In this document: piece after piece, positions 1 to 31,604 of the stretch
Layout: every line of letters begins with the position of its first letter
Numbering within the stretch: the stretch's first letter is position 1
DNA from: a virus
Virus record (IMG/VR): IMGVR_UViG_3300042090_001707
Coordinates: 1-31,604 of that record
Length of the DNA: 31,604 nucleotides
Reading direction: 5' to 3' (one strand)
Position numbers and translations under genes: made by a program
Notes under the pieces: generated by a model
Databases searched by the model: none
The model's input: only the letters and a program-made list of their open reading frames with translations
Told to the model about the DNA's origin: nothing

Positions 1-93
1 CCGAATGAGCCGTTCCCGACACCTCACCTCAAGGCACTGGTGCAGGCTTGTGAAAAAAGGCCGGAGCAACGCAATTCCCGCGTAGCGGGTTAG
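1..93 (+). CDS. C-terminal end of an unidentified plus-strand ORF (partial)
   Basis: Frame 1 is open from the window edge to a TAG at 91-93 and gives about 30 residues of mixed, protein-like composition (ending ...RNSRVAG). It could be the tail of a gene that begins outside the window. It points toward the phage late operon and so would not belong to it. The fragment is too short to identify, and chance openness over 90 bases of GC-rich DNA is quite possible. Confidence 0.25.
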   Translation, partial: PNEPFPTPHLKALVQACEKRPEQRNSRVAG

Positions 94-102
94 TACAATG
101 GG

Positions 103-126
103 CCTTATGCCGATGTCGGCATAAGG
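103..126. repeat. 11-bp perfect inverted repeat with 2-bp centre
   Basis: The left arm CCTTATGCCGA (103-113) and right arm TCGGCATAAGG (116-126) are exact reverse complements around TG. No T-tract follows, so it is a poor rho-independent terminator. The compact palindrome resembles a recombinase or dimeric-regulator site. It sits exactly where the coding-like DUF3489-type fragment begins, which suggests an element boundary, but that is inference. Confidence 0.6.
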
Positions 127-236
127 CGCATTCCGTCCGCGGCTTCATCTCCACGCTGGGCAGCAAGCACGGCTACACGATCACCAGCACGCGCCGCGAG
201 ACCGATAAAGCGCGCTGCTACTCGATCGCCAAGTAA
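126..236 (+). pseudogene. C-terminal fragment of a DUF3489-like gene
   Basis: The frame ending at TAA 234-236 encodes roughly AHSVRGFISTLGSKHGYTI followed by a Thr/Arg-rich stretch and CYSIAK. This resembles the winged-helix-like C-terminus of DUF3489 proteins, which typically read HxVRGxL...KKxGxxIxS...YxI. There is no start codon, the frame loses coding character at the inverted repeat, and an in-frame TGA lies at 51-53. The 5' part therefore appears to be missing. DUF3489 genes are often found beside mobile-element recombinases. The family match is by eye only. Confidence 0.4.
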
Positions 237-257
237 CAGGCTCCTGTAAACGCGAAG

Positions 258-285
258 AGAGCCCGGCATCGGCGCCGGGCTCTTT
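258..285 (+). terminator. Rho-independent-type hairpin between converging genes
   Basis: AGAGCCCGGC (258-267) pairs perfectly with GCCGGGCTCT (274-283) around a 6-base loop and is followed by TTTGT on the plus strand. It lies between the plus-strand fragment ending at 236 and the last minus-strand phage gene ending at 312. It probably terminates plus-strand transcription and may also stop the late operon from the other side, where the T-tract is poorer. Confidence 0.6.
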
Positions 286-311
286 GTCATTCAGGATGTC
301 CGCACTGCGCG

Positions 312-767
312 CTAATACAACTGGCTGGCGCTCAGTGCATAGGCGTAGGAGAAGCTCGAACACGTCGGCGTCGTCATGTTGACGACGATCGGGTCCGCGG
401 TAGATGTGAACAGCAGCAGCGGTCCGATGATGGACTGACTCCCCAGGTTCGATCCGCTCGCCGGCGTTCCAGCGAGCGACGCGAACGGAATGCTGATCGC
501 GGTGTAGGAGTTTGAGCCCGTCGGATCAGTCCAGAGGAACTGGGCGGAAAGCGAACCTGCACTGCAGCCGGCCGCCGTTACGACTTTGAGCGCGCTGGAA
601 ATCAGCCAGACGTGCAGGTTCGCGTCTGGCGGTGTGACGAGTGGGGAGCCCACCACGGAGCTCGTGGCGATGCCGGCCAGCGTCGTCTGGGGTGCGACCC
701 ACGTGGTCTGTGCTGCCAATGGCAGCGCGAGCAGAGCGAACAGTGCGATAAAGATGAGTCTTTTCAT
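312..767 (-). CDS. Secreted or appendage protein, paralogue of the neighbouring fibre C-terminus
   Basis: A 151-residue protein with an N-terminal signal peptide: basic MKRL, a hydrophobic core and a likely cleavage after ALPLAAQ. The mature part follows the same pattern as the last ~110 residues of the 911-residue protein encoded just upstream. Both have a Cys, a G-T/S-L motif, WTD followed by G-A/S-NSY-S/T, an IS motif, a second Cys near the end and a terminal Y-x-x-SA motif. The two Cys could pair in an oxidising compartment. It starts 2 bases after the stop of that gene, so the two are probably co-translated. It is the last gene of the late operon. Function is unknown; a receptor-binding tip or shed decoy domain is possible. 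Confidence 0.75.
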   Translation of the reverse strand: MKRLIFIALFALLALPLAAQTTWVAPQTTLAGIATSSVVGSPLVTPPDANLHVWLISSALKVVTAAGCSAGSLSAQFLWTDPTGSNSYTAISIPFASLAGTPASGSNLGSQSIIGPLLLFTSTADPIVVNMTTPTCSSFSYAYALSASQLY

Positions 768-769
768 GG

Positions 770-3505
770 TTAGCCAATCCTCGCTGCGGACACAAAGTAG
801 TCAAACGAGACGGTCGAGCAACCGGTGGGAACAGAGATGGCGTAGGTCGCCGGCGTGGTCGATTTCTGGATGATGGTGGCCTGGAACGTGTAGCTCCCAT
901 TCATCGCCGTACCGCTCGCAACAGCATTCGAGACGCTGGTAGCTGCCACGCTGATCGGGCTGTAGCTGTTCGCGCCCCTCGCGTCGGTCCATGCAATCGT
1001 CATCGCAAGAGTGCCAGTCCCGGAGCCGCACGACCAGGTGGACGTGGGCGTGATCGTGCCCGTGATGATCCACACCTGCTGTAAGGCTGATCCAGGCGCG
1101 GTGAAGAGGTTCGTCGCGGAAACTGCCACCGCCTTCCCGGACTCCCCGGACGTGAAATGTGTGGGCATGACGCCCAGCTTGCTGCTGCCCGGTCCTGAGC
1201 CGCCGTTGCTGTCGTAGACCTCCATCACGGACGGTGTGCTGGATGCGCCAAAGCCGTGAGAGGGCGCGTTGGTGCGGTTAAGAACACCATCTGATGTGCT
1301 TGTATATGCAGCTCCGGGCTGCACAGTAATAGCTCCACCCGTTCCGCTGGTGAGCTTGTGATTCGCAGTCAGCGTTTGGCCAAAGGAAATGTTGAGAAGA
1401 GCGTAGCTTGTGCTGCCCCGCCGATAGTTAAACGTGGGGCTGCTGGAGTCGATAATCCAGATGTCACCACTGGCTGGAGACGTCGGAGCGGCTGCCATCG
1501 GGAGTACGTTGATTCCTGCCGTGGCAGTGCTGGACTGGAAGGTTTGCTTCATGCCAGCAGCGAACGTGTTCGCAGCTCCGGTGTCTGCGAAGGTGCCGGT
1601 TGGGGCGGCCAGCGAGGTTCCCCAGGCTGATCCAGTGGACACCGGAATGCCGGCGCTCGGGTATGTCATGCCTCCGCCGCCTGCGGAGCACGTCCCGTCG
1701 CCCTTCATGAAAGACGATCCACAGCTAGCCCAGAGAGCAGCGATGTCAGCAGCTACAGCCGCGGAGAATCCGCCAGAGCCGTTCCCCTTGAGCGGGACGC
1801 TGCCCGTCGTCTGAGGTGCGTAACTGAGCGCAGGAATCCAGCCGGGCGCCAGAGTCCCGGCACTGCCCGCCATCGGGATTGCATTGGCCGCCGGCGTCAC
1901 CGTCGCCACAGGATCGGAGCCGCCGTACTGGTGGCTCGCAGCATGGGCTGAGGGTGCGAATGTCGAAGGGACGCCAGAGAGCGATGCCCATGGCCAGGTC
2001 GTGGGCTTGTTCAGGATCTGGGAGAGCCCAGAGGCAGAGGACCAGTCCGAGTTAACCTGCGCTGCCGGGATCGTGGGCTTGTTGAGGATCACGCCCAGAC
2101 CGCTGGAAGCGTTCCAGTCAGACTGCACCTGTGCAGCCGGGATCGTGGGCTTGTTGCTGAGATCCGCATAGCTGCCGGAAGTCGCGACAGTGGCGAATGT
2201 CGGCCACGTTCCAGGCGCCCCAGTGATGGGCACCTGGTAGAGTCCGGCCATCGCGCTCAGAACGCGGGCCGTGGTGAAGTAGAGATTCCCGCTTTCCGTG
2301 ATTTGCGCCGTCGTGGCCGGGATCGTGGGCTTGTTCAGGATCACGCCCATGCCGGTGGAAGCATTCCAGTCAGACTGCACTTGGGCAGCCGGGATGGTGG
2401 GCTTATTGCTGAGATCCGCATAGCTTCCAGATGTCGCGACCGTAGCGAAAGACGGAACGCCGGACAGGGACGCCCATGGCCACGTCACAGGCCACGTGCT
2501 GGGCGCGCCCGTGATCGGTGCCTGGTACAGTCCCGCCATCGCGCTCAGGACGCGGGCGGGGGTGAAGTACAGATTTCCGCTCTCTGCGATTTGCGCCGTC
2601 GTGGCCGGGATCGCAGGCTTATTCAGGATTACGCCCAGGCCGCTGGAAGCGTTCCAGTCGCTCTGCACCTGCGCTGCTGGAATTGTCGGCTTGTTGCTGA
2701 GATCGCTGTAATTCCCACTGGTGGCGACGATGGCGAAGCTCGGCCAGGTCGTCGGGGCGCCGGCGATCGCCGCCTGAAAGTAGCTCGCGGGTTTCTGTGC
2801 CGCGCTACCCAGGATCTGATCCAGCGCGCCGGAAATGCCAGAGCCGAGCCAGGTCAACGGCGTCTGGTACAGCCCAGCCATCGCGGTCTGGACTCGGATA
2901 GGTGTGAAGTACAGGCTTCCGCCTTCCGTGACCAGATCAGTGGTGAAGTCACCAGCCTGCGCCGCAACGGCGCCGGAACGTCCGAATACAGAAGAAACCG
3001 ATACAGAGACGCTTGCAGGAATAGCTGGCGCCCACGATGCACCGCTCCACGTAGGCACCTGGCCCACAGCCGTACCGGACGGCATCTGGTTCCAGTTGAG
3101 CTGCATCGACGCCGGGATCTGTGTGTTCCGTTCGATCGCAGCAACCGTCGTGGTCGTCGGCGAACTGGGGATCGCCCAAAACGCCGGCGCGCGGTTATGG
3201 CTCTGGCTCTGGCTGTAATAGATCACGTTGTAGTCGTAGCCAGGCGTGCACGAGGCCAGCGCGTAAAGCTGAATGGCAGGGATGCTCACGCCATTGGTGA
3301 CGGTGTAATCCTGTGCGGACGCCTGGATTTTCACACCGCCGCAAATGACGCCGGGATTGCTGACAGTGATGTGGCCCGACCACGGAGTGCCGTTGGGGTT
3401 GTTAATGGGGCCGTTGACAGTCACCAGCGTGGGCTGTGCAAAGAGCGCGCCGGCCGCCAACAGAAGGGAGATGAACGTCTTAAGAAACGGTATGAATTTG
3501 GGCAT
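770..3505 (-). CDS. Large repetitive tail-fibre-like protein with signal peptide
   Basis: A 911-residue protein. The start is ATG at 3505, preceded by GAGG at good spacing; a longer in-frame ATG at 3640 would overlap the upstream gene and lacks support. The N-terminus (MPKFIPFLKTF, then a Leu/Ala core ending LFAQ) is a Sec-type signal peptide. The middle carries three ~90-residue repeats built around SNKPTIPAAQVQSDWNAS, VILNKP and GNLYFTPARVLSAMAGLYQ, a repeat style seen in phage fibre and collar proteins. The C-terminal ~110 residues form a domain repeated in the next gene. It is Gly/Ser/Thr-rich with little Lys, as expected for a beta-rich trimeric fibre. Its place at the far end of the late operon and its signal peptide are unusual for a virion protein. 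Confidence 0.75.
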   Translation of the reverse strand: MPKFIPFLKTFISLLLAAGALFAQPTLVTVNGPINNPNGTPWSGHITVSNPGVICGGVKIQASAQDYTVTNGVSIPAIQLYALASCTPGYDYNVIYYSQSQSHNRAPAFWAIPSSPTTTTVAAIERNTQIPASMQLNWNQMPSGTAVGQVPTWSGASWAPAIPASVSVSVSSVFGRSGAVAAQAGDFTTDLVTEGGSLYFTPIRVQTAMAGLYQTPLTWLGSGISGALDQILGSAAQKPASYFQAAIAGAPTTWPSFAIVATSGNYSDLSNKPTIPAAQVQSDWNASSGLGVILNKPAIPATTAQIAESGNLYFTPARVLSAMAGLYQAPITGAPSTWPVTWPWASLSGVPSFATVATSGSYADLSNKPTIPAAQVQSDWNASTGMGVILNKPTIPATTAQITESGNLYFTTARVLSAMAGLYQVPITGAPGTWPTFATVATSGSYADLSNKPTIPAAQVQSDWNASSGLGVILNKPTIPAAQVNSDWSSASGLSQILNKPTTWPWASLSGVPSTFAPSAHAASHQYGGSDPVATVTPAANAIPMAGSAGTLAPGWIPALSYAPQTTGSVPLKGNGSGGFSAAVAADIAALWASCGSSFMKGDGTCSAGGGGMTYPSAGIPVSTGSAWGTSLAAPTGTFADTGAANTFAAGMKQTFQSSTATAGINVLPMAAAPTSPASGDIWIIDSSSPTFNYRRGSTSYALLNISFGQTLTANHKLTSGTGGAITVQPGAAYTSTSDGVLNRTNAPSHGFGASSTPSVMEVYDSNGGSGPGSSKLGVMPTHFTSGESGKAVAVSATNLFTAPGSALQQVWIITGTITPTSTWSCGSGTGTLAMTIAWTDARGANSYSPISVAATSVSNAVASGTAMNGSYTFQATIIQKSTTPATYAISVPTGCSTVSFDYFVSAARIG
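1965..2750 (-). repeat. Three in-frame tandem repeats within the fibre-like gene
   Basis: Three copies of a 230-280 bp unit run right to left and start near 2743, 2456 and 2203. Each encodes a version of FATVATSGSYADLSNKP followed by IPAAQVQSDWNAS and VILNKP. The first two also carry the GNLYFT...ARVLSAMAGLYQ segment, while the third is shortened. DNA similarity is high, for example the recurring ttgttgctgagatc and cagtcagactgcac strings, so copy number could change by recombination. Confidence 0.75.
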
Positions 3506-3512
3506 GTTTCCT

Positions 3513-3902
3513 CTACTGCTTGTGCAGCACCGCGACGAACAAGGCGAGCAGCAACGCACCGCAAGCCGCGCAGGCGACTCTGAGCCACATGGACAGCGAC
3601 TGTGTGCGCTCCATTGCAGTGCTGGCCTCCGCGCGGGCATCGTCCACCTTGTCGCGGATCTCCTTCAGCTCGCGATCGCGAATGTCGTTGATCTTGTTCC
3701 ATAGGTCGCGGCGATCTGCCGCACAATCGTCCAGCCGGCGCCGGGCCTCTGCTTGGAATTCACGCGTGCTCGTATGCCCCTCTGCCAGCTTTTCCATCGA
3801 GACCTTGATCTCGTTCACGCTGCTTTGCAGGCTGTCGATGCGCGTGATCAGCGTTGCCACGTGCCGGGAGATCTCCTGAATGCTTGGCGATTCTTCACTC
3901 AC
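3513..3902 (-). CDS. Coiled-coil protein with C-terminal membrane anchor
   Basis: A 129-residue protein from GTG at 3902, which has AAAGGA seven bases upstream. The same frame is open back to an ATG at 4103, which would add a Cys-containing N-terminus (CPFCDYPCW) and overlap the preceding gene by 14 bases, but no spaced ribosome site precedes it. Residues ~10-95 are heptad-like and charged (IDSLQSSVNEIKVSMEKLAE, RRRLDDCAADRRDLWNKIND). A single hydrophobic helix near the end (LRVACAACGALLLALFVAVL) would anchor it. Its position after the holin-like gene suggests an envelope or lysis-accessory role, but the family is not recognised. Confidence 0.65.
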   Translation of the reverse strand: MSEESPSIQEISRHVATLITRIDSLQSSVNEIKVSMEKLAEGHTSTREFQAEARRRLDDCAADRRDLWNKINDIRDRELKEIRDKVDDARAEASTAMERTQSLSMWLRVACAACGALLLALFVAVLHKQ

Positions 3903-4089
3903 GGTGATTTCCTTTGTAGGGTTCGTCCTGAAGGCAAGTCCCAGGGTTCCGCTCTGCTCAGCCAGGTCGCTCACATGCACACAGCCGCGCCAATTCACCC
4001 CGCCGAAAGCATCGGCGCTGACCCAGCATGGATAGTCGCAAAATGGACAAATTGGATGCGGCCCGGGCCGCCAGAGCGCGCTTGGCGGT

Positions 4090-4341
4090 TCAGCGGGTGG
4101 CATTCCCCGCGGGGGCGGTGCTGAGGATGCTCGATGGTAACGGGCTCTGCTTCAGGTAGGCGAAGACGGTCTTCAATGCGGAAAACACGAGCATGCCGGC
4201 GAGAGCTTCCCAGAAGCGCGAATCCCGCAGGAAACCCGGAGCCACTACGGCGGCGCCGAGCGCGACAGTGCCGGAATCTCCGAGTGCGGAAAGCACAGCG
4301 GCCAGCAGGCCGTGCAGCCAGAGACGCATGTTGCTGTTCAT
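4090..4341 (-). CDS. Small two-helix membrane protein, holin-like
   Basis: An 83-residue protein from ATG 4341 (AAAGG seven bases upstream); the longer in-frame start at 4386 lacks such a site. Two hydrophobic stretches are seen: residues ~6-32 (LWLHGLLAAVLSALGDSGTV onward, Ala/Val-rich) and ~47-62 (ALAGMLVFSALKTVFAYL). A short polar connector contains RDSRFW, and the tail is polar. Size and topology fit a class II-type phage holin, and it lies downstream of the tail genes. No endolysin is found beside it, so the role is inferred from size and topology only. Confidence 0.55.
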   Translation of the reverse strand: MNSNMRLWLHGLLAAVLSALGDSGTVALGAAVVAPGFLRDSRFWEALAGMLVFSALKTVFAYLKQSPLPSSILSTAPAGNATR

Positions 4342-4414
4342 CGTTAACCTTTCGGAGCGGGGCTGGACGCCCCGCCCAATCTGCATGGTTGTTTTGGGAT
4401 CGGTCGCCGCGGGC

Positions 4415-4738
4415 TTAGGCCGTGGCGCTGGCCGTCGGAGGCGTGGTCTTGTTGAACCAGCCCAGTTTGTTGAAGGCGTCGACCAGCGCGCTGGCGATCG
4501 AGGTCACGTACGTGGTGAGTTTGTCGATGGGCACCACCGATGCCACACTCTGTTCCGTCGTGTAGAGCGACTGCAGAGCGGCCTGCACGACGTTGAGTTT
4601 GGTCGCGCCGGTCTGGGCCGCGCTGTTGCCGGTCGCTCCAGCGACTTCCTGGAAGCCCTGTTCGAGCGCGGCGATGATGGACATGACGGTCGAGAGGATC
4701 GTCGGAATGATCTTGAGCCAAGTCAGAAATACAGTCAT
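4415..4738 (-). CDS. Small protein with N-terminal hydrophobic segment
   Basis: A 107-residue protein beginning at ATG 4738, with GGAG nine bases upstream. The first ~27 residues (MTVFLTWLKIIPTILSTVMS...) form a hydrophobic or amphipathic helix. The rest is Ala/Thr/Ser-rich and helical, and the last residues (KTTPPTASATA) look disordered. It lies between two other membrane-associated small proteins in the same operon. No family is recognised. A membrane-associated lysis accessory or virion protein is possible. Confidence 0.6.
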   Translation of the reverse strand: MTVFLTWLKIIPTILSTVMSIIAALEQGFQEVAGATGNSAAQTGATKLNVVQAALQSLYTTEQSVASVVPIDKLTTYVTSIASALVDAFNKLGWFNKTTPPTASATA

Positions 4739-4750
4739 GTGTTTGTTCTC

Positions 4751-5536
4751 CTATCGGACGGGAAATGTGAGCTTGAGCATGTCGAACGCCTTACTCACAA
4801 TGGTTTTCAGCATGCCCGCGCGCTCGCGCCACGGGCGAAGAGCGTCGTCGATCGACTCGGCGGCGCCATCGAGATGTCCACTCGTGCCAGCGATGTTGGC
4901 AATCGTGGTCTGAATGTTGTTGTCCTCGAGCAGCTTGGCGAAATCGTCCACCGCCCGGTCGAGGTCGGTCAGAGTTTGTTCAACCTTGGGCGAACCGGCG
5001 GCCAGCTGGTCGGCAGCCAGCTTGGTCAAACGGTCGATGTTGTCGAGCGATTCCTTGAGCGGCAGCAGCGTGGAGTTAGCGGTGATGAGGAACTGGTTCC
5101 CGGCCTTCACCGCCAAATCCGCATCGTCAAGCGCCGTGTTCAACCGCTGGCGCGTGTCGCGCACCAGCAGGCCCGTCTCATGGATGGAGGTCTGGAGTTC
5201 GGCGAGAACGCTGTGCGTATCGCGACGAACGTCCCTAAGGAAGGCCAATCCTTCCACCGCCGTGAGTTGCATTTGCCGCGAGGCCTGGTAGCTCTGGACC
5301 GATGCAGCCCTGATAACGCCCACAGTGGCAGTGGTTTGGGAAGGCAGGCACGCGCTGTTCTTGCGGCAGTCCGTGAGCCAGTCAAGTGCCCAGGCTGTAC
5401 TCGTGAGGCCCGGGCGCATCCCGTGCAGCAGGAGGCCCAGCTCGAACGCCGGCCAGCACAGCAACGTGCCCAGCACGAACCACGGGATGACCAGAACCAC
5501 ACGTGGGGTGCAGTGCTTGCGAGACCATTTGTTCAT
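4751..5536 (-). CDS. Membrane-anchored helical protein of unknown function
   Basis: A 261-residue protein with ATG at 5536 and a strong GGAGG eight bases upstream. The N-terminus has a transmembrane segment (residues ~12-38, VVLVIPWFVLGTLLCWPAF and on). A long helical region follows, with heptad-like patterns such as LAELQTSIHETGLLVRDTRQ and LDNIDRLTKLAADQLAAG up to ~residue 215. The architecture resembles single-anchor coiled-coil proteins of the cell envelope (DUF948 or MCE-like helical parts), but no signature motif is seen. It is the first gene after the tail hub gene, separated by 74 bases, and starts the block of small membrane proteins. Confidence 0.65.
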   Translation of the reverse strand: MNKWSRKHCTPRVVLVIPWFVLGTLLCWPAFELGLLLHGMRPGLTSTAWALDWLTDCRKNSACLPSQTTATVGVIRAASVQSYQASRQMQLTAVEGLAFLRDVRRDTHSVLAELQTSIHETGLLVRDTRQRLNTALDDADLAVKAGNQFLITANSTLLPLKESLDNIDRLTKLAADQLAAGSPKVEQTLTDLDRAVDDFAKLLEDNNIQTTIANIAGTSGHLDGAAESIDDALRPWRERAGMLKTIVSKAFDMLKLTFPVR

Positions 5537-5610
5537 GATGTTGCCTCCAAAAAGTGAGCTTGGTGGGCCGTAGTCAGCGGAGGATCAGCGGACCGGAGCG
5601 TCGCGACCGC

Positions 5611-6690
5611 CTATTTCGGTCGGGTTGCGGTAAGGCCCTTGCCCTGCCGGTAACCGGCAGCCTGCGTAAGGGTCTTCTGCGCTTCGATCTCGGTGATGTA
5701 GCCCGACTGATCGAGCGTGTGTTCCACGCGCACTGCAATCCACGCATGGTCGATCTCCGGCCGGAAGCCGGAGAGAATCAGCGGGCCTTCAGCACAGATC
5801 GCCGGATTGCCCTGCAGCGTGAGGCGGAGCAGTTCCGAGCCGCGATCCAGACGTTGCACCCTCGACGTGGCCGCAGCGAGCGCCTCGTTGCTGTTCGGGT
5901 ACTCGGCCGGATCCGTATCGACGGTGTCTTCCTCCGTGGCATCGTCCGAGACCGCTTCCACGTAGGTGTCCTGGCCAGCCTGCGGATCGTGGTAGCGCGC
6001 CCGGGCGCGCTTGTGCGAGCTGCGCCGGGTCAGTGTCGCCGCCCAGCGCAAGCAGTCGGTGGGCGCAATGTTCGTCGCTGGAATCGACTTGCCCGTGCCA
6101 CCCGACGGCGCGACCCCGGCGTTGTGCTGAAACACGATGATCTTGCCGCCCTGGATCTTCCAGCCGGCGTTCACCAGCTCCAGCAGCACGGAGAGGTATT
6201 CGTTGTCGCTCTGGCCGGTCTGCGCGCGGTGGGCGATCTGGATCGCACCGATGGTCGGATCGACCGCCGCGCCCAGGTTGTTGCGAGTAGCGATTTTGGC
6301 CACAATGCCGGTGATCGTCAGCCCGGTGTACGTGTCGGTGTTGCGGGCCTGGAGTCCGGAAATGCAGGTCGAGTTTGTATTCGCCACGGGCGCCGGCGTG
6401 TTGGCGCTGCGCGCCCGGAGCGTCAGGCGCCGGTCCGGTCCTTCCACTTCCAGCTCATCCACGATCCAGCGGCCCATCGCGGACAGGCCGGACTCCTTGT
6501 ATCCCAACGAGCACTCGATCATCGCGCCGAAGGGCGGCAGTACGATGGCCGCATCCCGGTCGTCGAGATCGATCTGCAACTGGTCGGAAGTCACACCCAC
6601 TTCGTCGGTGATGTGCAGCCGGATCAGGCGCGCCGCGATCTTCGATGTGAGATCGACATCGTTCGCTGTGATCCGAAATTGCGGAGTCAA
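5611..6690 (-). CDS. D: Baseplate hub / late control protein, P2 gpD family
   Basis: A 359-residue protein. The start is a TTG at 6690, one base after the gpX stop codon. The translated N-terminus (TPQFRITANDVDLTSKIAAR then LIRLHITDEVG) matches the usual start of the gpD family. This family forms the trimeric hub (T4 gp27-like) that carries the spike and caps the tail tube. Typical features include SDQLQIDLDDRD near residue 35-50, a strand-rich first half, and a closing segment ITEIEAQKTLTQAAGYRQGKG like other gpD tails. It is the last structural gene of the tail module, as in P2. Confidence 0.9.
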   Translation of the reverse strand: MTPQFRITANDVDLTSKIAARLIRLHITDEVGVTSDQLQIDLDDRDAAIVLPPFGAMIECSLGYKESGLSAMGRWIVDELEVEGPDRRLTLRARSANTPAPVANTNSTCISGLQARNTDTYTGLTITGIVAKIATRNNLGAAVDPTIGAIQIAHRAQTGQSDNEYLSVLLELVNAGWKIQGGKIIVFQHNAGVAPSGGTGKSIPATNIAPTDCLRWAATLTRRSSHKRARARYHDPQAGQDTYVEAVSDDATEEDTVDTDPAEYPNSNEALAAATSRVQRLDRGSELLRLTLQGNPAICAEGPLILSGFRPEIDHAWIAVRVEHTLDQSGYITEIEAQKTLTQAAGYRQGKGLTATRPK

Positions 6691-6691
6691 A

Positions 6692-6904
6692 TTAGTTCCA
6701 GAGCTTGACGGTCTGAATCTGCTGGGCCTGGTCGCTCAGGTCCGGAAGCGTGATGGCGATGCCCGCTGGCAAGAGCGGACCTTCGTCGGCGAGGCCGGGA
6801 TTCGCGGCCAGGATGGCCTCGGTGTAACCCGCTGTCGCGCCATAGACCTTGTAAGCGATCGCGTCGACCATGTCGTTCGCCTTGGTGGTGTACTGCTGCG
6901 GCAT
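6692..6904 (-). CDS. X: Tail protein X with LysM-like fold
   Basis: A 70-residue protein of the P2 gpX (phage tail protein X) family. The sequence reads YTTKANDMVDAIAYKVYG, then YTEAILAANPGL, then LLPAGIAITLPDL, the standard LysM-like pattern. Its ATG overlaps the stop of the upstream U gene by one base (TGATG). In contractile tails this small protein joins the tape measure/hub region. P2 itself places X elsewhere, while Mu-like and many prophage tails place it between U and D as here. Confidence 0.9.
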   Translation of the reverse strand: MPQQYTTKANDMVDAIAYKVYGATAGYTEAILAANPGLADEGPLLPAGIAITLPDLSDQAQQIQTVKLWN

Positions 6905-7794
6905 CAGTGATTCACACTCCGCGCTGTGGTGGCGAGCAGGTTACCCACAGTCTGGACAGTGCCCTGGCCGACCTGCACCGCCGCCCCGATCTGGGAGAGC
7001 GATCCGGCAAGGTCCGATCCGAACAACGTCTTGATGCCGGCCTGTCCAATGCCACTCGTCAGGAGCCGGGAGATCGTGCCCACAGGATCATGGGCAATCC
7101 CGGTCTTCAGGCTCGAGACCGTCATCGAAACTTGCGCGAGGACCGTCGCCGCGGCGGTCGCGTCCTTCTGGATCAACTGGACGGTCTGGATAGCCTTGGT
7201 GAGCGTCGACGCCGCGGCTTGCGGCGGGATCTTCGCCGCCTGCAGCGCCGTCGTCAGGCTGCCCAGTTGCGAGGTTTTTACCGGCGGCAAGACGCCGGAT
7301 TTGGCGGTCGGGATATCGGGCGGCGTGATCAGTGTGGTGCCCTGCTTGCCCAGGAGGTTGTACCAGGTCGAGGAGACGTAGCCGCGCGAGCCGGCGCTCT
7401 CATCGTCCGGACCGTAGTAGCTGAGCCGCAACGTGAACTCGATCCTGAGCGGCGTTCCTTTGAACGTCATCGTCCGCTGCTCGTCGGTGATCGCCAGGAC
7501 GCACCATGGGCCCAGGTTCTCACCGCGCCCGGTGGTGAGCGTCTGCGGCTGGCCCTTCTGCGCGTAAGTGCGCAAAATGTCCACCTGGTGAATGCCACCG
7601 TGGAACGTGGGCAGGATTACGCCGCGCAGCTCGATCTCATCGCGGCCCACGCCCACGAACTGCAGGGAAGGCCGGTGCGCGATCCGGTTCAGTTCCGCCC
7701 AGCGGTATTCCACATTACGGCGCAGTTCCTGGTAGGCCGCCGTCTGAATCGAGAACTGGAAGTTCCCAAGTTGCATCATGATGTCGGTAGCCAT
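6904..7794 (-). CDS. U: Tail protein gpU family with long C-terminal extension
   Basis: A 296-residue protein. The first ~140 residues are a clear P2 gpU homologue: MMQLGNFQFSIQTAAYQELR, then YRWAELNRIAHRPSLQFVG, ELRGVILP and EFTLRLSYYG. The family is usually about 150-170 residues, so residues ~150-296 are extra. They are Ala/Thr/Val-rich and helical, with alternating TAAATVLAQVSM and GIGQAGIKTLFGSDLAGSLS type segments. The extension probably adds an ornament or binds the tape measure. It overlaps both neighbours by one base (TGATG), which implies translational coupling in T-U-X order. Confidence 0.9.
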   Translation of the reverse strand: MATDIMMQLGNFQFSIQTAAYQELRRNVEYRWAELNRIAHRPSLQFVGVGRDEIELRGVILPTFHGGIHQVDILRTYAQKGQPQTLTTGRGENLGPWCVLAITDEQRTMTFKGTPLRIEFTLRLSYYGPDDESAGSRGYVSSTWYNLLGKQGTTLITPPDIPTAKSGVLPPVKTSQLGSLTTALQAAKIPPQAAASTLTKAIQTVQLIQKDATAAATVLAQVSMTVSSLKTGIAHDPVGTISRLLTSGIGQAGIKTLFGSDLAGSLSQIGAAVQVGQGTVQTVGNLLATTARSVNH

Positions 7795-10256
7795 CAGTCG
7801 TGCATCCCTCCGCGCCGGCGCGCTTCGGCATCGCGAACCGCGCGCTCCAGCGTAGATTGAATTTGCGAGGCAACAGCGACAGGATCGCTGGCGCTGTGAA
7901 TAGTGATGGGCATGTGAATCGTGATCGTGGTGCTATGCCCCAGACCCTGCCGGAAGCCGTGCGGCAACGGAATAATCCCCTCCGTGCCGGCGTCGCCCAC
8001 CTCGACGAGGGTCGGCTTCGTGGCGATGCCGCCCTTCGCCATCTTCTTCGGCTGCCCGATCTCGATCATGCCTTCGAGCCCGGTATGAAGCGCCGTTGGT
8101 TTAGCGATGGGAACAGCGTGACCGCCGGGAAGCTGCGCTCCCTCGAGCGCTGCGCCAGGAGACGGCGCCGCGCCGTGGTTCAGGACAATGTGCGTGCCGG
8201 ACCAGCGCTTCCACCGCTCGTCGGTGGCAGCCTGGTTCTCCTTCATCTGGTGGTACGCAATCGCACCACCCGTGGCGGCGCCCAGGAGTCCGACGCCCAG
8301 GAGCGGCGCCAGCGTGGCCATGAGCCCGGCCTGGGCCGTCTCCGCAGTGCCGGCTGCCGTGGCCAATTCCAGCTCAGCATCGCCCGCAAGCCCGAGCGCT
8401 GTGGCCAGCCGGCCCAGGAGCGGGATACGCGTCAAGAGGCCCGCTTTCGACGCCGCGCCGGCCGTTGCTTCCTCAGTCTCCGCCACGGCCAGGCCCTCGG
8501 TGGCGACCGCCGCCTCGCCGGTTGCGACGGTCTGTGCGCCGAGTTGGATGGTCGTCTCCAAACTGCGCAGCTTCCACAGCAGTGCCAGTTCCTTCATCTT
8601 CAGGAACGGCGTCAGGATCGTCGCCATCGCATAGCCGACGACGGTAATGGCACCGCCAAGGCCCAGCGCAGCAACGGTCACTCCGCCAATCCACTTCGCC
8701 GCGGTTGGATGCTCATCGAAGAACGCACCGAGCTTCGCGCACACGCCTTCCAGTTTTTCAAGCACGGCTGTAGCTGCTGGCATCATCGCGATGCCAATCG
8801 GGTTGAAGATCATCCCGATGTTCTTGACGGCCTTCTCCCATTGCTTTTGTGGAGAATTCTCTAACTTCCGATACTCCTCTCGAACGCGTCCAGTGCTGCC
8901 GGCGAGCGCCTCCTGCGCTTGCACCAGTTCCCCGGTTGCGGCGGCGCGCGACAGGTAGAATGCCGCATCGGCGCCGCGCCGGGTGAATGCCTTGGTGAGG
9001 GCATCCCGGTTGCGCTCGAGGCCGCCCATCCGGTTCAAGCGAGCGTTCATGGAGAGGATGGTGCCTTCGAAGTCGAGGTTGCCCTGGGCGTTGTGAACAA
9101 GCTGGAAGCCCAGTTCCTTGGAAGCCTTGGTCAAATTGCGCAGCACCGCACTCATCTGCTGCCCAGCGCCACCGGCCTCCATGCCATAGCGGGTGAGCGC
9201 GCCAATCGCAGCCCCGGTTTGTTCGAAGCTCACCCGCGCCATGCTGGCCTGCGGCAAAGCCTTCGCGAGGCCGGAGCCCAGGCCGCCGATATCCTCAATG
9301 GCGAAGTTCTGCTGTATCGCCGCCGCCAGGTCGCCGATGTGCGAGAGTTTCTGCTGGGTCGAGCCCACCATCTGCAGCCCGGCAGTGTTGTAAATGTTTG
9401 CGATCGCCTTGGCCGTCTCGGCCGCATCCTGCTGGGTGACCTGCGAGACCATGTGCACGGTCTTCGAAGCGATCAACGCTTCATCCGCCTGCAGGCCTTC
9501 CCGGTTGAGCGTGCCCTGGATCGCGAGCATTTCCGGCATCGTGGCCGAGCTGTTGTGCACAAACGCTCGCGTTTCCCGGATGACATCGCCGATCTGTTTC
9601 TTGTCGCCGCGCAGGACGAAGCCCAGGCGAATCTTGGCATCCTCCGATTCGCTCGCCTTGTCGAAAACGCGCTTCACCGCCGCGCCCAGAATGCCGACCT
9701 CCACCATGGCGGCACGCCATTGCGCACGGCTGGCCTGGTTCTTTTTGAGCGCGGCGCTCGCCCCTTCATAGCGCTTCATCGCCGTGCCCAACTGGTTGAG
9801 GGAGTACTCCACGTGTTGATTGGCAGCACGGAACTTCTCCGCCGCCGCGGAGGCCTCGCTGTAATCCGCCTTGGTCTTGGTCAGACTGACGTTCGTGCGG
9901 TCCAGGTTTGCCCGGGCGCGCAGCACAGCCTCATCGGCATGCGCAAGCTGGGCAGCCAGTTTCTCGTCGGCGCCGCCGGCCGCCGCGATCTTCTCTTTGA
10001 CCTTGGCGAAGGAGGCCTCCGCCTTGGCGAGCGCGGCACTCTGCTTTTCGTAGCGCGCGTTGAGCCCTTCCACGGACTCACCCAGGCGCACGCTCGCAGC
10101 TTCCAGTCGCTTCATTTCCTGCGAGCGCGACGCCAGGTCCTTCATCGTGTCGCCGATCTTCTTGAGACCAGACGTGGTCTTGCCGAAGACGGAGCCGACG
10201 GTCGCATCCATCAGGGCGCCGATTTTGACAACAACACTGGCGTTGGGAGTAGGCAT
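7794..10256 (-). CDS. T: Tail tape measure protein
   Basis: An 820-residue protein, the longest in the contractile tail module and placed as P2 gene T. The N-terminal ~200 residues are coiled coil (for example RSQEMKRLEAASVRLGESVE). The middle, ~residues 210-480, has the conserved TP901-type tape-measure core (DKASESEDAKIRLGFVLRGD, then FAIEDIGGLGSGLAKALPQA and GAAIGALTRYGMEAGGAGQQ). Two hydrophobic stretches lie at ~540-575 and ~660-690. A motif near 727-763 (MAKGGIATKPTLVEVGDAG, then IPLP) is typical of tape-measure C-termini. At about 1.5 angstrom per residue the tail would be near 120 nm. It starts five bases after the frameshifted chaperone stop. Confidence 0.93.
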   Translation of the reverse strand: MPTPNASVVVKIGALMDATVGSVFGKTTSGLKKIGDTMKDLASRSQEMKRLEAASVRLGESVEGLNARYEKQSAALAKAEASFAKVKEKIAAAGGADEKLAAQLAHADEAVLRARANLDRTNVSLTKTKADYSEASAAAEKFRAANQHVEYSLNQLGTAMKRYEGASAALKKNQASRAQWRAAMVEVGILGAAVKRVFDKASESEDAKIRLGFVLRGDKKQIGDVIRETRAFVHNSSATMPEMLAIQGTLNREGLQADEALIASKTVHMVSQVTQQDAAETAKAIANIYNTAGLQMVGSTQQKLSHIGDLAAAIQQNFAIEDIGGLGSGLAKALPQASMARVSFEQTGAAIGALTRYGMEAGGAGQQMSAVLRNLTKASKELGFQLVHNAQGNLDFEGTILSMNARLNRMGGLERNRDALTKAFTRRGADAAFYLSRAAATGELVQAQEALAGSTGRVREEYRKLENSPQKQWEKAVKNIGMIFNPIGIAMMPAATAVLEKLEGVCAKLGAFFDEHPTAAKWIGGVTVAALGLGGAITVVGYAMATILTPFLKMKELALLWKLRSLETTIQLGAQTVATGEAAVATEGLAVAETEEATAGAASKAGLLTRIPLLGRLATALGLAGDAELELATAAGTAETAQAGLMATLAPLLGVGLLGAATGGAIAYHQMKENQAATDERWKRWSGTHIVLNHGAAPSPGAALEGAQLPGGHAVPIAKPTALHTGLEGMIEIGQPKKMAKGGIATKPTLVEVGDAGTEGIIPLPHGFRQGLGHSTTITIHMPITIHSASDPVAVASQIQSTLERAVRDAEARRRGGMHD

Positions 10257-10261
10257 CAGCT

Positions 10262-10411
10262 TTAAGGAAGAAGCGATTCGCGGACAGATTGCGCGGCTTC
10301 AGACCAGTCGCGGAAATCCTCGATCGAGAGATCGAGCAGTTCGGAGAGAGACCAGCCGGTCACGTTCGCCAAGCACACTACGGCTTGGCGGAGTTCCGCG
10401 GCGTCGGGGAG
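10262..10411 (-). CDS. Frameshifted C-terminal part of the tail assembly chaperone (E' type)
   Basis: This minus-1 frame relative to the E-like gene has no start codon of its own and ends at TAA 10264-10262. After slipping on T TTT TTC, ribosomes would read LPDAAELRQAVVCLANVTGW, then SLSELLDLSIEDFRDW and SEAAQ...LLP, 49 residues joined to the first 82. The WSLSELLDLSIEDFRDW segment strongly resembles E'/GT-type chaperone tails. The long form would be 131 residues. In the P2 E/E' and lambda G/GT systems this form binds the tape measure and recruits tube protein. Confidence 0.85.
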   Translation of the reverse strand, partial: LPDAAELRQAVVCLANVTGWSLSELLDLSIEDFRDWSEAAQSVRESLLP

Positions 10412-10656
10412 AAAAAACGGGCAAGTACCTCTTGCAGGCGCGCATAATCGGCGGCATCGAGCTCTTCGATTTCGGCGGGCGTCAGGCTCGCGAGATTCGC
10501 CACCAGCCGGACCTCCTGCTCCGCCGTGTTGCCGGCCACTTTCTGGGCGGCAAGCGTGTCTTTGACCTTGGGCCGGCGCAAAGTGATCTCTTGAATCAGC
10601 TGCGCGCCGGAAGTAATTGGGAACTCGAGTTTGATTGTGGTTTCAGATTGCTGCAT
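10378..10656 (-). CDS. E: Tail assembly chaperone, short form (P2 gpE-like)
   Basis: A 92-residue protein with an N-terminal pattern of tail assembly chaperones: TTIKLEFPITSGAQLIQEIT, then LRRPKVKD. It lies between the tube gene and the tape measure, the conserved place for this function. Translation normally stops at TAG 10380-10378. The last ten residues (SPTPRNSAKP) look like read-out beyond a slip site rather than a conserved end, and the alternative frame carries the conserved continuation. It is separated from the tube gene by a terminator, so its transcript level should be lower. Confidence 0.9.
   Translation of the reverse strand: MQQSETTIKLEFPITSGAQLIQEITLRRPKVKDTLAAQKVAGNTAEQEVRLVANLASLTPAEIEELDAADYARLQEVLARFFSPTPRNSAKP
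10411..10417 (-). promoter_or_regulatory. Programmed minus-1 ribosomal frameshift site T TTT TTC
   Basis: On the minus strand the codons ...CGT TTT TTC TCC... place T-TTT-TTC in exactly the phase required for X XXY YYZ slippage. Eleven bases downstream, GCGG AACT CCGC can form a small hairpin that might act as a weak stimulator. The shifted frame encodes a conserved chaperone tail, which is the main support that the site is used. Confidence 0.85.
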
Positions 10657-10667
10657 GGAATCCTGCT

Positions 10668-10698
10668 AAAAAAGCGGGGCGGCTCGCAACGCCGCCCC
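10668..10698 (-). terminator. Intrinsic terminator after the tail tube gene
   Basis: On the minus strand GGGGCGGC (10698-10691) and GCCGCCCC (10683-10676) form a perfect 8-bp stem with a 7-base loop, followed after GC by six T's (10673-10668). It lies in the 117-base gap between the tube gene and the chaperone. Partial termination here would keep sheath and tube mRNA abundant relative to the chaperone, tape measure and hub messages. Confidence 0.85.
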
Positions 10699-10773
10699 AT
10701 CTCCAAGGAAAGTGAAAGTAGTTGGCTCCGGGAATCCCGCCCGGACCGGGCCTGCCGTGGCTGCAGAAATGGC

Positions 10774-11280
10774 TTAGATGCCCAGCGCCGTGCGCTGGCT
10801 GGCGAGTTGATCGACGCCTTTGATGATGCGTTTCATGTTGATGACATCAATCTCAATCACGTCCGTACCGTTGACGGTGAGCCGGTAATAAGTCACCGCG
10901 ATGGACGCCTTGAGCGTGGCCTGATCGCCAGCCTTCCACGTGCCCGGATCCAGCTCTTTGATCCGGCCCCCGACCGTAGCGACGATCGCTTGCGCGTCCT
11001 CGCCTTGGCGCTGGACGGCGCCGCGGAAGCTGAACCGCGTCTCCGCGCTGGTGGTGATGCCCCACAGCGCCATCACGGCGGCGTTGTATTCGGCCAGCGT
11101 GAAGGAGCACTCGAGCTTCTCCGTGCCGGTGATGACCTCGACCGGCGTGTCCATGCCGCCGGCGCGGTACTCTTCCGTCTTCGACGTCACCTTCGGCAGG
11201 TTGAGTTCGGGCGCCAGGCCCACATAGCCTTTGCCATCGGCAAAGACCGAGAAGTTCTGCAGACGTTGCGGGTAAGGCAT
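10774..11280 (-). CDS. FII: Contractile tail tube protein, P2 gpFII family
   Basis: A 168-residue major tail tube protein. Family hallmarks are the start MPYPQRLQNFSVFADGKGYV, then GLAPELNLPKVT, the EYRAGGMDTPVEV segment and, near the end, YYRLTVNGTDVIEIDVINMK. The tube polymerises inside the sheath and conducts DNA. Its ATG is next to the sheath stop. Length is normal for the family. The gene ends shortly before a strong terminator, which fits the need for high copy number. Confidence 0.95.
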   Translation of the reverse strand: MPYPQRLQNFSVFADGKGYVGLAPELNLPKVTSKTEEYRAGGMDTPVEVITGTEKLECSFTLAEYNAAVMALWGITTSAETRFSFRGAVQRQGEDAQAIVATVGGRIKELDPGTWKAGDQATLKASIAVTYYRLTVNGTDVIEIDVINMKRIIKGVDQLASQRTALGI

Positions 11281-12902
11281 TAAGCGGTCACCTCCGTGAG
11301 GTAGTTGTCGTTGATCATCGACTGGAAGGTGATGTGCTCAGCCGGATAGGGCGGCGCGAAATCGAAGTCGATGTAGATCTGACCCGACGCGATGGTCGTC
11401 GGGGTGTTCAGCTCCGGATCGGCCCAGGCCTTGCCGTCAATGATGGCGCCCTCGGCCTGCAGGCTGCGCAGGTAGGAGTTGACGCTATCGACGACGTCCG
11501 TGAGGAAGGTCTTGGTGATGTTGCGGTCCACAGCCCAGAGGAAGCTCTGGAGGATCGCGTCGTTGATCATGTCGGCGGTGCGAACGACCGACAGGAAGCT
11601 CCACTGCGGGTCTGCAGAGCAGGTTCGGTTACCCCACAGCCGGTAGCCGTCCTGGTAGATGACCGTGGCAATGTCGTTCTGGTTGAGTAGATTCGCCCGG
11701 CTGGAGTAATCGCCCATGGCGAAATCTACCGGGCGATTGGTGCCGAGCACGCCGTTCAGGACCTGGTTCGAAGGGCTGAACCAGAAGCCATTGGTGGCGT
11801 CCTGGTTCGCAATGAGGCCAGCGACGTAACCAGAAGCCGGCTGCGTGTCGTTGACGTCCGTGACCGGGTTCAAGCGGATCACGCCCGGGTCGACCAGGAA
11901 GATGCGCTTCGAACCCCAATCGTTGCGGAAGCTGATCGCCGAGGCGTCGGTGGTGAGCGGGCCGTTGGCAGCGCTGGGCCCGTCAACTACGACGATGGCG
12001 CGCAGCTTGTTGGCGACGGCGGAGAGCGCGGCGATGACCGCGTTGGCCGTCGTGCCGGTCTTGATGCCGGTAAAGCCCGGAGCGCACAGGATGCGCGGGG
12101 TGACGCCGGCCACGCTCGCCGCGGCGAGCAGAGCCTGCGCGCCGGTGTAGGCGCCCGTGGTGGCGTTCGTGCCGCCGGCCGCCGCAGCCTGGGTGACCTT
12201 GGTCGGATCGAGGTAGCTGTAGGCCACGTTGAGCGTGGCATTGGCTGCGATCTTCCCGCCGTAGATGAGCGTGATCAGCCCGGTCTGCGCGGCGATGGTG
12301 TAGTCGGTACCGGCGGTGATGCCAGCGATGGTGTAAGTCACCAGCACCGCCTGGTTCGCGACCATGTTGCCGCCGCCCACCTGCGTGATCGTGCCGCCGG
12401 CGAAGGTGTAATCCGTGGCCAGCACGTAGGTCTTCGTGCCGTCGGCGGACTTCACGACCGGCGCGCTGGCGCCCGGGGGCAATGGCAATGCCGTGCCCTG
12501 GAACGTCATGGGCGCCGTCACCGGGCCGGTAAGCGCGACAGCAGACACCGCGACATGCGGAAGCTGAATCTGGCCGACCGAGCTGAACGCCAGTGGAGCG
12601 GCAGCGACGTTTGTTTGCAGCGTGTTGTCGCCCGGGTCCGCCACGTTGACGACGACCACCTGGGCGCCGCACTGCGCGAAAATCGCGGCCAGCGCGTCGG
12701 GAATCGTGAAGCCGTAACCAGCCGGACCGAAGGTCTGTGTGGCGAGCTGCAGACTTCCGCTGATCAGCGTCGGGGTATTGAGCGGCCCGAACGGTGCGGA
12801 GCCGATCAGGCCAATGACAGCCGAGGACGGAGTCGTGATCGGCCGCGAGCCGGTGTCGATTTGCAGAACTTCGGCACCGTGCAGGAACTGGTTTCCTGGC
12901 AT
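11280..12902 (-). CDS. FI: Contractile tail sheath protein, P2 gpFI-type
   Basis: A 540-residue sheath subunit. The N-terminus (LHGAEVLQIDTGSRPITTPS followed by SAVIGLIGSAPFGP) and C-terminal core (FLWAVDRNITKTFLTDVVDS, then SVNSYLRSLQAEGAIIDGKA and IYIDFDFAPPYPAEHITF) are diagnostic. It is longer than P2 FI (about 396 residues). The excess is a Gly/Ala/Thr-rich strand domain at roughly residues 100-240 (KTYVLATDYTFAGGTITQVG and similar), a surface domain inserted into many phage sheaths. The ribosome site AAAGGAG lies ten bases upstream of the ATG. Confidence 0.95.
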   Translation of the reverse strand: MPGNQFLHGAEVLQIDTGSRPITTPSSAVIGLIGSAPFGPLNTPTLISGSLQLATQTFGPAGYGFTIPDALAAIFAQCGAQVVVVNVADPGDNTLQTNVAAAPLAFSSVGQIQLPHVAVSAVALTGPVTAPMTFQGTALPLPPGASAPVVKSADGTKTYVLATDYTFAGGTITQVGGGNMVANQAVLVTYTIAGITAGTDYTIAAQTGLITLIYGGKIAANATLNVAYSYLDPTKVTQAAAAGGTNATTGAYTGAQALLAAASVAGVTPRILCAPGFTGIKTGTTANAVIAALSAVANKLRAIVVVDGPSAANGPLTTDASAISFRNDWGSKRIFLVDPGVIRLNPVTDVNDTQPASGYVAGLIANQDATNGFWFSPSNQVLNGVLGTNRPVDFAMGDYSSRANLLNQNDIATVIYQDGYRLWGNRTCSADPQWSFLSVVRTADMINDAILQSFLWAVDRNITKTFLTDVVDSVNSYLRSLQAEGAIIDGKAWADPELNTPTTIASGQIYIDFDFAPPYPAEHITFQSMINDNYLTEVTA

Positions 12903-12990
12903 GAATGAATTTCTCCTTTGAGTGATTTACGCCGGTTCGGGCCGGCCGGAAGATAACGAGCTGAGGATAGAAGCGCGCTACACGCGCGTG

Positions 12991-13383
12991 CTACTTCGAG
13001 GGCGGGGCGAACGTGGATCCGTCGTAGGTCCAGCCGACCACTGGCATCGGGTTCAGGTTGTCGATGCGGATGGCGCCGGGATACTGAACGCCGATCTTGG
13101 ACGGCAGGACCGTCACAACCTGAGCGACGGTCCCGGCTGTGACGATGGCGAACGTCTGCGGTGCCGTCCATGTGACGCCGTCGTAGCCCCAGCCGATGCC
13201 GGGCTGCGGCGTGACGTTGTCGATGCGAGGCGAACCGGGATAGTGCTGATCCATGAAGGCCTGATCGGCAACAACCGTGTTGGTCACTACGCCATCCTCT
13301 ATGACGGCATAAACGGTTTCGGATTTGGCCATGGCGCAGAACGCCACAAGAAGCACGAGCAGAGCGGTGTTGATGATCTTCAT
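12991..13383 (-). CDS. Secreted small protein with two tandem GW-YDG repeats
   Basis: A 130-residue protein with a clear signal peptide (MKIINTALLVLLVAFCAMA) and a strong ribosome site GGGAGGA before the ATG. The mature part holds two copies of a ~45-residue unit. The copies read YPGSPRIDNVTPQPGIGWGY DG and YPGAIRIDNLNPMPVVGWTY DG, each followed by a Thr/Phe-rich turn and Pro. Short YDG-containing repeats of this kind occur in phage tail-fibre tips and assembly proteins. It sits in a cassette of small appendage genes just before the sheath gene. Function is inferred from position only. Confidence 0.7.
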   Translation of the reverse strand: MKIINTALLVLLVAFCAMAKSETVYAVIEDGVVTNTVVADQAFMDQHYPGSPRIDNVTPQPGIGWGYDGVTWTAPQTFAIVTAGTVAQVVTVLPSKIGVQYPGAIRIDNLNPMPVVGWTYDGSTFAPPSK

Positions 13384-13393
13384 GAAGTCCTCC

Positions 13394-14095
13394 CTATTCC
13401 TGCCACGTCACGATCACGATTCCAGAACCGCCCGCGCCGCCGGTATAACCTGCGTTCGTAGCGCCGCCTCCGCCGCCGCTTCCCGTGTTTGCGCCTGCGG
13501 CGGTAGCTTGCAGCGTATTCGCGCCGCCATTTCCTCCACCGCACGCACCTTGTCCCGCGTAAGCAGCGCCATTCGTGTTTGATCCGCCGCCACCACCGCC
13601 CGCGAAACCATCGCGACATTGTCCACCACTTCCGCCGTGTGAACCAGACGGAGTGAATCCTGCGCCATTGGCGCCAGTACCGCCAGAATTGGTCGCAGAG
13701 GCACCATCGTTGGAAAAGCCAGCAGTTCCACCAGATGCGGACACCAATGCGCCGAAAGTGGTCGTTCCGCCCGCGCCCGCCGCCGCGCCGCCCGCGCCAA
13801 TAGTGACGGTCGTTGCAACGGTCGCTTGGACCATCTTCACGACTACCTGTCCGGCGTTGCCCCCACCACCCGGGTAACCGCTTGAATTCCCAACGCCACC
13901 GCCACCACCACCGCCAACGGCTTCAACCGTAACCCAGCCTCCCAAAGCGACCAGATTGGCCGATGGCGTGAAAGTCCCGGAAGTCAGAAAGACTTGCTGT
14001 TTGGTGACTGTTTTACTCCTGAGTAGTGTTGACAGTGAGGTTTGCCCGTAAGCAAACGCGCTCAACAAGAGCAGGCAGAAGATAAAGCGTTTCAT
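13394..14095 (-). CDS. Glycine-rich appendage protein with signal peptide
   Basis: A 233-residue protein. It begins with a signal peptide (MKRFIFCLLLLSAFAYGQ) and a strand-rich segment including VFLTSGTFTPSANLVALGGW and VTVEAVGGGGGGG. The C-terminal two-thirds is dominated by Gly, Ala, Ser and Asn with (GGxGG) runs and ends GGSGIVIVTWQE. This is the architecture of glycine-rich domains on phage tail fibres and adhesins (PF21722-like, T4 gp38-style polyglycine loops), where an N-terminal TFTP..V..V.V.GGGGGGG is typical. It has two Cys in the Gly-rich part. The signal peptide is unusual for a fibre tip. Confidence 0.8.
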   Translation of the reverse strand: MKRFIFCLLLLSAFAYGQTSLSTLLRSKTVTKQQVFLTSGTFTPSANLVALGGWVTVEAVGGGGGGGVGNSSGYPGGGGNAGQVVVKMVQATVATTVTIGAGGAAAGAGGTTTFGALVSASGGTAGFSNDGASATNSGGTGANGAGFTPSGSHGGSGGQCRDGFAGGGGGGSNTNGAAYAGQGACGGGNGGANTLQATAAGANTGSGGGGGATNAGYTGGAGGSGIVIVTWQE

Positions 14096-14096
14096 G

Positions 14097-14948
14097 TTAG
14101 AAGACTCTCCAATCGCTCGTCGCCGCGAAATAGATCAATGCGAACCCGCCGTAGGTGATATCCACCGTCAGCCCGTTTGAATCGCCCATTACCTTCTGCC
14201 CAGACGATGGAACGATGGTGAACGTGCTGGCGCCGCTGAGCCCATTGATGAAGAGCACCTGCTGCCCATCTGCGGTTCCGGCCGGCAGTGTTGCTACGAC
14301 TCCCGCCGCGATCACGTAATAACCGTTCTGAAACGCTGCGGCAAACGAAGCGCTCTTCGCGCTCCACGCGAGCGTGGGCGCGCTCAGTGTGCCGTTCGCA
14401 TAGCTGAGCCCGCTACCCACGGTCGCCGAAGCGAATCCGCCCTTACCATCACCGGCCAGCAAGGCCGCGGAACTCAACGCGGGAATTGCGGCGGTATTGA
14501 GCGTGCCGTTCGCGTAACTGAGCCCGGCGCCGATGGTCACAGGCGCAAAACCACCCTGGCCATTGCCCGCCAGAATCGCCGTCGTACCGAGCATTGCCAA
14601 TGCGGTCGCCTGGAGTGCGTTCTCCCAGGCCGTGATGGCAGCGAGCGTTTGCGCCTGCCACGTGGCAACGGCCGCCAGGGCCGCGGACTGCGAGGCTGTG
14701 ATGGCCGCTACGCTCGCGTTGGCGTTCGCCACATCCTGATTGAGCGTGGCGAAGGTCGGGCTCAGCACGGAGTCGAGCCGTGCCAGGCCGAAGTCCGTCA
14801 ACGTCTGCACGGCCGCTTCCCACGCGATCTTGAGCGCTTCGAGCGCCGCAATGCGCGTGTCCAGATCCCGGAAGCGCGGGTTGAAAGTCCCCGCGCTCAA
14901 CGCCGTCTGGCCATCGGTGAAGCGGTACTTATCGAAGCTGAGTGGCAT
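14097..14948 (-). CDS. Tail-fibre-like protein
   Basis: A 283-residue protein. The N-terminus (MPLSFDKYRFTDGQTALSAG) followed by LDTRIAALEALKIAWEAAV resembles the attachment and coiled-coil part of short tail fibres. A second helical region spans ~60-120 (Ala-rich). Two related ~40-residue beta segments follow, LAGNGQGGFAPVTIGAGLSY ANGTL and LAGDGKGGFASATVGSGLSY ANGTL. The C-terminal ~70 residues (FINGLSGASTFTIVPSSGQK and YGGFALIYFAATSDWRVF) look like a fibre knob. It overlaps the upstream small gene by 20 bases and probably forms part of the host-recognition cassette. Confidence 0.75.
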   Translation of the reverse strand: MPLSFDKYRFTDGQTALSAGTFNPRFRDLDTRIAALEALKIAWEAAVQTLTDFGLARLDSVLSPTFATLNQDVANANASVAAITASQSAALAAVATWQAQTLAAITAWENALQATALAMLGTTAILAGNGQGGFAPVTIGAGLSYANGTLNTAAIPALSSAALLAGDGKGGFASATVGSGLSYANGTLSAPTLAWSAKSASFAAAFQNGYYVIAAGVVATLPAGTADGQQVLFINGLSGASTFTIVPSSGQKVMGDSNGLTVDITYGGFALIYFAATSDWRVF

Positions 14949-15135
14949 CCTGGACGCTCGCCTGGATCGGAATCAGCACATCCCCCCGGAGGCGATACTC
15001 GCGCCCCGGGTACAACCGCTCGCCCAGCACCTCCACGGTCTCCGCGAGATGCACGACATACTGGGCGCCCGGGTCGATAGCAGGGCCCTTGCTGGCGGGC
15101 GCCTCGCTGGCTTTCTGTTCAGTAGTTGTTGGCAT
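14929..15135 (-). CDS. Small protein of the appendage cassette
   Basis: A 68-residue protein with a strong AGGAGG six bases before ATG 15135. The first ~20 residues are polar and Ala/Glu-rich. The rest has alternating strands (AQYVVHLAETVEVLGERLYP, then GREYRLRGDVLIPI), similar to small beta-barrel or fibre-cap proteins found after fibre genes. It lies between the large fibre-like gene and the 283-residue fibre gene and overlaps the latter. No family is recognised. Confidence 0.7.
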   Translation of the reverse strand: MPTTTEQKASEAPASKGPAIDPGAQYVVHLAETVEVLGERLYPGREYRLRGDVLIPIQASVQDATQLR

Positions 15136-15147
15136 GAAAACCTCCTG

Positions 15148-17349
15148 TTACTGCGCAACGTCTGTCCGCTCAACAATCTGGAACGGCGCGGCGGCCGCCT
15201 GCCGCGTGCCCTGGATGTTGATGCTGTAGGTGCTGATCGCGCTCGGCGTGAACTTGAATGTGAACCGCAAGCCCACGCCATCGGGCTCGAGCGCGGAACT
15301 CGTCACCGAAGGCGTGATCGTATTGCCGCCGCTGCCGAGCGTGCACGTGAGCGTGTGCACGCCCGCGTTGTAGCCGACCACGACCACCTGCACCTGGATG
15401 TTGCTGCTCGCCGGCGAGATCGTCCGCAGCTCGCTCGTATGGTTGAACGCCACTGCCGGGCGAGAAGCCACAACGCCTGTTGCGTTCGCCAGGATGGCCG
15501 GCGCCAGGCTCGATGTGCCCAGGAAGACGGCACGCAGCGGCACGAGTTGCGGCGCCGAGTTCAACGGCGCGGTCGAGTCGCCCAGGTTGTACCACTGGCC
15601 GTTGACCTGGAATTGAATCTGCAAGCTTGTGCCTTGCGGCGTGACCTGAGAGACATTGATGGCCAGATCGGTCAATCCGCCGGCCAGCGACACGGGCTGC
15701 AGTTGGACCTGCGACAGCGCGTTCACGAACTGCGCGCCGTACAGCGTGAACATCAGGTCCTTGGTCAGGTCGCCTGTGAAGTACGCGCCATCTGTCGAAT
15801 GGAAAATTGTGCCGTTGGTATAGTTGTTGCCGCTGACAGTGGCGATGCGATGATTGCCCTGCGTAATCAGCACAAGTGCGTAACGTGTGCCTGCCTCGAG
15901 CAGCACGGCCGGGATCGGGATGTTGGTCGCCTTCGGGTAAGTGTTCAGCGTTCCGACCGGGACGATTACAGTGGCGATCGTGTTGGTCAGATCGGGCTGC
16001 CCGGCCACAGTCTTCGTGATGGCCACAGTCAGGTCGCCGGTCGATGCGACGGAGGTCAGGAACAGATCCAAGGCAGTGAGCCACATGGCGTTGGAGACCA
16101 GGAATGTCTGCGCCACCATGGCGCCGTTGATCGAGGTCGTGGAGGTCTGCAGCGCGTAGCTCGTCTGGGTGTATGCGTACCAGTAACCACCCCACAGATT
16201 GTATGCGTAGTACTGGTTGTAGTAGTTCCAGAACTGGCCCTGATACCAGTAGGGGTAATAGTTCCAGTTCCAGCCGTAGCGATACTGCCAGACCGTCTCC
16301 TGCTGCTGCACCAGCGTCTGGCTCTGCACCTGATACTGCGAGAGCGAGAGATCGCCGGAGTAGCCCGTGGTCTGAATGCGCGGGACGCTTGTGTAGGCCG
16401 GCAGAATCAGGCCCCGCGCGCTCTTGATAACGCTCGCATCGATCGGGTTGAACAGATCGAAGGGGAACGTCCCGCTCGCAGCATCGGGGAAGAGAATGCC
16501 ATTGCTGACCTTGGCTGCATAGCCGCTCGCAGCCGGATTGCTCTTCGTCAAATCGCCGAAGAAACTGGACTCGTACGAGGAATAGGAAGACGGCAGGTTC
16601 AATTTCGCCTTCGTGCGCGCCAGATCGGCCGCCATCTGCGTCACCAGGCTGAGGGAAGCGAGGCCGTTTGTTTTGGCGGCGAGCGCGCTCAGATCGGTGG
16701 CCAAGGAAGACGTCTTGAGTTGCACCTGGGTGCTGGTGGCCTCGAGCGTCGTAACGCGGGATTCGTGGCTCGCCAGGTTGGGCAGGATGTTGCCCGACTG
16801 CATGGCAACCGCGGTGATGCCGGTCGGAGAAATCGTGATGGTCGCGATCAGCAGCGCGTTGGCCGGAATCGTCGGCAATTGCGGTACCGGCGACTCGACG
16901 CCCGCGACAAATTGCAGATTGCAGGTGCGGACCGTCTGCAAGGCGGTCGATTGGGTCTGTGCGAGACCGGTCTGTGCATTCACCAGGAACGAGCGCGGCT
17001 CCACATCGGCAGTCGCATCGACCGAGCCCCAGGCGATGAGCGCAATGAGCTTCGGATCATTCAGCGGCAGCATGGCCTGCAGCGAATTCGTAGTCGAGGT
17101 GGGGTACTGATACACCCACAAGCCCGCGCTGCCCGACGGATTGGTGCCTTGCGCGTATAGGCGGCCGGGAGCCACGTTCACCTGGGTCTGGCCGTTTTGC
17201 GTGGCTATGAGCCCGGTGAAGTACATGCCAGCCGGCGCGATCGCGTCCAGCGCGATGTGGTCGATGCCGTCCGAGGTCCACTGCTGCAGGTCAATGAAGT
17301 CCTGCACCTGGAAGTCCATGTTTTGCTGAAAGTTGAATTGTTGTTCCAT
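15148..17349 (-). CDS. Large baseplate/tail-fibre protein following gpI
   Basis: A 733-residue protein in the position of P2 H. The N-terminal ~180 residues (for example FQVQDFIDLQQWTSDGIDHI and GRLYAQGTNPSG) look like the DUF4815/DUF6519-type baseplate-attachment domain. Residues ~195-250 are helical and heptad-like (SHESRVTTLEATSTQVQLKT). Residues ~354-398 form an extremely aromatic stretch in which 22 of 45 residues are Trp or Tyr. Later segments are beta-rich (SLAGGLTDLAINVSQVTPQG, FQVNGQWYNLGDSTA), and the last ~100 residues look Ig-like (VVVVGYNAGVHTLTCTLGSG). It is followed by small appendage genes rather than by a chaperone of the P2 G type. Exact family uncertain. Confidence 0.75.
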   Translation of the reverse strand: MEQQFNFQQNMDFQVQDFIDLQQWTSDGIDHIALDAIAPAGMYFTGLIATQNGQTQVNVAPGRLYAQGTNPSGSAGLWVYQYPTSTTNSLQAMLPLNDPKLIALIAWGSVDATADVEPRSFLVNAQTGLAQTQSTALQTVRTCNLQFVAGVESPVPQLPTIPANALLIATITISPTGITAVAMQSGNILPNLASHESRVTTLEATSTQVQLKTSSLATDLSALAAKTNGLASLSLVTQMAADLARTKAKLNLPSSYSSYESSFFGDLTKSNPAASGYAAKVSNGILFPDAASGTFPFDLFNPIDASVIKSARGLILPAYTSVPRIQTTGYSGDLSLSQYQVQSQTLVQQQETVWQYRYGWNWNYYPYWYQGQFWNYYNQYYAYNLWGGYWYAYTQTSYALQTSTTSINGAMVAQTFLVSNAMWLTALDLFLTSVASTGDLTVAITKTVAGQPDLTNTIATVIVPVGTLNTYPKATNIPIPAVLLEAGTRYALVLITQGNHRIATVSGNNYTNGTIFHSTDGAYFTGDLTKDLMFTLYGAQFVNALSQVQLQPVSLAGGLTDLAINVSQVTPQGTSLQIQFQVNGQWYNLGDSTAPLNSAPQLVPLRAVFLGTSSLAPAILANATGVVASRPAVAFNHTSELRTISPASSNIQVQVVVVGYNAGVHTLTCTLGSGGNTITPSVTSSALEPDGVGLRFTFKFTPSAISTYSINIQGTRQAAAAPFQIVERTDVAQ

Positions 17350-17360
17350 CGGATCTCTCC

Positions 17361-18569
17361 CTACTCACGCGGCAGCATCGCGCCGCACATCGTCGCCGGA
17401 TCGCACTGCGCCTGGCGTCCACAGCGCACGACCGTATAGTTGCGGGTATCGACGAGCAAGGTGTCCCGGAGCGAGGCGCAGCGCACCAGGCTGTCGCAAT
17501 AGCGCGTGAGCCACTGGTAATCCTCAGCCACGAAGTACCCCTGGCCGTAGTAGCTGGGCGCCGACGGTGAGCGCTGCAACGGGAACCAGGCCCGGATCTG
17601 CGCTGTGTGCGGCTGGATGCCCGTGTGTACGGCATCGACAAAGAAGCTCTTGCCGGTGGCCTCGAGCGTCCGGCTCTCATCGAACAGACACAGCCGGGCG
17701 TACACGTGGCTTGCCGCCTTCGATCCGCACCAATACAAAGCCTCGTTCGCGAAACCGCGCCCCGGAAAGATGCCCTGTGCCGGATAGGTCTCCGAAATCC
17801 AATCCGGAAAGACCTGCGTCGGATCCACGCCGGCATCGACGAGTTTGTAGTTGACGCCCAGCCCGGGCCCCGCGTAGCTCTGCATGAGTTGCAGCCGGTA
17901 AACCGGCGCGTCTACAGCAGTGCCGAATCTCGGAAAGCCGCCAGCGTAGGTTCCATGCGGGTTGCTGATCGGCACTCGGATCTGCAAATAGATCACACCG
18001 GATGCTGTCCACTCCGACACTGCACATTGCGTAGTCGATTCCTGATCCTCAATGAACGCCAGCGGCAGTGCCCGTTCCGCCGTGCCAAGGTCGACACCAT
18101 AGCAATGGCCCATGAACCGGCCGTTGAAAGTTGCTGCATCCGGGACCGCGAAAGGATCGCAATCGGTGCGCAGGATCAGCTGCGGATAGACCGCCAGTGC
18201 CGCGTCCTTCTCTGCCTGCGTTTGCCTCGCGCCATAGTAAAGCTGGCAGGGCGGCCGGACGACGTTCGTCACCGTGCCGCCATACAGCTCAGTCACCCGA
18301 CGAACGCCAGCGAGGGTCCCATCGACTCGATGATCCGCGAGGGGGGAAGCGACGACCGCGCGCTTCTTCGCCTCATCCCACGCGGTGTCCCAGGCATCGA
18401 CACCCAACGCCCAGGCGAGCCAGGGCAGCAACGCCGCGGGGATCGCCTGCGGATTCCACAGTGCGCGGATGCCAACCGGACCGTCGGCGCCGAGGCGCCA
18501 TCCCGCGCTCTCCATGTTCCGCTCAAACGGCGTCGCGTTGGACGGCAGGACCGAGGGGGTTGTGCTCAT
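17361..18569 (-). CDS. I: Baseplate tail protein I, with extended C-terminus
   Basis: A 402-residue protein. The N-terminal ~170 residues are a P2 gpI homologue: LPSNATPFERNMESAG, then IRALWNPQAIPAALLPWLAW ALGVDAWD, and HRVDGTLAGVRRVTELYG. gpI (T4 gp7-like part of the wedge) helps to build the baseplate periphery. P2 gpI is about 176 residues. The additional ~230 residues contain many Cys and aromatics (FMGHCYGVDLGTAERALPLA, ALYWCGSKAASHVYARLCLF) and form an unidentified domain. The ATG overlaps the J stop by 4 bases (ATGA). Confidence 0.9.
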   Translation of the reverse strand: MSTTPSVLPSNATPFERNMESAGWRLGADGPVGIRALWNPQAIPAALLPWLAWALGVDAWDTAWDEAKKRAVVASPLADHRVDGTLAGVRRVTELYGGTVTNVVRPPCQLYYGARQTQAEKDAALAVYPQLILRTDCDPFAVPDAATFNGRFMGHCYGVDLGTAERALPLAFIEDQESTTQCAVSEWTASGVIYLQIRVPISNPHGTYAGGFPRFGTAVDAPVYRLQLMQSYAGPGLGVNYKLVDAGVDPTQVFPDWISETYPAQGIFPGRGFANEALYWCGSKAASHVYARLCLFDESRTLEATGKSFFVDAVHTGIQPHTAQIRAWFPLQRSPSAPSYYGQGYFVAEDYQWLTRYCDSLVRCASLRDTLLVDTRNYTVVRCGRQAQCDPATMCGAMLPRE

Positions 18570-19447
18570 TCCGTCCTCGCTGGCGCTACAGTGACGGTCA
18601 CCGCGTCGCAGACGTTGATCTTGTACGGATCGCCGGCGACGTCGGTCACCGGCGACTGAATCGTCGCGTTCTGCACTCCGGCCTGGTCGAGAGCACCGTA
18701 CATGCCGGCGAGCGTGATGCCGTAACCAAGCCGTTGTACGTTCTGCGTGTAGGCTGTGAGCGCGTTGGTGATCGCCGTTGTGACAGCGCTCGCGTCTGGT
18801 CCCGGATAGAGCGTCACGGTGGCCGCTATTAAATAATGTTGGATCTGCGCGCCCTGCACCTCCACCACATCGGTCAGCGGCCGGACGTCATCCGCGTTGA
18901 GCGCGGCAGACACCGCGGCCAGCAGGTCCGGCGAAGCCACACCGCCGTTATCGGTGCTGTAAATCGTCACGACGACATTGCCCGGTGCAGGCGAGAACGC
19001 GCTGGCGTCGGCCACGCGCAGGTCCGCCGAGAACGCAAAGTAGATGTAAGCGTTGCCCGGACCGGCGCAAGAGAAAGCATCCGGCGCGAGCTGCGCGCGC
19101 AAGCGCAGCCGGTCGTCCGTTTCGGTCGTCACGTTGCCCTGCGCGTCCGTGAACGTCATGCGCTGGACACCGAATAGCGCAGCCAGATTGTCCAGGTCCG
19201 CGCCCAGCGCGGTGGCCAGCATGTTGGCATTCGCTGCGTCATTGATCCGCTGGCGCAACATCATTTCACGGTAGGCGAACGCCTCCACCAGCTTGACGGC
19301 CGGATCCGACTCCAGCAGCGCCGAGAATGAGGGATCGCGCGTCACCAGGTCCTGCAGAATGTCGAGCTTGATCGACTCGAAGTCGATCGTCTCCACCACA
19401 TCCGGTGGCGTCAGCGTCGAAAGGTCGATCAGGTTGAAGCGGCTCAT
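18566..19447 (-). CDS. J: Baseplate assembly protein J
   Basis: A 293-residue member of the P2 gpJ / baseplate J family, a T4 gp6-like wedge component. Typical features are FESIKLDILQDLVTRDPSFS, then LLESDPAVKLVEAFAYREMM LRQRINDA, and LDNLAALFGVQRM, then the GPGNAYIYFAFSADLRVADA region and a C-terminal LAGMYGALDQAGVQNATIQS. Length is normal. It overlaps W and I by 4 bases at either end, which indicates translational coupling in a W-J-I block as in P2. Confidence 0.95.
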   Translation of the reverse strand: MSRFNLIDLSTLTPPDVVETIDFESIKLDILQDLVTRDPSFSALLESDPAVKLVEAFAYREMMLRQRINDAANANMLATALGADLDNLAALFGVQRMTFTDAQGNVTTETDDRLRLRAQLAPDAFSCAGPGNAYIYFAFSADLRVADASAFSPAPGNVVVTIYSTDNGGVASPDLLAAVSAALNADDVRPLTDVVEVQGAQIQHYLIAATVTLYPGPDASAVTTAITNALTAYTQNVQRLGYGITLAGMYGALDQAGVQNATIQSPVTDVAGDPYKINVCDAVTVTVAPARTE

Positions 19448-19785
19448 GAAAGTTTCAGGCCTTGGATGGTGATGGTTTGCCCGTCAGGCAAATATGTTGC
19501 AGTGAGCGAGATCGAGATCGAGCCGTTCGCCGGGTCCGCCGCGACCGTTACGCTCTGCACATGAATCCGCGGCTCCCAGGTGGAAAGCGCACCGACCATG
19601 GCGGCAATGATCGCCATCTTGGTGCTCTCGTTGAGCGGCTGGTCGATCAGCGAGAAGAGATCCGAGCCGTAGTCGCGCAACATCACCCGGCTGCCCTTCG
19701 GCGTCAGGAGGATGTCGCGGATACTCTGCTCGAGATGGCTGAGGCCCGCCAGCTCCGCGCCGGTACCCGCGTTCATGCCGATCAT
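19444..19785 (-). CDS. W: Baseplate protein W, gp25-like
   Basis: A 113-residue member of the GPW_gp25 family, lysozyme-like in T4 and a wedge/sheath-initiation factor. The pattern LSHLEQSIRDILLTPKGSRV MLRDYGSDLFSLIDQPLN is diagnostic, containing the conserved TPKGSRVMLRDYGS core. The chosen ATG (19785) overlaps the V stop by 4 bases (ATGA). A longer reading of the frame up to 20190 is Arg-rich and lies wholly within gene V, so it is rejected. Confidence 0.95.
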   Translation of the reverse strand: MIGMNAGTGAELAGLSHLEQSIRDILLTPKGSRVMLRDYGSDLFSLIDQPLNESTKMAIIAAMVGALSTWEPRIHVQSVTVAADPANGSISISLTATYLPDGQTITIQGLKLS

Positions 19786-20402
19786 AATTGCGAGGGCGGA
19801 ACCGCCTGCGCTACCGTCCCGGTGGCGCGCACGTTGCCGGCCACTTTCAGCGTGCCGGCCACCTTCCCGTTCAGTGTCAGGTCGCCATCGACCGTCAGCG
19901 CGCCGGTAAGCGTCAGGCCATTCTGCGCATTCACGGTTACGGCCTGCGCCGTGACCGTTGCGTTGCCCTGAAGGTTGACCGTCACCGCGCCCACCGCATG
20001 AATCGTGAACGTGTGGGCCGCGCGGTCGTAAGTGATCGTCGTGCCATCGGAGTACTTCGTGACATGCTGATCCGCGCTGTTCGATGGCGCCGGCTTCGCG
20101 CCGCAATAGAGCGAGCCGATAATCACGCCTTGCGACAGGCTTCCACCGGGGCAAAGGATCGCCACATGCTCGCCGGCTTCTGGCGCCCACCAGGTGATGT
20201 CTCCGCCGGCGCGCGAGGTGAGCCAGGGAAGCGGCGCGGTCTGCACCTCGCCCACTTGTACAGTCGCCACCGCGTTTTGCAGGTCCACAGAAAGGATCAA
20301 GCCGCGGTGAATCAGATTGTTCACCTGATGGTTGAGCCGCGCGGTGTCCGGATCCTGCAGGTCGCCGGTCCTGGCCCCGCGTTGAATCAGAAGGTCCAGC
20401 AT
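19782..20402 (-). CDS. V: Baseplate spike protein V
   Basis: A 206-residue P2 gpV-like spike. The N-terminal OB-fold part reads GLILSVDLQNAVATVQVGEV, then WLTSRAGGDITWWAPEAGEH VAILCPGGSLSQGVIIGSLY, as in the family. The C-terminus is a triple-stranded beta-helix type region with alternating hydrophobics (TITYDRAAHTFTIHAVGAVT, then NGLTLTGALTVDGDLTLNGK). There is no obvious HxH metal-binding apex motif, and the end (APPSQL-like PP) is different from P2. It pierces the host outer membrane. Starts next to the connector gene stop. Confidence 0.92.
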   Translation of the reverse strand: MLDLLIQRGARTGDLQDPDTARLNHQVNNLIHRGLILSVDLQNAVATVQVGEVQTAPLPWLTSRAGGDITWWAPEAGEHVAILCPGGSLSQGVIIGSLYCGAKPAPSNSADQHVTKYSDGTTITYDRAAHTFTIHAVGAVTVNLQGNATVTAQAVTVNAQNGLTLTGALTVDGDLTLNGKVAGTLKVAGNVRATGTVAQAVPPSQL

Positions 20403-20405
20403 GCC

Positions 20406-20972
20406 TTAGCCGCCCACCACTTCGATGTAATCCGCCTGATGCGCAGCACCGATGTCCGGCGCAAAGCCGACAAAGACTTCCGTGGGCTGGACGCCGTCCA
20501 CGCGGGGATCCGTAATCGTCTCGGTGTAGTACGTGACCGTGTAGACAAGCTGCACCATCGCCACCGCGTCGACGCCACCGGGCTTGAGCGTAACCGTGCT
20601 GCTCTGGAGCAGCGATTTCGAAGCGTTGCCGCCCAAGGTCGGATCTGAGTCCATGAAGGCCTCGATCTGGTAGGCGAGCTGATCGAGCTGCCGGTCGATC
20701 GGGACTCCCGAGCGCGGCATCTCCATGATGCCGGCCACCGCGAGCACCAGCTCGCGAGTCAACCGTCCCGGACTATCGGGATCATTTGATACCCATGAAT
20801 CCTTCTCGTCGACTGACTCGCTGGGCGTGTGGATGAAGATCGCCGGTGACCAGTTGTCACCGACCGGCTCAATCCGGTCAGCGAAAACGTTTGTGCCAGC
20901 CAGCGTTGACGCTCTCACCAGACCAGCGGCAATGTAATCCCGGATCACAGACCGGGGATGATCGGTAGGCAT
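20406..20972 (-). CDS. Tail completion / tail terminator-like protein
   Basis: A 188-residue protein in the position between the head-tail joiner and the baseplate genes. Its beginning (IRDYIAAGLVRASTLAGTNV FADRI) and the following PAIFIHTPSESV, then LTRELVLAVAGIME are typical of phage minor tail or tail-completion proteins that cap the tube (lambda gpU/gpZ-type, Gifsy-type). A closing strand segment (VQLVYTVTYYTETITDP) supports the beta-sheet core of a terminator ring. Its ATG overlaps the joiner stop by one base. Exact family is not certain. Confidence 0.75.
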   Translation of the reverse strand: MPTDHPRSVIRDYIAAGLVRASTLAGTNVFADRIEPVGDNWSPAIFIHTPSESVDEKDSWVSNDPDSPGRLTRELVLAVAGIMEMPRSGVPIDRQLDQLAYQIEAFMDSDPTLGGNASKSLLQSSTVTLKPGGVDAVAMVQLVYTVTYYTETITDPRVDGVQPTEVFVGFAPDIGAAHQADYIEVVGG

Positions 20973-21325
20973 CAGAGCTTTTTCAAGAGTAGGAGCGCGC
21001 CGCCGTTCTTGTTCACCAGGTCACCCTGTTTGTCCGGCTGCACGTCCCAGATCGCGTAATTCACACCGTTGACGACCACAGTGTCATCCTGCACGGGACC
21101 CACAGTGCCGGCGAAGTCCGCCAGCCGGACGCCCAGCACCGGGTGGACCGTGGTGATCGTGCTGCCGTAGCCGTCGAGTTTGACGTTCTGATAAGCGGCG
21201 TTGAAATACCCAGACAGAGCGATCGTGCTGCCGCCATTGAAGGTGTAAACGTAGGGCGTGCCAAATCCGGTATCCGGATTGAGCAGCGTCTCCAGCATGT
21301 CGTCAACTTGGTCTTGCCAGCTCAT
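20972..21325 (-). CDS. Head-tail joining protein, gpFII-like
   Basis: A 117-residue small beta-barrel protein. The closing part (VRLADFAGTVGPVQDDTVVV NGVNYAIWDVQPDKQGD) follows the lambda gpFII/Gifsy-2-type joiner layout, in which a modified strand (D.v.v.g..y.v..v..d..G) precedes the C-terminus. It connects the completed head to the tail. It lies between the head cassette (after an accessory insertion) and the tail-completion gene, as in lambda where FII precedes Z. Confidence 0.75.
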   Translation of the reverse strand: MSWQDQVDDMLETLLNPDTGFGTPYVYTFNGGSTIALSGYFNAAYQNVKLDGYGSTITTVHPVLGVRLADFAGTVGPVQDDTVVVNGVNYAIWDVQPDKQGDLVNKNGGALLLLKKL

Positions 21326-21760
21326 TGCAGAAAGTGGGAGTGGGCTTCAGCTCGCTTGGGAGAGGGAGGAAATAGGCTTCGGATAAGTTAGATTTGCGCG
21401 CTGGTTCCGGCGCAAGAGCGGGATACCGACAAACCAACCAGATCGATGCGCAAACACTGCGGCGTCAGTGGCAATTCATCTGTCAACCTGATGCACATCG
21501 GCAACGGAATGTTTCCAACTGGGCGAATTGTTTCCCGATTCGCCGATAGTGGCTATGTTCATCAGTTCCCCATATCGCGACAGGAATCGGATGCCGCCGT
21601 CAACTGTGCGGTTTAGGTGCGATGCATCCAAGAGAATCGGTCGCCCATGTTCCTGGGTTTGGATGGCCCTGGCGCGTCTCACAAAGGGATCCCTACTAAA
21701 GCCACGCCCGACGCCTAGTGTTGTCTTTCATCGTTCCAGGTGCTGCGTTCCCGCTCGTGC
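21326..21760. other. Non-coding or degenerate 435-base gap inside the late operon
   Basis: No convincing gene is seen. A minus-strand frame 21476-21682 (GTG start, 68 residues, no ribosome site) remains open back to a TGA near 21730 and has ordinary composition (HGRPILLDASHLNRTVDG...), so it may be a decayed gene. A plus-strand frame 21528-21764 lies over it. Base composition here is less GC-rich than in the surrounding structural genes, which suggests an inserted segment. Confidence 0.45.
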
Positions 21761-22174
21761 TTAGGCGGTCAGGTCAGAACCGCAGTGCTTGCACTTCTTA
21801 GCAGCTCGCTGGATGGTCTCGGCACAGAACGGACATCGCACCTCGTCAGCGTCAACAGTAGAGCTTTCGAGCTTTGCGAATTCGCCGTCGCGACTGGTGA
21901 ACCGGTTCTTGCATATGAGGCACTTCTGTACAGCGACGCCCTCTTCCACCTCGTGGGTTGTCTGGCAATAAGGACATGCTCCGCGCCAGGCCGCTTTCGG
22001 GCTCTTCAATAACTCATGGAATGCCCCATAGATCAGAATTGGTCCTAGGACCCACCCCAGGATGGGAATAAAAAACAGCGCGACACCTGTGAATAATAGA
22101 AACACCGCAATAGCTATGCGCGAAGCGACCATCTTTCCGCCTCGTAAGGGCTCGATTCTTTCAGCTTTGGACAT
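21761..22174 (-). CDS. Membrane-anchored double zinc-ribbon protein
   Basis: A 137-residue protein. Residues ~15-50 hold two closely spaced hydrophobic helices (IAIAVFLLFTGVALFFIPIL, then GWVLGPILIYGAF). The first zinc ribbon is CPYC...CLIC (~residues 68-86) and the second is CPFC...CKHCG near the end (~residues 114-132). This type of double-ribbon membrane protein is widespread in bacteria and is normally not a virion part. Its place between capsid and joiner genes suggests a lysogeny-expressed accessory (moron) gene. Function is unknown. Confidence 0.75.
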   Translation of the reverse strand: MSKAERIEPLRGGKMVASRIAIAVFLLFTGVALFFIPILGWVLGPILIYGAFHELLKSPKAAWRGACPYCQTTHEVEEGVAVQKCLICKNRFTSRDGEFAKLESSTVDADEVRCPFCAETIQRAAKKCKHCGSDLTA

Positions 22175-22180
22175 AGTTAA

Positions 22181-22870
22181 TCAGTGACTTTGTTTTCTGC
22201 CTTGTTCAGGCCTTTTCACAATGGCCTTCTCTCCGTATGTCTCATCGACTCCTTTGCCAACATCGATCACAATGGTTTCGTAGGTTCCGTTGTGGATAAC
22301 GCCGCCTTCTTCGTAGGCTGGATACTCGAAACGCACCGTGAGTTTGCTGGCGTCCTGCGCGATGATGCGCCCATCCCAGGTCCCCACCTCCACGATGCCG
22401 TAATGTGATTCGGGCCACTCAACGGAGACGATTTCGCCTATCGTGAAATCGTGTGATCCCCTGGAAGGTTGTCCATATGCCGGAGGAAGCGAAGATCGGG
22501 TGCGGAGGGTGGACGTGTTGGGCGAATGCCTCACTCCCGCGGTTAACGGCAAGTAAATTGGATTGCATCCGCCGCACATCTCGGGTGGCTGGCCATTTCT
22601 TACCTGCTTTGCCCAAGTACACAGCGATTTCGCCGATGTCGAATACACCTTCGGATACGGCGTAGTGAGTTTATTCCGGTCTCGGGCGTGGCGGAGATTC
22701 CGGCAGATATCGAGCCCATCCCAGGCGGCGTGGAGCTTATAGGGGTTGTTAATCTCCCCGTCCTTTGTGGGCGGCCAGCAGTTCAAGAAAAAACCAGCCC
22801 GATGCTTTTCACACCATGCTACTAGTTCATCATCGGTCTGGGCACTGAAGCAGTTCGGAGGTAGTTTCAC
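22181..22870 (-). CDS. Unknown accessory protein; 5' end possibly truncated
   Basis: A 229-residue frame from GTG 22870 (GGGGAAGGAA upstream). The first half is rich in Cys, Trp and His (residues ~15-100, e.g. WCEKHRAGFFLNCWPPTKDG, GGCNPIYLPL). The second half (~140-205) is strand-rich (IGEIVSVEWPESHYGIVEVG). The same frame stays open upstream for 36 more codons, to TGA 22981-22979, and reads naturally (TTGGKGPAENFYRITVILGQ YAG...), yet contains no ATG, GTG or TTG. The real start may have been lost or lie beyond a frameshift. No family is recognised; it is a moron candidate next to the zinc-ribbon gene. Confidence 0.5.
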   Translation of the reverse strand: MKLPPNCFSAQTDDELVAWCEKHRAGFFLNCWPPTKDGEINNPYKLHAAWDGLDICRNLRHARDRNKLTTPYPKVYSTSAKSLCTWAKQVRNGQPPEMCGGCNPIYLPLTAGVRHSPNTSTLRTRSSLPPAYGQPSRGSHDFTIGEIVSVEWPESHYGIVEVGTWDGRIIAQDASKLTVRFEYPAYEEGGVIHNGTYETIVIDVGKGVDETYGEKAIVKRPEQGRKQSH

Positions 22871-23263
22871 TTCATACGGTTCCTTCCCCGCATACTGCCC
22901 CAGTATAACCGTAATCCGGTAGAAGTTCTCTGCGGGACCCTTACCACCAGTGGTCGCGTTCTGGCCGAAAACGGCGATTCAGGACGGGTGCGCGATCCCG
23001 GCGTGATGGTTGCCAACTCGGAAGTTATCCACTTGGTTTTAGGATGGACTCATCGTGCTGCGACCGCCGTTTGGCCAGTGATCACCCGCGTGTAGTCGCC
23101 TCACGTGGGCCGAATAGGTACTGATCACTTCGCCGTAACGCTCAAACCGCAGACGTGTGCCAGTCGGCGCGGGCAAGAAGCTCTTGCCGGGAGTCGGCAA
23201 CCTGCCACCGACTCCCTTCGCGCCAATTCCGAGCTCAGCGCTGGCAGTTCTACGTAATCGTGT
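22871..23263. other. 393-base gap downstream of the capsid gene
   Basis: The left 108 bases (22871-22978) are an open, coding-like continuation of the unknown gene in the minus strand. The rest has no frame of note. It contains two adjacent hairpins (23172-23216). No clear sigma70 -10/-35 pair could be picked by eye for the accessory gene. Confidence 0.5.
23172..23216. repeat. Two adjacent stem-loops after the capsid gene
   Basis: GGCAAGA (23172-23178) pairs with TCTTGCC (23182-23188), and GGGAGTCGG (23189-23197) pairs with CCGACTCCC (23208-23216) around a 10-base loop. They lie 48 bases after the capsid stop. No T-tract follows on the minus strand, so they could protect the capsid mRNA 3' end or form part of a non-canonical terminator. 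Confidence 0.6.
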
Positions 23264-24286
23264 TTAGCTTCGCGTCGCCTTCGTGAGCAAAGCAGGACGC
23301 AAGCACATCGGAAGCGGGTTGGACTGCGTATGCAGGTCCATGCCGCGGTTGAACTTGCGCGGCTCGAGCTTGGCGTAGATCGGCAAGCCGACCGTGTTGA
23401 CCGTCTCGTTGAAGTCCGCCGGCGCGAACCAGGTGCGGAAAGTGGTCATCGTCCCCAGCGGGAAGAAGATGGCCGAGCCCTCGGGCACGAACACGTGGTC
23501 GACGCCGTCCCCGTCGCTCGCGTGGCCGAGATATTCCTCGAACGTCACGCCAGCGTAGCGGAAGTTGCGCCGGTTGTCGGAGTCGAGCGTCTGATTGGGC
23601 AGATCGGTGTGCTGGAAGAACTGGAACGCGGTGATCACGTCCGGATGACGCGTGAAGGCGTCAAACCAGTCGGGCGCGCACAGGCAATGCACTTCGCGCA
23701 TCACCTCGCCCAACAGGTGCAGTTCCATGTAGCGCTTCACATTGAGCACGGCGGTCTTGACGTCGAACGCGTTGCTCGAGAACTGGAAGTTTACGACGTT
23801 CTGCTGGAGTCCGAACTCCTGGAACAGGTCGTAAATCACCGAACCGTCGGCATCGAGGATCTGGCCCCGCAGTGCGCCCATGCGGAGATTCTCGAGCGTG
23901 ATGTCGTGCTTGCGGCGCGCCGTTTCCAACCGCTCGGCAACGAGGGTCTCCAGCGCCTCAAGCTCGTTTTCCGAGCCGAAAGCGCGCAAACCCTGCGTTT
24001 CCTCGGGCAGAATCGCATCCTCGTGCGGGATGTGCGGGATCACGAACGAGCGCACCTTGCGGCGCCCCTTGATCGCTTCCGTGCCCGGGGCGCCCACCGG
24101 CCGCGTGGGCAGCAGGTTCAGGACGCCGTCCTTCTCGTCCACGATCACGGTCCGGGTGCGGACCCCCTTTTCCGTGAACAGGCCGAGTTCATTGGTCTTG
24201 CCGTACATGTTCGGGATCACGTTGATTGCATCGGTGAGCGCAACCAGCGAAAAGCCGTCCGTCGTGAATGGATTGATCATCGGCAT
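23264..24286 (-). CDS. E: Major capsid protein, lambda gpE family
   Basis: A 340-residue HK97-fold capsid subunit of the lambda gpE (Phage_cap_E) family. Family patterns include NPFTTDGFSLVALTDAINVI PN, GLFTEKGVRTRTVIVDEKDG, the E-loop region with RRKVRSFVIPHIPHEDAILP, then LENLRMGALRGQILDADGSV and a C-terminal PIYAKLEPRKFNRGMDLHTQ SNPLP. Length is normal (lambda E 341). It is made as the highest-copy virion protein from the head operon and is encoded 37 bases after the decoration gene. Confidence 0.97.
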   Translation of the reverse strand: MPMINPFTTDGFSLVALTDAINVIPNMYGKTNELGLFTEKGVRTRTVIVDEKDGVLNLLPTRPVGAPGTEAIKGRRKVRSFVIPHIPHEDAILPEETQGLRAFGSENELEALETLVAERLETARRKHDITLENLRMGALRGQILDADGSVIYDLFQEFGLQQNVVNFQFSSNAFDVKTAVLNVKRYMELHLLGEVMREVHCLCAPDWFDAFTRHPDVITAFQFFQHTDLPNQTLDSDNRRNFRYAGVTFEEYLGHASDGDGVDHVFVPEGSAIFFPLGTMTTFRTWFAPADFNETVNTVGLPIYAKLEPRKFNRGMDLHTQSNPLPMCLRPALLTKATRS

Positions 24287-24323
24287 GGTGTGTTTTCTTC
24301 TTTCTGGATCGCGGCGACGAGTG

Positions 24324-25001
24324 TTACGCGCCCTGCCGGACCTGGATGCCTTTCGCGGCGAGTTGCGCCACTGCAGCGTCCATCTGCGCCTCGGTGATTC
24401 CGGCCGGCCAGGTCAGGCCGTACGAGGACAGAACCGCCTCGCGAGCGATCATCGTGGTCTTCACCGCGCCGGCAGTGGCGTCGGTCGTGAACAGGAGGAT
24501 GCCAGCAGCGTTCTGCGACCCATCCGACGCTCCCAAGTTCAGCGCCACCACAGTGGCCGGAGAAATCGGTCCCACCTCGATCGAGAACAGGTCGCCGACC
24601 ACGAAGTCCGGAGCGCCGTCAGCGATCGTGAACTTGATCTGAGTCGCGAACGCCGCGCCACCCACCGTGACGGTTCCGAGAACGGTACCGTTGGGAGCAG
24701 TCACCTGGAAAGTGCCGGCGCCAGCCGCAGCAACTGTGCACGTCGCGGTGTAGACACCCGGCAGCGCGCCCGCTAGAAGAGGCGTCGTGGGGTCCATGGT
24801 CAAGACACCCGTGCCAGTGTTCCTGCCCCCGGGCACGACCTCGATCAGGTCTGCGCCGGCCGTCTTCTGACCCAGCACCGTGCCGGTCAGAATGTTCGCC
24901 TGGCCCGCGGCGAGCACGACCGCATCGCGGCTGAAGCGATGGTCCACGTGCTCCCACTTGAGCCAGTCGCCCTGATTGAACGCTTGAACTTGAACGGCCA
25001 T
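24324..25001 (-). CDS. D: Head decoration protein, lambda gpD-type with inserted domain
   Basis: A 225-residue protein. The ends match gpD-type decoration proteins (VLAAGQANILTGTVLGQKT at ~30 and FTTDATAGAVKTTMIAREAV near the end). Between them, residues ~63-145, is an inserted beta domain (GVYTATCTVAAAGAGTFQVT and TVTVGGAAFATQIKFTIADG ending GDLFSIEV) as in many enlarged decoration proteins. P. lambda gpD itself is 110 residues. It stabilises the expanded capsid. The gene is 2 codons from the protease stop. Confidence 0.9.
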   Translation of the reverse strand: MAVQVQAFNQGDWLKWEHVDHRFSRDAVVLAAGQANILTGTVLGQKTAGADLIEVVPGGRNTGTGVLTMDPTTPLLAGALPGVYTATCTVAAAGAGTFQVTAPNGTVLGTVTVGGAAFATQIKFTIADGAPDFVVGDLFSIEVGPISPATVVALNLGASDGSQNAAGILLFTTDATAGAVKTTMIAREAVLSSYGLTWPAGITEAQMDAAVAQLAAKGIQVRQGA

Positions 25002-25004
25002 CGG

Positions 25005-25580
25005 TTAGGCCCTACCTTTCTGCGCCTGCATGCGCGCGGCCATCGCCTTGCACTTCTTCACGACGCCTGTTTCCCCGGGCGGCACGCGCAAGTTCGTTCC
25101 GGTGTCCGCCTGGATGGCCTGGTCGATCTCGCCCTGGTCGCCACCGGCCCGCGCGGCCATCAGCTTCTCCCGCGCCTGTTGCGGCGTGAGGCCGGCCTTG
25201 ATGAACTGCGCGGTCATGCCGGGCATGCCAGCCAGGATGCAAAGGTCCGCGATCTCCGCGGCCACCGCCATACCAGCCTGCACGGATCCGGCCGCTGGGG
25301 CCTCCGGCGTCGACTGCGGCGCCTCGGCTTCGGCCCGGCGACCTTTCTTGCCGCCGCGCGGCTTGCCGTCGGGTTTGCCCTTGCCTTTCTCGTCGTCTTT
25401 GGCGCCGTCGTCGTCACCGTCGTCGCCTTTGGCGTCGATCTCGTCGTCATCATCATCATCACCACCGTCGTCGGCGTCGGCATTGCTGCCCTTGGCGCCC
25501 TTCGGCTCGTCGTCATCCTCGACCGGCTTTTTCCCGGCTGCGGGCGATGGTTTTGCGCCCGCCACTTTCGGTCTGGTCAT
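25005..25580 (-). CDS. Candidate internally started scaffold protein (Nu3-like)
   Basis: A 191-residue in-frame C-terminal product of the protease gene, from ATG 25580 (Met330). On the minus strand AAGGGAG is placed five bases before this ATG, a strong ribosome site. The region contains the Asp-rich linker and the C-terminal helices, but not the protease. Lambda makes its scaffold Nu3 in the same nested way from gene C. The presence of the ribosome site in the linker and absence of catalytic residues make the nested product likely, but it has not been shown. Confidence 0.65.
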   Translation of the reverse strand: MTRPKVAGAKPSPAAGKKPVEDDDEPKGAKGSNADADDGGDDDDDDEIDAKGDDGDDDGAKDDEKGKGKPDGKPRGGKKGRRAEAEAPQSTPEAPAAGSVQAGMAVAAEIADLCILAGMPGMTAQFIKAGLTPQQAREKLMAARAGGDQGEIDQAIQADTGTNLRVPPGETGVVKKCKAMAARMQAQKGRA

Positions 25581-26567
25581 CGTGTCTCCCTTCATCGAAC
25601 TCGGAGCGGACGCTCCCGCTTCCGAAACCTGTGCCATCGCGGGCTGGGCTGCCAACTGCCGCTCGCTCTTCAAATCCCCCGGCTCGCGTGCTGCCTGCCG
25701 GGCAATCGCTTCGACCAGCGCCGCGCAGGCGGCCTCAGTGGTCCCCATCTCATCCGCCAAACCAGCCGTAATCGCCTGATCGGCGAAGAACACACCGGCT
25801 TCAGTCCCTTTGACCGCCTTGAGCGTCATCCCGCGATTGCGCGCCACCGCCTGGGTGAGCATCCCGTAGCAACGCCGCCCCTCCGCCTCAAGCACGGCGC
25901 GTGCGCCATCGCTCAGCGGCTCGTGGGGATTGCCATCGATCTTGCGCTCCCCGAAGTAGATGTATTCGTAGCGGAAGCCCTGCTTCTTGTCGTAATCGGA
26001 CTGATCGGCATGGCACATCACGATGCCCACCGATCCGGCCCCGCCGGTGCGCGTGATGAAGATCCTGTCGGCCGCGCTGGCAATCGCGTACGCCGCCGAG
26101 CAGGCCTGCTCGCAGATCGAGGCGAAGATCGGCTTCCGGCCGCGGGCGGCGTAGAATTCGTCGACGATGTCGAACAAACCGGCCACCTCGCCGCCCGGCG
26201 AATCGCAGCACAACAGCAGCCCCCGCACATCGGGGTCGGACAACGCCATGGACAGCTCTCTGCTCAGCCATTCGTAGCTGGTCATGCCGCTCCACGGACG
26301 CAGCCCGAACGACTTACGCACCAGGCTTCCGCAGACGTCGATGAGCGCAATACCGTCCGGAGTCACGGTATAGGGTTTGCGGTCGCTCTTCTCCTGGTCA
26401 ACCTCGAGTGCGGCATCCACATCCCCGCCGAGGCGCGGCAGAACGACGTTGCGGACAATGATGTCCAACTTGTCGCCTCCGATGGCGAGCGGCTGATTGA
26501 AGACACGCAGCGCAATGCCGGTCAAGCCAGACATCCCTCCGCTGTCGATCGCGTTCCCGCGCGTCAC
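25005..26567 (-). CDS. C: Capsid maturation protease (S49 type) fused to scaffold
   Basis: A 520-residue lambda gpC-like protein. The N-terminal ~300 residues are an S49 (SppA-type) domain: CDSPGGEVAG (122-131) gives the oxyanion loop, QACSAAYAIA (155-164) carries the probable nucleophile Ser157, GAGSVGIV (176-183) and YFGERKIDGNPHEPLS (~204-219) with Lys209 as candidate base. Residues ~350-400 are highly acidic (runs of Asp). The C-terminal ~90 residues (MAVAAEIADLCILAGMPGM...) look like scaffold helices. The GTG start overlaps the portal stop by 4 bases (GTGA). A start at residue 330 may yield scaffold alone. Confidence 0.9.
   Translation of the reverse strand: MTRGNAIDSGGMSGLTGIALRVFNQPLAIGGDKLDIIVRNVVLPRLGGDVDAALEVDQEKSDRKPYTVTPDGIALIDVCGSLVRKSFGLRPWSGMTSYEWLSRELSMALSDPDVRGLLLCCDSPGGEVAGLFDIVDEFYAARGRKPIFASICEQACSAAYAIASAADRIFITRTGGAGSVGIVMCHADQSDYDKKQGFRYEYIYFGERKIDGNPHEPLSDGARAVLEAEGRRCYGMLTQAVARNRGMTLKAVKGTEAGVFFADQAITAGLADEMGTTEAACAALVEAIARQAAREPGDLKSERQLAAQPAMAQVSEAGASAPSSMKGDTMTRPKVAGAKPSPAAGKKPVEDDDEPKGAKGSNADADDGGDDDDDDEIDAKGDDGDDDGAKDDEKGKGKPDGKPRGGKKGRRAEAEAPQSTPEAPAAGSVQAGMAVAAEIADLCILAGMPGMTAQFIKAGLTPQQAREKLMAARAGGDQGEIDQAIQADTGTNLRVPPGETGVVKKCKAMAARMQAQKGRA
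25578..25592 (-). promoter_or_regulatory. Internal ribosome binding site for the nested scaffold
   Basis: Minus-strand AAGGGAG (25592-25586) and ATG (25580-25578) are five bases apart. It lies inside codons for Lys-Gly-Asp-Thr in the linker of the protease gene, where a Shine-Dalgarno sequence would otherwise be unnecessary. Confidence 0.65.
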
Positions 26568-28228
26568 GCCGCCCTCCGATCCAGCTCCAGGCTTACGATC
26601 TCCTCAAGCACCGCGTAGAGCCCGGCCGGAGTGGCGAGGGCGAGCCGTTGCTCCGGCTTTGCGCTGCGGGCTCCCTTCTTTTGAATCGCCAGGCTCAGCG
26701 GACTCTCGCCGGTGGGAAAGCCGGCCGAAGTGCGATCCCGGGCATTGGAGTCGTAAACCAGACCGGCTTCATCGGCTCGCTCCTGGTCGCGGGCGTTCTC
26801 GTTGTCGATCTCCTCCACGTCGAAGCCTTGCGCACTGGCCGCCGTGTCACGGGAGCCCAGGCCACCGCGAATCGCATCGAGCGTGGCGCCGATCTCCTTG
26901 GCCGGATCCACCCACTGCCGCACGGGCGGCACCCATTTCACGCTCGTAAATGCCAACGGGTCTTTTGCGTAATCGGCGTAATCGAGTTCGCCGGAGATCA
27001 GAGCCGTGCGAATCCAGGCATCCCAGACCGGCCGGCAGAAGCGGAAGATGATGACCTGATGCTGGAACTGTTCGCAGCGGCGCCAGAACTCAATCAGGCC
27101 CGCGCGGATGCTCGAATAGTTAACGCCGGTCAAGTCACCGGTCAGCTGCTCGTAGGTGACGCCAAGACCCGCCGCGATCGAGCGCAGGTAGATCCGCATG
27201 AACTCGGGCAGCGAGTTGAACTGCGGCGGAGTCGCGAATTCGACATCCTCGTTCAAACGCAAGTACTGCGTCGTGCCCGGCTCCATCACGGCCGTGCCCA
27301 CACCGGGCGGCGGCGCCGGGGCTTCACCGGGCGTGCCAGGCACCTCGCCAAACACGCCCTGGCCCGTCATCTGCTTCACAAAGGCCACGAACATCGCCGC
27401 GACCTTTTGTTTCACCAGCTCCGCGTCTTCGAACTGGTTGAGTTCATGGATGCGCAGCAATACGGGCGCTAGCCACGGCACGCCGCGAAGCTGCCCGGCG
27501 CGCAGCGATTGAAAGACATGGCATACGTTCTGGCTTCCAACGCGTAGCAGCACGCCGGCGTTGCTGGGCCAGATGATGGTGTCGCCCGGGTGCTGCTTCA
27601 GAAACCAGAACCCGGCCGGCGCATGCTCCTTATTCAACTCGACACCGGCACGCACGCGGTTCCCGTTCGGACGGTCCACGTTGTACCAGGCCGGCAGCAA
27701 CTCCGATTCGAGCAACTGGAGCTGCAGCGGTACCCTCAGGCCGCTATCTTTGCGACGTGGGCGCAAGCGGGCAAAGCACTCGCCGCCCTCGATCACTTCC
27801 CGGCACAACAGCGTCTGCAAGCCATAGAAGTCACAAGCGTTGTGGGCATCGCACTGGTCCGTCCAACGCAGCCAGGCACTCTGGATCTTCTGCTTGATCT
27901 TCTTGTTGGGGTGCATCGACTGGGGCTTGATGCCGGTGCCGATCGCGTTGGCCGCGAACGAGGCGATGCCATTGTTAGCCCACGGATCGTTGCGCGCGGT
28001 GTAGCGCGACCGGGAGCGCAGCGTCTCGATGGTCTGAATGCCGACGGTGTTCGGACCCGCGTTGCCCGGGTTCCAGCCATACATGCGACGTCCCCAGCCG
28101 GAAGCGTCGTAGTAGGGCATGGCACTGCCGCCAGCGCTCCCGGACGCGGCGGCCCGTGCGGGCACAGAGGCCGCGGACACACTGGGCGCGGTCCGGTAGA
28201 CGTCGGTGAATAGTTCGGCTTTGGCCAT
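26564..28228 (-). CDS. B: Portal protein, lambda gpB family
   Basis: A 554-residue portal (Phage_portal_2). Recognisable segments: GWGRRMYGWNPGNAGPN then LRSRSRYTARNDPWANNGIA, FAANAIGTGIKPQS, DFYGLQTLLCREVIEGGECF, GVELNKEHAPAGFWFLKQHP and GLGVTYEQLTGDLTGVNYSS IRAGLIEFWRRCEQ. The ring of twelve portals forms the DNA entry vertex and terminase dock. Length is typical (lambda B 533). The C-terminus has a Glu/Arg-rich tail. Confidence 0.96.
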   Translation of the reverse strand: MAKAELFTDVYRTAPSVSAASVPARAAASGSAGGSAMPYYDASGWGRRMYGWNPGNAGPNTVGIQTIETLRSRSRYTARNDPWANNGIASFAANAIGTGIKPQSMHPNKKIKQKIQSAWLRWTDQCDAHNACDFYGLQTLLCREVIEGGECFARLRPRRKDSGLRVPLQLQLLESELLPAWYNVDRPNGNRVRAGVELNKEHAPAGFWFLKQHPGDTIIWPSNAGVLLRVGSQNVCHVFQSLRAGQLRGVPWLAPVLLRIHELNQFEDAELVKQKVAAMFVAFVKQMTGQGVFGEVPGTPGEAPAPPPGVGTAVMEPGTTQYLRLNEDVEFATPPQFNSLPEFMRIYLRSIAAGLGVTYEQLTGDLTGVNYSSIRAGLIEFWRRCEQFQHQVIIFRFCRPVWDAWIRTALISGELDYADYAKDPLAFTSVKWVPPVRQWVDPAKEIGATLDAIRGGLGSRDTAASAQGFDVEEIDNENARDQERADEAGLVYDSNARDRTSAGFPTGESPLSLAIQKKGARSAKPEQRLALATPAGLYAVLEEIVSLELDRRAA

Positions 28229-28244
28229 CGGGAATCGGGAAGGA

Positions 28245-28637
28245 TCAGAACGCGGAAGGAATGCCCTGGACGGTCAGGGGGAAGAGCGGTTCGTGCTCGC
28301 GACGCACTTTGGCAATCGCCTCTTTCAGCACGGCGACAGGATCGTTCTTGCCGGCGATTTGTCTGGCGAAGTGCATCACCGCGCCGTGCATCGCGTTCAT
28401 CTGAGCAACGCTCGCCTCGATTTGCGACAGGTCAACATCGGCGAGCGGCGCTTCGACGCCCTGCACGAAGGCCCACAGCGCAAAGTCACGTAGGCACAGC
28501 CAGCTCACCAGCAACGCTTCGAGCGCAACCTGTGGTGTGATTTGCGCGGCGCGCGTGCGCATCGCATCCGCCGTCGGCTGGGGCGGCTGCTCCACGGGCT
28601 TGTTCCCCCGGTTCTTTTCTGCCTGTTTCACTGCCAT
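28245..28637 (-). CDS. Small helical protein between gpW and portal genes
   Basis: A 130-residue protein from ATG 28637, three bases after the gpW-like stop. The longer frame to 28988 is Arg/Gly-rich and lies inside other genes, so it is rejected. The first ~25 residues are charged (KQAEKNRGNKPVEQPPQ), and the rest is mostly helical (ITPQVALEALLVSWLCLRDF, then LSQIEASVAQMNAMHGAVMH FARQI). Lambda has no gene here. It is probably a head or packaging accessory, but no family is recognised. Confidence 0.65.
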   Translation of the reverse strand: MAVKQAEKNRGNKPVEQPPQPTADAMRTRAAQITPQVALEALLVSWLCLRDFALWAFVQGVEAPLADVDLSQIEASVAQMNAMHGAVMHFARQIAGKNDPVAVLKEAIAKVRREHEPLFPLTVQGIPSAF

Positions 28638-28639
28638 CG

Positions 28640-28840
28640 CTAAACTCCCTTTTCCGTGTTCAAGCGCACTTGGCGGATCGGCGGTTGATGCGCGGCCAAC
28701 TCCGCCTGGATTTCGGCTCGTATGCGCAGTAACTCGGACAGCGAGCGCTTGCGCACCCGGTTGTCGCCATATTGCTGTTCCGCTGCGCCGCTGCCGATCT
28801 CCTTCTCGATCCGGTCCAGATCCTGCTGGGTGTAAGCCAT
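28640..28840 (-). CDS. W: Head-tail joining protein, lambda gpW family
   Basis: A 66-residue protein. The first helix (YTQQDLDRIEKEIGSG), the strand hairpin (EQQYGDNRVRKRSLSELLR) and the closing helix (IRAEIQAELA) give the small alpha/beta fold of gpW (68 residues in lambda). gpW plugs the packaged head and allows FII and tail joining. It sits between the large terminase and the portal as in lambda. Confidence 0.9.
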   Translation of the reverse strand: MAYTQQDLDRIEKEIGSGAAEQQYGDNRVRKRSLSELLRIRAEIQAELAAHQPPIRQVRLNTEKGV

Positions 28841-28843
28841 CGC

Positions 28844-30775
28844 TTAACTCATCCAACTCGGCCGCGCCACGCGGCTCTCTTCCCTTTGGCCCAGTTGCCC
28901 GGCCGGGACAACGATGGGCGCGGCAGAATCCTTGCGCTGCTGATCGAGCGCGGCCCAGGCCGCATCGCTCAGCCGCAAGCCGCCGCACAACTCGTACATC
29001 GTGCGGTTACCCACTGCCGTATCCAATGGCTCGTTGCGCCCGTTCACGTGCCACTCGATCGCGCCCGACTCCGTGACGACGCGGGTCTCGGCCGTCAGTC
29101 CATGGAAATACGATTCGTCGTAAGCGCTGGGGTGATGCGAGTAGCCCTGCGGGAAGGGTTGCTCGTCGAGCGGCTTGTCCTTTCCCAGCGAGTCATAGAC
29201 AATCTGCTTCACGCAGTGCGTCCCGATCGTCACGATCCGCAGGCCGCCGCGTACTTTCGCCGCGTCGATCGACGAGATGCTCTCGATGGTCTTGAACGGG
29301 TTATGGCCGCCCTTGGTCGGTACCACTGTCCGGAAGGAAGGCACCAGCGCGCCGGCCGGGCCGTAGGCGGGCTGTGCCCACTGGCGGCAGAACGAGTAAA
29401 CCGTGTCCGCCATGTAACCCGAATCCACACCGCAGGCCCAGATCGGAAGCGTGCCGCCATCGACATGCCGCCAATCCGCCATGATCAGCTCCGCCAGGCG
29501 CTCCCACGGCTCCGGATCCGCCGGCGTGCACCGCACCGGCCGCCCACCGGGGCCCGGCCTTTCCGGCGCGATGACTTCATACCAGATCGACCAGTTCTCA
29601 CCCTTCTTGCCCCACGCCTTCACCTCGACTTCGAGGCGCGGCGGGTTCTCCTGAACATCCACAAAGGCCGTCAGGAAGTAGGCACCGCGCGGGACTTTGC
29701 CGTACGGGTAATCCTCCCGCCGGTCATAGAGCCGCTTCCAACTTGGCGCCGTGCCTTGGACCGTCCAGACCTCGGCGAGGCTCGTGTTGACGAATACCTT
29801 CAGCCGCTCCGGATTGTCCTTCGCCTTCAGGAAGTCGGAGACCAGCTCGCGCAGGGTCTTGAACGGCGAGTAAAGCTCGCTGATCCAGAAGCCGGCCGCG
29901 CCGTTGAAGGCCTGATCCGCGCGCCACTCGCCCCGCTCTACTGCAACCCAGCGCTGGACATCGTTCCACAGTGCCCCGCAGTGCTCGCAGGCATAGGCCG
30001 CCGTTTCCGCACGCTTCTTGAGATCATCGCCCTTCTTCTCAAAACGGACATTGCGCCAGGCGAGAATCTGACGCTTGCCGCACAGCGGGCACGGCACCCA
30101 GAACTTCCTTTGGTCCGTCTCCGCATAGGCCGCCGTGATCTGCGACTCGCCCGCGATGGTCGGAGAGCAGGTTTGAATCCGCTTCCGGCGGCTGCGGTAT
30201 GTGGCGGTACGTTTGTTGGCGACATCGATCGGGTTTCCCTCCGACCCCGACGACAGCGGGTATTTGTCGACCTCGTCGCAGAACAGATAGCGGATGGCAT
30301 ACGACGCCAGGTTACCCGGCGAACCGGCCGCCGTCAGGATCAGCGGACCGCCGGGAAAGTCTTTCGTGTCAATCGTCGTGGACGAGTTGCGCGCCTTGGG
30401 GTCCGAGACCAAGCCTCGCAACGCCGGCATCTCGCGCAGCATCGGCGCCAGCCGGAACTTCGAAAACTTGCTGACATCGGAATCGCGCGGCTGCACCACC
30501 ATGATCGGATCCGGATCCCGCGCGATCACGTAGGCAATCCCGACCAGGATCACCATCGTTTTCAGCATCTGCGTGGCGGCCATGATCACGATCTCGTTAA
30601 CAAATGGGTCGCCGATCGCGTTGATCGGCTCCACCTGATACGCGTTTGGAACAAAGCGCCCCTTCTTCGCGCCGGTGGTCACGATGAAGTTGTCGCGGGC
30701 CCACTCACAAACCGTCTGGCGGGGTGGTGGCGCCCAGAGCTTGGAGACCTCGGCGATAGCGCCTTCTACCGTCAT
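28844..30775 (-). CDS. A: Terminase large subunit, lambda gpA family
   Basis: A 643-residue packaging ATPase/nuclease. The start ATG 30775 overlaps the small-subunit stop by 4 bases (ATGA); an in-frame ATG at 30937 lies inside that gene and adds an Arg-rich shadow. ATPase: Walker A-like MAATQMLKT (~65-73) and Walker B YLFCDEVDKYP (~164-173). A zinc-binding pair CPLC (~229-232) and CEHC (~263-266) follows. The nuclease has acidic FVDVQ (Asp~373) and CGVDSGY (Asp~451). The N-terminus (VCEWARDNFIVTTGAKKGRF VPNAYQVEPINAI) is typical. gpA-type enzymes cut cos ends. Confidence 0.97.
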   Translation of the reverse strand: MTVEGAIAEVSKLWAPPPRQTVCEWARDNFIVTTGAKKGRFVPNAYQVEPINAIGDPFVNEIVIMAATQMLKTMVILVGIAYVIARDPDPIMVVQPRDSDVSKFSKFRLAPMLREMPALRGLVSDPKARNSSTTIDTKDFPGGPLILTAAGSPGNLASYAIRYLFCDEVDKYPLSSGSEGNPIDVANKRTATYRSRRKRIQTCSPTIAGESQITAAYAETDQRKFWVPCPLCGKRQILAWRNVRFEKKGDDLKKRAETAAYACEHCGALWNDVQRWVAVERGEWRADQAFNGAAGFWISELYSPFKTLRELVSDFLKAKDNPERLKVFVNTSLAEVWTVQGTAPSWKRLYDRREDYPYGKVPRGAYFLTAFVDVQENPPRLEVEVKAWGKKGENWSIWYEVIAPERPGPGGRPVRCTPADPEPWERLAELIMADWRHVDGGTLPIWACGVDSGYMADTVYSFCRQWAQPAYGPAGALVPSFRTVVPTKGGHNPFKTIESISSIDAAKVRGGLRIVTIGTHCVKQIVYDSLGKDKPLDEQPFPQGYSHHPSAYDESYFHGLTAETRVVTESGAIEWHVNGRNEPLDTAVGNRTMYELCGGLRLSDAAWAALDQQRKDSAAPIVVPAGQLGQREESRVARPSWMS

Positions 30776-31335
30776 GCCTCTGGCTTGTACCTCGCGAGTT
30801 CGTTCAACACTTCGTGGACCTTGTCCTCGACGATCTTCTTGCAGCGGATCGGATCGCTCTCGTAGGCGAGTTCCTCCGCCACCTCGTCGCCCATCTGCAG
30901 CAGCCGGGACTTGGCGTTCAGCACCAAAGCTGCCCACGATGCCCGCACCTCGGTCGCCTGGACCAGCGCGCCTTCCTTCTCGCGCAGCGCAACCTGGCGC
31001 AGTTTGAGCCGGACCACCATGTCGCGAAGCTCGAGATCGAACTTCGTGAGGCCGCCCAACTTCGAGGGCCCCGCCGCGCCGGCAAAATCCTCTTCCGGGA
31101 CGTGACGCGCCGCGGGCGCTGGTACCGGTCGGCGAACCGCCTGCTCCGGGACCGCCCGATCCGCCACGGAGCCGATGCGCCGGGCGCGCTGCAGCGGATC
31201 CGCGTTGCGCGCCCAGTCGAGCCGGATCTGATCGAGCGGCTTGCTTGGGTCGATGCGGCCGTTCTTGACCGCCCGATTCACGATCGTGTGGCTGACGCCA
31301 AGCGCTTCGGCGATTGCGCGATTACTGAGCGCCAT
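30772..31335 (-). CDS. Nu1: Terminase small subunit, Nu1-like
   Basis: A 187-residue protein. It starts directly with a helix-turn-helix (MALSNRAIAEALGVSHTIVN, then RAVKNGRIDPSKP) like lambda Nu1, which binds R sites at cos. A Pro/Ala-rich linker (residues ~65-85) leads to a coiled helix (ELRDMVVRLKLRQVALREKE, then ASWAALVLNAKSRLLQMGDE VAEELA) that would dimerise and bind the large subunit. No ribosome site is evident next to ATG 31335. The stop overlaps the large-subunit ATG. Confidence 0.88.
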   Translation of the reverse strand: MALSNRAIAEALGVSHTIVNRAVKNGRIDPSKPLDQIRLDWARNADPLQRARRIGSVADRAVPEQAVRRPVPAPAARHVPEEDFAGAAGPSKLGGLTKFDLELRDMVVRLKLRQVALREKEGALVQATEVRASWAALVLNAKSRLLQMGDEVAEELAYESDPIRCKKIVEDKVHEVLNELARYKPEA

Positions 31336-31604
31336 AAATCAGGTGGAAACACTGGAAACAGGTGGAAACTCCGGATTTCCAGCCGTGGCTGGCCGTCTTC
31401 CGCGCGGCTCGGCACCGGCAAGAAAACAAAGGACTTATCAGTACCTTTTTGCCTCCCAACGGCGATCCAAAGCCCCTCTTTTGTGTCTCTTTTACCACGG
31501 CACAATAAGTTGAGTCGGCGTGCTCGCAATCACCGCGCCGTCGCCATCGCATGCTCCGCAGCGTCGCGGAACGCAGCGGCAAAACCCGTCTCGACCGTCC
31601 TCTC
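31336..31604. other. Region upstream of the terminase genes
   Basis: No gene is supported. It holds short direct repeats (see separate entry) and the palindrome CCAGCC-GT-GGCTGG (31379-31392). Further right the DNA is less GC-rich, with poly-A/T stretches (aaaacaaag, ctcttttgtgtctctttt). A late promoter is expected here but no sigma70 pair stands out. A short plus-strand open frame begins at ATG 31553 and runs off the edge, too short to support. Confidence 0.5.
31340..31369. repeat. Short direct repeats next to the small-terminase start
   Basis: CAGGTGGAAAC occurs at 31340-31350 and 31359-31369 (19-bp spacing). The core TGGAAAC also occurs at 31353-31359, so three copies lie 9-10 bases apart. 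On the minus strand it reads GTTTCCACCTG. Lambda Nu1-binding R sites contain CGTTTC-type motifs near cos, so these may be terminase-binding sites or an operator. Confidence 0.55.

Follow-up and report, generated by a model that had tools for sequence, protein, structure and literature searches.

The virions of tailed phages are understood to be built in the cytoplasm, a reducing compartment in which disulfide bonds are normally not formed, and to our knowledge tailed-phage assembly is a cytoplasmic process. Genes for fibre-like phage proteins that begin with Sec-type signal peptides raise the question of where these proteins mature and whether they ever become part of a virion. Four such genes lie in the stretch of viral DNA analysed here (the window, 31,604 nucleotides), a 31.6-kb fragment of a contractile-tailed phage in which all late genes are on the minus strand. 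PHROGs matches in the window comprise TerL, portal, major head protein, baseplate proteins, tail sheath and tape measure. The source of the phage is given as soil.

A sequence-only reading had assigned Sec-type signal peptides to two adjacent genes (312-767 and 770-3505) and to two further ones (12991-13383 and 13394-14095). These assignments were confirmed for all four genes on the minus strand, each product having an n-, an h- and a c-region followed by an SPase-I site. The predicted signal of the 151-aa product of 312-767 covers residues 1-19 (MKRLIFIALFALLALPLAA^QTT; 711..767, minus strand) and is kept, with hydrophobic changes, in the relatives L003 and L004; that of the 911-aa product of 770-3505 covers residues 1-23 (MPKFIPFLKTFISLLLAAGALFA^QPT; 3437..3505, minus strand) and is likewise kept in relatives. 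In the second pair the signals are MKIINTALLVLLVAFCAMA^KSE (12991-13383, 130 aa) and MKRFIFCLLLLSAFAYG^QTS (13394-14095, 233 aa); for the latter the scan placed the cut after A15, and A-Y-G^Q, judged against relatives, is the likelier cleavage site. A lipobox, as in lipoproteins of the T5 Llp/Cor kind, was absent from all four N-termini. Signals were called by a home-made heuristic, which recovered 12 of 13 textbook signal peptides of E. coli and has a background rate of 1.5% in internal segments and 1.8% in random sequences of the same composition. Among 5000 shuffled N-termini the observed score was reached by 4 (312-767), 58 (770-3505), 2 (12991-13383) and 11 (13394-14095), and only two of the 26 other window genes scanned passed, namely 4415-4738 and 4751-5536, both membrane proteins of the presumed lysis cassette.

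Random sequences have a hydrophobic N-terminus in 1-2% of cases, and an annotated start can be wrong, as in gp17 of Pseudomonas phage AH02, which is mis-annotated and whose signal is read from an internal start. Signals due to chance or to wrong start codons are nevertheless hardly credible here: they are conserved across several families, which makes both causes very unlikely. The four window genes have ribosome-binding sites and start positions conserved among relatives, all the relatives that were found retain the signals, and start-codon error was judged unlikely. Orthologues differ at 32 columns within residues 4-19, and at 31 of these the changes remain hydrophobic or small; the corresponding figure for the mature parts is 256 of 324 (p 0.01), and the signal region evolves about twice as fast as the mature parts. 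The columns indicate signals that are conserved by type and not by sequence, the pattern expected of a functional signal peptide. Alternatively, the single hydrophobic helix of each protein could be a membrane anchor or a contact with the virion membrane that is not cleaved, as the earlier reading had allowed. The window proteins and their relatives, however, have clear A-X-A or A-X-G cleavage sites, mostly with Q as the next residue; because the h-region is under purifying selection and the cysteine counts (see below) are even, a non-cleaved helix is disfavoured, and we consider it very improbable. Judged from sequence, Sec export of these proteins is well supported.

What is exported has the features of a tail fibre. 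The 911-aa protein (770..3505, minus strand), a predicted exported tail-fibre protein with orthologues in L002, L003 and L004, consists of the signal, an N-terminal beta domain, fibre repeats and a tip domain, and matches the tail fiber protein profile phrog_9729 with an E value of 9e-43; Pfam did not report an S74 domain in it, and PDB yielded no sequence match. The N-terminal beta domain (about residues 24-127; 3125..3436, minus strand), which contains Cys 55 and 86, recurs behind a signal in L257, L290, L291 and many acidobacterial genomes. Its low-confidence model (mean pLDDT 55) resembles tail-fibre and minor-tail proteins in BFVD, a likeness of fold which points to a fibre function. The repeats, of the YADLSNKPTIPAAQVQSDWN type (about residues 170-520; 1946..2998, minus strand), match phrog_9729 and phrog_17509 and recur in many phage fibres; among the other fibre ORFs that bear such repeats, a signal is present in a small minority only. 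The C-terminal tip domain (residues 790-911; 770..1138, minus strand) is paralogous to 312-767, with a conserved cysteine pair.

The 151-aa protein (312..767, minus strand) has a signal and one beta-sandwich-like domain, of which residues 43-150 align with positions 800-910 of the fibre (30% identity, E 3e-9). It is a separate copy of the fibre tip domain with a signal of its own. Its AlphaFold2 model is mostly beta beyond the signal helix (pLDDT 63), a fold search with this model returned weak beta-sandwich matches only, and among PHROGs the gene has no tail-fibre profile match of its own. L003 and L004 share their contigs with L091 and L083, and in L003 and L004 the signals are retained on both the 911-aa and the 151-aa protein. 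Pfam has no family for 312-767, 770-3505 or 12991-13383, and NCBIfam gave no match for the eight proteins tried.

Exported proteins usually contain an even number of cysteines, because their cysteines pair. The mature window proteins have two (151-aa), six (911-aa), two (233-aa) and no cysteines (130-aa). Those of the fibre are arranged as the pairs 55/86, 595/606 and 826/896, the last of which aligns with 68/136 of the 151-aa protein. The same pattern is seen more widely: of 35 signal-bearing fibre proteins, 29 contain cysteines beyond the cleavage point, and their number is even in 27 of the 29, the two odd-count proteins each having a cysteine right at the predicted cut; among genes of viral loci that lack a signal the count is even in 226 of 532. 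The contrast is significant by Fisher's test (p 4e-8, or p 1e-9 when each hand-collapsed family is represented by a single member, 34 even and 3 odd), both values being approximate on account of homology. Odd counts outside this pattern were found in an L162 homologue of the 130-aa protein (1), gp16 of the cultured phages Tunturi (1), L332 (3) and a 647-aa protein of L072 (9). Even cysteine numbers are a mark of export that is independent of the signal, and together with the signals the paired cysteines suggest maturation outside the cytoplasm. We regard export and oxidation of the fibres as highly probable.

That 312-767 and 770-3505 close the late operon, as had been proposed, fits the arrangement: late genes all lie on the minus strand, the gaps between 3513-4103, 770-3505 and 312-767 measure 2-7 bases, and a search of positions 1-5700 found no sigma-70-like promoter. 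Just upstream of the fibre genes are four genes for small membrane proteins with hydrophobic segments (3513..5536, minus strand), a probable lysis cassette assigned by position alone.

The second pair occupies a different part of the late region. The 130-aa protein (12991..13383, minus strand) contains a phage domain of unknown function twice (phrog_14370, E 4e-9; second copy read by eye), and the 233-aa protein (13394..14095, minus strand) is a glycine-rich, fibre-tip-like protein (Pfam Gly_rich_2; phrog_863) with two mature cysteines. The pair is placed between a fibre-like gene whose product has no signal (14097..14948, minus strand) and the sheath gene, a slot which by position we take to correspond to the site of the fibre and chaperone genes in P2-type phages. 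A further signal-less protein, of 733 aa (15148..17349, minus strand; phrog_17470), is encoded between the tail protein 17361-18569 and the fibre slot; a scan of the genome collection found no relatives of it. Among close relatives, the slot holds a signal-bearing pair in L082, L085, L097, L098, L161 and L162, the signals of the 130-aa and 233-aa proteins being retained in the last five, a signal-less 396-aa glycine-rich protein with a 123-aa protein in L083, L091 and L093, and nothing in L095.

The host of the window phage is likely to belong to the Acidobacteriota, because the best-scoring relative of its TerL among public genomes is in an acidobacterial MAG (42%) and because a protein whose gene lies downstream of the 151-aa gene on the L004 contig, at most 2 kb away, matches 12 of 149 genomes of the phylum of that MAG, the only phylum searched. 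In the same phylum the N-terminal domain of the fibre was matched in 27 of 297 sampled genomes, and nearly all homologues with a readable start bear a signal. These homologues occur in three contexts: in phage tail modules, where the gene lies between the tape measure and a lambda-J-like gene (L257, L290, L291); in a conserved, phage-derived, syntenic chromosomal element with a TerL-like gene and many collinear genes (L292, L294, L295, L298-L301, L305, L308, L309, L311, L312); and as solitary chromosomal genes (L296, L303, L310). Solitary signal-bearing fibre-like genes were also reached via the fibre repeats (L254, L255, L256), and no phage genes were seen near the signal-bearing homologues L254, L255, L256, L296, L303, L310 and L319. 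Since solitary chromosomal homologues have signals, such proteins can therefore act without virions. The trait is common to several unrelated phage groups; neither this nor the duplication of the fibre tip in 312-767 had been noticed in the sequence-only reading.

In another reading, the window proteins would be secreted adhesins of host type that phages carry as lysogenic-conversion genes or morons, having arisen from chromosomal genes of Acidobacteriota in this domain family or by exchange with them. Solitary chromosomal genes indeed share the post-signal domain or the fibre motifs together with the signals, and on contig L004 the 151-aa gene is followed, no more than 2 kb away, by a gene that resembles acidobacterial chromosomal ones. 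Against this origin stand the tight packing into the late operon without a promoter that could be found, the presence of such proteins in cultured phages with lytic cycles (the Tunturi phages) and the position of the gene between tape measure and J-like genes in L257, L290 and L291, and we consider it improbable. A purely lysogenic-conversion role, which the sequence-only reading had listed, loses weight, since the genes sit tightly in the late operon with no recognisable promoter of their own and since the lytic-cycle Tunturi phages have the same arrangement; it was judged unlikely.

The five cultured acidobacterial phages Tunturi_1 to Tunturi_5 (PMC11924767) form a natural experiment. They infect a single host genus, and Tunturi_1 to 3 a single strain, with runs of signal-bearing fibre or spike genes present in 1, 2 and 5 and signal-less fibres in 3 and 4. 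In the podoviruses Tunturi_1 and Tunturi_2, gp12, gp13, gp14, gp16 and gp17 all have signals, so that nearly all recognised fibre or spike candidates of these phages are signal-bearing; gp14 is deposited as a 'tail spike protein' in one of the two and as a 'pectin lyase' in the other. Mature gp12, gp13, gp14 and gp17 contain 20, 10, 20 and 32 cysteines in Tunturi_1 and 20, 10, 20 and 34 in Tunturi_2. Similarly, the jumbo myovirus Tunturi_5 has signals on gp337, gp341 and gp342 ('tail fiber protein') and on gp338 ('virion structural protein'), with 18, 14, 12 and 6 cysteines, respectively, and the count is even in all long signal-bearing members checked in Tunturi_1, 2 and 5. By contrast, the fibres of the podovirus Tunturi_3 and of Tunturi_4 are signal-less, and the Tunturi_1 set has 2.1 cysteines per 100 aa, the Tunturi_3 fibres 0.34. 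The text of the Tunturi paper (PMC11924767) makes no mention of signal peptides, SDS-PAGE or mass spectrometry, its two hits to 'signal' both lying in the reference list.

A further family, phrog_31472 (function unknown), was found via shared repeats. A signal is present in its members from Pseudomonas phages AF (gp25) and AH02 (gp17) and in most full-length IMG/VR relatives, and its profile is matched by AF, AH02, L017, L049 and L072; none of the window proteins matched it at E 0.01. A search for the family in 300 genomes of one order and in control genomes found none in either and is uninformative. These proteins resemble the window fibre in the signal, the fibre repeats and a C-terminal beta domain, and differ from it in their N-terminal and tip sequences. 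In AF, a phage of Pseudomonas putida, the gp25 gene ends the late operon after the genes for holin, spike, endolysin and Rz/Rz1, as in the window, where the fibre genes likewise follow the presumed lysis genes. AF also encodes a signal-less tail spike beside the signal-bearing gp25.

Compared with known systems, the window fibre shares with tail fibres of the phrog_9729 type the repeat shaft, the late-operon position, the tip domain and the fold of the N-terminal domain, and is unlike them in its signal peptide and paired cysteines. The nearest parallels are the mosaic adhesive trimer (MAT) fibres of Bdellovibrio, in which a signal is followed by a conserved beta-rich N-terminal domain of about 130 aa, a phage-like fibre and diverse tips (PMC10769870). 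The window fibre has the same order of signal and beta-rich N-terminal domain, a likeness in architecture only, whereas MAT fibres are encoded by bacterial genes and displayed on the predator. Phage T5 excludes superinfection by means of Llp, a periplasmic lipoprotein with disulfide bonds whose gene lies beside that of the receptor-binding protein pb5 (PMC9586334). Llp and Cor, being phage-made, periplasmic, disulfide-bonded and encoded near a receptor-binding protein gene, resemble the window proteins as these are proposed to behave, and differ in being small lipoproteins, the window proteins being fibre-like and free of a lipobox. The adsorption inhibitor gp38 of phage SD286 is without a signal peptide.

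Taken in order, the evidence is compatible with the following course. Receptor-binding proteins of tail-fibre type would be made late as Sec precursors; that each begins with a functional-looking SPase-I signal under selection is shown by the sequences. They would then be transported by SecYEG, cleaved and folded in the periplasm, where the disulfide bonds of the fibre, to which the cysteine pattern lends support, would form. The fibre may stay in the periplasm until the cell is opened by the lysis genes that share its operon, whereupon some of the released fibres could dock from outside onto the tails of finished virions. Copies that stay free, chiefly the tip-only 151-aa protein, could attach to receptors on cell debris and on cells nearby. 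That exported fibres oxidised in the periplasm meet the virions at lysis, as externally fitted virion fibres or as free receptor-blockers, is a proposal to which we give an even chance.

In Tunturi_1 and 2 nearly all recognised fibre and spike candidates are exported, so that these fibres, unless an unrecognised protein binds the host, would have to join the particle after the release of both, and the tight coupling of the fibre genes to lysis genes, presumed in the window and annotated in AF, fits such a joining. The opposite possibility is that the proteins are non-virion receptor blockers, the fibres and the tip copy occupying the receptor, either from the periplasmic side or once released, excluding superinfection and keeping progeny off debris, a function like that of T5 Llp. 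The 151-aa protein, a tip without shaft or attachment region, agrees with this, as do the periplasmic, disulfide-bonded Llp encoded beside pb5 (PMC9586334) and the presence in AF of a signal-less tail spike besides gp25. Such blockers would, however, leave Tunturi_1 and 2 without a clear virion adhesin, proteins of 900-1400 aa seem costly as plugs, and the lipobox is missing. By analogy with Llp, blocking is a strong rival, compatible with a virion-fibre role, though less likely than not.

For docking onto virions, as judged from the sequences, we find the balance about level, and purely non-virion action of the fibres seems to us possible rather than probable. Signal-less fibre or spike proteins in the window phage and in AF could be the virion adhesins, which counts against docking, as do the 151-aa tip, which has nothing to dock with, the solitary chromosomal relatives, which work without a phage, and the cytoplasmic assembly of the tailed phages known so far. 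The signal-less genes that related phages carry in the 12991-14095 slot count against the best explanation as well.

A literature search on signal peptides in tail fibres and tailspikes found no paper that describes signal-bearing tailed-phage fibres as a class. If the fibres are on virions, they would represent a new assembly route. That many phages of Acidobacteriota and some of Pseudomonas use a second route of tailed-phage assembly, through Sec export, periplasmic oxidation and mounting at lysis, is a tentative proposal that we place a little short of even. If exported disulfide-bonded fibres are real, either the last steps of virion assembly take place beyond the cytoplasm, or large blockers in the shape of fibres are set free by phages.

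The fibre slot of the window (12991-14095) and of its close relatives, the related loci L083 (14318-15889), L091, L093 and L095, shows allele swapping: between closely related flanking genes, the slot is occupied by a signal-bearing pair or a signal-less pair of genes, or is empty.

Gene gp17 of Pseudomonas phage AH02 (locus L323, MZ501271.1 16383-17531) is annotated from an upstream GTG, which hides its signal; read from an internal ATG (16434), it has a clear predicted signal peptide. The open reading frame listed at 19444-20190 of the window has a GTG start and heavily overlaps the next gene; the real gene probably begins at an ATG inside this frame and encodes a gp25-like baseplate protein. 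In the related contig L003, tyrosine-recombinase-like frames, read by eye downstream of 9190 and past the 151-aa gene, suggest a temperate phage.

Elsewhere, L316 (9193-15180) carries three signal-bearing fibre-like genes in tandem, whose products have 8, 2 and 24 cysteines in their mature parts; an endolysin-like gene comes next. Acidobacterial MAGs encode signal-bearing fibre-like proteins as solitary chromosomal genes (L254, L255, L256, L296, L303, L310, L319), and some of these proteins contain repeated CLKGDGTWGxC motifs. Many acidobacterial genomes also harbour a phage-derived syntenic element (L292, L294, L295, L298-L301, L305, L308, L309, L311, L312), comprising a TerL-like gene (Terminase_6C), a group of conserved genes of unknown function and a fibre of 1100-1600 aa, which bears a signal wherever its start was readable and, in L292, a GDSL lipase domain. 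This element looks domesticated and GTA-like.
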